Source: Streptomyces sp. MUM 178J (lineage in GTDB: Bacteria > Actinomycetota > Actinomycetes > Streptomycetales > Streptomycetaceae). From it: DNA of 55,360 bases. Shown in pieces: positions 1-55,360 of this stretch; position 1 is the first letter of the stretch; every line of letters begins with the position of its first letter. The notes below the pieces were generated by a model that saw only the letters and a list, made by a program, of their open reading frames with translations, was not told where the DNA came from and did no database searches. The DNA is taken from the NCBI RefSeq assembly GCF_022414575.1, contig NZ_JADWYQ010000042.1, positions 1 to 55,360 on the forward strand, written 5' to 3'. Made by a program: the position numbers and the translations under genes.

Positions 1-290
1 GCCGGACCAGATCAGCGGAGGCGAGTCGGCCCATGTGCTCGCCCACGGCGCGCAGGACTTTCTCGTCGGCCCTTTGCCATCACCTGGGGCCCCGCCCCCC
101 GCCCCGCCCCGTCCGCCGTGCCCACCGGGCCTGCCCCTTACCAGGCGGCCCACCCCGAACGCCCCCGCATCGCACGGCAGTACCCCTTTCGGGTTGAGAT
201 CACCCCCTCTCCGGCCAACGCCGTCGGCCGACGTCCACCCTGGTGGGAGACCCGCGCTTCGAGAAGGACGAGAAGGACCCGAGGACCCTC
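1..290. other. Left-edge region upstream of the siderophore-type pair; possible edge of a divergent gene
   Basis: No complete gene is visible. On the minus strand the first 79 bases are open in one frame, and a start could lie at the ATG ending at 34 or the GTG ending at 46, which would be the first residues of a divergent gene that leaves the window; a competing plus-strand frame is equally open, so this is weak. Bases 85-200 are C-rich and look intergenic. I looked for the 19-bp palindromic iron box (TTAGGTTAGGCT type) that DmdR/IdeR uses at Streptomyces siderophore promoters and saw none in this stretch. Confidence 0.3.
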
Positions 291-1667
291 ATGAGCACGC
301 CGCCCCTCGCCGGAGGCATCAACGGACCCGACGCCCTGCGGCCGCTGCTCGCCACCGTGCTCGACGCGCTCCGCAACGGCGCCATGGCCCGCGGCGGACC
401 GCTCCCGGCAGGCGGCCCCGACGCCGTCGCCACCCGAGTCCGCCGGGCCGTGCACCCCGTCCTCCCAGACCGCGGCGTCGGAGCGCCGGAAGCCCTCCAC
501 GACCTCGTCCAAGCCGTCGCCCACGGCGCCGCCGACCCCGCCGACCCGCTGTGCGCGGCACATCTGCACACCCCGCCGCTCGCCCTCGCCGTCGCCGCCG
601 ACCTCGCCGCCTCCGCGCTCAACCCCTCCCTGGACTCCTGGGACCAGGCGCCCGCCGCATCGGAACTCGAAGCCGCCGTCGCCCGCACACTCGCCGCCGA
701 GGTATACCCCGCCGGTCAGAGCCCCGACGCCCTGGTCACCACCGGCAGCACCGAGGCCAACCAGCTCGCCCTGCTCCTCGCCCGGGAACGCCACGGCCCG
801 GTCCGCGTCATCTGCGGCCCCGACGCCCACCACTCCGTCCACCGCGCGGCCTGGCTCCTCGGCCTGCCCCGGCCCGTCACCGTCCCCGCAACCTCCGCCG
901 GCCTCCTCGACCCGGCGGCGCTCGACACCGTCCTGACCTCCCTGCCCGGCCCCCATCTCGTCACAGCCACCGCCGGCGCCACCGACACCGGCCGCATCGA
1001 CCCCCTCTCCGACATCGCCGACATCTGCGCCGGACACGGCGCACAGCTCCACATCGACGCCGCCTACGGCGGCGCGCTGCTCTTCAGCGAACAGCGCCGC
1101 AGCCGCCTCCATGGACTCGAACGAGCCCACACCGTCGCCCTCGACCTGCACAAGCTGGGCTGGCAACCGGTCGCCGCCGGGCTGCTCGTCGTACCCGACG
1201 CAGCGCAGCTCACCCCTCTCGCCCACACCGCCGACTACCTCAACGCCGAGGACGACACCAACGCCGGTCTCCCCGATCTCCTCGGCCGGTCGCTGCGCAC
1301 CACCCGTCGGCCCGACGTCCTCAAAATCGCCGTCACCCTCAGGGCACTCGGCCGCACCGGCCTCGGCGACCTCGTCGACCGGACCTGCGCCGCAGCCGCA
1401 CACCTCGCCGACCTCGTCGAGAAGAGCACGCTGCTGGAGCTCTACGAGCGGCCCGCCATCTCCACCGTGCTCTTCCGCCCCATCGCGGCCGACGACGGCC
1501 AGACCGCAGCCATCCGCCGCTCCCTCCTCACCGAGGGCCGCGCCGTCCTCGGGCGCGCCCGGGCGTCAGGACGCCTCTGGCTCAAGGCGACACTCCTGAA
1601 CCCCCATGTCACCGCCCGCGATCTGGAAACCCTGATCGAACTCGTGGAAGGCAGCACCCCCCGATGA
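291..1667 (+). CDS. PLP-dependent group II (diamine-forming) decarboxylase
   Basis: A 458-residue pyridoxal-phosphate enzyme of the group II decarboxylase family (aromatic amino acid, diaminobutyrate and DesA-type lysine decarboxylases). The cofactor lysine sits in LDLHKLGWQP near residue 287, preceded by the HIDAAYGG aspartate that contacts the pyridine nitrogen; a TGSTEANQL stretch near residue 150 binds the phosphate. The ATG at 291 follows GGACCCGAGG; an in-frame GTG at 243 would add 16 charged residues and is less likely. Its stop overlaps the ATG of the N-hydroxylase (ATGA), so the two are translationally coupled. The pairing implies that it makes a diamine (cadaverine, putrescine or diaminopropane) for N-hydroxylation; the substrate cannot be read from sequence. 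Confidence 0.85.
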   Translation: MSTPPLAGGINGPDALRPLLATVLDALRNGAMARGGPLPAGGPDAVATRVRRAVHPVLPDRGVGAPEALHDLVQAVAHGAADPADPLCAAHLHTPPLALAVAADLAASALNPSLDSWDQAPAASELEAAVARTLAAEVYPAGQSPDALVTTGSTEANQLALLLARERHGPVRVICGPDAHHSVHRAAWLLGLPRPVTVPATSAGLLDPAALDTVLTSLPGPHLVTATAGATDTGRIDPLSDIADICAGHGAQLHIDAAYGGALLFSEQRRSRLHGLERAHTVALDLHKLGWQPVAAGLLVVPDAAQLTPLAHTADYLNAEDDTNAGLPDLLGRSLRTTRRPDVLKIAVTLRALGRTGLGDLVDRTCAAAAHLADLVEKSTLLELYERPAISTVLFRPIAADDGQTAAIRRSLLTEGRAVLGRARASGRLWLKATLLNPHVTARDLETLIELVEGSTPR

Positions 1668-3103
1668 CCGGCACCCCCGCAAGCGAACCCTCCGACCACA
1701 CCCCCGGTGGGGGCGGGGACACTCAGCCCCACGATCTCGTGGGCATCGGCATCGGCCCCTTCAACCTCTCCCTGGCGGCCCTGGCCCACGGCGTCCCCGG
1801 CGGCCTCGCCACGGCCTTCTACGAACAACGGCCCTCCTTCCACTGGCATCCCGGGCTGCTGATCGACGGCACCACGCTCCAAGTGCCCTTCCTCGCCGAC
1901 CTGGTGACCCTCGCCGACCCGACGAGCCCCTGGACCTTCCTGAACTACCTCCGCTCCCTCGACCGCCTCTTCCCCTTCTACTTCGCCGAGCGCTTCCCCA
2001 TGCAGCGCGCCGAGTACGACGCGTACTGCCGCTGGGTCAGCGGCCACCTCCCCGGACTCCACTTCGGCCACCAGATCGACGCCGTGCGCTGGAACCCCGA
2101 ACGCGCCCTTTTCGAAGTCGACTACACCCAGCTCGACACCCAGGGGGAAGCCGAGGCCCTCGGCCGCACCTACACCCGCAACATCGCGCTCGGCGTCGGC
2201 ACCGAGCCGTTCGTGCCCGAACCCCTCAAGCTGCTCGCCGAGTCGCCCGCCGCCCCCGTCCTCCACTCCGCCGACTATCTCGACCACCGCCAAAAGCTCC
2301 TCTCCGCCGAACACGTCACCGTCATCGGCTCGGGACAGTCAGGCGCCGAGGTCTTCCTCGATCTGCTCCGCTCCCGTCCCGTCGGCGCGGAGAAGATGCA
2401 CTGGCTCGCCCGCACCGACGCCTTCGCCCCCATGGAGTACTCCAAGCTCGGCCTGGAACACTTCACCCCCGACTACAGCCGCTATTTCCACGCCCTCCCC
2501 GAACAGGTCCGCGACGACCTCGTGCCCCGCCAGTGGCAGCTCCACAAGGGCATCGACGCCGGCACCGTCGCGGCCATCCACGACGAGCTCTACCGCCGGT
2601 CCCTGCACGGCGGCTGGCCCGACGCCGTCCTGACCCCCGGCGTCACCGTCCGCACCGCGGGCCGCGTCGCCACCACCAAGGTCGAACTGCACCTCGAGCA
2701 CCTCCAGCAGGGCGTCCGTTCCCGCCTCACCACCGACGCAGTCGTCCTCGCCACCGGATACCGCGAGCGGCCCCTCGACCGCATGCTCGCCGGCGTCGAC
2801 TCCTATATGCGCCGCGACGCCTCCGGACGCCCCCACATCGACGACCAGTACCGCCTCGTCCTCGACCCGTCCGTCAGCGGCTCGATCTATGTGCAGAACG
2901 CTGAACGCCACACCCATGGCGTCGGCGCACCGGACCTCGGTCTCGCCGCCTGGCGCAGCGCCAGCATCCTCAACTCCCTCACCGGCAAGGAGCCCTATCC
3001 GCTGCCCCGGCGCACCGCCTTCACCACCTTCGGTCTCCAACAGCAGCAGACGGCTACTGTCCCCGGACAGAAGACCCCGCTCACCCCACTGGACCGGCAC
3101 TAG
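1664..3103 (+). CDS. Flavin-dependent amine N-hydroxylase (IucD/DesB/RhbE-type)
   Basis: A 479-residue class B flavoprotein monooxygenase. It has the FAD motif GIGIGPFNLSLA near residue 27, the NADPH motif VIGSGQSGAEV near residue 222, and the C-terminal VVLATGYRERP motif typical of lysine/ornithine/diamine N-hydroxylases. Family members use NADPH and O2 to hydroxylate a terminal amine, the step that creates the hydroxamate iron ligand of siderophores. It is coupled by an ATGA overlap to the decarboxylase, so the likely substrate is a free diamine. No acyltransferase or NIS (IucA/IucC) synthetase follows, since the next gene is unrelated; the assembly genes must lie to the left of the window or elsewhere. 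Confidence 0.88.
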   Translation: MTGTPASEPSDHTPGGGGDTQPHDLVGIGIGPFNLSLAALAHGVPGGLATAFYEQRPSFHWHPGLLIDGTTLQVPFLADLVTLADPTSPWTFLNYLRSLDRLFPFYFAERFPMQRAEYDAYCRWVSGHLPGLHFGHQIDAVRWNPERALFEVDYTQLDTQGEAEALGRTYTRNIALGVGTEPFVPEPLKLLAESPAAPVLHSADYLDHRQKLLSAEHVTVIGSGQSGAEVFLDLLRSRPVGAEKMHWLARTDAFAPMEYSKLGLEHFTPDYSRYFHALPEQVRDDLVPRQWQLHKGIDAGTVAAIHDELYRRSLHGGWPDAVLTPGVTVRTAGRVATTKVELHLEHLQQGVRSRLTTDAVVLATGYRERPLDRMLAGVDSYMRRDASGRPHIDDQYRLVLDPSVSGSIYVQNAERHTHGVGAPDLGLAAWRSASILNSLTGKEPYPLPRRTAFTTFGLQQQQTATVPGQKTPLTPLDRH

Positions 3104-3110
3104 CCAGCCG

Positions 3111-3237
3111 CGCATCAGGCGACCTTCGCCCCGCAGCGGGTTCCCCGAGGAGATCCCGCTGTGCCAACCGGCGGAACCGCCACGCCGCCGACGAGCGACA
3201 GGCAGAGCGGTCGACCGGGCGAGCATCGCCTGATGCG
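3111..3237. repeat. 127-bp element bounded by a 12-bp perfect inverted repeat
   Basis: The end of the hydroxylase gene is followed by CGCATCAGGCGA (3111-3122), whose exact reverse complement lies at 3226-3237; a further 6-8 bases inward pair with mismatches. The 103 bp in between contain another perfect 7-bp stem (CAGCGGG 3134-3140 with CCCGCTG 3155-3161) and a GGCGG/CCGCC pair. The arrangement looks like a multi-branched RNA fold or a small MITE-like element. It could also act as a terminator between the siderophore pair and the SIMPL gene, although it has no U tract. Confidence 0.55.
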
Positions 3238-3354
3238 TCACCAGAACTCTTGCTCGCGTAGATTCTGACGCAGGCGGCAAGAGCTGCGTAAGGCTTGTGG
3301 ACAACTGCCGCCCACGGCACGGACCAGGCCAGCGCAGACCACGGGAGCCCGCCC

Positions 3355-4113
3355 ATGACCAGCCACGACACACCGTCATCCGAGTCCGCGACCGCAGCCG
3401 GCGCAGGGCGGCCGGGCGGTCCCGCGCCCGCGCCGTACGGAACGCCCGAAGCGCCACGCGTCTCCGTGCGCGGGGAGGCCCGACTGGAGTTCGATCCGGA
3501 GATCGCCCGGCTCGCCGTCACCGTCAAAGCCCGTGGGAGGGACCGTCGCACCGCCCTGGAAGACCTCACCCGCCGCAACGCCGCCGCCCTTGAGTTGATC
3601 AAGAGCTATGGCGAGGCCGTCGAGAAACTGGAGACCGGGGCCTTCTGCGTCACCCCCGAACTCACCCGGCACGGTCGCGAGGACCGTGTACGCGCCTACC
3701 ACGGCCGAGTTCACATCACCGCCGAGCTCCGCGACCTCACCGTCGTCGGCGAGCTGGCCACCCAGCTCGCCGATCTCGAACTCACCCATGTCGACGGCCC
3801 CTGGTGGGCGCTGCGCCCCGACTCGCCCGCTCATGGGGAAGCGCGCCGCCAGGCCGTCCGGGAAGCCGTGCAGCGCGCCCGCGAGTACGCCGACGCGCTC
3901 GGTGCGCGACTCGCGGCGCTCGTCGAGCTCGCCGATCTCGGCGCGGAGAACGCGGCGCCGTACGGGGAGTCTCCGGCGTTCGGCGGCGCCTTCCGGTCCG
4001 CGCCCGTCGCCGCGGCGGCGGAGGCTGCGCCCGCCCTCGATCTCGAACCGCAGCGCCAGACCGTCTACGCCCAGGTCAATGCGCGCTTCACCATGACCCC
4101 GCCGCAGCTGTGA
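3355..4113 (+). CDS. SIMPL (DUF541) domain protein
   Basis: A 252-residue protein of the SIMPL/DUF541 family, whose bacterial members (YggE/BP26 type) are poorly understood and are linked to oxidative stress or envelope functions. The first 40 residues are low-complexity (Pro/Ala/Gly). The conserved fold begins at VSVRGEARLEFDPEIARLAV and ends in the typical TVYAQVNARFTM strand. There is no signal peptide or membrane segment, so it is probably cytoplasmic. The ATG at 3355 is preceded by GGGAG with 8-nt spacing; upstream GTG/TTG codons lack a ribosome site. It is monocistronic, followed by an AT-rich promoter region for pyk. Confidence 0.75.
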   Translation: MTSHDTPSSESATAAGAGRPGGPAPAPYGTPEAPRVSVRGEARLEFDPEIARLAVTVKARGRDRRTALEDLTRRNAAALELIKSYGEAVEKLETGAFCVTPELTRHGREDRVRAYHGRVHITAELRDLTVVGELATQLADLELTHVDGPWWALRPDSPAHGEARRQAVREAVQRAREYADALGARLAALVELADLGAENAAPYGESPAFGGAFRSAPVAAAAEAAPALDLEPQRQTVYAQVNARFTMTPPQL

Positions 4114-4159
4114 GCCGAAGGCCCGGCGCAGCGGTCCGGGGGGTCGTGCATGCTCATCA

Positions 4160-4269
4160 GAGCACCCCCATGCACAATTCAACACTTGTCAATAACGTTT
4201 CATGTAAAGGTTGTTGAGTCGTCATGCACGGCCAATTCGCTACCGGTTGGTAAGCCATAGGCTCGAGAT
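4160..4269 (+). promoter_or_regulatory. AT-rich promoter region of pyk
   Basis: Bases 4171-4218 are strikingly AT-rich for this genome. They hold TTGTCA (4186-4191) and ATGTAAA, but no pair with a clean 17-bp spacer, and a TCAACA/TGTTGA inverted repeat (4179-4184 and 4212-4217) that could be an operator. No strong Shine-Dalgarno precedes the pyk ATG at 4270. Confidence 0.4.
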
Positions 4270-5694
4270 ATGCGCCGAGCAAAGATCGTTTGTACTCTGG
4301 GACCGGCCACTGACACATACGACCAGATCAAGGCACTGGTCGAAGCCGGAATGGATGTCGCCCGCCTTAACCTCAGCCACGGTGTCCACGCCGACCACGA
4401 GGAGCGCTACCGGCACGTGCGCAAGGCGGCGGAGGAGGCGGGCCGTAGTGTCGGGGTCCTTGCGGACCTTCAAGGCCCGAAGATCCGACTGGGGCGATTC
4501 CGCGAAGGGCCCGTACTGCTTGAACGCGGCGATGAATTCACGATCACCGTCGAGGAGGCGGAGGGCGACCGTCACGGCTGTGGCACCACCTACGCGGGGC
4601 TCGCCGCCGACGTCACCCGCGGCGAGCGCATCCTCGTGGACGACGGCAAGGTCGCCCTCGACGTGGTCGAGGTCGACGGGCCCCGCGTCCGCACCGTCGT
4701 CGTCGAAGGCGGCATGGTCTCCGACCACAAGGGCCTCAATCTTCCCGGGGTCGCCGTCTCCGTCCCCGCCCTGTCCGACAAGGACGTCGAGGACCTCCGG
4801 TGGGCCCTGCGCACGGGCGTGGACGTCGTCGCGCTCTCCTTCGTCCGCTCCGGCCGCGACGTGGAGGACGTCCACCGGATCATGGCGGAGGAAGGCCGTC
4901 GGCTTCCCGTGATCGCCAAGGTCGAGAAGCCGCAGGCGGTCGAGGACATCGACGGCATCGTCGCCGCCTTCGACGGGATCATGGTCGCGCGCGGCGACCT
5001 CGGGGTGGAGCTGCCCCTCGAGCAGGTTCCGATGGTCCAGAAGCGCGCCGTCAAGCTCGCCAAGCGGAACGCCAAGCCGGTCATCGTCGCCACGCAGATG
5101 CTGGACTCGATGATCGACAGCTCCCGGCCCACCCGGGCCGAGGCCTCCGACGTCGCCAACGCGGTCATCGACGGCACCGACGCCGTGATGCTCTCCGGGG
5201 AGACGAGCGTCGGCAAGTACCCCGTCGAAACCGTCCGCACCATGGGCCGTATCGTCGCGGCCGCGGAGGAGGACATCCTCGCCAAGGGGCTCCCGCCGCT
5301 GACCGATCGGAACAAGCCCCGCACCCAGGGCGGCGCGGTGGCGCGGGCGGCCGCGGAGATGGGCGACTTCCTGGGCGCGAAGTTCCTGGTGGCGTTCACC
5401 CAGTCCGGAGACACCGTCAAGCGGCTCTCCCGCTATCGCTCGCCCATCCCTCTCCTCGCCTTCACCCCGGACGCGGCCACCCGCGCCCAGCTGAGCCTCA
5501 CCTGGGGCGTCGAGGCGTTCCTCGGCCCGCGGGTGGACTCCACGGACGCGATGGTCGCCCAGGTGGACGAGGAGCTGCTGAGGATCGGCCGATGTGAGAG
5601 GGGCGACATCGTCGTGATCACCGCGGGCTCCCCGCCGGGTGTCCCGGGCTCCACCAATCTGGTCCGCGTCCACCGCATCGGCGAGGCCGTGTGA
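4270..5694 (+). CDS. pyk: Pyruvate kinase
   Basis: A 474-residue pyruvate kinase, the last glycolytic step (phosphoenolpyruvate + ADP to pyruvate + ATP). It shows the N-terminal KIVCTLGPAT, the substrate-binding RLNLSHG, the active-site signature VIAKVEKPQAVEDI followed by MVARGDLGVE, and ATQMLDSM. The length is that of the short actinobacterial enzymes (SCO2014/Pyk1 type), with no C-terminal PEP-utiliser extension. It is flanked downstream by a tRNA on the opposite strand and the ANTAR regulator gene, the conserved actinobacterial neighbourhood. A short GC hairpin (5698-5713) follows the stop. Confidence 0.97.
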   Translation: MRRAKIVCTLGPATDTYDQIKALVEAGMDVARLNLSHGVHADHEERYRHVRKAAEEAGRSVGVLADLQGPKIRLGRFREGPVLLERGDEFTITVEEAEGDRHGCGTTYAGLAADVTRGERILVDDGKVALDVVEVDGPRVRTVVVEGGMVSDHKGLNLPGVAVSVPALSDKDVEDLRWALRTGVDVVALSFVRSGRDVEDVHRIMAEEGRRLPVIAKVEKPQAVEDIDGIVAAFDGIMVARGDLGVELPLEQVPMVQKRAVKLAKRNAKPVIVATQMLDSMIDSSRPTRAEASDVANAVIDGTDAVMLSGETSVGKYPVETVRTMGRIVAAAEEDILAKGLPPLTDRNKPRTQGGAVARAAAEMGDFLGAKFLVAFTQSGDTVKRLSRYRSPIPLLAFTPDAATRAQLSLTWGVEAFLGPRVDSTDAMVAQVDEELLRIGRCERGDIVVITAGSPPGVPGSTNLVRVHRIGEAV

Positions 5695-5830
5695 CCTCCC
5701 GCCGGTGTGCGGGCGGATGAGCCGACTGCGCCAGGCGTTCGACCCGTCGGCCCGGGTGTTCGACCTGCGGAGACCGGGCGAACGACGGAAGGCCACGCTC
5801 TAAAGCGTGACCTTGGAAATACAGAGAACG

Positions 5831-5903
5831 TACCCCGGGTGGGATTCGAACCCACGCTGGATGGTGTTTGAGACCATTGCCTCTACCGCTGGGCTACCGG
5901 GGC
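5831..5903 (-). tRNA. tRNA with CAA anticodon (Leu by decoding) and a short variable loop
   Basis: Read on the minus strand, this 73-nt gene folds as a full cloverleaf. It has a 7-bp acceptor (GCCCCGG with CCGGGGT), a D-arm with GG at 18-19, anticodon stem ATGGT/ACCAT with loop CTCAAAC, a five-base variable region CCAGC, T-arm GTGGG-TTCGAAT-CCCAC and discriminator A. CCA is not encoded. The anticodon CAA reads the leucine codon UUG, but the molecule has a class I variable region, whereas bacterial leucine tRNAs normally have a long class II arm. Confidence 0.9.
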
Positions 5904-6005
5904 CCCTTAGAAACGAAGGGAGGCGGTGACCCTTCGTGACCTAACCATACAGGAGCTGGGTAGGCTCATGGGGAGCAGTACCAGCCCCGCACCGAGGAGC
6001 CCTGA

Positions 6006-6671
6006 GTGACCGCCCCCGAGTCGCCCCAGCCCGTCGACGACGACAAGGCGCACATTCCGCCGTTGACGACCCGCGTCGTGATCGCCGAGGACGAGGCCCT
6101 CATCCGGCTCGACCTGAAGGAGATGCTGGAGGAGGAGGGGTATGCGGTCGTCGGCGAGGCCGGCGACGGGCAGCGGGCCGTGGAGTTGGCCCGGGAGCAC
6201 CGCCCCGACCTGGTCATCCTCGATGTGAAGATGCCCGTGCTGGACGGCATCTCGGCCGCTGAGAAGATCGCCGAGGAGGCGATCGCCCCGGTGCTGATGC
6301 TGACCGCCTTCTCACAGCGCGACCTGGTGGAGCGGGCGAGGGACGCCGGAGCGATGGCCTATCTCGTCAAGCCGTTCAGCAAGAGCGACGTCGTGCCCGC
6401 GATCGAGATGGCGGTGTCCCGGTTCGCCGAGCTCAAGGCCCTGGAGAAGGAGGTCGCGGACCTCTCCCAGCGGCTGGAGACCCGCAAGCTGGTGGACCGG
6501 GCCAAGAGCATCCTGCAGACGCAGTACGGCCTGACGGAGCCGGCCGCCTTCCGCTGGATCCAGAAGACGTCGATGGACCGCCGTCTGTCGATGCAGCAGG
6601 TCGCCGAGGCGGTCATCGAGGACGCCGAGGAGAAGAAGGCGGCAGAGAAGGGGAAGACCGACGGGCAGTGA
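6006..6671 (+). CDS. ANTAR-domain response regulator (PdtaR-like)
   Basis: A 221-residue two-domain regulator. An N-terminal CheY receiver (about residues 20-140) has acidic pocket EDE, phospho-acceptor Asp in VILDVKMP, and conserved Thr and Lys in MLTAF and LVKPF. A coiled linker leads to a C-terminal ANTAR RNA-binding domain with the LVDRAKSILQTQYGLTEPAAF signature. ANTAR proteins bind paired hexanucleotide stem-loops in nascent RNA and prevent termination. The GTG at 6006 follows GAGGAG with 5-nt spacing. No sensor kinase gene is adjacent; in mycobacteria the PdtaS kinase is encoded elsewhere. It is followed by a strong hairpin terminator. Confidence 0.92.
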   Translation: MTAPESPQPVDDDKAHIPPLTTRVVIAEDEALIRLDLKEMLEEEGYAVVGEAGDGQRAVELAREHRPDLVILDVKMPVLDGISAAEKIAEEAIAPVLMLTAFSQRDLVERARDAGAMAYLVKPFSKSDVVPAIEMAVSRFAELKALEKEVADLSQRLETRKLVDRAKSILQTQYGLTEPAAFRWIQKTSMDRRLSMQQVAEAVIEDAEEKKAAEKGKTDGQ

Positions 6672-6728
6672 CTCCGTAGCCTTTCGCGTCTCGACTGCCG
6701 GACTCGCCTCCGGCTCGGCGCAACCCAG

Positions 6729-6755
6729 GAGCCCCCGGTCGTCGACCGGGGGCTC
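6729..6755 (+). terminator. Hairpin terminator after the ANTAR regulator
   Basis: A perfect 11-bp stem, GAGCCCCCGGT with ACCGGGGGCTC around the loop CGTCG, lies 57 bp past the stop codon. As is usual in Streptomyces, there is no U tract. Confidence 0.85.
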
Positions 6756-7061
6756 TCCCATGTGTCGGCGAACCCCCTGACCTGGGCTTTCGGCTGTCGC
6801 CGTGTATCAGGGCGCGGTCCCGCGCACATTGTCTGGATCTTGTCGGTCAGAGCCCGGATGTCCGCTCGCCGGTAAGGACTGTTCTGTTTCCGGCGCATGA
6901 CTCAGGTCACAGGGCGATCACACATCAGGCGGCCGTCTATCCGAGCAACCGAACAGACGATTACATTCCCCGCACACCGCACGGACAAGCGGTGTCCTGT
7001 GAGGAAGTCTCCCAACTTCCCACACACACAAGATCGTTCGGGCGGCTCCAGGGAGTACGTT
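6756..7061 (+). promoter_or_regulatory. livJ upstream region
   Basis: About 300 bp without a gene before livJ. It is less GC-rich than its surroundings between 6930 and 7040. It contains an ACACCGC/GCGGTGT stem (6974-6980 with 6989-6995) and a GGAAGT/ACTTCC stem just before the ribosome site (AGGGAG), which could form a 5' leader structure. No unambiguous promoter hexamers were identified. Confidence 0.4.
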
Positions 7062-8222
7062 GTGCTGAACAAAACCATCGTCAAGCTGGCAATTCCGCTG
7101 GCCGTGGGCGCGCTGGCGCTGACCGGATGCGGTGGCGGCTCGGGCAGTGACGGCGACACGCTGAAGATCGCTTTCCAGGGCCCGCTCTCCGGTGACAACG
7201 TCGCCCTCGGCGAGAACATGCAGAACGGCGTGAAACTGGCCATCGACCAGGCGAACGCCAAGGGCGAGCTGGACGTCAAGCTCGAGTACGTCGCGGGCGA
7301 CGACCAGGGTCTGCCGGACAAGGCGACCGCCGCCGCCCAGAAGCTGATCGACGACCCGGGCATCGTCGCGGTCGTCGGCCCCGCCTTCTCCGGCGCCACC
7401 AACACCGCGTCGCCGCTGTACGCGGAGTCCGGGCTGGTCACGGTCTCCCCGTCGGCCACCAACCCGACGCTGACCGACCCCAAGAACAAGTTCACCAGCC
7501 TGCTGCGCGGCGTCCCCAACGACAACCAGCAGGGCGCGGCCATGGCGACGTACTTCGCCAAGAAGCTCAACGCCAAGAAGGTCTATCTGCTCGACGACAA
7601 GACCGACTACGGCGCGGGCCTGGCCGGTGTCGCCGAGGAGGGCCTGAAGGCCGCCGGCATCGAGGTCGTCAAGAAGTCCGTCCCCCAGAAGACCCCGGAC
7701 TACAGCGCGACCGCCAAGGACGTCGTCAACTCCAAGGCCGACGCCCTGATCTACGCCGGCTACTACCAGGACGCCGCGCCGCTCGCCAAGAAGCTCAAGG
7801 AAGCGGGCTACAAGGGCGCGGCCATCTCCGGCGACGGCGTCAACGACGCGAAGTTCATCGAGCTGTCCGGTGACGCGTCCGAGAACTGGCTCCTGACCTG
7901 CCCGTGCACCGACGCCACGGTCGAGGCCGGCACCAAGGCCTTCTCCGCCGATTACCAGAAGGCGTTCAACCGGGCGCCCGGCACGTACTCCGCCGAGGCC
8001 TACGACATCACCAACATGATCATCGAGCAGATCAAGACGATGAAGGGCGACGTCCAGCGCGAGGCGCTGCGCGACGCGCTGGCGAAGGCCTCGTACAAGG
8101 GCCTGACGAAGACCTTCTCCTTCGATGAGAACGGTGAGTTCAAGGGCACGGACGTGTACCTCTACCAGGTCAAGGGCGGCAAGATCGCCTACCAGGGCAA
8201 CGTCAACGAGCTGGTCGGCTAA
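7062..8222 (+). CDS. livJ: Branched-chain amino-acid ABC transporter substrate-binding lipoprotein
   Basis: A 386-residue periplasmic-binding-protein type I receptor of the Leu/Ile/Val family. The GTG at 7062 (GGGAG upstream) gives a short lipoprotein signal ending in the lipobox LTGC, with the acylated Cys at residue 23, so it should be anchored to the outer face of the membrane. The mature domain begins with TLKIAFQGPLSGDN and contains the family ligand-site stretch VGPAFSGATNTA. It is the first gene of livJHMGF, separated from livH by a hairpin, which would allow the binding protein to be made in excess. Confidence 0.95.
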   Translation: MLNKTIVKLAIPLAVGALALTGCGGGSGSDGDTLKIAFQGPLSGDNVALGENMQNGVKLAIDQANAKGELDVKLEYVAGDDQGLPDKATAAAQKLIDDPGIVAVVGPAFSGATNTASPLYAESGLVTVSPSATNPTLTDPKNKFTSLLRGVPNDNQQGAAMATYFAKKLNAKKVYLLDDKTDYGAGLAGVAEEGLKAAGIEVVKKSVPQKTPDYSATAKDVVNSKADALIYAGYYQDAAPLAKKLKEAGYKGAAISGDGVNDAKFIELSGDASENWLLTCPCTDATVEAGTKAFSADYQKAFNRAPGTYSAEAYDITNMIIEQIKTMKGDVQREALRDALAKASYKGLTKTFSFDENGEFKGTDVYLYQVKGGKIAYQGNVNELVG

Positions 8223-8264
8223 GAGCCGAGGCCGAAGAGGCGCCAGCGGCTGACAGCCGTCGAG

Positions 8265-8299
8265 CGGGGGTCGGGAGGCAGCGGTGCTCCCGGCCCCCG
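8265..8299 (+). terminator. Intra-operon hairpin between livJ and livH
   Basis: A perfect 13-bp stem (CGGGGGTCGGGAG with CTCCCGGCCCCCG, 9-base loop) lies 43 bp after livJ. Its place inside the transporter operon suggests partial termination or protection of the livJ mRNA 3' end. Confidence 0.75.
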
Positions 8300-8480
8300 T
8301 CTTCGGCCCACGGCCGTCAACCGCTACTGATCCGCAGGTTCCGCGGGTTCCATGAGTGCCAGGGGGCGATGCGCCCCACGGGTTCCGCGGATTCCCCCGG
8401 CCCCGCTTGTTCCGCCGCGGGTCGCCCTCGTCACCACGAGCACCGGCGACTCGCCCTGCTCCCACAAGGAAGTCTGTTCC

Positions 8481-9404
8481 ATGTCCCTTCAGGAATTCTG
8501 GGACTATCTCGTCCTGGGGGTGATGCTCGGCTCTCTGTACGCCGTCATCGCCATCGGCTACACCCTTGTCTACGGCGTTCTCCAGCTCCTCAACTTCGCG
8601 CACAGCGAGGTGTTCATGCTGGGCGCCTACGGCAGTCTCATCGTCCTCCAGTTCGTCAGCCCGGCGGACAACCCCTCGGCTCTCGCGTCGATCGGATACG
8701 TCGCACTGGCGATGGCCGGCTCGGCGCTGTTCGGCGGAGTGACGGCCTACGGCCTGGAGAAGGTCGCGTACAGGCCGCTGCGCAGACGCGGCGCGCCACG
8801 GCTGATCTTCCTGATCACCGCGATCGGCGCCTCGTTCTTCTTGTACAACCTCGCGGGGAAGCTGTTCGGCCGCGACCCGATGACGCTGCCCGAGATGTAT
8901 GACAACCACAACGTGCTCACGATCTTCGGCGCGGGTGTGAACGTCACTCAGCTGCTGCAGTTCGCCACGGCCGTGGTGATGATGATCTGCCTCGACCTGC
9001 TGGTGAACCGTACGAAGCTCGGCAAGGGCATCCGTGCGGTGGCCCAGGACGCCGAGGTGGCCAGCCTGATGGGCGTGGACATCGACAGGGTGATCTCCCG
9101 GACGTTCGTCATCGGCGGCGTCATGGGCGGAGTGGCGGGCTTCCTGTTCGCCAACCTCAACCAGGCGTCGTACACGATGGGCTTCATTCCCGGCATCACC
9201 GCCTTCGCCGCGGCCGTGGTCGGCGGCATCGGCAACATCCGCGGCGCGATGGCCGGCGGCATTCTGATCGGCATCGTCGAGACGATGACGGTGCCGCTGC
9301 TCGGCGACCAGTGGCGAAGCGTTTCCGCAATGGTGGTCCTGATTCTGGTGCTGATGTTCCGTCCGATGGGCATCCTCGGTGAGCGAGTGGGGAGGGCGGC
9401 ATGA
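8481..9404 (+). CDS. livH: Branched-chain amino-acid ABC transporter permease LivH
   Basis: A 307-residue inner-membrane permease of the LivH family with about eight hydrophobic segments. The N-terminus (LGVMLGSLYAVIAIGYTLVY) and the LNFAHSEVFMLGAY loop are family hallmarks, and the cytoplasmic EAA-like loop is seen at VAQDAEVASLMGVDID. The start is the ATG at 8481 after AAGGA; upstream in-frame codons precede the livJ-livH leader and lack support. Its stop overlaps the ATG of livM (ATGA at 9401-9404). Confidence 0.95.
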   Translation: MSLQEFWDYLVLGVMLGSLYAVIAIGYTLVYGVLQLLNFAHSEVFMLGAYGSLIVLQFVSPADNPSALASIGYVALAMAGSALFGGVTAYGLEKVAYRPLRRRGAPRLIFLITAIGASFFLYNLAGKLFGRDPMTLPEMYDNHNVLTIFGAGVNVTQLLQFATAVVMMICLDLLVNRTKLGKGIRAVAQDAEVASLMGVDIDRVISRTFVIGGVMGGVAGFLFANLNQASYTMGFIPGITAFAAAVVGGIGNIRGAMAGGILIGIVETMTVPLLGDQWRSVSAMVVLILVLMFRPMGILGERVGRAA

Positions 9405-10792
9405 GCGTGGTGGAGTCCTCCAAGGACACGGGCAAGGGCACGGGCGAGAACATCGCCTCCGCAGCGAGCAGGCTGCGTCGTACGGCCTGGTATCAGCAGC
9501 CGCGGTTCACCCGGCTGTGGGCGATGGTGGCGCTCGGCGTGCTGCTCGCCCTGGTGACCGGGGAACAGGGCACGACACGGGACATCTTCTTCTCGGTCAA
9601 AGGCTCCCTGACCGGCCTCAACCTGTGGATCTGCCTGGCCGTCACCATCGGCATCTGGGCGCTGCGGGAGTTCGCGGCCGAGCCGATCAAGAGCAGCGTG
9701 GCCGCCGTGAAGTCGACTGTGAGCGGCCCGGCGGGGACGGTGCAGGACCGGCTGCGGGCCGATGCCCGGCTGCGCTGGGGTCTGATCGTCGGCGGTCTGG
9801 TGCTTGCGCTGTGGCTCCCGTCGACCCTCGCCCGCACCTGGCAGACGGTGCTGGTGGACCAGATCGCGATCTTCGCGCTGCTGGCCATCGGCCTCAATGT
9901 GGTGATCGGCTGGGCGGGTCTGCTGGACCTCGGCTTCTTCGCCTTCTTCGCCGTCGGCGCGTACTCGACGGCGTACTGGACGGGCCGGCTGCCGGTCGAG
10001 CCCCCGGTCGTGCTGAACAACTTCTGGGTGATCCCGATCGCGGTGGTGACCTGTCTGATCACCGGAGTGCTGCTGGGCGCGCCGACGCTGCGGCTGCGCG
10101 GCGACTATCTGGCGATCGTCACCCTCGGATTCCACGAGATCATCTATCTGGTCGCCAAGAACGCGGACGGACTGACCGGCGGCCCCCAGGGCGCCCGGCT
10201 CATCCCGGATTTCTCGTTCAGCTTCGGCGGGATCGAGTACGAGTGGTCGATCGACCCGCTGCCGTACTGGTATCTGCTGGTCTTCTTCATCGTCCTGGTG
10301 ATCGTGCTGTTCTCCCGCCTTGAGCACTCGCGGGTCGGCCGGGCCTGGACCGCGATCCGGGAAGACGAGATCGCCGCCGCCGCCAACGGCGTGGACACCG
10401 TGAAGTTCAAGCTGATGGCCTTTGCCATCGGAGCCTCCACCTCCGGCGTCGCCGGCGTGATCTTCACCAGCAAGTACGGGTACATCAACCCCGAGGTCTT
10501 CCCGCTGCTCCAGTCGATCCTGATCCTCGCCTATGTGATCTTCGGCGGCATGGGGTCGATCCCGGGCGTGCTGATGGGCGCGGCCCTGCTGGTGTGGCTG
10601 CCGGAGGCGCTCAAGGACTATGTGGACCCGGCCGACCGGTATATGTACCTGGGCGCGCTGCTTGTGATCATGATGATTTACCGGCCCCAGGGCATCTGGC
10701 CTTCCCGCCGCAGGCAGCGAGAGCTGACGATGGCGGGGGAGGGCGTCGGCGACGCAGACGCCATGTCCGAGCCGGCGGGAGGCAAGGCGTGA
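9401..10792 (+). CDS. livM: Branched-chain amino-acid ABC transporter permease LivM
   Basis: A 463-residue permease, longer than typical LivM because of an N-terminal hydrophilic and membrane extension of about 140 residues before the core. The core starts near FALLAIGLNVVIGWAGLLDLG, the LivM signature, and includes the coupling loop REDEIAAAANGVD. The start codon overlaps the livH stop and the stop overlaps the livG start, so translation is coupled. It should form the heterodimeric channel with LivH, driven by LivG and LivF. Confidence 0.95.
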   Translation: MSVVESSKDTGKGTGENIASAASRLRRTAWYQQPRFTRLWAMVALGVLLALVTGEQGTTRDIFFSVKGSLTGLNLWICLAVTIGIWALREFAAEPIKSSVAAVKSTVSGPAGTVQDRLRADARLRWGLIVGGLVLALWLPSTLARTWQTVLVDQIAIFALLAIGLNVVIGWAGLLDLGFFAFFAVGAYSTAYWTGRLPVEPPVVLNNFWVIPIAVVTCLITGVLLGAPTLRLRGDYLAIVTLGFHEIIYLVAKNADGLTGGPQGARLIPDFSFSFGGIEYEWSIDPLPYWYLLVFFIVLVIVLFSRLEHSRVGRAWTAIREDEIAAAANGVDTVKFKLMAFAIGASTSGVAGVIFTSKYGYINPEVFPLLQSILILAYVIFGGMGSIPGVLMGAALLVWLPEALKDYVDPADRYMYLGALLVIMMIYRPQGIWPSRRRQRELTMAGEGVGDADAMSEPAGGKA

Positions 10793-12192
10793 TGACTGCC
10801 GAAGTGACGACCGACGCGACCGCGGCCGCAGAGCCCGCGGCGGACGGCGCAGAACTGGTGCTGCGGGCCACCGATGTGACGCTGAGGTTCGGCGGCCTGA
10901 CCTGTCTGGACGCGGTGAACCTGTCGATGCGCCGCGGGGAGATCCTCGCGGTGATCGGCCCCAACGGGGCCGGAAAGACATCGCTGTTCAACTCCCTCAC
11001 CGGGGCGTACACCCCGCAGGAGGGCCGGATCGTCTTCCTGCCCAGAGAGGGCGGGGAGAAGTCCCTGCTGGGCAGCAAGCCGCACCTGGTGAACCGGCTC
11101 GGTCTGGCGCGTACGTTCCAGAACATCCGGCTCTTCTCCGCGCTGACCGCGCTGGAGAATGTCAAGATCGCGGCGGAGACCCGGCAGAAGGCCGGTCCGG
11201 TATCGATCATGCTGGGGCTGCCGAAGGCGCGCCGCGCGGAGCGGGCGAGCGACGAGCAGGCCCACAGGCTGCTGAAGTTCGTCGGCCTGGAGGACAAGCT
11301 CAACGAGATCGCGGGCAGCCTCAGCTACGGCGACCAGCGCAGTCTGGAGATCGCACGGGCGCTGGCCACCGATCCTCAGGTGCTGCTGCTCGACGAGCCG
11401 GCCGCGGGCACCAACCCGACGGAGAAGCTGGAACTTGAGCAGCTGATCCGCCGCATCAACGATGAACTGGGCGTCAGCGTGCTGCTCATCGAGCACGACA
11501 TGCGACTGGTGATGTCGGTGGCGCACCGGGTGATGGTGCTGAACTTTGGCAAGAAGATCGCCGAGGGGACGCCGAGCGAGGTCCAGCAGCATCCCGCTGT
11601 GATCGAGGCGTATCTGGGGGCGTCGGCCGAGGACGCGGAGGCGGTGCGCAGCGCGATCGCCGAACACGACCATGCGCAGGACGCGGTGGCGGCTCCGGAT
11701 GCGGGCGGGCCCCGCGGTGCCGATGCCTCTCCGGACCCGGCCGCTGCCGCGGACCCGGACCCGGACCCGGCTTCGGACGCCGACCCGGACCCGACCTCGG
11801 ACGCGGCCCCGGGCCCGCCCGCCGCCGTGGACCCGGACTCGGACGCGGCCTCGGACCGGGACCCGGACGCGGCCTCGGGTGACGACCGGGATCAGCAACC
11901 TGCTGAGGACCCGGACCCGGACCCGGCCGCTGCCGTGGACCCGGCTGCGGGTCAGGACCAGGAGCCGGCCTCGGGGCGGGACCCGGTCACGGAGCCGGAC
12001 TCCGAGGACACGGCCGAGCCTGCCCCGGAGCAGGACGGATCCGGCGACGGGGACACCGCGGCGGCGGCCGACTCAGTGCCGGACGGCCCGGGTCCCGACG
12101 CCGCCGAGTCGACCGACGCCGAGACCGGCGAGGGGACGAAGGGCGACGCAGCGCGTGACGCGGTGCGCGACAGCAAGGAGAGCGGCGAGTGA
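10792..12192 (+). CDS. livG: ABC transporter ATPase LivG with a long acidic C-terminal tail
   Basis: A 466-residue ATPase. The ABC domain (about residues 18-285) has Walker A GPNGAGKTS, the LSYGDQRSLEIARAL signature, Walker B VLLLDEPAAGTNP and the switch His in LLIEHDM. A GTG three bases upstream is an alternative start; GGAGG lies 9 nt before the ATG. The last roughly 170 residues are a low-complexity tail rich in Asp, Pro, Ala and Ser (repeated DPDPD-like units), encoded by tandem GACCCG-type repeats from about 11740. LivG proteins usually end soon after the ATPase domain. The stop overlaps livF (GTGA). Confidence 0.95.
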   Translation: MTAEVTTDATAAAEPAADGAELVLRATDVTLRFGGLTCLDAVNLSMRRGEILAVIGPNGAGKTSLFNSLTGAYTPQEGRIVFLPREGGEKSLLGSKPHLVNRLGLARTFQNIRLFSALTALENVKIAAETRQKAGPVSIMLGLPKARRAERASDEQAHRLLKFVGLEDKLNEIAGSLSYGDQRSLEIARALATDPQVLLLDEPAAGTNPTEKLELEQLIRRINDELGVSVLLIEHDMRLVMSVAHRVMVLNFGKKIAEGTPSEVQQHPAVIEAYLGASAEDAEAVRSAIAEHDHAQDAVAAPDAGGPRGADASPDPAAAADPDPDPASDADPDPTSDAAPGPPAAVDPDSDAASDRDPDAASGDDRDQQPAEDPDPDPAAAVDPAAGQDQEPASGRDPVTEPDSEDTAEPAPEQDGSGDGDTAAAADSVPDGPGPDAAESTDAETGEGTKGDAARDAVRDSKESGE

Positions 12193-12962
12193 GCGCGACG
12201 ACACAGCTGCGCAAGGACTCCGACGCGGCCGGAGCCCCGGAGCCGGGCGAGACCCTGCTCGAACTGAAGGGCATGCGGGTGTTCTACGGCGCCATCGAGG
12301 CGCTGAAGGGCATCGATCTGACCGTGGCCAAGGGCGAGATCGTGGCACTGCTCGGCGGCAACGGAGCGGGCAAGACGACGACGCTCCGCACGGTCTCCGG
12401 CATGCTGCAGCCGCGCCACGGCCAGGTCCTGCTGCGTGGTGAGCGCATCGACGGCATCAAGTCGCATGAGCTGGTGCGCTTTGGGATCGGGCATGTGCCG
12501 GAAGGCCGACGGGTGTTCGCGACGATGTCGGTGCGCGAGAACCTGGAGATGGGTGCGTACAAGTTCAGCGCGGTGGATTCAGCCGACGTCGACCGGGTGT
12601 TCACCCTCTTCCCCCGGCTGGCCGAGCGGCGCTCGCAGCTCGCGGGAACACTCTCGGGCGGTGAACAGCAGATGCTGGCCATCGGCCGGGCACTGATGGG
12701 CAGGCCGGAACTGCTGTTGCTCGACGAGCCGTCGATGGGTCTCGCCCCGCTCATCGTGCAGCAGATCTTCGAGATCGTTCAGGAGATCAACGAGCAGGGC
12801 ACGACGGTTCTGCTGGTCGAGCAGAACGCCACCCAGGCGCTTGCTCTCGCCGACCGCGGCTATGTGCTGGAGACCGGTTCGGTGGCGATGTCCGGCGCGG
12901 CCGGCGAACTGCTCGCCGACAGCCGCATCCGCGCCGCCTACCTCGGCGAGGGCGCGGGCTGA
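12189..12962 (+). CDS. livF: ABC transporter ATPase LivF
   Basis: A 257-residue ATPase of the branched-chain amino-acid importer, with Walker A GGNGAGKTTTLR, signature LSGGEQQMLAIGRAL, Walker B LLLLDEPSMGL and switch His replaced by Gln-Asn (VEQNA), as is normal for LivF. The GTG overlaps the livG stop codon. It is the last gene of the operon and is followed by a strong hairpin. Confidence 0.96.
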   Translation: MSATTQLRKDSDAAGAPEPGETLLELKGMRVFYGAIEALKGIDLTVAKGEIVALLGGNGAGKTTTLRTVSGMLQPRHGQVLLRGERIDGIKSHELVRFGIGHVPEGRRVFATMSVRENLEMGAYKFSAVDSADVDRVFTLFPRLAERRSQLAGTLSGGEQQMLAIGRALMGRPELLLLDEPSMGLAPLIVQQIFEIVQEINEQGTTVLLVEQNATQALALADRGYVLETGSVAMSGAAGELLADSRIRAAYLGEGAG

Positions 12963-12996
12963 CCCACCCCGCGAGAACCGCACACTGCACGGACGT

Positions 12997-13032
12997 CGGA
13001 TGCCCCTCCGCACTCGTATGGAGGGGCATCCG
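12997..13032. terminator. Bidirectional hairpin between livF and the methyltransferase gene
   Basis: A perfect 13-bp stem, CGGATGCCCCTCC with GGAGGGGCATCCG around a 10-base loop, lies between two convergent genes. Confidence 0.88.
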
Positions 13033-13057
13033 GCTGCCGTGTCAACCGTCCGCCGGG

Positions 13058-13723
13058 TCAGGCTGCCAGCCGTCGAACCGCGATGACCGTGTCGGTGACG
13101 GTGGCGGTCTGCCCGTCGGGGCCTGTGGCCTCGCGCCTGGGGGTGTCGAGGCGTTCGGGTCGCCAGACGGCGCAGTCGAGGTCGAGGTCTTCGAAGATCT
13201 CCTCCGGGGTGGGGAAGTGCGTGTTCGGGTCGGGGTCCCAGGCCCAGGGCCGCACGGATCCGTGGTCGACGATCAGGAGGAGTCCGCCGGGGACCAGCGC
13301 ATGTGCCGCCTGGCGGAAGACGCGGGCCCGCGGCAGGGCGAACGGGGTCTGCATGTACTGCGCAATGACGAGGTCGAAGGCACCGGTGGGGAAGGTGCGG
13401 GCGAGATCGTGCCGTTCGACGGTCAGCCGCCGCGCGACGGCGCTCCCGGCGGTGGCCGCGTGCGCGGTGGCTCGGGACAGGGCGGTCGTGGAGATGTCTA
13501 CGGCGGTGACTTGCCAGCCCTGGGCGGCGAGCCACACGGAGTCCCCGCCCTCGCCGCAGCCCAGGTCGAGTGCGGTGCCGGGAGGCATGGTCCGTGCGGT
13601 CTCGGCCAGGATCGGATTGGGGCGGCCCGACCAGACTCGGTCTCCCCGGCGGGCGTAGACGTCCTCCCAGAAGTGCGCGGCCTCGTCGGCGGTCCGGTCG
13701 AGGTCGGCATGGCTGTCGGTCAT
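13058..13723 (-). CDS. Class I SAM-dependent methyltransferase
   Basis: A 221-residue Rossmann methyltransferase. Motif I is ALDLGCGEGGDSVWLA, the acidic residue of motif II is in VTAVDIS, and motif IV is FDLVIAQYMQ. The HFWEDVYARR N-terminus resembles TehB/thiopurine-type small-molecule methyltransferases; the substrate is unknown. I chose the ATG at 13723 (AGGGG 10 nt upstream); an in-frame start 20 codons earlier is possible. It stands alone on the minus strand, convergent with livF. Confidence 0.85.
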   Translation of the reverse strand: MTDSHADLDRTADEAAHFWEDVYARRGDRVWSGRPNPILAETARTMPPGTALDLGCGEGGDSVWLAAQGWQVTAVDISTTALSRATAHAATAGSAVARRLTVERHDLARTFPTGAFDLVIAQYMQTPFALPRARVFRQAAHALVPGGLLLIVDHGSVRPWAWDPDPNTHFPTPEEIFEDLDLDCAVWRPERLDTPRREATGPDGQTATVTDTVIAVRRLAA

Positions 13724-13839
13724 GGATCTGCTGCCCCTTCTGGAGGTCACGGCTTGAAGCGGGTGGCCCGGCGTCGACGTCACCGGGGGCGATCGCGATC
13801 CGAGTCATGCGGGCACCATCGCCCGGCGCCTCTCCCACC

Positions 13840-13853
13840 GCAAGAAATCTTGC
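13840..13853. promoter_or_regulatory. Palindromic operator-like site GCAAGAAATCTTGC
   Basis: A 14-bp perfect inverted repeat (GCAAGA, AA/TT centre, TCTTGC) lies about 115 bp upstream of the methyltransferase start. A third CTTGCAG-like half overlaps its right edge. Streptomyces MalR/LacI-family operators are built from CTTGCAG-like halves, so this resembles such a site; no sugar gene is adjacent. Confidence 0.4.
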
Positions 13854-13876
13854 AGTTTCGGCAATAAGTCCGCCTG

Positions 13877-13921
13877 TGCGTCAGATGGGCGTGCGTCAGA
13901 TGGACGTGCGTCAGTTGCTCC
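13877..13921. repeat. 15-bp tandem repeat (2.6 copies)
   Basis: TGCGTCAGATGGGCG (13877-13891) is followed by TGCGTCAGATGGACG (13892-13906) and a diverged third copy. The third copy overlaps the stop codon of the small minus-strand ORF. Confidence 0.85.
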
Positions 13922-14114
13922 CGGGGTGCATGGTCAGCAGATCGGCGAGTCCGACGTGGGTGAGGAACTCCCGCCGGATGCGGTCGGCGACGTTCGAGAC
14001 CTCTCCGGAACCGTCGTCGACCGGGTCGACGGTGACGCGGTACGGACGCCGGCCGGCGGGCAGTCCGACGATGTTGTCGATGATTCGCGGGTGCCGGTCT
14101 CCGCCGCGGCCCAT
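13911..14114 (-). CDS. Small unknown ORF (67 aa)
   Basis: The reading frame encodes a basic-acidic 67-residue product (PRIIDNIVGLPAGRR, then VADRIRREFLTHVGLADLLTMHPG) that looks like real protein by codon use. I do not recognise a family. The only ATG lies directly behind the U tract of a strong terminator, with no Shine-Dalgarno and no room for a promoter, so it is either a leaderless or readthrough product, the remnant of a larger gene, or it starts at a downstream GTG. Confidence 0.4.
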   Translation of the reverse strand: MGRGGDRHPRIIDNIVGLPAGRRPYRVTVDPVDDGSGEVSNVADRIRREFLTHVGLADLLTMHPGSN

Positions 14115-14115
14115 G

Positions 14116-14147
14116 AAAAACGCTCGGCTGGGAAGCCCAGCCGAGCG
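14116..14147 (-). terminator. Intrinsic terminator of the thioesterase gene
   Basis: A perfect 12-bp stem (CGCTCGGCTGGG with CCCAGCCGAGCG, 3-base loop) is followed on the minus strand by five Ts. It is a rare canonical rho-independent terminator in this genome. Confidence 0.92.
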
Positions 14148-14206
14148 TCCGTGTGAACTGCTCGCGGTCCGATCGGCGCGACCGCGTGGTGCGCCCTCCG
14201 CTGCCC

Positions 14207-14680
14207 TCAGGCCTTCGCCGGTCCCTGCGGCGCGTCCCGGAGCAGACATGTCAGCCGGGCCGTGCAGACCCGCTTGTCCTCGTCGTCGGTGATGACGATC
14301 TCGTACGTGGCGGTCGAGCGCCCCCGGTGAACGGGCGTGGCCACACCGGTGACCTGGCCGGAGCGCACACCGCGGTGATGTGTGCAGTTGAGGTCGACGC
14401 CCACGGCGATCCTGGAGCTGCCGCCGTGGAGCATCGAGCCCACGGAGCCCAGCGTCTCGGCGAGGACGGCCGACGCGCCGCCGTGCAGCAGACCGTACGG
14501 CTGGGTGTTGCCCTCGACGGGCATCGTGCCGACGACCCGCTCGGCGGAGGCCTCGAGGATCTGGACGCCCATGCGCGTGCCGAGCGTCCCGGCGGAGAAC
14601 AGCGAGGGCAGGTCGATGCCCAGCGCGGCGTACTCGTCGATGACCTCTTGCGGGAACTTCACGGTGGTCTGCTCGCCCAT
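14207..14680 (-). CDS. PaaI-type hotdog thioesterase
   Basis: A 157-residue acyl-CoA thioesterase of the PaaI/4HBT hotdog family. The YGLLHGGASAVLAETLGS helix carries the family HGG motif and the catalytic acidic residue, followed by VGVDLNCTHHRGVRSG. The substrate is unknown (aryl- or acyl-CoA). It lies 66 bp downstream of the molybdopterin oxidoreductase gene on the same strand, so the two may be cotranscribed, and it ends at the intrinsic terminator. Confidence 0.88.
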   Translation of the reverse strand: MGEQTTVKFPQEVIDEYAALGIDLPSLFSAGTLGTRMGVQILEASAERVVGTMPVEGNTQPYGLLHGGASAVLAETLGSVGSMLHGGSSRIAVGVDLNCTHHRGVRSGQVTGVATPVHRGRSTATYEIVITDDEDKRVCTARLTCLLRDAPQGPAKA

Positions 14681-14746
14681 GGGGTCCGGCTCCGATCGTC
14701 GTACCGTCCAGAAGGAAAATGCCAGTGCCTGCGCCTGAGCAGTCGC

Positions 14747-17041
<2,295 letters not shown>

Positions 17042-17181
17042 CGTGCTCCCCTCTGAGCGCGGAAAAGACGCCGGTGCGCGGTGTCGCTCGCGGCGCCGGT
17101 GTGTGAGGCCGGTGAGTGTTGTACATACGATCCTGTCACGCACTGCCGACAGCGGCGGCGGCCCGGCTGCCGCGGGCGGGA

Positions 17182-17211
17182 TTGTCAGTGGTCCGTGGCA
17201 GGATCGGGGAC
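17182..17211 (+). promoter_or_regulatory. DNA-damage (PafBC/RecA-NDp-type) promoter of polA
   Basis: TTGTCAGTG (17182-17190), 8 bp, then CAGGAT (17199-17204) and seven bases to the GTG start. The element and its spacing match the actinobacterial RecA-independent damage promoter TTGTCRGTG-N8-TAnnnT and the copies before ogt and uvrB in this window, although the hexamer is imperfect (CA instead of TA). Confidence 0.7.
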
Positions 17212-19923
17212 GTGGCTGAGACAGCATCGAAGAAGACCCCTGACGACAACCGTCCGCGCCTGCTCCTCATGGACGGGCACTCCCTGGCGTACCGGGCGTT
17301 CTTCGCGCTGCCCGCGGAGAACTTCACCACCGCGAGCGGCCAGACGACCAACGCCATCTACGGCTTCGCGTCGATGCTGGCGAACACCCTGCGCGACGAA
17401 GCGCCCACGCATTTCGCCGTGGCCTTCGACGTGTCCCGCAAGACCTGGCGCTCGCAGGACTTCCCGGAGTACAAGGCGAACCGCTCCTCGACCCCCGACG
17501 AGTTCAAGGGCCAGGTCGAGCTGATCGGCGAGCTGCTGGACACCATGAACGCGGTGCGGTTCGCGGTGGACGGCTTCGAGGCGGACGACGTGATCGCCAC
17601 CCTCGCCACCCAGGCGGAGGCCGCCGGCTTCGAGGTCCTGATCGTCACCGGCGACCGGGACTCCTTCCAGTTGGTCTCCGACCATGTGACCGTGCTGTAC
17701 CCCACCAAGGGCGTCTCCGAGCTGACCCGCTTCACCCCGGAGAAGGTCGAGGAGAAGTACGGGCTGACCCCCTCGCAGTACCCGGACTTCGCCGCCCTGC
17801 GCGGCGACCCGTCCGACAACCTGCCCGGCATTCCGGGGGTCGGCGAGAAGACCGCCACCAAGTGGATCAACCAGTTCGGTTCGTTCGCGGAGCTGGTCGA
17901 GCGCGCCGACGAGGTCAAGGGCAAGGTCGGCCAGGCGCTGCGCGACCACCTGGAGGCAGTCAAGCTCAACCGCCACCTCACGGAGCTGGTGCGCGACGTG
18001 GAGCTGCCCAAGGCCGTCGCCGACCTGGAGCGCGCACCGTACGACAGGACGGCGCTGAAGGGCTTCCTGGAGGTCCTCGAGATCCGCAATCCGAGCCTGC
18101 GCGAGCGGCTGCTCGCCGTCGACCCGGGCGCGGAGGAGGCAGAGCCGCCCGCCCCGGAGGCCGGCGTCGAGATCGACGGCAGCGTTCTGGGCGCGGGCGA
18201 GCTGGTCTCCTGGCTGGAGCTGCACGGCGGCCGGCCGCTCGGCGTGGCCACGGTCTCCACCTGGGCCCTGGGTGTCGGCAGCGTCAGTGAGATCGCTCTG
18301 GCGGCGGCAGACGGCAAGGCGGCGTGGTTCGACACCACCCAGCTCGACGAGGCCGACGAGCGGGTCTTCGCCGCCTGGCTCGCAGACCCGGCCCGCCCCA
18401 AGGTCCTGCACAATGCCAAGGAGGTCCTGCGGGTCTTCCCCGAGCACGGCTGGGACATCGCGGGCATCGCCATGGACACGGCTCTGGCCGCCTATCTGGT
18501 CAAGCCGGGGCGGCGTTCCTTCGCGTTGGACGCGCTGTCCGTGGAGTACCTCCACCGCGAGCTCGCCCCGGCCGCAGCCGAGGGCCAGCTGGCCTTCGGC
18601 GCCGACGAGCAGGCCGAGGCCGATGCCCTGATGGCGCAGGCCCGGGCCGTGCTCGATCTGGGCGAGGCGTTCGGCGGGAGGCTCAAGGATGTCGGCGCGG
18701 CCGAGCTGCTGCACGACGTGGAGCTTCCCGTGTCCGCTCTGCTGGCCCGGATGGAGCGGCACGGCATTCCCGCGGACCGCGCCCATCTCGAGGCGATGGA
18801 GCAGCAGTTCGCCGGCGCCGTGCAGCAGGCGGTGAAGGAGGCGCACGCATCGGTGGGCCACGAGTTCAACCTCGGCTCGCCCAAGCAGCTCCAGGAGGTG
18901 TTCTTCGGCGAGTTGAACCTCCCCAAGACGAAGAAGACCAAGACCGGCTACACGACGGACGCGGACGCGCTGGCCTGGCTGGCCGCGCAGACCGAGCACG
19001 AGCTGCCGGTGATCATGCTGCGCCACCGTGAACAGGCTCGGCTGCGCTCCACCGTCGAGGGCCTGATCAAGACGATCGCCCCGGACGGCCGGATCCACAC
19101 CACCTTCAGCCAGACCGTCGCGGCGACGGGCCGGCTGTCCTCGACCGATCCGAATCTGCAGAATGTGCCGGTGCGGACGGACGAGGGCCGCGCCATCCGC
19201 CGGGGCTTCGTCGTCGGCGAGGGCTTCGAATCCCTGATGACCGCCGACTACAGCCAGATCGAACTGCGGGTGATGGCCCATCTGTCGGAGGACGAGGGTC
19301 TGATCGAGGCGTTCACCTCCGGGGAGGACCTGCACACCACCGTCGCCTCCCAGGTCTTCGGCGTCGAGCGGTCCGCGGTCGACGCGGAGATGCGCCGCAA
19401 GATCAAGGCGATGTCGTACGGACTGGCCTACGGTCTGTCGGCGTTCGGGCTGTCCCAGCAGCTGAACATCGAGGCGGCCGAGGCCCGGGTGCTCATGGAC
19501 ACCTACTTCGAGCGCTTCGGCGGGGTCCGCGACTATCTGCGGCGCGTCGTGGACGAGGCGAGGTCCACCGGCTACACGGCGACCATGCTGGGCCGCCGCC
19601 GCTATCTCCCGGACCTTAACAGCGACAACCGGCAGCGCCGCGAGGCCGCCGAGCGGATGGCGCTCAACGCCCCGATCCAGGGCACGGCGGCGGACATCGT
19701 CAAAATGGCGATGCTGAGGGTGGACGACGCACTGCGCGAGGCGCGGCTCCACTCCCGGCTGCTGCTGCAGGTCCACGATGAAATCGTGCTGGAGATCTCC
19801 CCGGGCGAGCGGGAACAGGTCGAGGCCCTGGTCCGCAGGGAGATGTCCTCGGCCGTCTCGCTGCGCGCACCGCTGGACGTGTCGGTCGGCGTCGGCACGG
19901 ACTGGGAGTCCGCGGCTCACTGA
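17212..19923 (+). CDS. polA: DNA polymerase I
   Basis: A 903-residue family A polymerase for Okazaki-fragment maturation and excision repair. The N-terminal 5' nuclease starts at LLLMDGHSLAYRAFFALP and includes GDRDSFQLV and the helix-hairpin-helix at GIPGVGEKTA. The central domain is a degenerate 3'-5' exonuclease without the catalytic acidic set, as usual in actinobacteria. The polymerase domain has motif A MTADYSQIELR near residue 675, motif B KAMSYGLAYGLSAFGL, and motif C LLQVHDEIVLE. The GTG start fits a leaderless mRNA from the damage-type promoter. Confidence 0.97.
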   Translation: MAETASKKTPDDNRPRLLLMDGHSLAYRAFFALPAENFTTASGQTTNAIYGFASMLANTLRDEAPTHFAVAFDVSRKTWRSQDFPEYKANRSSTPDEFKGQVELIGELLDTMNAVRFAVDGFEADDVIATLATQAEAAGFEVLIVTGDRDSFQLVSDHVTVLYPTKGVSELTRFTPEKVEEKYGLTPSQYPDFAALRGDPSDNLPGIPGVGEKTATKWINQFGSFAELVERADEVKGKVGQALRDHLEAVKLNRHLTELVRDVELPKAVADLERAPYDRTALKGFLEVLEIRNPSLRERLLAVDPGAEEAEPPAPEAGVEIDGSVLGAGELVSWLELHGGRPLGVATVSTWALGVGSVSEIALAAADGKAAWFDTTQLDEADERVFAAWLADPARPKVLHNAKEVLRVFPEHGWDIAGIAMDTALAAYLVKPGRRSFALDALSVEYLHRELAPAAAEGQLAFGADEQAEADALMAQARAVLDLGEAFGGRLKDVGAAELLHDVELPVSALLARMERHGIPADRAHLEAMEQQFAGAVQQAVKEAHASVGHEFNLGSPKQLQEVFFGELNLPKTKKTKTGYTTDADALAWLAAQTEHELPVIMLRHREQARLRSTVEGLIKTIAPDGRIHTTFSQTVAATGRLSSTDPNLQNVPVRTDEGRAIRRGFVVGEGFESLMTADYSQIELRVMAHLSEDEGLIEAFTSGEDLHTTVASQVFGVERSAVDAEMRRKIKAMSYGLAYGLSAFGLSQQLNIEAAEARVLMDTYFERFGGVRDYLRRVVDEARSTGYTATMLGRRRYLPDLNSDNRQRREAAERMALNAPIQGTAADIVKMAMLRVDDALREARLHSRLLLQVHDEIVLEISPGEREQVEALVRREMSSAVSLRAPLDVSVGVGTDWESAAH

Positions 19924-19946
19924 CCGGGGGAAGCGGCCGATACGCC

Positions 19947-19973
19947 AGGAGGCCGGTCGTCGGCCGGCCTCCT
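19947..19973 (+). terminator. Hairpin terminator after polA
   Basis: A 10-bp perfect stem AGGAGGCCGG/CCGGCCTCCT with a 7-base loop lies 24 bp after the stop. Confidence 0.8.
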
Positions 19974-20271
19974 GAACGGAGCGATCCGGCGGGGGCCGCC
20001 GCGGTGCATGCGGCGGCGCCGCGGGGACAGGGCTGACCGTGAAGGACATGGCCGGGGCTCCCCGGGGCTTGCGGAATCGACGGTTATCATCAGCGACGCG
20101 CAACGGCGCTCAGCATGCATCAGGTTCCGTCCCCGGGATGAGGGGAAGCCGCCAGATGGCGAATTGGTGAAAACCGGTCAGGAGCCGATGTGTCGTGGTG
20201 TGAGTTGTCGTAGGGTCGCGGGAGATCTCGCGGTGGGGAGCGCGATACGCGCCGACGGGGAGGGAATCGAC
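19974..20271 (+). promoter_or_regulatory. Long structured 5' leader of the lytic transglycosylase gene
   Basis: Nearly 300 bp without a supported gene. Bases 20117-20195 contain closely spaced stem elements (for example CGCC-AGAT-GGCG) alternating with purine runs GGGGAAGCC and GGTGAAAACC. This style is typical of riboswitches; c-di-AMP (ydaO) switches precede wall-hydrolase genes in actinobacteria. I cannot assign the class by eye. The ribosome site GGGAGGG ends 9 nt before the GTG. Confidence 0.4.
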
Positions 20272-22164
20272 GTGAAGGCACCGCTGTTCGGCCGCCGTAT
20301 GCGCAAGGGGGCGACCACGACCGCCGTGGCAGCGGCTGCCGTGGCGGCACTCTCCGCTTCGCAGGCCCCCTCGGTGACGCCGGCTCCGTCGGGCGGCAGC
20401 CAGGAGGCGGCCGACGCCGACCTGCCGCCCGGTACACCGGTCTCCGGCAACTCCCCGTACTACACGGACCTGCCGCCGCTGAACACTTCGGGCAAACCAG
20501 TCGATCCGTCCAATGACCGCCCCGCTGCGGGGGAGACGGAAGCGGGTATACCGGCGACCGTCCTCGCCGCGTACAAGCAGGCCGAGCAGACCATCGCGGC
20601 CTCGGACCCCGGCTGCCACGTGCCCTGGCAGCTTCTCGCCGCCATCGGCAAGGTGGAGTCGGGGCAGGCGCGCGGCGGCAAGGTGGACGCCGAAGGCACC
20701 ACCTTCACCCCGATCCTCGGCCCCGTGCTCAACGGCGTCGGCTTCGCCAACATCTCCGACACGGACAACGGCGCGTACGACGGCGACACCACCCACGACC
20801 GAGCCGTCGGGCCGATGCAGTTCATCCCGTCCACGTGGGAGACATGGGGCCAGGACGCCAACGGCGACGGGCGCAAGGACCCCAACAACATCTACGACGC
20901 CGCGCTCGCCGCCGGCCGCTACCTATGCGCGGGTGACCGGGACCTGTCCGACGGGAAAGACCTCGAGAAGGCCATCCTCGGCTACAACCACTCGCGGGCG
21001 TACCTGCGCACGGTGCTGTCCTGGTTCGAGTACTACAAGCGCGGCACACACGAGGTCCCCGACGGCACGGGCGTGCTGCCCGTCGAGGACAAGCCCGACA
21101 GCGGCCCCGTCGTCCCGCCGACGCCCCTCACCACCCCCACCTCCAAGCCGACCGCGCCGTCCAAGCCCAAGCCCAAGCCCAAGCCCGAGCCGGCTCCGTC
21201 GGAGTCCGGCGGCACCCCCGGTCCCAAGCCCACCCCGGATCCGAAGCCGACCCCCACGCCGACCCCCACGCCGACCCCCAAGCCCACTCCGCCCGTCACC
21301 CCCGAGGTGCAGCCCACACCCAAGCCGACGCCGACCCCGACCCCGGCACCGGTCGCCCGGATCGAGGACGCGGGCACCGGCGAGCTCACGGCCATGGCCG
21401 GGCGCGCCTTCGCCGCGCGGCCGACGGTGAGGGCGAAGGACGCCGACGGCATGACCGTGGCGGGCTGTCCCGTGCGGTTCGAGATCGTCGGCGACGTCGA
21501 CGCCCGCTTCGCCGGCGGCGAGAGCGAGGTCACCGTCGAGACCCGTGCCGACGGCACGGCCGTCGCACCCGTGATCGAGGCCGGTGAGCAGACCGGCGTG
21601 TTCACCGTACGGGCGGTCGCGGCGAACCAGACCGCGGTCTTCGCCGACTTCGCCGCCACCGTGACGCCCCGCGCCGCCGACGCCCTCGCCCGCACCGGCG
21701 ACACGCCCCTCACGGCCGCCCCAGGGGGCGAGTTCGCAGACCGCATCGAGGTCAGGGCCACCCTTGAGGGCGAGATCGCGGCAGGCGTGGCGGTCAAGGC
21801 CGCCATCCTCGCACCCGTCGAGGCGGAGCCCGTCGAGGGCGAGACGCCGGACGAGCCCACCGAGGGCGAGGCCGGCGCCCAGGCCGACGACCAGGCCCGT
21901 GAGCCGTCCGAAACCCCGGGTGACGAGAGCGCCGACCAGCCGGCCGACAGTGAGAAGGGGCCGTACTTCAAGGACGCGGAGGGCAAGCCCGTCCGTACGC
22001 TCACGGAGTTGACCACCGACGCCGACGGCCTCCTCGCACTCCCGGAGATCTTCGCGGACGACACCACGGGCACGTTCCTGCTGCGCCTGACCGCTGAAGG
22101 GGGCGCGACCGTGACCATCGAACTGAAGGTCGTGGCGTCGCCGGCGGACGGCGACGCCGCCTGA
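20272..22164 (+). CDS. Secreted MltB-like lytic transglycosylase with Pro/Lys linker and Ig-like modules
   Basis: A 630-residue exported protein. The GTG at 20272 yields a signal peptide (basic FGRRMRKG then an Ala-rich core). The soluble lytic transglycosylase domain (about residues 95-270) has the catalytic Glu in [10 protein letters not shown] and motifs [15 protein letters not shown] and [12 protein letters not shown] long [12 protein letters not shown] linker follows (about residues 290-365), then two bacterial Ig-like (Big) modules interrupted by an acidic low-complexity segment. It should cleave peptidoglycan glycan strands outside the membrane. The long leader suggests RNA-level control. 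Confidence 0.88.
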
Positions 22165-22185
22165 TCCCACGGGCATCCGCCCCCG

Positions 22186-22211
22186 CCCCTCCGTCCCGCA
22201 GGACGGAGGGG
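22186..22211 (+). terminator. Hairpin terminator after the transglycosylase gene
   Basis: An 11-bp perfect stem CCCCTCCGTCC/GGACGGAGGGG with loop CGCA. Confidence 0.85.
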
Positions 22212-22213
22212 TG

Positions 22214-22268
22214 TTCTCATCTCAGAGCGTCATTGCTACGGTGCTCCGACCTGACGCGGCATCAGGTC
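22214..22268 (+). promoter_or_regulatory. Promoter with overlapping 21-bp inverted-repeat operator
   Basis: TTCTCA (22214-22219) and TACGGT (22237-22242) are 17 bp apart. Six bases downstream begins GACCTGA-N7-TCAGGTC (22248-22268), a perfect inverted repeat that would cover the transcription start. It serves the small peptide gene and DUF3068 gene. I do not recognise the regulator. Confidence 0.5.
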
Positions 22269-22300
22269 AGCTGCGTCCCGAGCCCCACGGGAGGCCGAGC

Positions 22301-22438
22301 ATGCGCGCCCTCGCCGCCGCAGCCGTGGGACTGGTCGCCGCCCTCGCCCTCGTCCTCACCGTGTCGGCGATCGGCCAGCCCCCGGGCGAGACCTCGCCCA
22401 AGCCGCTGCTGACCACCGTTCCCGGTCCCAGGAAGTAG
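22301..22438 (+). CDS. 45-residue membrane peptide (SPW_0924-like)
   Basis: A tiny protein, mostly one transmembrane helix (LAAAAVGLVAALALVLTVSA) followed by a short Pro-rich tail SPKPLLTTVP. GGGAGG lies 6 nt before the ATG. From memory it matches the Streptomyces SPW_0924 small-protein family of unknown function. It lies 14 bp before the DUF3068 gene and is likely cotranscribed. Confidence 0.7.
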   Translation: MRALAAAAVGLVAALALVLTVSAIGQPPGETSPKPLLTTVPGPRK

Positions 22439-22452
22439 CGGAGGGCAAGGTC

Positions 22453-23406
22453 GTGCGCCGTCGAGCGAGCCTCGTACTCCTTGCCCTCGCGGTCTTCTTC
22501 GCCGCGCTCTCGCCCCTGCTGCGCTGGTACGCCTTTCCGCGGCTGGTGAAGATCCCGCCAGGCCAGTACCAGGAGATGGTCCTCGAAGCCAAGCCCGCGA
22601 CCCTGCTGGACTACGGCACCCTGCGCGCCGAGGAGGTGGAGAAGGTCACCATCGTGCAGACCCTCAAGGGGAACGTGGAGGAGTCGGAGCGGATCGAGCG
22701 CAGCGCCGGCCGGGACGTCGTCGTCTGGGACTGCCTCTCCTATGTCGAGGGCCCCGACGGCGCGATGGTCTCCCAGATCCCGGAGCGCTATGTCTTCGAC
22801 GCCCACAGCCAGGCGCCCGTCCATGCCACGGGAGAGTCGGTGGACGGGGAGGCCGTACGGCGCGGCGGCATCGAGTTCAAATGGCCGTTCCTCACCGAGA
22901 AGCGCGACTACGAGTACTTTGACGCCCAGACCCGGACCTCCGCGCCCATCCACTACAAGGGAACCCGAACGTTCCGGGGGCTTGAGGTCTACTACTTCGA
23001 ACAGACCGTCCCCTGGACGAAAGTCCGGTATCCGAAGAAGATGCCTATCCCGGGGATCGACGCCACGACCCTGGAGCAGCAGACCGGAACGACCCGCTGG
23101 TACACCACCAAGCGGATGTTCTGGGTGGAACCCGTCACCGGGGCGCCCGTCAACGGCGAGGAGATCCACAGAGAAGAACTCCGCGGCGGCACCCTGCTGG
23201 GCGGCCGGGACAAGGTGACCGCCTTCGCGGGCCATGTGAAGGTACGCCCCGACTATGTGGACCACACCGTCGAGCTGGTCACCTCCCAGCGGCGGCTGGT
23301 GCTGCTGATGACGTCCCATCTGCCGTGGGGCTTCCTGGCGTTCGGGGGAGCGCTGCTGGCCCTGGCGCTGGTCCTGGAGGCGCGCAGCCGCCGCGTTAGC
23401 GCGTGA
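22453..23406 (+). CDS. DUF3068 membrane-anchored protein
   Basis: A 317-residue protein with an N-terminal transmembrane helix (residues 5-25), a large beta-rich extracytoplasmic domain starting RLVKIPPGQYQ, and a C-terminal transmembrane helix (about 295-312). This is the DUF3068 (PorA-like annotation) architecture found across actinobacteria, with unknown function. GTG start. Its last codons overlap the 3' end of hrpB on the other strand by 11 bp. Confidence 0.85.
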   Translation: MRRRASLVLLALAVFFAALSPLLRWYAFPRLVKIPPGQYQEMVLEAKPATLLDYGTLRAEEVEKVTIVQTLKGNVEESERIERSAGRDVVVWDCLSYVEGPDGAMVSQIPERYVFDAHSQAPVHATGESVDGEAVRRGGIEFKWPFLTEKRDYEYFDAQTRTSAPIHYKGTRTFRGLEVYYFEQTVPWTKVRYPKKMPIPGIDATTLEQQTGTTRWYTTKRMFWVEPVTGAPVNGEEIHREELRGGTLLGGRDKVTAFAGHVKVRPDYVDHTVELVTSQRRLVLLMTSHLPWGFLAFGGALLALALVLEARSRRVSA

Positions 23407-26146
23407 CGCCGGGGGCGCGGGCCTGACGGGCCTTCGTATGGCGCGTCGGTGCCGCCGTCGAAGGGTCCTCGGGCCACGGGTGCTTGGGATACCGGCCGCG
23501 CAGTTCCGCCCGCACCGCCCGGTAGCCGTCCTTCCAGAAGGACCCCAGGTCCGCGGTGACCGCGGCGGGGCGTCCCGCGGGAGACAGCAGATGCACCAGC
23601 ACCGGCACACCCGCGACCAACGGCGTCTCGGCGAGCCCGAACATCTCCTGGAGCTTCACCGCCAGCACCGGCTGCTCCCCGCCGTACTCCACCCTGATCC
23701 GGGAACCGCTGGGCACCTCGATCCGCTCCGGCGCGAGCTCGTCCAGCCGCACCGCGTCGCCCGTCGCCCACGGCAGCAGCCGGGTCAACGCCTGCGCCGC
23801 GTCGAGCCGCCCGAGGTCCGCCCTGCGGCGGGCGCGGGACAACTCCGGCTCCAGCCAGTCCCCGGCGCGGTCCAGCAGCGCATCGTCCCCCACATCGGGC
23901 CACGGCCCGCCCACCGCGCGGTGCAGGAACGCAAGCCGCTCGCGCAGGGCCTGCCCCTCCCGCGTCCAGCGCAGCAGGCCCGGGCCTTCGCGGCGCAGCC
24001 CGTCGAGCAGCGCGTCGCGTACGCGGGCGGGGTCCGGATCGCGCAGACCGCGCGCCGACAACTCGACGGCCCCCAGCCGCCGTACGTCCCGGGCCACGAC
24101 GTCCCCGTCCTGCCAGTGCACTTCCTCGCCCTCGGCCAGCAGATGCGCTGCGGCCGTCCGCGCCGTGTCCTCGTCGATCACGGCCGCGAGCCGCACGCGT
24201 GCGGAGGCGGCCGCCCCCGACCGGTCCGCCACGGCGACTGCCAGCCATCCGGCGTCCCGCAGGCCCGACCCGTCCGCGGTCTCCGCGGCCGTGCCCGAGG
24301 CCATGAGGAATGCCCCCCGGCCGCGGGCCCCGGCGACGCGCTCGGGGAAGGCGAGGGCGGTGACGAGTCCGGCGACGGCGTCGTCGGTGCGCGGGGGAAG
24401 GGCGTTTCCCCCGCCCCGCCCCTTCCCGGAACCGGAGGCTTCGCCCCCGGGCCCCCGCTCAGGGGACGGCTGATCCGGCGCTGACGCCCCGCCCCCCGAA
24501 CGCGGCAGCTTCGCCCCGCGGCGTGCGCCGCTCCCTGCACCGTCCGGCAGTCGCACCCCTGTGTCGCGGGGCGTGCCCGCGGCGGCGTGCGGGCGCTGCT
24601 CAGTGGAGTCCTGGGGTGCGCTGCCTGCCGTGCCCGGACGTGCCGGGGACAGGCCTGCCGCCAGGCGGGCCGCCTCCGTTCGCCAGCGGGTCGCGTAGGC
24701 GTCGCCGCCGCGCCGGGCGGCTCGCCAGGCGGAGGACAGGTCGTCGCCGTACTCCCGCGGAGGCTCCTCGCTCAACAGGGCGATCACCTCCGCCGCGCGG
24801 CGGACGCCCACCTCGGGGGCGCCGTCCAGAAGGGCGCGGGCCAGCCGGGGGTGGACGCCCAGCCGGGACATGCGGATGCCGCGTTCGGTCACGCGGCCTG
24901 CGGCGTCGACCGCGCCGATCGCCGCCAGCACGGAACGCGCGGCCGCCAGCGCCCCCGAAGGCGGCGCGTCGAGGAGCGCGAGCCCCGCCGCCGACGCATC
25001 GCCCCAGCAGGCCGCCTGGAGCGCGAAGGCCGTCAGATCGGCCACCTTGATCTCGGGCGAGGGGAACGCCGTCAGCCGGGCGTCCTCCGCCTGGGACCAG
25101 CAGCGGTACACGGCGCCCGGGCCCTCGCGGCCCGCGCGGCCGGCGCGCTGGCGGGCCGCCGCCCGTGACACCCGCACCGTCGTCAGCGCGCTCAGCCCAC
25201 GAGCGTGATCCATCCGGGGCTCACGCGCCAGACCGGCGTCGACCACCACCCGCACTCCCGGCACGGTGAGCGACGATTCGGCGACCGAGGTGGCCAGCAC
25301 CACCCGGCGACGCGCCGCGGAGCCCGACAGCACGGCGTCCTGCACGGCGGCCGGAGCGCGTCCGTGGACCTGGAGGACCTCCGCGTCCACATCGGCCAGC
25401 CGCCCGGCCACGCGGGCGATCTCGCCCACCCCGGGGAGAAAGCAGAGCACGTCGCCGTCGCGCTCGCGCAGCGCCCTGCGCACCGTGGACGCCGTATGCG
25501 CCAGCAGCGCCGGGTCCACCCGCATCCCGTGCGGCGGCCGAACCGGGCGCGCAGGAGGCGCCCACACCTCCTGCACGGGGTGCAACGCCCCCTCCGCCTC
25601 GACCACGGGCGCACCGCCCAGCAGGCGCGCCCATCCCGCCGCGTCCGTGGTCGCCGACGCCGCCACCAGCTTCAGCTCGGGCCGCAGTGCGGCCCGCACG
25701 TCCAGAACGAACGCCGCCGCCGTATCCGCGTCCAGGTGGCGCTCATGGCACTCGTCCAGGATCACCACGTCGACCCCGGCAAGCTCCTGGTCCCGCTGCA
25801 GCCGCTGCACCAGCACACCGGTGGTGACCACCTCGACCACGGTGCGGTTCGACACGGCCCGCTCCCCGCGGACCGTGAAACCGACCGTCCCACCGGGTTT
25901 CTCACCGAGCAGCCAGGCCATCCGCCGGGCCGCGGCGCGCGCCGCGATGCGCCGTGGTTCGGCGACCAGCACACGGGCTCCACGCTCGGCCAGGGCCAGG
26001 GGCACGAGCGTCGTCTTGCCGGTCCCGGGAGGCGCGCACAGCACCGCCGCCCCGTGCTCGTCCAGCGCCTGCTCCAGGGCGGGCAGGGCAGTGCGCACGG
26101 GAAGCCGGTCCAGCGCCCCCTGGCGTATCGCGCCCACTCGTCCCAC
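23396..26146 (-). CDS. hrpB: ATP-dependent helicase HrpB
   Basis: A 916-residue DEAH/RHA helicase of the HrpB type. It has Walker A APPGTGKTT near residue 40, the DECH box VVILDECHERH near residue 130, motif III ASATTD, motif VI QRAGRAGREGPG, then HA2, OB and the C-terminal HrpB domain ending in the typical WPEDPSTAAPTRHTK. HrpB proteins are usually nearer 820-840 residues; here an insertion of about 90 residues (roughly 505-600) of Gly/Ser/Arg/Pro disordered sequence contains a Streptomyces intergenic repeat. The GTG start lies 1 bp after the stop of the upstream methyltransferase gene, so translation is coupled. Confidence 0.93.
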   Translation of the reverse strand: MGRVGAIRQGALDRLPVRTALPALEQALDEHGAAVLCAPPGTGKTTLVPLALAERGARVLVAEPRRIAARAAARRMAWLLGEKPGGTVGFTVRGERAVSNRTVVEVVTTGVLVQRLQRDQELAGVDVVILDECHERHLDADTAAAFVLDVRAALRPELKLVAASATTDAAGWARLLGGAPVVEAEGALHPVQEVWAPPARPVRPPHGMRVDPALLAHTASTVRRALRERDGDVLCFLPGVGEIARVAGRLADVDAEVLQVHGRAPAAVQDAVLSGSAARRRVVLATSVAESSLTVPGVRVVVDAGLAREPRMDHARGLSALTTVRVSRAAARQRAGRAGREGPGAVYRCWSQAEDARLTAFPSPEIKVADLTAFALQAACWGDASAAGLALLDAPPSGALAAARSVLAAIGAVDAAGRVTERGIRMSRLGVHPRLARALLDGAPEVGVRRAAEVIALLSEEPPREYGDDLSSAWRAARRGGDAYATRWRTEAARLAAGLSPARPGTAGSAPQDSTEQRPHAAAGTPRDTGVRLPDGAGSGARRGAKLPRSGGGASAPDQPSPERGPGGEASGSGKGRGGGNALPPRTDDAVAGLVTALAFPERVAGARGRGAFLMASGTAAETADGSGLRDAGWLAVAVADRSGAAASARVRLAAVIDEDTARTAAAHLLAEGEEVHWQDGDVVARDVRRLGAVELSARGLRDPDPARVRDALLDGLRREGPGLLRWTREGQALRERLAFLHRAVGGPWPDVGDDALLDRAGDWLEPELSRARRRADLGRLDAAQALTRLLPWATGDAVRLDELAPERIEVPSGSRIRVEYGGEQPVLAVKLQEMFGLAETPLVAGVPVLVHLLSPAGRPAAVTADLGSFWKDGYRAVRAELRGRYPKHPWPEDPSTAAPTRHTKARQARAPGVTR
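24395..24460 (-). repeat. Streptomyces GC-rich intergenic repeat embedded in hrpB
   Basis: Read on the minus strand, the segment contains GGGGGCGAAGCC, CCGGTTCCGGGAAGGGGCGG and GGGGGAAAC in that order. This is the layout of a palindromic element common between Streptomyces genes. Here it is translated in frame as part of the disordered linker (ERGPGGEASGSGKGRGGG). Confidence 0.6.
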
Positions 26147-26147
26147 G

Positions 26148-26954
26148 TCACTCGTCCCGTACGCAGACGAAAACGGCCGTCCCGGGGATCAGGTTTCCGC
26201 GCAGCGGGGACCAGCCGCCCCACTCCTGGCTGTTCCAGGCGGGCCATTCCGGCTCGACCAGATCGATCAGCCGGAAGCCGCCGGCCACCACGTCCCGTAC
26301 CCGGTCGCCGATCGTCCGGTGGTGCTCCACATACACGGCACGTCCCCGCTCGTCCTGCTCCACATAGGGGGTGCGGTCGAAGTACGAGGCCGACACGGTC
26401 AGCCCCTCGGGCCCCGGCTCGTCGGGGAACGCCCAGCGGAGCGGGTGGGTGACGGAGAAGACCCACCGTCCCCCGGGCCGCAGCACGCGCCGGACCTCCC
26501 GGAACACCTTCACGGGGTCCGCCACGAAGGGCACCGCCCCGTACGCGGAGCAGGCGAGGTCGAAGGACTCGTCCCTGAAGGGGAGGGATCCCGCGTCCGC
26601 CTCGACCAGGGGGATGTCGCCGCCGATGCGCAGCGCATGCTGGAGCTGCCGGTGGGAGAGGTCGAGCGCCACAGGGCGCGCCCCCCGGGCCGCCAGCCAG
26701 CGTGAGCACTGCGCCGCGCCCGCGCCGATCTCGAGGACGTCCGCCCCCTTGAGCAAGGACGCCGGCCCCAGCAGCCCAGCCTCCGCCTCGTCCAGCCCCT
26801 CCGGCCCCCAGACGAAACGGTCGTCCCCCAGGAACCCACCGTGCTCGGTCTGGTACTCGTCCGCGTTGCGGTCCCACCAGCCCCTGCTGGCCCGACTGCT
26901 CTCCGCGTCCCCCGCGCTACGGCGCGTCGCTTCTGGCTCGAAATCTTGGATCAT
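26148..26954 (-). CDS. Class I SAM-dependent methyltransferase
   Basis: A 268-residue methyltransferase of the UbiE/COQ5-like type. It opens with RGWWDRNADEYQTEHG and has motif I VLEIGAGAAQCSRWLA, the acidic residue in VALDLS, motif IV FDLACSAYGAVPF and the post-motif RVLRPGGRWVFSVTHP. The ATG at 26954 is preferred; a GTG two codons upstream is equally open and neither has a strong ribosome site. It is coupled to hrpB downstream and divergent from rpsA. The substrate is unknown. Confidence 0.85.
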   Translation of the reverse strand: MIQDFEPEATRRSAGDAESSRASRGWWDRNADEYQTEHGGFLGDDRFVWGPEGLDEAEAGLLGPASLLKGADVLEIGAGAAQCSRWLAARGARPVALDLSHRQLQHALRIGGDIPLVEADAGSLPFRDESFDLACSAYGAVPFVADPVKVFREVRRVLRPGGRWVFSVTHPLRWAFPDEPGPEGLTVSASYFDRTPYVEQDERGRAVYVEHHRTIGDRVRDVVAGGFRLIDLVEPEWPAWNSQEWGGWSPLRGNLIPGTAVFVCVRDE

Positions 26955-27316
26955 CGTCACCGTCGTTGTACTTTGCGTTCGGCGCGCCGGCAGCCCTCAG
27001 CAGTGCAGTCGGTCCGCCATAGTGGCCTCGGCAAACACAAGTTGTGCCGGGTTTGCGGCATTCCGCCCTCGGTGTGCGCCTTCGTGCATTGACCGTGTCC
27101 GGCTGCCCCCGTATGCTACAAGTTGCGCTGCGGGCCTGCGCGCCTCAGACGGAGCAGGCCGCGCTCGCATCTGTATGTATGTCCCCTCGGTTCACGAGGC
27201 GCCGCCAGAAGGCTGGGGTGGCGCTTCCTAGGCTGTCCGGCTTCTGCAGCTGCGATACGGGCTCTCGGCGTAGCAGTGCCTACGACTTCAATGTCCGTAC
27301 CGGAGCCCTTTCCCAC
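26955..27316 (+). promoter_or_regulatory. rpsA/methyltransferase divergent promoter region
   Basis: A 362-bp intergenic stretch. The clearest element is a housekeeping-type promoter for rpsA: TTGACC (27089-27094), a 17-bp spacer and TATGCT (27112-27117). That gives an rpsA leader of about 190 nt, which could carry autoregulatory S1 binding sites. I see no gene in it. Confidence 0.8.
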
Positions 27317-28816
27317 ATGACGAGCAGCACCGAGACCACCGCCACCACCCCGCAGGTAGCGGTCAACGACATCGGTAACGAGGAAGCCTTCCTCGCCGCG
27401 ATCGACGAGACGATCAAGTACTTCAACGACGGCGACATCGTCGACGGCGTCATCGTGAAGGTCGACCGGGACGAGGTCCTGCTCGACATCGGTTACAAGA
27501 CCGAAGGTGTCATCCCGAGCCGCGAGCTCTCGATCAAGCACGACGTCGACCCGAACGAGGTCGTCAAGGTCGGCGACGAGATCGAGGCCCTGGTTCTCCA
27601 GAAGGAGGACAAGGAAGGCCGCCTGATCCTCTCGAAGAAGCGCGCCCAGTACGAGCGCGCCTGGGGCACCATCGAGAAGATCAAGGAAGAGGACGGCATC
27701 GTCACCGGTACCGTCATCGAGGTCGTCAAGGGTGGTCTCATCCTCGACATCGGCCTCCGCGGCTTCCTGCCGGCCTCCCTCGTCGAGATGCGCCGCGTCC
27801 GCGACCTCCAGCCGTACGTCGGCAAGGAGCTCGAGGCCAAGATCATCGAGCTGGACAAGAACCGCAACAACGTGGTCCTGTCCCGCCGTGCCTGGCTGGA
27901 GCAGACCCAGTCCGAGGTCCGCCAGACGTTCCTCACCACCCTGCAGAAGGGTCAGGTCCGCTCCGGCGTCGTCTCCTCGATCGTCAACTTCGGCGCCTTC
28001 GTGGACCTCGGCGGCGTCGACGGTCTGGTCCACGTCTCCGAGCTGTCCTGGAAGCACATCGACCACCCGTCCGAGGTCGTCGAGGTCGGCCAGGAGGTCA
28101 CCGTCGAGGTCCTCGACGTCGACATGGACCGCGAGCGCGTCTCCCTGTCGCTGAAGGCGACCCAGGAAGACCCGTGGCAGCAGTTCGCCCGCACCCACCA
28201 GATCGGTCAGGTCGTTCCGGGCAAGGTCACCAAGCTGGTTCCGTTCGGTGCGTTCGTCCGTGTCGACGAGGGCATCGAGGGTCTGGTCCACATCTCCGAG
28301 CTGGCCGAGCGCCACGTGGAGATCCCGGAGCAGGTCGTCCAGGTCAACGACGAGATCTTCGTCAAGGTCATCGACATCGACCTGGAGCGTCGCCGGATCT
28401 CGCTGTCCCTCAAGCAGGCCAACGAGTCCTTCGGCGCCGACCCGGCCTCGGTCGAGTTCGACCCGACCCTGTACGGCATGGCCGCGTCCTACGACGACCA
28501 GGGCAACTACATCTACCCCGAGGGCTTCGACCCGGAGACCAACGACTGGCTGCCGGGCTACGAGAAGCAGCGCGAGGAGTGGGAGGCCCAGTACGCGGAG
28601 GCCCACCAGCGCTTCGAGCAGCACCAGGCCCAGGTCATCAAGTCCCGCGAGGCCGACGAGGCCGCTGCCGCCGAGGGCGCCGCCCCCCAGGCCGGCGGCG
28701 CTCCGGCTGCCTCCGGCGGCTCCTACTCCTCGGAGTCGGACGACAACTCCGGCGCCCTGGCGTCGGACGAGGCCCTGGCCGCCCTGCGCGAGAAGCTGGC
28801 CGGCGGCCAGAGCTGA
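27317..28816 (+). CDS. rpsA: 30S ribosomal protein S1
   Basis: A 499-residue S1 protein with four S1 RNA-binding (OB-fold) repeats, seen as GDIVDGVIVKVDRDEVLLDI, GTVIEVVKGGLILDIGLRGF, SGVVSSIVNFGAFVDLGGVDG and GKVTKLVPFGAFVRVDEGIEG, followed by an acidic disordered C-terminal tail. Four domains is the actinobacterial form (proteobacterial S1 has six). The ATG at 27317 is preceded by GGAG. Codon use is strongly biased, as expected for a highly expressed gene. Confidence 0.98.
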   Translation: MTSSTETTATTPQVAVNDIGNEEAFLAAIDETIKYFNDGDIVDGVIVKVDRDEVLLDIGYKTEGVIPSRELSIKHDVDPNEVVKVGDEIEALVLQKEDKEGRLILSKKRAQYERAWGTIEKIKEEDGIVTGTVIEVVKGGLILDIGLRGFLPASLVEMRRVRDLQPYVGKELEAKIIELDKNRNNVVLSRRAWLEQTQSEVRQTFLTTLQKGQVRSGVVSSIVNFGAFVDLGGVDGLVHVSELSWKHIDHPSEVVEVGQEVTVEVLDVDMDRERVSLSLKATQEDPWQQFARTHQIGQVVPGKVTKLVPFGAFVRVDEGIEGLVHISELAERHVEIPEQVVQVNDEIFVKVIDIDLERRRISLSLKQANESFGADPASVEFDPTLYGMAASYDDQGNYIYPEGFDPETNDWLPGYEKQREEWEAQYAEAHQRFEQHQAQVIKSREADEAAAAEGAAPQAGGAPAASGGSYSSESDDNSGALASDEALAALREKLAGGQS

Positions 28817-28854
28817 CGCTCTGCCCCGGCGGGTGACCCGCTGAAGGTCTGACT

Positions 28855-28890
28855 GTAAGGCCCGCTCCCCCCAGGGGGAGCGGGCCTTAC
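28855..28890 (+). terminator. rpsA hairpin terminator
   Basis: A long near-perfect stem, GTAAGGCCCGCTCCCC pairing with GGGGAGCGGGCCTTAC, about 40 bp after the stop. Confidence 0.9.
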
Positions 28891-29039
28891 ACATGCCCGC
28901 ATTCACCCGAATCAGCCGGTGTTCGGCCGCATCCACCCGTATTCTTCTTGATCGAAAATGAGCGCGGCGTAGGCGCCGCCGGGAATGCCCCCGTCACACC
29001 GCGCGTTCTTCCCTACGAATACGAGGAGGAGCGGTAATC

Positions 29040-29978
29040 GTGCTTGATCCGCAGGGTTTGTACGAATGGGAGCCGAAGGGCCTCGCGGTCGTCGACATGG
29101 CGCTCGCGCAGGAGTCCGCCGGCTTGGTCATGCTGTACCACTTCGACGGATACATCGATGCGGGGGAGACCGGTGAGCAGATCGTCGACAACCTGTTGGG
29201 CACGCTGCCGCACCAAGTCGTGGCCCGTTTCGACCACGACAGGCTGGTGGACTACCGGGCGCGCCGCCCGCTGCTGACCTTCCGGCGCGACCGCTGGAGC
29301 GGATACGAGGTCCCGGCCATCGAGGTCCGGCTGGTCCAGGACACCACGGGCGCGCCGTTCCTGCTGCTGTCCGGGCCCGAGCCGGATGTGGAGTGGGAGC
29401 GCTTCGCCGCCGCCGTGGCGCAGCTTGTCAAGCGCCTCGGGGTCCGGCTCTCGGTCAACTTCCACGGCATTCCGATGGGCGTCCCGCACACCCGGCCCGT
29501 CGGCCTCACCCCGCACGGCAACCGCACGGATCTGATGCCGGGCCACCGCAGCCCGTTCGACGAGGCGCAGGTCCCCGGCAGTGCGGAGGCCCTGGTCGAG
29601 TACCGGCTGATGGAAGCGGGCCATGACGTCCTGGGCGTCGCCGCCCATGTGCCGCACTATGTGGCGCGCTCCTCCTATCCGGACGCCGCGCTTACCGCCC
29701 TTGAGGCGATCACCGCCGCCACGGGCCTGGTGCTGCCGGGGGTCGCGCATTCGCTGCGCACCGAGGCGCACCGCACCCAGACCGAGATCGAGCGGCAGAT
29801 CGGAGAGGGCGACGAGGAACTGGTCGCACTCGTACGAGGGCTTGAGCACCAGTACGACGCGATGGCGGGGGCGGAGACCCGGGGCAGCCTGGTGGCGGAG
29901 CCGGTGGATCTGCCGTCCGCGGACGAGATCGGCAGGGAGTTCGAGCGGTTCCTGGCAGAGCGCGAGGGAGACGCCTGA
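29040..29978 (+). CDS. PAC2-family protein
   Basis: A 312-residue PAC2 (proteasome assembly chaperone 2-like) family protein, conserved in actinobacteria with a proteasome. Typical stretches are [19 protein letters not shown] near the N-terminus and [13 protein letters not shown] in the middle. The GTG at 29040 follows GAGGAGGAG. The function in bacteria is not established. It sits between rpsA and coaE, as in S. coelicolor. Confidence 0.9.
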
Positions 29979-30092
29979 CCGTCAGCCTGCGTGGCCCTCG
30001 TGGTGCGCGTGGCCCTCGTGGTGCGGCTCGCCGGGGGCGAGCAGATCACCGGGTGCGGCCTGCCCGACGGGAACCACGCGGCAGCGAACACG

Positions 30093-30105
30093 TAGGCTGC
30101 CGACC
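30093..30105 (+). promoter_or_regulatory. Leaderless-type -10 element of coaE
   Basis: TAGGCT (30093-30098) lies seven bases before the coaE ATG and no Shine-Dalgarno is present. This is the spacing of a leaderless transcript. No good -35 is visible. Confidence 0.45.
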
Positions 30106-30729
30106 ATGCTGACGGTGGGGCTGACCGGTGGAATCGGAGCCGGCAAGAGTGAGGTGTCACGGCTGCTCGTCTCGTACGGGGCCGTGCTGATCGACGCAGA
30201 CAAGATCGCCCGCGAGGTCGTCGAGCCCGGGACGCCCGGGCTCGAAGCCGTCGTCGAGGCCTTCGGGCCCGAGGTCCTGACCTCGGAGGGGGCGCTGGAC
30301 CGGCCCAGGCTCGGTTCGATTGTCTTTTCCGACCCCGAGCGCCTCAGCGTGCTCAACGGCATCGTCCACCCCCTCGTCGGCGCCCGTTCGAAGGAACTGG
30401 AGAACACGGCCGCGCCCGACGCGGTCGTCGTCCACGATGTGCCGCTGCTCGCCGAGAACGGTCTCGAGTCGCTCTATGACGTCGTGGTCGTGGTGGACGC
30501 CTCGCCCGAGACACAGCTCGACCGCCTCGTACGGCTGCGCGGAATGTCCCAGTCCGAAGCTCGCGCGCGCATGAAGGCACAAGCCACACGGGAACAGCGG
30601 CTGGCCGTCGCCGATCTCGTCATCGACAACGACGGGCCGCTTGAGGAGTTGGAGCCTCAGGTCCGCGAGGTGTGGGCCGTACTCGCGGCCCGCGCGGCCG
30701 CCCCGGGTGGCCGGCCCGCTCCGGAATAG
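30106..30729 (+). CDS. coaE: Dephospho-CoA kinase
   Basis: A 207-residue P-loop kinase catalysing the last step of coenzyme A synthesis (3' phosphorylation of dephospho-CoA). The P-loop [17 protein letters not shown] is at the N-terminus. It is followed by [10 protein letters not shown] (substrate Asp), IVHPLV, the lid-region [14 protein letters not shown] with RMKAQ, and VIDNDG near the C-terminus. It appears to be translated from a leaderless mRNA. The TPR gene follows 50 bp downstream. Confidence 0.97.
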
Positions 30730-30779
30730 CCCTGTCCGTCCCGGTGTTGGAACGGGGCGACAAGGGGAAGGAAGCAGCT

Positions 30780-31190
30780 GTGCCCAAGAGCAACCCGGAG
30801 ACGCACGTCATCGACTTCCGCGCGGCCGAGCAGTTGCTCGACGCGAGGGTCCCGCGTGGGGCCGTGAAGCTGCTGGACTCGGTGATCGCCGTCCATCCCG
30901 AGAACACGGCCGCACGGCTGCTGCGTGCCCGAGCGTTCTTCGCCGCGGCCCAACTCCGCTCCGCCGAGCTGGAGTTCGAGCTGGTCCTGGAGCGTGAACC
31001 GGACAACGCCTTCGCGCACTTCGCCCTGGCCCGCACCTTCGAGCGCGCCGGTCGCCCCGGACCTGCCCGGCGCCACTTCCGGCTGGCCGCGGCGCTCGAC
31101 CCGAAGCCGGAGCATCTGAAGGCGGCGCGCTTTGACCCCGACAGCCGCGCCGACCGCTCCGGGGGCGACCGCCCCGGGGACGGCGGCTAG
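30780..31190 (+). CDS. Tetratricopeptide repeat protein
   Basis: A 136-residue protein made of about three TPR helical hairpins (VKLLDSVIAVHPENTAARLL, LEFELVLEREPDNAFAHFAL, ARRHFRLAAALDPKPEHL) and a charged C-terminal tail. TPRs mediate protein-protein contacts; the partner is unknown. GTG start with GGGGAAGGA upstream. It probably shares a transcript with coaE. Confidence 0.82.
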   Translation: MPKSNPETHVIDFRAAEQLLDARVPRGAVKLLDSVIAVHPENTAARLLRARAFFAAAQLRSAELEFELVLEREPDNAFAHFALARTFERAGRPGPARRHFRLAAALDPKPEHLKAARFDPDSRADRSGGDRPGDGG

Positions 31191-31237
31191 GACCGGGAGA
31201 GCCAAGACCGAGGCACTGGTCCGCTCGCGGGTCCGGG

Positions 31238-31621
31238 TCACGGTCCTCGCTCCGGGCCGCCACCGGGCCCCTGGGAGGTGTCAGAGTCCCCGGGGCGCCG
31301 AAAGCCGTCGAGCCCGCCTCCTCCCTCGTCCGGTTTCCGCGGCGGCGGCCGGTACCCGCCCGTCCCGCCGTGATCCGGCTCGTACGGCGGGACGTCCCGG
31401 CCCGGCTGGTAGTGCGGGCCCTGCCGGATATGACGCACGATCATGATCATGTCGATGGCGACGATGAGCGCCAGCGCCCCGCAGAACGCCGCCCAGCCCG
31501 TGCGTCCGGCGAGGGCGAAGGCCGTCGTGCCGCCGACAGCCCAGATCAGGCCCCATACGCTCAGCCAGAATCGCATCCGCAGGGGACTGCGTGCGGTAAT
31601 CGGTTCACTTCCCGTGCGCAT
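31238..31621 (-). CDS. DUF6343 family membrane protein
   Basis: A 127-residue protein with two hydrophobic helices (FWLSVWGLIWAVGGTTAFAL and WAAFCGALALIVAIDMIMIV), followed by the conserved RHIRQGPHYQPGRDVPPYEP and a Gly/Pro-rich tail. From memory this is the Streptomyces DUF6343 family, function unknown. The ATG at 31621 was chosen (GAGGAG upstream); the frame stays open further upstream. Confidence 0.75.
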   Translation of the reverse strand: MRTGSEPITARSPLRMRFWLSVWGLIWAVGGTTAFALAGRTGWAAFCGALALIVAIDMIMIVRHIRQGPHYQPGRDVPPYEPDHGGTGGYRPPPRKPDEGGGGLDGFRRPGDSDTSQGPGGGPERGP

Positions 31622-31722
31622 GGCATCCGCATCTCCTCTTCCAGCATGCACCCGGACGACCGGCCGAAGGGAGGCCTCGCCCGGCGTGGAACGGCGACGG
31701 GCCCTTGGGCGTTCCGAGATGT

Positions 31723-32481
31723 ATGGGCGGACTGACACGCGAGGGGCATCAGGGGACGGGACCGGGCGCGATCACGCCGGACGGCTGCGCGGTCGAGCTG
31801 TACCGGCGGCTGCCGGCGGGCGCGGAGCCGGACATCATCGAGGCCGCGGCGCCCCCGGGCGCGTCCCTGCTCGAACTGGGCAGCGGCACGGGACGGATGA
31901 CGCATCCGCTCGTGGAGCGCGGCTTCGCCGTGACGGCGGTGGACGAGTCCGCGGAGATGCTGGAGCACGTGCGGGGCGCGCGCCGCACCGTACGCAGCCC
32001 GATCGAAAGCCTTGAGTTGGGCGAGAAGTTCGACGTCGTCGTGCTGGCGTCTCATCTGGTGCACACGGGTGACGACCGGGTACGTGAGGGGCTGCTGCGG
32101 ACCTGCCGCCGCCATGTGAAGGACGACGGCTGTGTGCTGATCCAGCGGGAGCCGCGCGACGCGCACACCGGGCTGCCGAAGGAACGTGTCGATCCGGCCG
32201 GATACACGGTGCGGTTCGTCTCCTCGGAACCGCTGGGGGACGGCACCCACTCGCTCCACATCGAGTACGCCTTCCCTGACGCGCGCTGGACGCAGACGTT
32301 CCGGTCCCGGCCGCTGAGCACGGAGGACTTCGAAGCGCACCTTTGGGCGGCGGGACTGGCAGTGGACTCGTATCTCACGGACGACGGCACCTGGGTGCGG
32401 GCGCGGCCGTCGGTTCCGGGCGCCGTCGCATCAGGAGGAAGGGCGGCTGAGCGCACCTGTGCCGCAGAGCCCCCGGGGTGA
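31723..32481 (+). CDS. Class I SAM-dependent methyltransferase
   Basis: A 252-residue methyltransferase with motif I LLELGSGTGRMTHPL, the acidic residue in VTAVDESAEMLEHV and motif IV FDVVVLASHLVHTG. The C-terminal half has a beta-rich SLHIEYAFPDARWTQTF segment. The start at the ATG 31723 has only a weak ribosome site. The substrate is unknown. It is divergent from the DUF6343 gene. Confidence 0.82.
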   Translation: MGGLTREGHQGTGPGAITPDGCAVELYRRLPAGAEPDIIEAAAPPGASLLELGSGTGRMTHPLVERGFAVTAVDESAEMLEHVRGARRTVRSPIESLELGEKFDVVVLASHLVHTGDDRVREGLLRTCRRHVKDDGCVLIQREPRDAHTGLPKERVDPAGYTVRFVSSEPLGDGTHSLHIEYAFPDARWTQTFRSRPLSTEDFEAHLWAAGLAVDSYLTDDGTWVRARPSVPGAVASGGRAAERTCAAEPPG

Positions 32482-32586
32482 AGGCTCGACCAGGCGGGTA
32501 TACCGGACATATCTTGGCATTAATCCTCGCGAAGAGTGCGAAGAGCGCCAAGAGGCTTCGGGCTCGTACGGCAGGGGGTGCCCCCG

Positions 32587-33582
32587 ATGGTCGAGGAACT
32601 GGTGGCGGCGGGCGTCGCGGCCGTTTCCGCATGCGCCGTGTACCTCATGGCGGCTGCCAGGGTGGTCAAACAGTACGAGCGGGGCGTGGTGCTGCGCCTC
32701 GGCCGGCTGCACAGGAACGTGCGACCGCCCGGATTCACCTTGATCGTTCCGTTGGTGGACCGGATGCACAAGGTGAACATGCAGATCGTGACGATGCCCG
32801 TGCCCGCCCAGGAGGGCATCACCCGCGACAACGTCACCGTCCGCGTCGACGCCGTCGTCTACTTCCGTGTCGTGGACGCCGCGGACGCCATCATCCGGGT
32901 CGAGGACTACCGGTTCGCCGTCTCGCAGATGGCGCAGACCTCCCTGCGCTCCATCATCGGCAAGAGTGATCTGGACGATCTGCTGTCGAACCGTGAAAAA
33001 CTCAACCAGGGGCTGGAGTTGATGATCGACAGCCCGGCCGTGGGCTGGGGTGTGCAGATCGACCGGGTGGAGATCAAGGACGTGTCGCTGCCCGAGACCA
33101 TGAAGCGTTCGATGGCGCGGCAGGCGGAGGCCGACCGAGAGCGGCGGGCCCGGGTCATCAACGCGGACGCGGAGCTCCAGGCGTCCAAGAAGCTGCGGCA
33201 GGCGGCTCACGAGATGTCGGAGCAGCCTGCGGCGCTGCAGCTCCGGCTGCTGCAGACCGTCGTGGCCGTGGCCGCCGAGAAGAACTCGACTCTGGTGCTG
33301 CCGTTCCCGGTGGAGTTGCTGAGGTTCCTGGAGCGTGCGCACCAGCCGGCAGACCAGTCGGCTCCGCCACAGTCCGTGTCCACGCCGACACCGCCGACCC
33401 CGGGCCCTTCCCCCGCGACGCAGCAGGAACCGGGTCCGGAACCGGAACCCGGACCCGGACCCGGACTGGAGCAGTCGCCGCCGCTGCCAGAGCCTGCGCC
33501 CGGCCTCGAGCTCGGGCCCGAGCCGACGGCAGAGAGGCTTCCGGCGCCTCACATCCCCGACGACGAGCCCCGCGGCGGCTAG
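32587..33582 (+). CDS. SPFH/band-7 (stomatin/slipin-like) membrane protein
   Basis: A 331-residue slipin-type protein with an N-terminal hydrophobic hairpin (VAAGVAAVSACAVYLMAAA). The band-7/PHB domain begins VVKQYERGVVLRLGRL and includes RVDAVVYFRVVDAADAI, LRSIIGKSDLDDLLSNRE and VGWGVQIDRVEIKDVSLPE. A coiled coil (MARQAEADRERRARVINADAELQASKKL) follows. The last 90 residues are a Pro/Glu/Gly-rich tail with PGPEPEPGPGPG repeats. These proteins form membrane microdomain scaffolds. No NfeD-type partner is adjacent. Confidence 0.88.
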   Translation: MVEELVAAGVAAVSACAVYLMAAARVVKQYERGVVLRLGRLHRNVRPPGFTLIVPLVDRMHKVNMQIVTMPVPAQEGITRDNVTVRVDAVVYFRVVDAADAIIRVEDYRFAVSQMAQTSLRSIIGKSDLDDLLSNREKLNQGLELMIDSPAVGWGVQIDRVEIKDVSLPETMKRSMARQAEADRERRARVINADAELQASKKLRQAAHEMSEQPAALQLRLLQTVVAVAAEKNSTLVLPFPVELLRFLERAHQPADQSAPPQSVSTPTPPTPGPSPATQQEPGPEPEPGPGPGLEQSPPLPEPAPGLELGPEPTAERLPAPHIPDDEPRGG

Positions 33583-33613
33583 CCGACCGGGCTGCATCGC
33601 AGGTCAGAGGGGA

Positions 33614-33636
33614 TTGTCAGCCCCTGCCCGTAAGGT
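33614..33636 (+). promoter_or_regulatory. Weak PafBC-type promoter candidate before the SNF2 helicase gene
   Basis: TTGTCAGCC (33614-33622), exactly 8 bp, then TAAGGT (33631-33636). It matches seven of nine positions of TTGTCRGTG. The annotated start is 57 bp further, so unlike the other copies this would not be leaderless. Confidence 0.35.
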
Positions 33637-33693
33637 CGTGGGTCCGAAGCCCGAGGATGCTCGGGGCGGCTGCGACCCAGGGGAGGCGACCCC

Positions 33694-36510
33694 GTGACCA
33701 AGACACCGAGGGACGGTGCGCACCCCCTGCACGCCCGTGCGGCGGTGTTCCTGCCGGCCGAGCCTCCTAGAGACGGCCGGGTCGCCTTCTGGAGCGCGGA
33801 CGGCGACCGGCTCCCCGCCGCGACCGGACAGGTGACCTTGGTCCGGCCGCACAGCCGCGGTGTCCGCACGCGGGCCGTTCCCGCCGCGCTGATGCCCGTC
33901 TCCGAAGCGATCCCCCTGCTCGTGCGGGCCAGGCACGCCCGCGAGGCACACCCGTCCGCCGTCTGCTGGGGCGCGGCGGCCGAGCACGCCCTGCATCTCG
34001 TCGCCCGCGGCAGGCTTCTGCCCGGACTGACCGCGGGCGATCACGACGCCTGGCGGGCCGGCCCGCTCGACGCGGACGACATCGCCCAGCTGCGCGCCAT
34101 CGCCGCCGCCATGCCGTACGAGGCGCATGCCGTCCCCGTCCCGCATCTGCGCCCCCTGCGGCTGCCCGAGCCCGAGGGCCTGGTGCGGGCGTTCTTCGAC
34201 GCGGTGGCCGACAGCCTGCCCCGCACCCCGGCCGCCGCGCACGCGTACGGCGCTCCCTTCGCCTCGTCCGCGGCCCAGCATCTGCCCGGGGCACGCGAGT
34301 GGGCCGCGGAAGCCGCCGTCGGCATGGACGCCGGAGTCCGGGTCTCGCTGCGACTGGACCTCTCCGCGTTTGAGCTGTTCGACACCTCGGAGGACGGAGG
34401 CGACGAGCGCCGGGCGGCAGCGGCGCTCGTCCAGGTGCACAGCCTGGCCGACCCCACGCTCGTCACGGACGCCGCCCGGCTGTGGGCCGGCGGGGGAGGG
34501 GAACACTTCGGCCCGCGCGCCACGATCGACGCCCTGCTGGCCCTGCGCCGCGCCGCTCGGGCATGGCCGCCGCTCGCCCGCCTGCTCGAGCGGGAGGTCC
34601 CCGATGTGCTCCCGCTCACCGAGGACGAGCTGTACGAGCTGCTCGGGCCCGGAGCGGACCGGCTCGGCGACTGCGGCGTCGCCGTCCACTGGCCGAAGGA
34701 GCTGGCCCGCACGCTCACCGCGTCCGCCGTGGTCCGGGCCACCGCGGCGCCTGGCTCTGCCACCGACGGCACACCGTTCTTCGACAGCGACGAACTGCTG
34801 AAGTTCGACTGGCAGCTCGCGCTGGACGGCGACCCGCTGACTGAGGGCGAGATGGACGCGCTGGCGGAAGCCCACCGCCCGATCGTCCGGCTGCGCGACA
34901 GGTGGGCCGTCGTGGACCCCGGTCTCGTACGCAAGGCGCGCAAACGCGAGCTGGGGCTGCTCCGGCCGGTCGACGCGCTCGCCATGGCCCTGACTGGGAC
35001 GGCCGAGGTGGACGGCGAGACGGTGGAGGCCGTGCCGACCGGGACGCTTGCGGCGCTGCGCGACCGGATCGCCGGGCCTTCTTCGGACCCGGTCGCCCCT
35101 CCCGAAGGACTGACCGCCACGCTGCGCGACTACCAGCTGCGCGGTCTGGCCTGGCTGGACCGGATGACATCGCTCGGGCTCGGCGGCTGTCTCGCCGACG
35201 ACATGGGCCTCGGCAAGACGGTCACCGTGATCGCCCTCCACCTCAGACGCGCCCGCACAGCCCCCACGCTCGTCGTCTGCCCCGCCTCGCTGCTCGGCAA
35301 CTGGCAGCGGGAGATCGCCCGCTTCGCCCCCGGTGTGCCCGTGCGCCGCTTCCACGGCACGAGCCGCACCCTGCCCGGATCCGACGACGGCGGATTCGTG
35401 CTCACCACCTACGGCACCATGCGCACCAGCGCGGAGCAGCTGGCCGCACACTCCTGGAGCATGGTCGTCGCGGACGAGGCGCAGCATGTGAAGAACCCGT
35501 TCTCGGCTACCGCCAGAGCGCTGCGCACCATCCCGACGCCCGCGCGCATCGCCCTGACCGGCACCCCTGTGGAGAACAACCTCTCGGAGCTGTGGGCGCT
35601 GCTCGACTGGACCACGCCCGGGCTGCTCGGCCCGCTGAAGGCGTTCCGGGCCCGCCATGCGCGTCTGGTCGAGAGCGGCGAGGACGACGAGGCCGCCGGC
35701 CGTCTGGCGCGGCTGGTCCGCCCGTTCCTGCTGCGCCGCAAGAAGTCCGACCCCGGCATCGTCCCCGAGCTCCCGCCGAAGACGGAGTCCGATCACCCCG
35801 TCGCGCTCACCCGGGAGCAGGCCTCGCTGTACGAGGCGACGGTGCGCGAGGCGATGGCCGCGATCGAGGGTGCGGAAGGCATCGCGCGCCGCGGGCTGGT
35901 GATGAAACTGCTCACCGCCCTCAAGCAGATCTGCAACCACCCGGCCCAGTTCCTCAAGGAGGACCGCGCCCGGCTGTCGGGCCGTTCCGGCAAGCTGGCG
36001 CTGCTCGACGAACTGCTGGAGACGATCCTGTCCGAGGAGGGCTCCGCCCTGGTGTTCACGCAGTACGTGGCCATGGCCCGGATCCTCTCGGCGCATCTGG
36101 AGTCCCGCGCCGTCCCGTCCCAGCTGCTCCACGGCGGCACCCCGGTCGCCGAACGCGAGCGTATGGTCGACCGCTTCCAGTCCGGGCGGACACCGGTGTT
36201 CATCCTCTCCCTCAAGGCCGCCGGCACCGGGCTGAACCTCACCCGCGCAGGGCATGTGATCCACTACGACCGGTGGTGGAACCCGGCCGTCGAAGAGCAG
36301 GCCACCGACCGGGTGTACCGCATCGGCCAGACCCAGCCGGTCCAGGTGCACCGGCTGATCGCGGAGGGCACGGTCGAGGACAGGATCGCCGAACTGCTCA
36401 CCTCCAAGCGGGCGCTGGCGGACGCGGTCCTCGGATCGGGGGAGGCGGCCCTGACCGAGCTGACCGACCGTGAGCTGGCCGATCTCGTCTCCCTCAGGAG
36501 GTCCCCATGA
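33694..36510 (+). CDS. SNF2-family DEAD/DEAH-box helicase
   Basis: A 938-residue Swi2/Snf2 ATPase (RapA-like). The N-terminal half carries a SNF2-associated bacterial domain. The motor has motif I DDMGLGKT near residue 505, motif II DEAQ (VVADEAQHVKNP) instead of DEAH, motif III LTGTPVENNLSELW, then the helicase C half with VFTQYVAMARIL, SLKAAGTGLNLT and the closing ATDRVYRIGQTQPV. It forms a conserved pair with the downstream SWIM zinc-finger gene. Family members remodel protein-nucleic acid complexes; the role here is unknown. GTG start after GGGGAGG. Confidence 0.93.
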   Translation: MTKTPRDGAHPLHARAAVFLPAEPPRDGRVAFWSADGDRLPAATGQVTLVRPHSRGVRTRAVPAALMPVSEAIPLLVRARHAREAHPSAVCWGAAAEHALHLVARGRLLPGLTAGDHDAWRAGPLDADDIAQLRAIAAAMPYEAHAVPVPHLRPLRLPEPEGLVRAFFDAVADSLPRTPAAAHAYGAPFASSAAQHLPGAREWAAEAAVGMDAGVRVSLRLDLSAFELFDTSEDGGDERRAAAALVQVHSLADPTLVTDAARLWAGGGGEHFGPRATIDALLALRRAARAWPPLARLLEREVPDVLPLTEDELYELLGPGADRLGDCGVAVHWPKELARTLTASAVVRATAAPGSATDGTPFFDSDELLKFDWQLALDGDPLTEGEMDALAEAHRPIVRLRDRWAVVDPGLVRKARKRELGLLRPVDALAMALTGTAEVDGETVEAVPTGTLAALRDRIAGPSSDPVAPPEGLTATLRDYQLRGLAWLDRMTSLGLGGCLADDMGLGKTVTVIALHLRRARTAPTLVVCPASLLGNWQREIARFAPGVPVRRFHGTSRTLPGSDDGGFVLTTYGTMRTSAEQLAAHSWSMVVADEAQHVKNPFSATARALRTIPTPARIALTGTPVENNLSELWALLDWTTPGLLGPLKAFRARHARLVESGEDDEAAGRLARLVRPFLLRRKKSDPGIVPELPPKTESDHPVALTREQASLYEATVREAMAAIEGAEGIARRGLVMKLLTALKQICNHPAQFLKEDRARLSGRSGKLALLDELLETILSEEGSALVFTQYVAMARILSAHLESRAVPSQLLHGGTPVAERERMVDRFQSGRTPVFILSLKAAGTGLNLTRAGHVIHYDRWWNPAVEEQATDRVYRIGQTQPVQVHRLIAEGTVEDRIAELLTSKRALADAVLGSGEAALTELTDRELADLVSLRRSP

Positions 36511-36533
36511 GCTGTCCGAGGAGGCCGTCATGA
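36507..36533 (+). other. Eight-codon bridging mini-ORF between SNF2 and SWIM genes
   Basis: AGGAGG followed by ATGA overlaps the helicase stop and opens a reading frame MSCPRRPS whose TGA overlaps the ATG of the next gene (second ATGA). A second GAGGAGG lies inside it. Both junctions have the coupling geometry, so the mini-ORF may pass ribosomes from one gene to the next; the peptide itself need not matter. Confidence 0.5.
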
Positions 36534-37819
36534 GCCCGCGCGGCCGGCGCGGCGGCGCGCCGGCCACGCTGCGGCACTACGACCGCCGGCGGACCTTTCC
36601 CACGCTGGAGCCGCTCAGCGGCGCGGAGCCGGCCGCCAGCTGGTGGGGCAACGCCTGGGCGGAGGCGCTGGAGGACACCGCGCTCGACCCGGCGCGGCTG
36701 GCCCGGGGCCGGGACTACGCGGCCCGCGGCCACGTCGACGCGATCACGGTCACTCCGGGCCGGGTGACGGCGTATGTGCACGGCAGCCGGCCGCGGCCGT
36801 ACCGTGCGGAGATCCGGGTGCGCCCCCTGTCCGACGACGAGTGGGGAGACGTCCTGGCCGCAGCGGCGGCCCGTCCCGACCATATCGCCGCCCTGCTCGA
36901 CAAGGACGTGCCGCACACCCTCGCGGCCGCCGCCGATCTGCTGCCGGCCCCCGGCGACCTGGTGCCCGACTGCTCCTGCCCCGACGACGGATACCCGTGC
37001 AAGCACGCGGCCGCGCTGTGCTACCAGACGGCCCGGCTGCTGGACGAAGACCCCTTCGCGCTGTTCCTGATGCGCGGCAGGGGAGAGCGCGAGATCCTCT
37101 CCGACCTCGCCCGCCGCAATGCGACGCGATCGGCGGCAGAGCGCGCCCCGGCGGACGCCGCCCCCGCACTGCCGACCGTTCCGGCCCGCGACGCCGTGGC
37201 GAAGGACCCGTCCGGGCTGCCTCCGCTTCCCCCGCCCTTCCCGCCGCCCGTCCGGCCGGGCCGGCCGCCCGTCTATCCGCAGGGACCCGCGGCGCCCGGC
37301 GGCTTCACGCCCGACCCCCTCGCCCTCGACCAGCTGGCCACAGAGGCCGCGGCCCGCGCCCACGCCCTGCTGACGACCGGCGACGACCCCGCCGGAGACC
37401 TCACTCCGTGGCAGGACGCGGTGCGGCTGGCCGCTGCGCACCCGGGATCGGGGCTGACCGCCTCCACCCGCGCGCTCTACCGCGACCTCGCAGCCGCCGC
37501 CGACCGCACGCCGACCGAGCTGGCCCGAGCGGTGGCCGCCTGGCGGCAGGGCGGCCGCGCCGCCCTCGCGGTGCTCGAAGAACCATGGGACCCGCCCGCC
37601 GGAGCCTTCGACCGGGCCCGCCCCGCCCTGGCGGCCGCCGGCCTGCCGTCCTTCCGCCCCTGGCGCAACCATCTGTCCACCGACGCCGTCCAGCTCCGTT
37701 TCGGCCGCGACGGCCTCTGGTACGGCTATGAGTCGGACCGGGACCGCGAGGACTGGTGGCCCCGGGGGACGCCCGACGCGGACCCCGTCGGAGCGCTCTC
37801 CACCCTGCTGGAGAGATGA
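36530..37819 (+). CDS. SWIM zinc-finger protein
   Basis: A 429-residue protein with a SWIM zinc finger (CXCX6-7CXH) seen as [20 protein letters not shown] near residue 145, flanked by the [19 protein letters not shown] beta segment typical of the family. The middle is a long Pro-rich linker ([17 protein letters not shown]); a helical C-terminal domain follows. SWIM proteins next to SNF2 ATPases are a conserved actinobacterial pair, suggesting a two-subunit nucleic-acid machine. GAGGAGG precedes the ATG. Confidence 0.9.
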
Positions 37820-37850
37820 GAGCGGGAAAGCGCCTCCGCCGGGAGAACAC

Positions 37851-37886
37851 CTCCGCCCCGGTCGGCGTGTGCCGACCGGGGCGGAG
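37851..37886. terminator. Strong bidirectional terminator
   Basis: A perfect 16-bp stem, CTCCGCCCCGGTCGGC with GCCGACCGGGGCGGAG around GTGT, lies between the convergent SWIM and icd genes. Confidence 0.95.
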
Positions 37887-37933
37887 CAAGACGGCCGGGG
37901 CGCCGGCCGCCTCGTCAGACGGGAGCCGTCCCG

Positions 37934-40198
<2,265 letters not shown>

Positions 40199-40285
40199 TC
40201 AAGATATCCCGTGGACCGCTGTTGCTCGACAGGTGCCCTGGCCCCCCTCTCGGGCCGAGCACGGACTGTTGTCCAGCGTGTGCGC

Positions 40286-40650
40286 ATGGCAACCGCCGCA
40301 CCCGGTTCCGCGCCCCTGGACGACCTCACCGGCGAGCTGCTCGCCGACCCCTACGCGGTCTACGCCCGGCTGCGCGAGACCGGCCCCGTGGTCCGTGTCT
40401 CCGGCCCGGACGGAACCCACCGGCCCCGACCGCCTGGACCTCGACCGGGACACGGCAGGCCATCTGGCGCTCGGGCACGGCATCCACTACTGCCTCGGCG
40501 CACCGCTCGCCCGGCTGGAGACCGAGATCGCCCTTGCCGAACTGCTCGGCCGGTTCCCGCAGCTGGCCCTCGACGCCCCGTACGAGGACCTGCGGGTGGC
40601 GCCCCTCGACCCGCGCCCGGGGCCTGCTCGCCCTGCCCGTGCGGTGGTGA
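40286..40650 (+). pseudogene. Cytochrome P450 remnant
   Basis: The first 45 codons read as a P450 N-terminus ([19 protein letters not shown]). At about 40421-40427 the frame switches and continues directly with the P450 C-terminal part [31 protein letters not shown], which includes the haem-ligand Cys of the GxHxCxG motif. Roughly 280 internal residues are missing. A second shift near 40600 is needed to reach the usual ending ([14 protein letters not shown]). With a large deletion and two frame changes it cannot make an active enzyme. Confidence 0.85.
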
Positions 40651-40737
40651 CGGGTCCTGCCCTCTGACCAGAGGTCCGGCCGAGTAACCTCCACACCACC
40701 GATGCCGACCGGATGCCACCCGTACCTGGGAGACGCG

Positions 40738-42081
40738 ATGGACTCTGCTGACCTGGTCGTGGAGGGTTGCACGGCGCTGGTGCACACGGAGCGTGATGAG
40801 ATCCGGTTCGTCGACGACGCCGGGATCGTCGTGCGCGGCGGGGTCATCGTGTCGGTGGCCTCCGCCCGCGAGACGGCCTCGACACCCGCCGTGCAACGGA
40901 TCGACGGGCGGGGGCAGCTCGCCATGCCGGGCCTGATCAACTGCCACACCCACTCGCCCATGACCGCATTGCGGGGCGTCGCCGAGGACCTGCCCGTCGA
41001 GAAGTGGTTCAACGACTGGATCTGGCCGATCGAGTCCAATCTCACTGACCGGGCAGTGGAACTCGGTGCCCTGCTGGCCTGCGCCGAAATGATCAGAGGC
41101 GGCGTGACCTGCTTCGCGGACCACTACTTCGCCATGCACAGGGTCGCGGCCGCCGTGGAACGCAGTGGGCTGCGTGCCTGTCTCGGCTGGGCCTTCTTCT
41201 CCAGCCAGGGGCCCGAGGGCCTCGCCCGGTCGCTTGACTTCGCGCTCAGTGTGCGGGGCGCGGCAGCCGGCCGGATCACCACCGCACTCGCCCCGCACGC
41301 CCCGTACACCGTGGACGAGAAGGACCTCGCCCGGACGGCGGTGCTCGCCCGCGAGCACGGGCTGCTCGTCCATCTCCACGCGGCGGAGAACGCGGCGCAG
41401 ACCGAGAACAGCCTCAGCCGCCACGGCCGCACCCCCGTTCAGGTCCTCGACCGGGCCGGGCTGCTCGACGGCGATCTGCTCCTCGCCCATGCGACCGGTG
41501 TCACCGAGGACGACATCGGGCTCCTGGGGCGGGCGAAGGGGCGAATCGCGGTGGCCACCGCGCCCAGGGGGTACCTCAAATTCGGCTGGGACACCACACC
41601 GGTGCGGGCCCTGGCCGCCGCGGGCATCCCCGTCGGGCTGGCCACCGACGGCGCCGCGTCGAACAACACCCTGGACGTGTGGGAGAGCATGGAACTCACC
41701 GCGCTTGTGCAGAAATCGGCGGAGCGCGACCCGACCTGGCTGACCGCACGTCAGGCGCTCGACCATGCCACCGTGCAGAGCGCTCGGGCGGTCGGGCTCG
41801 GCGGCGAGATCGGCACACTGGCCCCGGGTCGGCGTGCCGATCTCATCCTGGTCGACCTCACCGGCCCGCACGTCCAGCCGCTGCATGACCTTGCGGCTGC
41901 CCTTGTGCACAGCGCACGCTCAGCCGATGTGCGCACCACGGTCGTCGACGGCCGCGTCCTGATGCGGGACCGGCGGCTTCTCACCGTGGACGTGCCCGCC
42001 GTGGCGGCCGAACTCGGCGAACTGCTCCCGGCGCTGACCCGGCGCGTCGCAGGCCGCCGCATCCAGGACTACGAAGGGTGA
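40738..42081 (+). CDS. Amidohydrolase, MTA/SAH deaminase-like (MtaD/SsnA group)
   Basis: A 447-residue metal-dependent amidohydrolase. The metal-binding HxH is in GLINCHTHSPMT, further ligands are in VHLHAAEN and in LLAHATGV, and the catalytic Asp is in GLATDGAASNN. The N- and C-terminal strands form the small beta-sandwich. Family members deaminate 5-methylthioadenosine, S-adenosylhomocysteine or related purines and triazines; the exact substrate cannot be set from sequence. GGGAG precedes the ATG. Confidence 0.85.
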   Translation: MDSADLVVEGCTALVHTERDEIRFVDDAGIVVRGGVIVSVASARETASTPAVQRIDGRGQLAMPGLINCHTHSPMTALRGVAEDLPVEKWFNDWIWPIESNLTDRAVELGALLACAEMIRGGVTCFADHYFAMHRVAAAVERSGLRACLGWAFFSSQGPEGLARSLDFALSVRGAAAGRITTALAPHAPYTVDEKDLARTAVLAREHGLLVHLHAAENAAQTENSLSRHGRTPVQVLDRAGLLDGDLLLAHATGVTEDDIGLLGRAKGRIAVATAPRGYLKFGWDTTPVRALAAAGIPVGLATDGAASNNTLDVWESMELTALVQKSAERDPTWLTARQALDHATVQSARAVGLGGEIGTLAPGRRADLILVDLTGPHVQPLHDLAAALVHSARSADVRTTVVDGRVLMRDRRLLTVDVPAVAAELGELLPALTRRVAGRRIQDYEG

Positions 42082-42212
42082 CGGCCAGTTCGAAAGGCCG
42101 CCCACTCGATGGAGTGAAAGGCGTATGTGACAAACCCGCTCGGCACCTCGTGGCGTTATCCGGGTGTGGGCAGTTGCTGCCCGTGAACTTCTTCTGAAGG
42201 CAGGAAAACCCC

Positions 42213-42860
42213 ATGAGGAAAGCTCACCGAAAGGCTCGCAGGCAACTGGCGGTCGCAGCGCTCACCGGCGGTGCGCTCGCCGTGGCGGGGTCGGCGCACG
42301 CCGACTCCCAAGCCGGGGGCGGCGCGGCCGGTTCGCCCGGCGTGCTGGCGGGCAACACGGTCCAGCTTCCGGTGAACGTCCCGCTCAACGTCTGCGGAAA
42401 CACCGCCAATGTCGTCGGACTGCTCAACCCGGCAGCCGGAAACGCCTGCGTCAACAAGGACCGCGCGGCGCGGGGCAGCGGAACCGGCGCCGACGCCGAA
42501 GGCAGCAGAACGGGTTCCCCGGGAGCCGTCTCCGGCAATGGCGTGCAGCTGCCGGTCGATCTGCCCGTCAATGTCAGCGGCAACACCGTGAATGTCGTCG
42601 GCAACGGCAATGCCGCCATGGGCAACTCCTCGTCCAACGGCACGGACGAGCCTCCGGTACGTCCGCGGCCGGCCACTCCGCCGAAGGCGGCGGAGCCCCG
42701 GCCCGAGTCCCCGAAGCCGTCCGTGCTCGCCGAGACCGGCGCGGGCTCGACCGCCTCTCTGGCCCTGCCGGCGGGTGCCGCGCTTCTCCTCGGCGGCCTG
42801 GTCCTCTACCGCCGCTCCCGTCCCGCGGCGGCTGCCGTACGGGTGTCGCGGCAGCGCTGA
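42213..42860 (+). CDS. Long chaplin with sortase signal
   Basis: A 215-residue chaplin, a secreted amphipathic amyloid protein that coats aerial hyphae. A signal peptide ends near SAHA-DSQA (residue 30). Two chaplin domains follow: residues 42-82 (GNTVQLPVNVPLNVCGNT) with the canonical Cys pair 61 and 79, and 103-142 (GNGVQLPVDLPVNVSGNT) with both cysteines lost. A Pro-rich linker leads to the sortase motif LAETG (172-176), a membrane helix and an Arg-rich tail, so it should be anchored to peptidoglycan by a class E sortase. Confidence 0.95.
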   Translation: MRKAHRKARRQLAVAALTGGALAVAGSAHADSQAGGGAAGSPGVLAGNTVQLPVNVPLNVCGNTANVVGLLNPAAGNACVNKDRAARGSGTGADAEGSRTGSPGAVSGNGVQLPVDLPVNVSGNTVNVVGNGNAAMGNSSSNGTDEPPVRPRPATPPKAAEPRPESPKPSVLAETGAGSTASLALPAGAALLLGGLVLYRRSRPAAAAVRVSRQR

Positions 42861-42927
42861 GACGCCGCCCGGCCCGTCCTCAAAGGCCCCGGACGGCGGT
42901 CGCGACGGCTCCGCAACCTGGACGCCG

Positions 42928-43593
42928 CTACGGTGACGTCCCTGCCCCGGCGCGCCAGGACGTCAGCACCGCGTCGATCGCCGACGCCACCTGCGACCGT
43001 GCCGCCCGACGGGAGACCCCCGCCATCAGCAGTGCGTCGTACTCGGTGTCGAGATGCCGCACGGAAGCCCGCACCGCCGCCGTCACCGCGCCTTCCTCCA
43101 GGGAACGGCCCGCGGCGGTACGGCCCACCCGGCCGCTTCCGCGCACCGAGGTGTGCCTGGCGATCTCGTGGGCGCGCTCCTGAGGGCAGTGCGGAAAGAG
43201 CCGCAGGATCTCGCGGAGGAGCGCCCCGGTGAACCGCACATCCTCGGCCGCCCGCCGCAGGGCGTCCCGCTCCCTGCGGCGGGCCCGGGCCTCCGCGTCC
43301 GCGAGGCACGACGCCTCCGCCGTGGTCAGCGCCGCCTCCTCGACGAGCAGGCCCTGACGTTCATAGCGACCGCGGCGGCGGTTGAAGCGGACGACGACCG
43401 CGTACAGCGAACTCGCCTCACGGGCCCGTCGGGTGAGGGCGGCGCTGCCCCGCGGCAGATAGACCAGATGGGCGAGGTCCGCGCAGTCCAGGCACACCGG
43501 AGCGTTGAACTCCAGCACATGGAGCGGCAGCGGCCCCTGGCGGCACTCCGCGCAGTGCGGCCGCCTCCGCGGCTCGATCACCACCAGATCCAT
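42928..43593 (-). CDS. DUF2293 protein with zinc ribbon
   Basis: A 221-residue protein. Residues 12-38 contain two CXXC pairs (CAEC, CLDC) typical of a zinc ribbon. A basic helical region rich in Arg follows, then the DUF2293 domain (LFPHCPQERAHEIARHTS to VASAIDAVLTSW). Function unknown. The ATG at 43593 has no Shine-Dalgarno; TACGTT lies six bases upstream, suggesting a leaderless mRNA. It is divergent from the DUF7873-type gene across 87 bp. Basic character plus zinc ribbon hints at nucleic-acid binding (inference). Confidence 0.8.
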   Translation of the reverse strand: MDLVVIEPRRRPHCAECRQGPLPLHVLEFNAPVCLDCADLAHLVYLPRGSAALTRRAREASSLYAVVVRFNRRRGRYERQGLLVEEAALTTAEASCLADAEARARRRERDALRRAAEDVRFTGALLREILRLFPHCPQERAHEIARHTSVRGSGRVGRTAAGRSLEEGAVTAAVRASVRHLDTEYDALLMAGVSRRAARSQVASAIDAVLTSWRAGAGTSP

Positions 43594-43633
43594 GCCGGGA
43601 ACGTACCCAGGCCACCCGACGCCTACGGATGGT

Positions 43634-43643
43634 CGATTAATCG
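43634..43643. promoter_or_regulatory. Perfect 10-bp palindrome CGATTAATCG
   Basis: An AT-centred palindrome in the middle of the divergent DUF2293/DUF7873 promoter region, just upstream of the damage-type promoter. It is a candidate operator; the regulator is unknown. Confidence 0.4.
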
Positions 43644-43650
43644 TTCGAGG

Positions 43651-43680
43651 TTGTCGGTGCGGATTGCTAGGTTGACCGAC
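43651..43680 (+). promoter_or_regulatory. DNA-damage (PafBC-type) promoter of the DUF7873-type gene
   Basis: TTGTCGGTG (43651-43659), 8 bp, TAGGTT (43668-43673) and seven bases to the GTG start. This is a full match to TTGTCRGTG-N8-TAnnnT in the leaderless layout also found before ogt and uvrB. Confidence 0.8.
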
Positions 43681-44412
43681 GTGGCGAAACTCAATCAGAT
43701 CATCGCAGTGGAGAAGGGCGTCAAGTCCAAGGCGCACCAGGACCTGACGGCGGCCCACCACGGCCTCCAGAAGCCCGCGCTGCTCGTCGGCATCTCCCGC
43801 ACGTACCAGCCCAAGGACGAGGAGGGCGAGCAGTTGCCGCCCGAGTCCACCAGGGTCCAGGTCAAGGCGGAGGACGCGCTGCGCGACACCGCGAAGACGC
43901 TGACCCGGCTGTTCGATGTGACCGCCACCAAGGACTGGGCCAACTGCGCCGCCCGCGCGGATGTGACGGTGGACGGGCGAGTGCTGCTCGGCGAAGTGCC
44001 GGTGGCCTATCTGCTCTTCCTGGAGAAGCAGCTTGCGGACCTCAACACGTTCGTGCGCAAACTCCCCGTCCTCGACGCCTCGGAGTCCTGGACCCAGGAC
44101 CCGTCGACCGACGCATGGAAGACGGAGGCCGTGCGCACGGTCCGCACGAAGAAGGTGCCGCGCAACCATGTCAAGGCGGAGGCCACCGACAAGCACCCGG
44201 CCCAGGTGGAGGTGTACTACGAGGACATACCCGTCGGCTACTGGACGACGGTGAAGTTCTCCGGGGCCCTCCCGGCCCGCCGGGTCAACGAACTGCTGGA
44301 CCGTGTGGAGAAGCTCCAGCAGGCCGTGAAGTTCGCCCGAGAGGAGGCGAACGGCACGGAGGTCGTCGACCAGCGGGTGGGCGACGCCGTGTTCGGCTAC
44401 CTGTTCGGGTAG
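43681..44412 (+). CDS. DUF7873-type conserved protein, predicted DNA-damage inducible
   Basis: A 243-residue soluble protein that begins AKLNQIIAVEKGVKSK, has a conserved-looking centre (LFDVTATKDWANCAARADV, TFVRKLPVLDASESW) and a Lys/Arg-rich stretch TVRTKKVPRNHVKAEATDKH, and ends in a coiled-coil-like VNELLDRVEKLQQAVKFAREE. From memory it belongs to DUF7873; no catalytic motif is recognised. There is no signal peptide or membrane segment. The leaderless damage promoter predicts induction by DNA damage. It lies directly upstream of two permuted tRNA-like elements, so RNA binding or processing is a reasonable guess, not shown by sequence. Confidence 0.8.
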   Translation: MAKLNQIIAVEKGVKSKAHQDLTAAHHGLQKPALLVGISRTYQPKDEEGEQLPPESTRVQVKAEDALRDTAKTLTRLFDVTATKDWANCAARADVTVDGRVLLGEVPVAYLLFLEKQLADLNTFVRKLPVLDASESWTQDPSTDAWKTEAVRTVRTKKVPRNHVKAEATDKHPAQVEVYYEDIPVGYWTTVKFSGALPARRVNELLDRVEKLQQAVKFAREEANGTEVVDQRVGDAVFGYLFG

Positions 44413-44426
44413 CCTTGCAGACTCCT

Positions 44427-44446
44427 CGGCCGCCTGTGTGCGGCCG
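44427..44446 (+). terminator. Hairpin just after the DUF7873-type gene
   Basis: CGGCCGC/GCGGCCG, a 7-bp perfect stem with loop CTGTGT, begins 15 bp after the stop codon. It could end the mRNA or separate it from the downstream RNA by processing. Confidence 0.6.
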
Positions 44447-44485
44447 GGGTGCGCGAGGAGCGCAAGCTGACGCTGAAGCTTGTCG

Positions 44486-44575
44486 TGATCGTGCGGTTCC
44501 AGTGGAGGTTCGAGTCCTCCTCCCGGCACTCGACGGGCCGGGGTAGCCCAACCTGGCAGAGGCAGACCGCCGTCA
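44486..44575 (+). ncRNA. Permuted tRNA-like element 1 (class I form)
   Basis: All parts of a tRNA are present but the 3' half precedes the 5' half. In order: anticodon-stem 3' strand GCGGTT (44493-44498), variable CCAGT, T-arm GGAGG-TTCGAGT-CCTCC (44504-44520), acceptor 3' strand TCCCGGC and A (44521-44528), linker with CTCGA, acceptor 5' strand GCCGGGG (44537-44543), TA, D-arm from GCCC with loop AACCTGGCAGA (G18G19), A26, and anticodon-stem 5' strand GACCGC (44565-44570). The acceptor pairs 7/7 (one G-U) and the anticodon stem 6/6 (one G-U). The D-arm and variable loop resemble the CAA tRNA at 5831-5903. No CCA is encoded and the anticodon loop is split. Confidence 0.65.
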
Positions 44576-44611
44576 ATCTCAGACTATTGCTCCAGACTCA
44601 GCATTCGCCGC

Positions 44612-44720
44612 TCATCGCCGGATCGACCGGGGCCGGGCCCTGGGACGTCGAAATGCCGGTTCAACTCCGGCCCGCGCAGCTCGATGCGCGGTGGTCCAAA
44701 GGCAGGACGCGGCGACATGA
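44612..44720 (+). ncRNA. Permuted tRNA-like element 2 (class II form, long variable arm)
   Basis: This has the same permuted order as element 1: anticodon-stem 3' strand TCGCCG (44615-44620); a 34-nt variable arm that folds on TCGAC/GTCGA (44623-44627 with 44647-44651); T-arm GCCGG-TTCAACT-CCGGC (44655-44671) fitting TTCRANY; acceptor 3' strand CCGCGCA (44672-44678); linker GCTCGA; acceptor 5' strand TGCGCGG (44685-44691); TG; D-arm GTCC-AAAGGCA-GGAC; G26; anticodon-stem 5' strand CGGCGA (44710-44715). The acceptor is 7/7 Watson-Crick and the anticodon stem 6/6. The linker shares CTCGA with element 1. Confidence 0.65.
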
Positions 44721-44774
44721 TGACTGACCCGGTCTCTCAAGCGTGCCGGCGTGTGATCGTGAGCGGCATCTACA

Positions 44775-44805
44775 GGGCTCGGGGGTTGGCTACGCCCCCG
44801 GGCCC
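44775..44805. terminator. Hairpin at the end of the kinase gene and RNA locus
   Basis: An 11-bp stem GGGCTCGGGGG with CCCCCGGGCCC (one G-U, 9-base loop) overlaps the stop codon of the minus-strand kinase gene and may end transcription from both sides. Confidence 0.7.
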
Positions 44806-45920
44806 GCTCCTGCGTCCGCTTCCGGCGCGACCGCCAAAGGCTGCGCGTCCGACGCCTTCCACGGACGGCCGCCGAGTGCCGTGACCGCCTCCGCGCCTGC
44901 CCGGCAGCCGTCCGCCGCCGCCCGTGCCGCGTCCCCGCCGGCCAGCCAGGCCGCCAGAAAAGCGCCGGTGAAGGCATCACCCGCGCCCGTGGAATCCACC
45001 GCCTGCGCCCGGATGCCGGGGACTCGGGCCGTGACCGCGCCGGACTGCGCCACCAGCGCGCCCCGCGCGCCCAAAGTGACCACGGTCAACGGGACGATCC
45101 GGCTGAGCTTCGCCGCGGCGTCTGCCGCGTCCGGAAGGCCGGTGAGCAGCCGGGCCTCGTCGGCGTTCGGGAGCAGGACGTCCACGCCGTCGATCGCGGC
45201 CAGTGTGCGGTCCACCCCGAGCGCCGCGATGAACCCGGTGGAAGCCGGATCCACGCTCGTCGTCACACCCCGGCTGCGTGCCGTCTCCAGAGCGAGCCGG
45301 ACCAGCCCGCGGCCTGCATCGGAGAACAGCAGATAGCCCGACACATGGAGATGCCCGATCCCCTCCAACAGCGAGGGCGACCAGTCTGCCGGCGCCAGGC
45401 GCAGCGCTGCGCCGTTGTCAGTGAGGAACGTCCGCTCGGCTGTCGCGTCCACAAGCGCGATCACCGTTGCGGTGGGTGCGTCCCGGTCGGCGACCAGGAG
45501 CGGCCGCACCCCCGCTGCCAGCAGCTGCCCCTCGTGCCAGGCCGCGTCGCCGGCCCCCACCTGCGCGAGGACGCGCACATCGGTCAGGCCCCAGCGAGCC
45601 GCCCAGCAGGCCGCGTTCGCGCCCGCACCGCCCGGCAGGATCCTGATGACCGCCTCCGTGTCGGTCCCGCGGGCCAGCGGTGCGCGGTGGAGGGCGACGA
45701 CGTCCGTGACGACGTCCCCCGCCACCAGCAACCCGCCGCCGGTGCTCTCCTGTTCGCTTCTCCGCTCGCTCGGCGGAGTGCCGGGAGTCGTTGCCCTCTG
45801 CTGCCCGGCTGCCTCGCGCGCGTCGCTTGGGGTGTTTGTCTGTTCGCTTCTCCGCTCGCTCGGCGGAGTGCCGGGAATCGTTGCCCTCTGCCGCCCGGCT
45901 GCCTCGCGCGCGTCGCTCAC
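44790..45920 (-). CDS. PfkB-family carbohydrate kinase (probable pseudouridine kinase) with duplicated N-terminal extension
   Basis: A 376-residue kinase whose GTG overlaps the psuG stop (GTGA). The PfkB fold begins only near residue 62 (LLVAGDVVTDVVALHRAPL), with PGGAGANAACWAARWG and the catalytic DSTGAGDAFTGAFLA. Pairing with psuG implies phosphorylation of pseudouridine to its 5'-phosphate. The first 60 residues are two near-identical 30-residue units (SDAREAAG-QRAT-PGTPPSERRSEQ) produced by a 78-bp DNA direct repeat. They are not part of the normal fold and are probably an inserted intergenic repeat read in frame. Confidence 0.85.
   Translation of the reverse strand: MSDAREAAGRQRATIPGTPPSERRSEQTNTPSDAREAAGQQRATTPGTPPSERRSEQESTGGGLLVAGDVVTDVVALHRAPLARGTDTEAVIRILPGGAGANAACWAARWGLTDVRVLAQVGAGDAAWHEGQLLAAGVRPLLVADRDAPTATVIALVDATAERTFLTDNGAALRLAPADWSPSLLEGIGHLHVSGYLLFSDAGRGLVRLALETARSRGVTTSVDPASTGFIAALGVDRTLAAIDGVDVLLPNADEARLLTGLPDAADAAAKLSRIVPLTVVTLGARGALVAQSGAVTARVPGIRAQAVDSTGAGDAFTGAFLAAWLAGGDAARAAADGCRAGAEAVTALGGRPWKASDAQPLAVAPEADAGAGPGA
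45750..45917. repeat. 78-bp direct repeat, period 90 bp, at the psuG/kinase junction
   Basis: The copies at 45750-45827 and 45840-45917 differ at two positions. Each contains the inverted repeat CTCCGC-TCGCTCG-GCGGAG, like many Streptomyces intergenic palindromes. The 90-bp period keeps the kinase frame open. Confidence 0.95.
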
Positions 45921-46810
45921 TGGGCGGCCGCGATGTGCGCGGCCAGCCGTGCGTTTCCGCGGACGGCCGCCAGATTGGCCTCCAGCGACGCGCCCTCGGT
46001 GCGGCGCATCAGATGGTCCAGCAGGAAGGGGGTGACGGCCTGTCCGCTGATCCCCCGCTCCCGGCACTCGTCGAGCGCCTCCGCCAGCACCCTGTCGTGC
46101 AGTTGGGGATCGAGCTGCTCGTCCTCAGGGACCGGCTGCGCGACAATCAGCGCCGATTCGGGTCCGCCGAGCCTCTCCTGAGCGTGCATCACCGCCGCCA
46201 CCTCCGCCGGGGACCGGACCGTCCAGTCGACGGGCTCTCCCGAGGACCGCAGATAGAAGCCGGGGAACCGGTCGACCCCGTAGCCGAGGACGGTCACGCC
46301 CAGCGTCTCAAGCCGCTGCAACGTCGCCGGCACGTCGAGGACGGACTTCACCCCCGCGCATACGACGGTGATCCCGGTCTGCGCGAGCAGCCGCAGATCG
46401 GCCGACTCGTCATGGGTCTCCGTCCACTCGCGGTGCACGCCGCCCAGGCCACCGGTGGCGAAGACCCGGATCCCCGCCCGCGCGGCCAGGAAGGCCGTCG
46501 CCGAGACGGTCGTCGCCCCGCTCGCCCGGGCAGCCAGCGCGGGCGCCAGGTCACGGTGGCCGAGCTTGCGTACGGAGTCGTCCGCGGCAACCCGCTCCAG
46601 CTGGTCCTTGTCCAGCCCGACGCGTACCTGTCCGTCCAGTACGGCGATGGTGGCGGGAACCGCCCCTCCGGCCCGTACGAGCGCCTCCAGTTCCTCGGCG
46701 ACGGTCAGATTGCGCGGCCGCGGCAGCCCGTGGGCGATGATCGTCGACTCAAGGGCGACGATCGGACGCCTGTCGGCCAGCGCTTCCTGTACTTCCTCGG
46801 TGAGCAGCAT
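45917..46810 (-). CDS. psuG: Pseudouridine-5'-phosphate glycosidase
   Basis: A 297-residue PsuG (IndA family), which reversibly splits pseudouridine 5'-phosphate to uracil and ribose 5-phosphate. Signatures are VALESTIIAHGLPRPRNL at the N-terminus, VRKLGHRDLAPALA, ATGGLGGVHREW and VCAGVKSVLDVPATLQ with the catalytic Lys. AGGGA lies 6 nt before the ATG. With the overlapping kinase gene it forms a two-step pathway for salvaging pseudouridine from RNA turnover. Confidence 0.95.
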   Translation of the reverse strand: MLLTEEVQEALADRRPIVALESTIIAHGLPRPRNLTVAEELEALVRAGGAVPATIAVLDGQVRVGLDKDQLERVAADDSVRKLGHRDLAPALAARASGATTVSATAFLAARAGIRVFATGGLGGVHREWTETHDESADLRLLAQTGITVVCAGVKSVLDVPATLQRLETLGVTVLGYGVDRFPGFYLRSSGEPVDWTVRSPAEVAAVMHAQERLGGPESALIVAQPVPEDEQLDPQLHDRVLAEALDECRERGISGQAVTPFLLDHLMRRTEGASLEANLAAVRGNARLAAHIAAAQ

Positions 46811-46906
46811 GTCCCATCCCTGGCACGGCGACCGGCGGCTCAAACGTCTGTCCGGCCGTCATGGGTGCGGCGGTGTATCCCGGGCGTCCGGTTAAGGTGA
46901 CCCGCC

Positions 46907-47269
46907 ATGACGACTTTTGATCCGACGGCGCCGTCCTTCGTTGTGCATATTGCGGATGTGGAGCTGGAGCCCGAGCCCCTTGACCCCGTACAGATCCTCT
47001 CCGGGGAGCCGGTGGTGAGCGGCAAGGTGCTGTGGGAGTCCGCCGACGGAACCCAGCTGCGGGGCATCTGGCAGATCACCCCGGGCGTGGTGACGGACAC
47101 GGAGGCCGACGAGCTGTTCGTCGTGGTGAGCGGGCGCGCCACGATCGAGGTGGAAGGCGGCGAGACGCTCGACGTCGGGCCCGGCGACGCGTGCGTACTG
47201 CGCGAGGGCGATCGCACGACGTGGACGGTGCACGAGACGCTGCGCAAGGCGTACCACATCAGCCTCTGA
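46907..47269 (+). CDS. Cupin-domain protein (DUF861/EutQ-like)
   Basis: A 120-residue single-domain cupin. The beta-barrel core GIWQITPGVVTDTEADELFV to TIEVEGGETLDVGPGDACVL matches the DUF861 cupin group (EutQ / ureidoglycine aminohydrolase-like). The usual metal-binding His set is largely absent, with E and D residues instead. The substrate is unknown. AAGGTGA precedes the ATG by 6 nt. It is convergent with the MFS gene. Confidence 0.85.
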   Translation: MTTFDPTAPSFVVHIADVELEPEPLDPVQILSGEPVVSGKVLWESADGTQLRGIWQITPGVVTDTEADELFVVVSGRATIEVEGGETLDVGPGDACVLREGDRTTWTVHETLRKAYHISL

Positions 47270-47288
47270 GCACCGGCCGGCTCAGAGG
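47263..47288. terminator. Shared terminator overlapping two stop codons
   Basis: CCTCTGAGC (47263-47271) and GCTCAGAGG (47280-47288) form a 9-bp stem. Each arm contains the stop codon of one of the convergent genes (cupin and MFS). Confidence 0.85.
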
Positions 47289-48631
47289 CCGGCCGGTTCG
47301 CCGGACTTGTCCGCGGCCGAGGGTGCGGCGCCGAGCGCGCGCCGCACCGCCAGTGCCGCCATCGGCAGCAGCAGGCAGGCGCCGATCAGATTGAGCCAGC
47401 CGTAGCCCGCCTGGGAGACGATCAGCCCGGCTGCCGCGCCGCCGATGCCCGCGGTGGTGTTCATCGTCAGATCCGAGAGTCCCTGCACCGCGGCTCGGGC
47501 CGGTTGCGGCACCGAGTCGGTCAGCAGTGTGGAACCGGCAACCAGACCCGCCGACCAGCCCAGCCCAAGAAGGAACAGGCCCGTCGCGGTCTGCCCGTGG
47601 CTCGCCCCCGCGGTGCCGGAGAGCAGTGCCGCCATGGACAGCAGCGCAACCGCCAGCCCGATCACCGAGAGCCGCCCGATGCGGTCGGCGAGCCAGCCCA
47701 TCAGCGGGGAGAAGGCGTACATGCCGGCGATATGTCCGCTGATCACCAGGCCGATCAGCTCGATCCCCGCTCCGTGGTGGCTCAGGGCGACCGGAGTCAT
47801 CGACATGATCGACACCATGGCCGTGTGCGACGCGGCGACGGTGACCAGCGCGAGCCGGGCGAGCGGGGACTCACGCACCGCCCGCAGCCCGGCCTTCAGG
47901 GAACGGCCGGCCGGGGACTGGTCGGCCGCCGGAGCCATCGCGCGCGCCGTCAGCAGCGGGTCCGGGCGCAGCAGCGCCAGAACCAGCACGGCGGAGACGA
48001 TGAACACCCCCGCGGCCCATACGAAAGGCCCTGCGGCCATGGGTATGCCGAGCCCCGACACGCTGCGGCCCGCGGGCGCTGCGACATTGGGACCGAGAAC
48101 GGCGCCGATCGTCGTCGCCCATACGACGGTCGAGATCGCCCGGCCGCGTCGCTCGGGCTCCGCGAGGTCTGCCGCCGCGAAGCGGGCCTGCAGATTCGCC
48201 GACGAGCCCGCCCCGAACGCCGCCATGCCGATCAGCAACAGCGGGAAGCTGCCGATGAGGGAGGCGAGGACGACCACGCCCGCGCCGAGCGCTCCGATCA
48301 GATAGGCGAGAACCAGCCCCGGCCGCCGCCCCCGTGCGGTCATCACCGCGGCCAGCGGCATGGACAGCAGCGCGGTCCCCGCCACCATGGCGGTGGGCGC
48401 GAGCCCGGACATCGCCTCCGAGCCGCTCACATCCTGAGCCAGCACCGCCGCGAGCGCGATGCCGATCGCCACGCCGAGTCCGCCGAGTATCTGACTGGCG
48501 ATGAGCACGGCCGTGATGCGTCGGCGCAGCGCGGGCAGCGCGCCGTCGGCAACGCGATGGGCGTCCTCGGCGGTCTGCGACATCCCCGACGAAGCGTCCC
48601 CGGGGGGCCGGGCGTCCTCTGCCGTGCTCAT
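47282..48631 (-). CDS. MFS transporter
   Basis: A 449-residue major facilitator with 12 predicted membrane helices. Family features are the RGRRPGLVLAYL loop between helices 2 and 3, FGAGSSANLQARFAAADL on helix 4-5, and MGWLADRIGRLSVIG in the second half. It is probably a drug or metabolite exporter; the substrate is unknown. The first 30 residues are hydrophilic. The ATG at 48631 is used, but an in-frame ATG at 48583 is a plausible alternative because neither has a strong ribosome site. Confidence 0.88.
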   Translation of the reverse strand: MSTAEDARPPGDASSGMSQTAEDAHRVADGALPALRRRITAVLIASQILGGLGVAIGIALAAVLAQDVSGSEAMSGLAPTAMVAGTALLSMPLAAVMTARGRRPGLVLAYLIGALGAGVVVLASLIGSFPLLLIGMAAFGAGSSANLQARFAAADLAEPERRGRAISTVVWATTIGAVLGPNVAAPAGRSVSGLGIPMAAGPFVWAAGVFIVSAVLVLALLRPDPLLTARAMAPAADQSPAGRSLKAGLRAVRESPLARLALVTVAASHTAMVSIMSMTPVALSHHGAGIELIGLVISGHIAGMYAFSPLMGWLADRIGRLSVIGLAVALLSMAALLSGTAGASHGQTATGLFLLGLGWSAGLVAGSTLLTDSVPQPARAAVQGLSDLTMNTTAGIGGAAAGLIVSQAGYGWLNLIGACLLLPMAALAVRRALGAAPSAADKSGEPAGL

Positions 48632-48820
48632 TGGACCGGTTCCGGAGTGCGGGCGCGGGCGCCGGCGGGTATGTAAGGCACGTCAACGGTCATGGTCACT
48701 GACGCAGTGTGCCAGCCCCGTCTCATGCACGGCACTGTGTTCCGTCGCACTTCCACCCCTTCCGGCAGGTTTCCCGGCCCCGTTCCCCGGCCCTGTTTCC
48801 GGTCCCGCCCTCCCCGCGCC

Positions 48821-49375
48821 TCAGAACAGCGGCTGGGGCAGCACCCCCTCCAGCGCCAGCAGCTTCCTCTTGGTCTCCAGCCCGCCCCCGAAGCCGCCCA
48901 GTCCGCCGTCCGTCTCCACCACCCGATGACACGGCACCACCACCGGAAGGGGATTGGAGCCCATCGCCGCGCCCACGGCCTGGGCCGCCCCGGGCTCCCC
49001 GACCCGCGACGCCAGGTCCCCGTAGCCCACCACCGCTCCGTACGGCACATCCGCCGCCAGCCTCTGCAGCACCTGGCGGTTGAAACCGGCGGACAGCGAC
49101 CAGTCGAGCGCCAGTCCAAACGACCTCAGCTCTCCCGCGAAATACGACCGGAGCTGACGTATCGGCTCCGCCAGCCGTCCCGACGCCCGCTCCACCGGGT
49201 CGGCGGCCAGCCGCCGCGCCAGTCGGCCGAGCGCCTCCTCGTGCATCCGCCCACGGGCGTGGAAGACGACGCTGGCCAGACCGGTGCCCGTCGCGGCGAG
49301 CAGCAGCGGCCCGATGTCCGTATGCAGCACCGACCACTCGAAGACGGTCCGGTCGGGACTCTCCTGGGAGATCAT
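48821..49375 (-). CDS. ogt: Methylated-DNA-[protein]-cysteine S-methyltransferase
   Basis: A 184-residue suicide repair protein that transfers alkyl groups from O6-alkylguanine (and O4-alkylthymine) in DNA to its own Cys. The active-site PCHRVV motif, the Asn hinge in MGSNPLP and the helix-turn-helix VPYGAVVGYGDLASRVG are intact. The ATG at 49375 is chosen because TACGGT lies seven bases upstream, fitting a leaderless mRNA; in-frame GTG and TTG codons upstream fall inside the promoter. Confidence 0.95.
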   Translation of the reverse strand: MISQESPDRTVFEWSVLHTDIGPLLLAATGTGLASVVFHARGRMHEEALGRLARRLAADPVERASGRLAEPIRQLRSYFAGELRSFGLALDWSLSAGFNRQVLQRLAADVPYGAVVGYGDLASRVGEPGAAQAVGAAMGSNPLPVVVPCHRVVETDGGLGGFGGGLETKRKLLALEGVLPQPLF

Positions 49376-49405
49376 GCGAACCACCGTACGGCCCGCCACT
49401 GACAA
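49376..49405 (-). promoter_or_regulatory. DNA-damage (PafBC-type) promoter of ogt
   Basis: On the minus strand: TTGTCAGTG (49405-49397), 8 bp, TACGGT (49388-49383) and seven bases to the ATG. It is almost identical to the uvrB promoter over 28 bases. Confidence 0.85.
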
Positions 49406-49424
49406 CGAGGCCGCGCAGGCGGCG

Positions 49425-50387
49425 TCAGCGCCCTTCGACCGCGTCGCGGACCACGTCGGGCTTGTTGGTGATGATGCCGTCCACGCCGAAGCCCCGCACG
49501 CTGACCGCGCCCTCCGCGTTGTTCACCGTCCAGGTGCTGACCCGCAGCGGCTTGTCGTGGGGGCCCTTGAGCCGGTGGACCGCGGCCACGTAGTCGGCCG
49601 TCAGCGAGGTGTGGCTGGGATTGATCTGATCGGTGAACTCCGCGTACGCGGGCAGTTCCGAGACCGGGGGCTTGCCCAGGAAGCCGGTGACGACGTCCGG
49701 CCTCGCACGGTGCACGGCCCGCACGGTGTCCACCCCAAAGCTCTGCACCACCAGCCGGTGCCGTACATGGCCGCGGTCCAGCCAGCCTTCCTCACCGAGC
49801 ACGCGCAGGGCGTCGTGCTCGATGCCCGGGTAGAGCTCCGGCTTCTTGATCTCCAACAGCAGCTTCTGGCCGTTGTGCTCGACCCGGTCCAGATACTGCG
49901 TCAGCGTGGGCACGCGCTGGCCCGTCCACTCCTCGCCGAACCAGCTTCCGGCGTCCAGAGTCGCGATCTCCGCCGCCGTGAAGTCCCCGACCTTCCAGGG
50001 CGAGCGTTCCGGGAAGCGCTGCTCCGCATCCGTGGTCCTGGCCAGCGAGTCGTCATGGACCACCACCAGCACGCCGTCCTTGGTGCGCTGCACATCGTTC
50101 TCGACCCAGTCGAACCCCATGAAGGCCGCGGCGTCGACGGCGGCGAGGGTGTTCTCCGGGGCATAGGCGGACGCTCCGCGATGGGCGATCACGACGGGTC
50201 GGCGTCCGTAGCCCTCCCGGGCGAGCGGGGTGGCGGAGGCGTGCGCCACGGCGGGGGAGCCCGTCGCTGCGGCTGCTGCGCGCGCGGCCGCCGCGGTGGA
50301 CAGGGAGCCGACCGGGGCGCAGCCGGGCAGCACCAGTGTGGTGAGGCCGGCGGTCACAGCCGCGGCAGCGGCAGGGCGTGAGTGCAC
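49425..50387 (-). CDS. Glycerophosphodiester phosphodiesterase (lipoprotein)
   Basis: A 320-residue GDPD enzyme releasing sn-glycerol 3-phosphate from deacylated phospholipids or teichoic acid. The GTG at 50387 (GAGGAG upstream) gives a signal with lipobox LPGC near residue 24, so it is membrane-anchored outside. The catalytic domain starts VVIAHRGASAYAPENTLAA, with WVENDVQRTKDGVLVVVHDD carrying the metal ligands, and ends DGIITNKPDVV. Streptomyces glpQ-type genes are often under PhoP control; no clear PHO box is seen here. Confidence 0.93.
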   Translation of the reverse strand: MHSRPAAAAAVTAGLTTLVLPGCAPVGSLSTAAAARAAAAATGSPAVAHASATPLAREGYGRRPVVIAHRGASAYAPENTLAAVDAAAFMGFDWVENDVQRTKDGVLVVVHDDSLARTTDAEQRFPERSPWKVGDFTAAEIATLDAGSWFGEEWTGQRVPTLTQYLDRVEHNGQKLLLEIKKPELYPGIEHDALRVLGEEGWLDRGHVRHRLVVQSFGVDTVRAVHRARPDVVTGFLGKPPVSELPAYAEFTDQINPSHTSLTADYVAAVHRLKGPHDKPLRVSTWTVNNAEGAVSVRGFGVDGIITNKPDVVRDAVEGR

Positions 50388-50696
50388 TGGGACTCCTCGC
50401 GTTGTCGCTACGGCGGTCTGCCGATACGGCTGTGGCCAGGTCGTGTCGTCACAGTCCCGTACAGCTTGGCAGCAGGGCGTCAACGGTGGACAGGCGGAGT
50501 ATGGCCGCAGGGTGAACGGATTCACCCCATCGGGATCACGTGTCCGTTTCTGTATCGACAAATCTCCGCTCAAATGTTTGCCAGCCGGGCGGAGAGTCAT
50601 ACCCTCGCCCCGAACCAGACATCCCGTCAGGGGATCCGGCCGGGGACCGGGTCGGGCGGGATCGCGGGGGGACCACCAGGGGCGAAGGGCGAGGGG
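50388..50696. promoter_or_regulatory. Divergent region with GGGTGAA-N4-TTCACCC palindrome
   Basis: A 309-bp region between the phosphodiesterase and MHYT genes. It contains an 18-bp palindrome at 50511-50528 whose halves equal the PhoP half-site GTTCACC in inverted rather than direct orientation, followed by a lower-GC stretch (50540-50580) that could hold the MHYT promoter. No gene is seen. Confidence 0.45.
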
Positions 50697-51569
50697 ATGC
50701 AGGGCACTGTGGACGGATTCAGCTATGGGCTGGTCACGCCCGTGGCGGGGTATGTGATGGCCTGCCTCGGCGGGGCCCTCGGCCTGCGCTGCACCACCCG
50801 CTCCGTGCGCACCGGGCGCTCCTTCAAGCCCGGCTGGCTGGCCCTGGGCGCTGCGTCGATCGGCTCCGGCATCTGGACCATGCACTTCATCGCGATGATG
50901 GGGTTCTCCGTCGCCGAGACGCAGGTCAACTACGACAGGCCGACGACCTTCGCCAGCCTCGCCGTCGCCATCGTGATGACCGGCATCGGGATCTTCATCG
51001 TCGGCTACCGCGGCGCGACCCGCATGGCCCTGGTCACCGGAGGCACGATCACCGGCCTCGGGGTGGCCACCATGCACTACCTCGGCATGGCGGCGATGCG
51101 GCTGGACGGCCGCGTCGAATACAACACCTTGATCGTCGCTCTGTCCGTGGTGATCGCCGTCGTGGCCGCCACCACCGCGCTGTGGGCCGCCGTGTCGATC
51201 CACGGCTTCCCGGCCAGCCTCGGGGCCAGCCTGGTGATGGGCGTGGCTGCCAGCGGCATGCACTACACCGGGATGGCGGCCGTCAGCGTCCATCTGCACA
51301 CCGCACCCGGCCCCGCGCCGCCCGGCGACTCGGCCGCCGCCCTGCTGGCCCCGATGCTCATCGGTCCCGCGGTCTTTCTGCTGCTCGCCGGCGTGGTGGT
51401 GATGTTCGACCCGCTGCTGGTGACGGGGGAGCCGGAACGGCGTACGGGCGTCGCCGGGGACTCCCGCCCAGGGGTGCCCGCCGCCTCCCGGCAGCCCCGG
51501 CAGAGGGGTCGGGAACCGGCCGGCTGGGCCGTCGGCCGGGGTCCGCGCCAGGGCCGCGGGGGCCGCTGA
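50697..51569 (+). CDS. MHYT-domain integral membrane protein
   Basis: A 290-residue protein with seven predicted membrane helices forming an MHYT sensor domain. The three repeats of the metal-ligand motif are intact: WTMHFIAMMGF, ATMHYLGMAAM and SGMHYTGMAAV. MHYT domains are proposed to bind copper and sense CO, O2 or NO. Usually they head GGDEF/EAL or kinase outputs; here only an Arg/Pro-rich tail of about 50 residues follows, so the protein has no visible output domain. Confidence 0.9.
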   Translation: MQGTVDGFSYGLVTPVAGYVMACLGGALGLRCTTRSVRTGRSFKPGWLALGAASIGSGIWTMHFIAMMGFSVAETQVNYDRPTTFASLAVAIVMTGIGIFIVGYRGATRMALVTGGTITGLGVATMHYLGMAAMRLDGRVEYNTLIVALSVVIAVVAATTALWAAVSIHGFPASLGASLVMGVAASGMHYTGMAAVSVHLHTAPGPAPPGDSAAALLAPMLIGPAVFLLLAGVVVMFDPLLVTGEPERRTGVAGDSRPGVPAASRQPRQRGREPAGWAVGRGPRQGRGGR

Positions 51570-51600
51570 TCCACTGCCGTGGCGCCGTCCGCGGCCCCGG

Positions 51601-51629
51601 TTGTCAGTGGTGGGTCGTACGGTGGTTCC
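51601..51629 (+). promoter_or_regulatory. DNA-damage (PafBC-type) promoter of uvrB
   Basis: TTGTCAGTG (51601-51609), 8 bp, TACGGT (51618-51623) and six bases to the ATG, with no Shine-Dalgarno. It is a full match to TTGTCRGTG-N8-TAnnnT. Confidence 0.88.
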
Positions 51630-53777
51630 ATGCGGCCCGTTACCCAGATCGAACGTACGGTGGCGCCCTTCGAGGTCGTCAGCCCCTACCGGCCCAGCGG
51701 CGACCAGCCGACGGCCATCGCCGACCTCGAGCGGCGTATCCGCGCGGGTGAGGAGGACGTCGTCCTGCTCGGCGCGACCGGCACGGGCAAGTCGGCGACG
51801 ACCGCCTGGATGATCGAGCGGCTTCAGCGCCCGACCCTGGTGATGGCGCCCAACAAGACCCTGGCCGCCCAGCTGGCGAACGAGTTCCGCGAGCTCCTGC
51901 CCAACAACGCCGTCGAGTACTTCGTCTCCTACTACGACTACTACCAGCCCGAGGCGTACGTCCCGCAGTCGGACACCTATATCGAGAAGGACTCCTCGAT
52001 CAACGAAGAGGTGGAGCGGCTGCGGCACTCGGCGACGAACTCCCTGCTCACCCGCCGGGACGTGGTCGTGGTCGCCTCCGTCTCCTGCATCTACGGCCTG
52101 GGCACTCCGCAGGAGTACGTGGACCGGATGGTTCCGCTCAAGATCGGGGACGAGATCGACCGGGACCAGCTGCTGCGGCGCTTCGTCGACATCCAGTACA
52201 CGCGCAACGACACCGCGTTCACCCGCGGCACCTTCCGCGTCCGCGGCGACACCATCGAGATCTTCCCGGTCTACGAGGAACTCGCCGTCCGCATCGAGAT
52301 GTTCGGCGACGAGATCGAGGCGCTGTCCACCCTCCATCCGCTCACCGGCGAGATCCTCAGCGACGACCAGTCGCTCTACGTCTTCCCGGCCAGCCACTAC
52401 GTCGCGGGCCCGGAGCGCATGGAGAGGGCGATCAACGGCATCGAGCGGGAGCTCGAGGAGCGCCTCGCGGAGCTCGACAAACAGGGCAAGCTGCTGGAGT
52501 CCCAACGGCTGCGCATGCGCACCTCTTACGACATCGAGATGATGCGCCAGATCGGCTCCTGCTCCGGCATCGAGAACTACTCCATGCACTTCGACGACCG
52601 CTCGCCCGGCTCCCCGCCCAACACCCTCCTCGACTACTTCCCCGAGGACTTCCTCCTCGTCGTCGACGAGTCGCATGTCACCGTGCCCCAGATCGGCGCG
52701 ATGTACGAGGGCGACGCCTCCCGCAAGCGGACGCTGGTCGACCATGGCTTCCGGCTGCCCTCCGCCCTCGACAACCGTCCGCTGAAGTGGGAGGAGTTCC
52801 AGGAGCGCATCGGCCAAACCGTCTATCTGTCCGCCACGCCCGGCCCTTACGAGCTCGCCCGCTCCGACGGCTTCGTCGAGCAGATCATCCGTCCGACCGG
52901 CCTGGTGGACCCGGAGGTCGTCGTCAAGCCCACCGAGGGCCAGATCGACGACCTGGTGCACGAGATCCGGGAGCGCACCGAGAAGGACGAGCGCGTACTG
53001 GTCACCACGCTGACCAAGAAGATGGCCGAGGACCTCACCGACTACTTCCTCGAGCTGGGCGTCCAGGTCCGCTATCTGCACAGCGACGTCGACACCCTGC
53101 GCCGGGTGGAGCTGCTGCGCGAGCTGCGCGCCGGCGAGTTCGACGTCCTCGTCGGCATCAACCTCCTCCGCGAGGGTCTCGACCTCCCCGAGGTGTCGCT
53201 GGTCGCCATCCTCGACGCCGACAAGGAAGGCTTTCTGCGCTCCGGCACTTCGCTGATCCAGACCATCGGCCGCGCGGCGCGCAATGTCTCCGGCCAGGTC
53301 CATATGTACGCCGACAAGGTCACCCCGGCGATGGAGAAGGCCATCGAGGAGACCAACCGCCGCCGCGCCAAGCAGATCGCGTACAACACCGAGCGGGGAA
53401 TCGACCCGCAGCCGCTGCGCAAGAAGATCAACGACATCGTCGCCACCATCGCCCGCGAAGAGGTCGACACCGAGGAACTGCTCGGCACCGGCTACCGGCA
53501 GGTCAAGGAAGGCAAGGCCGGCAAGGGCGTCAAAGCGCCGGTTCCGGCCCTCGGCGCACCCGGCACGGGCGCGGCCGGTTCCACCAAGGCCGAGACGGCC
53601 GGCGTCGCGCTCACCGACCGGCCCGCGACCGAACTGGCCGGGATCATCGAGGAGATGACCGAGCGTATGCGCGCGGCCGCCGCCGAGCTGCAGTTCGAGG
53701 TGGCGGCTCGGCTGCGCGACGAGGTGAGCGAGTTGAAGAAGGAGCTCAGGCAGATGAAGGAGGCGGGCCTCGCCTGA
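51630..53777 (+). CDS. uvrB: Excinuclease ABC subunit B
   Basis: A 715-residue UvrB, the damage-verifying helicase-like subunit of nucleotide excision repair. It has Walker [14 protein letters not shown] near residue 48, the beta-hairpin [12 protein letters not shown] that clamps DNA, motif II VVDESHV, motif [11 protein letters not shown], and the C-terminal UVR domain ([20 protein letters not shown]) that contacts UvrC. The segment before the UVR domain is an Ala/Gly-rich linker. Leaderless expression from the damage promoter is predicted. Confidence 0.98.
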
Positions 53778-53780
53778 GAT

Positions 53781-53822
53781 CGGCACGTCCGTGTGTTGCA
53801 AGACCGACACAAAACCGTGCCG
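53781..53822 (+). terminator. Hairpin after uvrB
   Basis: CGGCACG (53781-53787) pairs with CGTGCCG (53816-53822), and an inner GTGTG/CACA pair extends the arm. It probably ends the uvrB mRNA. Confidence 0.5.
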
Positions 53823-53908
53823 CACATGCTGTGTGATTCGTCCGACTGCGTAGGGTGCCAGACAACCGCACACACAGGCGGCGGCAATTCGGGAGAAGGG
53901 GACAGCGC

Positions 53909-54487
53909 GTGACGGTCAACATGACCAAGGGTCAGGCCATCAGCCTGCAGAAGAGCGACGGGGGAACCCTGACCGCCGTGCGGATGGGGCTCGGCTGGCA
54001 GGCGGCGCCGCGCCGCGGTCTGTTCGGCTCGCGTACCCGGGAGATCGACCTGGACGCCTCGGCGGTCCTGTTCGCCGACAAGCAGCCGGTGGACGTGGTC
54101 TTCTTCCGCCATCTCGTCAGCGACGACGGCTCCGTGCGCCACACGGGCGACAACCTGGTCGGCGGAGCGGGCTCCGGCGGCGACGACGAGGCCGTCCTGG
54201 TCGACCTCCAGCGGGTGCCGGTCCACATCGACCAGATCGTCTTCACAGTGAACTCCTTCACCGGCCAGACGTTCCAGGAAGTGCAGAACGCCTTCTGCCG
54301 CCTGGTCGACGAGACCAACGGCCAGGAGCTCGCCCGCTACACCCTCGACGGCGGTGGCCAGTTCACCGCGCAGATCATGGCCAAGGTCCACCGCTCCGGC
54401 GGCGGCTGGCAGATGACCGCCCTGGGCAACCCCGCCAACGGACGCACCTTCCAGGACCTGATGCCGGCGATCCTGCCGCTCCTGTAG
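53909..54487 (+). CDS. TerD-family protein
   Basis: A 192-residue TerD/stress-response domain protein. The fold starts VTVNMTKGQAISLQKSDG, with the characteristic EIDLDASAVLF and the acidic ligand residues HTGDNLVGGAGSGGDDEAV that bind Ca2+ in this family, then IDQIVFTVNSFTGQTFQEV. Such proteins are linked to tellurite and envelope stress responses and to development in Streptomyces. GTG start after GAAGGGG. The segment GLGWQAAPRRGLFG is typical of the actinobacterial subgroup. Confidence 0.92.
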   Translation: MTVNMTKGQAISLQKSDGGTLTAVRMGLGWQAAPRRGLFGSRTREIDLDASAVLFADKQPVDVVFFRHLVSDDGSVRHTGDNLVGGAGSGGDDEAVLVDLQRVPVHIDQIVFTVNSFTGQTFQEVQNAFCRLVDETNGQELARYTLDGGGQFTAQIMAKVHRSGGGWQMTALGNPANGRTFQDLMPAILPLL

Positions 54488-54516
54488 CGGCGGCCGGACG
54501 CACACCGCGTGAACCC

Positions 54517-54550
54517 GCAGCTCCCGGAGGCATCGGCCGCCGGGAGCTGC
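54517..54550 (+). terminator. Hairpin between the two TerD-family genes
   Basis: An 11-bp perfect stem GCAGCTCCCGG/CCGGGAGCTGC with a 12-base loop. Confidence 0.85.
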
Positions 54551-54639
54551 CCCGCTTGCCACCGCCGCCGCGCAGCCTGACCGCGGCGCCGCCGAGCGCC
54601 CGGGGGCACCCCGAGCGCGTCGAGGAGGGGACGGAACCG

Positions 54640-55360
54640 ATGACGGCCGAGCTGGTCCGGGGGCAGAACCACCCCTTGCACCACACCCGCCTGCAGATAC
54701 GGGTATCGGCCGGCCGCCCGGTCGTGGCCCTGGCCACCTACGCCGACGACCGGCTGACGGTGCGCGACGAATGGATCGCCCATCCCGCGTCGCCCACGCT
54801 GCCGGGCCTCGACATCTCGAGCCCGGCCGCGCAGGCGCCGCAGTTCACCGTCGACCTGGACGCCCTGCCCGCACCGGCGCAGCAGGTGAACGTGCTGCTC
54901 GCGCTCCCCGAGGACTGTCGCCCGGGCGCCTTCGGAGCGGGCGCGGCCCCGTTCGTGGCCGTCACCGGCCAGGACGGCGTCGACATCGCCAGCTTCACCA
55001 TCACCGGCCTGGGCGCGGAGACGGCGCTCGTCGCCGTGGAGCTCTACCGCCGTCAGAGCGCCTGGAAGGTCCGAGCGGTCGGCCAGGGCTACGCGGGAGG
55101 GCTCGCCGAACTGCTGGACGACCAGGGCGTCCTCCGGGCCCCGGAGAAGGCGGCAGGGATCGCCGCGGCGCTGCGGGAGTCGGCGGCGCCCGCGCCCCGC
55201 GCGGAACCGGCCCAGGTGCGCACCCGCGGTGACAGCCCGTACGACCACCCCGCACCGCCCGGCCCCGGCCGGCAGTCGCCGCCGGCGGCCCGCCAGGAGC
55301 CCGCCGCCCCGTCCGGGGCGGCGACGTCGGGTGCGCCGGGCGGGGAGACGGACGCGGGGC
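54640..55360 (+). CDS. TerD-family protein, incomplete at the window edge
   Basis: The reading frame opens with ATG at 54640 (GAGGAGG upstream) and stays open to the end of the window (240 codons). It has a divergent TerD-type beta fold (GQNHPLHHTRLQIRVSAG, TVDLDALPAPAQQVNVLLAL, DGVDIASFTITGLGAETAL, VELYRRQSAWKVRAVGQGYAGGL), followed by a Pro/Ala-rich low-complexity region. The 3' end, and any further domain, lie outside the window. It is probably partner to the preceding TerD gene. Confidence 0.85.
   Translation, partial: MTAELVRGQNHPLHHTRLQIRVSAGRPVVALATYADDRLTVRDEWIAHPASPTLPGLDISSPAAQAPQFTVDLDALPAPAQQVNVLLALPEDCRPGAFGAGAAPFVAVTGQDGVDIASFTITGLGAETALVAVELYRRQSAWKVRAVGQGYAGGLAELLDDQGVLRAPEKAAGIAAALRESAAPAPRAEPAQVRTRGDSPYDHPAPPGPGRQSPPAARQEPAAPSGAATSGAPGGETDAG

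Follow-up and report, generated by a model that had tools for sequence, protein, structure and literature searches.

A DUF7873-Linked RNA of Streptomyces and Phages Carries Permuted tRNA-like Modules and Looks Like a Relative of Bacterial Y RNAs

Introduction

Does a bacterial locus in which the 3′ half of a tRNA is written ahead of its 5′ half encode a tRNA, or an RNA that imitates one? The question is raised by a 55,360-base stretch of Streptomyces DNA (the whole of which is called the window here). A preliminary description of this DNA proposed a circularly permuted tRNA gene and named a YrlA-type mimic as the main alternative. We know of no tRNA-splicing or joining route in bacteria. The statement that no permuted tRNA gene has been described from bacteria was not contradicted by literature searches, but related cases exist in the form of permuted tmRNA and YrlA. 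According to PMC3978253, permuted tmRNA genes exist in bacteria, and in T. pendens a CCA is encoded together with an intervening sequence that is very short. Modification of YrlA by tRNA enzymes and its role as a tether between Rsr and PNPase are reported in PMC8394870, and Y RNAs of mycobacteriophages in PMC12282133.

Results

Two permuted modules were located with a strict descriptor consisting of a T arm, acceptor 3′ strand, linker, acceptor 5′ strand, U8, and D arm. The descriptor was loosened once to admit the 3-bp D stem of the first module, element 1; its earlier form matched only at 44655. On its plus strand the whole window contains two such arrangements, at 44504 and 44655; the same scan found no permuted module on the minus strand. 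Re-reading of the sequence agreed with the scan. Element 1 runs 5′ to 3′ from the T arm through the acceptor 3′ strand, a 9-nt linker, the acceptor 5′ strand, and the D arm to the closing stem (Table 1), and the permuted order, seven acceptor pairs, six stem pairs, and linker length given in the preliminary description were all confirmed. The linker occupies the position where phage relatives often encode CCA.

Table 1. Coordinates of the RNA, its parts, and the adjacent gene
Feature	Position	Strand	Sequence or remarks	Evidence
DUF7873 (PF25283) gene	43681-44412	+	GTG start; constant neighbor of the RNA	Pfam, 401 bits
Conserved structured RNA	44413-44805	+	about 390 nt; extent and ends inferred	alignment of 80 Streptomyces loci and the window
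Element 1, permuted tRNA-like module including closing stem	44493-44570	+		descriptor, register test, covariation
Element 1 closing (anticodon-like) stem	44493-44498 with 44565-44570	+	GCGGTT with GACCGC; five Watson-Crick pairs and one G-U	
Element 1 variable loop		+	CCAGT	read from sequence
Element 1 T arm	44504-44520	+	GGAGG-TTCGAGT-CCTCC	read from sequence, descriptor
Element 1 acceptor 3′ strand	44521-44527	+	TCCCGGC	read from sequence, descriptor
Element 1 linker	44528-44536	+	ACTCGACGG (9 nt): A73-like base, then CTCGACGG	
Element 1 acceptor 5′ strand	44537-44543	+	GCCGGGG, followed by TA	read from sequence, descriptor
Element 1 D arm	44546-44563	+	stem GCC/GGC	read from sequence, descriptor
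Conserved core between the two arms	44571-44615	+	TCAATCTCAGACTATTGCTCCAGACTCAGCA	alignments
Element 2 arm	44616-44751	+		R1 match 44609-44754, 122.2 bits (window itself in the R1 alignment)
Element 2 arm, outer helix P3	44616-44621 with 44746-44751	+		strong covariation
Element 2 arm, helix P4	44625-44631 with 44728-44734	+		weak covariation as drawn
Element 2 closing stem	44646-44650 with 44710-44714	+		
Element 2, second permuted tRNA-like module	44655-44708	+		descriptor, covariation
Element 2 T arm	44655-44671	+		
Element 2 acceptor 3′ strand	44672-44678	+		
Element 2 linker		+	GCTCGA	
Element 2 acceptor 5′ strand	44685-44691	+		
Element 2 D arm	44694-44708	+		
3′ hairpin	44775-44805	+	GGCTACG loop; likely RNA end	

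The closing stem is outside the criteria of the descriptor. Over 110 copies of element 1, its best register is that of canonical tRNA (a variable loop of 5 nt and a single base following the D stem), at which 3.32 of 5 pairs form, compared with 2.33 when partners are swapped. The closing stem of element 2, with a 4-nt variable loop, gave 3.90 pairs versus 2.65 after swapping. A complete anticodon arm with its loop was not found; the outer side of the closing stem runs into other arms. ARAGORN mis-reads part of element 1 as a tRNA-??? at 44443-44529. With cmscan, a YrlA match whose register is the same was obtained at 44480-44589; at 21.0 bits (E 0.05) it stays below the gathering score of 69. 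When the single window sequence was folded to minimum energy, the T arm formed and the element 1 acceptor strand paired elsewhere; the structure proposed for element 1 rests on sequence comparison, not on energy.

Alignment of 80 Streptomyces loci with the window (20 of the 81 rows were viewed) places both modules within about 390 nt of continuous conservation. The aligned region consists of a 5′ hairpin, element 1, a core with the motif TCAATCTCAGACT...GCTCCAGACTCAGCA, a long arm tipped by element 2, and a 3′ hairpin. GGCTACG-type hairpins are present at 85 of 86 Streptomyces loci and 67 of 112 viral/other loci; the corresponding control counts were 1 and 3 for reverse complements, 3 and 5 for one shuffle, and 0 and 12 upstream. 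In the window the 3′ hairpin overlaps the end of a convergent PfkB-type kinase frame (44790-46067, minus strand) located downstream of the RNA, and could terminate transcription from both sides. An indigoidine synthase A-like (PF04227) frame, 45917-46843 on the minus strand, is also nearby.

Both modules are present in 62 of 86 Streptomyces copies. The remaining 24 lack element 1 and have element 2 only. In the 21 of these that could be read by script at this place, a short insert stands there; by eye, most are a plain hairpin on the same GCGG-type base. The stem therefore belongs to the larger RNA and the tRNA-like tip is optional. Element 1 is the optional tip and element 2 the constant one in Streptomyces.

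Relatives covary in the permuted order. In a 59-row alignment of element 1, 86.4% of cells are paired (slid versions, ≤51.9%), the covariation score is 0.504 against 0.156 for shuffled and ≤0.205 for slid alignments, and 20 of 21 pairs show two-sided changes. The element 2 arm (48 rows) has 83.5% of cells paired (slid, ≤42.8%) and a score of 0.671 (0.224 shuffled, ≤0.167 slid); double changes occur in 32 of its 34 pairs, a count that by itself is not beyond shuffling (mean 29.9, with 32 reached by 44 of 500 shuffles). Rows were picked for linkers of ≤14 nt and low similarity. The alignments hold 58 of 63 (element 1) and 47 of 52 (element 2) listed rows, each plus the window, with five omitted from each. 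The scan required the T arm, acceptor, and D arm, so part of their high pairing reflects selection. The closing stems, which played no part in row selection, are paired in 59.2% (element 1) and 68.5% (element 2) of cells. Helix P3, likewise absent from the selection, is paired in 94.4%, with double changes in six of six pairs. Only 48.4% of cells are paired in helix P4 as the window would draw it; either its register varies, or the helix is incorrect for many of the rows.

The RNA lies directly behind the DUF7873 gene, on the same strand. Modules were sought by the descriptor within 650 nt downstream of DUF7873 and found at all 86 Streptomyces loci and 99 of 112 viral/other loci; 68 of the latter have two modules, 31 have one, and 13 have none by the strict descriptor. 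Reverse complements and one mononucleotide shuffle per locus gave no module in either group (0/86 and 0/112), and the 650 nt upstream gave 0/86 and 4/112. The Streptomyces loci include the window and the best 80 of at least 544 stretches encoding a relative; they are closely related, and their counts are not independent. From 445 viral stretches with relatives, 80 were kept, and one Nonomuraea record is counted in the viral/other group. Distinct sequences number 85 of the 86 and 102 of the 112; four further loci were too short to score and two (L096 and L195) were not placed by the script. One viral contig has an in-frame stop in its DUF7873 frame (L131, 3001-3726).

By tblastn, DUF7873 occurs in 73 of 50,697 phage records, with hosts among Arthrobacter, Gordonia, Rhodococcus, Pseudanabaena, Microcoleus, Rhizobium, Klebsiella/Serratia, and Vibrio. 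Eight annotated phage records were examined, none from Vibrio phages; they have an unannotated stretch of about 410-1160 nt behind DUF7873, which in Gordonia phage Fryberger begins after one additional short annotated frame. Seven of the eight contain a module in this stretch, where the records annotate no RNA. The eighth, a Microcoleus phage (L088), has no module behind DUF7873 by the descriptor. A HEARO RNA (3941-4150) and then a 1278-nt frame directly follow its DUF7873 gene, and a 31.8-bit match to R1, a covariance model of the element 2 arm, lies at 5791-5924, with no intact module there by the descriptor. An inserted element may have parted the RNA from the gene in this phage. Among cellular genomes, DUF7873 was found in 70 of 150 of the window's genus, in 72 of 147 of the wider order (three of five genera), and in seven of 396 across the phylum, all seven belonging to the window's genus. 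It was also found in a Nonomuraea record and in the named control, Deinobacterium chartae. The predicted RNA is common to Streptomyces and phages.

R1, which was built partly from Streptomyces copies, was used to probe the coupling between RNA and gene, with 20 candidates per genome scored. At E 0.001, 142 of the 150 genomes of the genus are matched. Matches of ≥62.8 bits, however, occur in exactly the 70 genomes with DUF7873, and in all 70 the strong match is on the contig and strand of the gene, 139-344 nt behind it. R1 is matched end to end there in 69 genomes and over positions 17-129 in one. Among those listed and compared, the next matches (≤59.3 bits) are either modules only, near TROVE, or tandem ordinary tRNAs. 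The modules-only matches lie about 1.2-1.4 kb from TROVE (Ro60) matches. From the places compared, we take the weaker matches in general to be of these two kinds, modules linked to Ro60 and tRNAs in tandem. The genus holds Ro60-linked YrlA-type RNAs and the DUF7873-linked RNA at different loci.

Six Ro60 places (L244-L249) gave 10 YrlA matches of 31.6-54.9 bits in cmscan, and R1 detected two permuted modules at each. The stronger module at each locus is matched over R1 positions 38-105 or less; only one of the six second modules (L245, 47.2 bits) is matched end to end. All YrlA matches listed at these places are below the Rfam gathering score, and the Rfam model seems to under-score these Ro60-linked members. 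Since they fall short of 69 bits just as the window does, the RF02553 gathering-score test separates the DUF7873 RNA from Ro60-linked RNAs poorly. Of the 150 genomes, 80 have a TROVE match, which in nearly all cases listed spans about 60 of 442 positions; TROVE/Ro60 gave no match in the window's own genome. The DUF7873 protein is small and has a compact, confidently predicted fold, for which fold comparison returned no RNA-binding relative and no recognized fold relative.

The linkers were inspected for CCA. A linker consisting of CCA and a few bases is the form to be expected of a CCA-ended substrate of RNase P. In 68 of 143 distinct viral/other modules, CCA comes directly behind the discriminator base, the single base that follows the acceptor 3′ strand; at the other linker offsets listed (up to 19) it occurs at most four times. 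Only 12 of 88 distinct Streptomyces modules have it. In viral/other element 2 modules, a U immediately precedes the acceptor 5′ strand in 34 of 36 with CCA versus 23 of 41 without; element 1 shows no such link (20/33 and 19/34), and canonical tRNAs of the same loci have the U in 194 of 382. Forty-nine viral/other loci have a module together with canonical tRNAs within the fetched flanks. At 40 of these, fewer than half of the canonical tRNAs encode CCA, yet 34 of 67 modules there do; module CCA does not track that of the neighboring tRNAs (11/16 versus 34/67, Fisher p 0.27). The window's genome encodes CCA in 10 of 35 distinct tRNA genes examined (loci of 30 of 70 tRNA matches).

Discussion

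The DUF7873-linked RNA looks like a new relative of the bacterial Y RNAs with a different protein partner, and not like a working tRNA gene. At the level of sequence, the analysis establishes the RNA, its two modules, their covariation, its tight pairing with DUF7873 in the genus, and its occurrence in both Streptomyces and phages. The YrlA-type mimic that had been offered as the alternative came much nearer than a tRNA gene, except that the neighboring gene encodes DUF7873 and not Ro60. In the Rfam consensus of YrlA (RF02553), the tRNA-like module has the same 5′-to-3′ order as element 1. In both RNAs a permuted module tips a long stem, and the six Ro60 loci also have two modules each. The neighbor of YrlA is TROVE, whereas here it is DUF7873; YrlA is reported to be 90-150 nt long (PMC8394870), whereas here a putative single RNA shows continuous conservation over about 390 nt comprising two arms and a core. 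Encoded CCA is found in many phage copies of the DUF7873-linked RNA and also in two of 10 Ro60-linked modules found by the descriptor. We file the RNA with the permuted tRNA mimics, as one that would work like a Y RNA.

We consider it probable, with some reserve, that DUF7873 and the ~390-nt RNA form a Y-RNA-like ribonucleoprotein, in which either of the two arms of the RNA can carry a permuted module at its tip. DUF7873 would bind the core or the arms, as their adjacency suggests. The tRNA-like tips may recruit or occupy enzymes that recognize the acceptor/T-arm half of tRNA, the candidates being tRNA modification enzymes, RNase P, or PNPase as in Rsr-YrlA-PNPase. The RNA would then be a tether or decoy rather than a carrier of amino acids. 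Its most likely role would be that of a scaffold, with DUF7873 on one side and tRNA-recognizing enzymes on the tips, by analogy with the Rsr-YrlA-PNPase assembly reported in PMC8394870. We infer transcription, binding, partner enzymes, and processing of the RNA.

The ribonucleoprotein has to be weighed against other readings of the same evidence. The strongest of these, which we hold only tentatively, is that one transcript is cut at its two modules by the tRNA-processing machinery into a multi-piece RNA with two acceptor ends, held by DUF7873; the complex would then be a new class of ribonucleoprotein in bacteria and phages. In phages, RNase P would cut before the acceptor 5′ strand, trimming would stop at CCA, and the linker would be removed; the free CCA ends would present tRNA-like ends as in permuted (two-piece) tmRNA. 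The fixed offset of CCA, its association with U in element 2, and its retention beside canonical tRNAs that mostly lack it are in keeping with such processing. However, CCA could be a loop motif read by a protein, element 1 lacks the U-CCA link, the canonical tRNAs have a weaker preference for U, module CCA does not follow that of neighboring tRNAs, and CCA is infrequent in Streptomyces, whose linker in element 2, of the GCTCGA type, has the look of a closed loop. It is unlikely that the RNA is a true YrlA family member that merely has no Ro60 nearby. Its module order and the paired modules at all six Ro60 loci would fit. So would the scores of 34.9-44.7 bits that the Rfam YrlA model gives to viral DUF7873 RNAs at five of nine loci searched, a range overlapping that of the Ro60-linked RNAs of the genus. 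On the other side stand the absence of a TROVE match in the window's genome, the score of element 1 (21.0 of 69 bits), the lack of any YrlA match listed for element 2 up to E 5, and arms that differ outside the modules, being matched by R1 end to end beside DUF7873 and mostly in part at Ro60 loci.

A decoy or counter-defense RNA, which phages would carry among their tRNA genes to occupy host nucleases that attack tRNA and which Streptomyces would have acquired, appears equally doubtful. The 49 viral/other loci with modules and canonical tRNAs are compatible with it, and an anticodon-nuclease decoy role has been suggested for YrlA (PMC7790460), but the modules have no anticodon loop, the part that anticodon nucleases cut, and a distribution over 70 of 150 genomes of the genus is in itself no sign of defense. 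The original proposal, a circularly permuted gene yielding a working tRNA, is very improbable and found no support. All cloverleaf parts bar the anticodon loop are present in permuted order, as such a gene requires, but what lies beyond the closing stem is arms of a larger covarying RNA in place of that loop, and more than a quarter of Streptomyces copies (24/86) dispense with element 1. We give as little weight to a remnant of a tandem tRNA pair. R1 does match such a pair in this genome (contig 28, 73776-73914, 54.2 bits, over tRNAs 73767-73839 and 73845-73917); against this, no complete tRNA halves lie beyond the module, and the closing stem is preserved through paired changes. A tandem pair could nevertheless be the evolutionary origin of the module.

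Among known permuted RNAs, two-piece tmRNA is similar in that its acceptor 3′ half precedes the 5′ half with a linker between them; it differs from the present RNA, which has a D stem and two modules, and phage Phendrix also has a separate tmRNA. Among distinct element 1 modules, the G3-U70 pair characteristic of tmRNA is rare (one of 66 viral/other, none of 51 from Streptomyces). The module order is shared with the circularly permuted tRNA genes known from algae and from the archaeon T. pendens, but the anticodon loop is missing here.

These results separate the Y-RNA type of tRNA mimicry from Ro60, placing a permuted module beside an uncharacterized protein family without TROVE. Roughly half of the genomes sampled from the genus have the RNA, as do phages that infect actinobacteria, cyanobacteria, rhizobia, and Klebsiella. 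DUF7873 gains a testable partner, and the many natural variants, some with encoded CCA, offer a means of asking what tRNA enzymes do with an end-joined tRNA.

A minor observation concerns a tRNA of the window. Bacterial leucine tRNAs are generally long-armed; the tRNA at 5830-5903 on the minus strand, which ARAGORN assigns to Leu (CAA anticodon), is unlike these, with 74 nt and a short class I variable loop, and its D arm resembles that of element 1.
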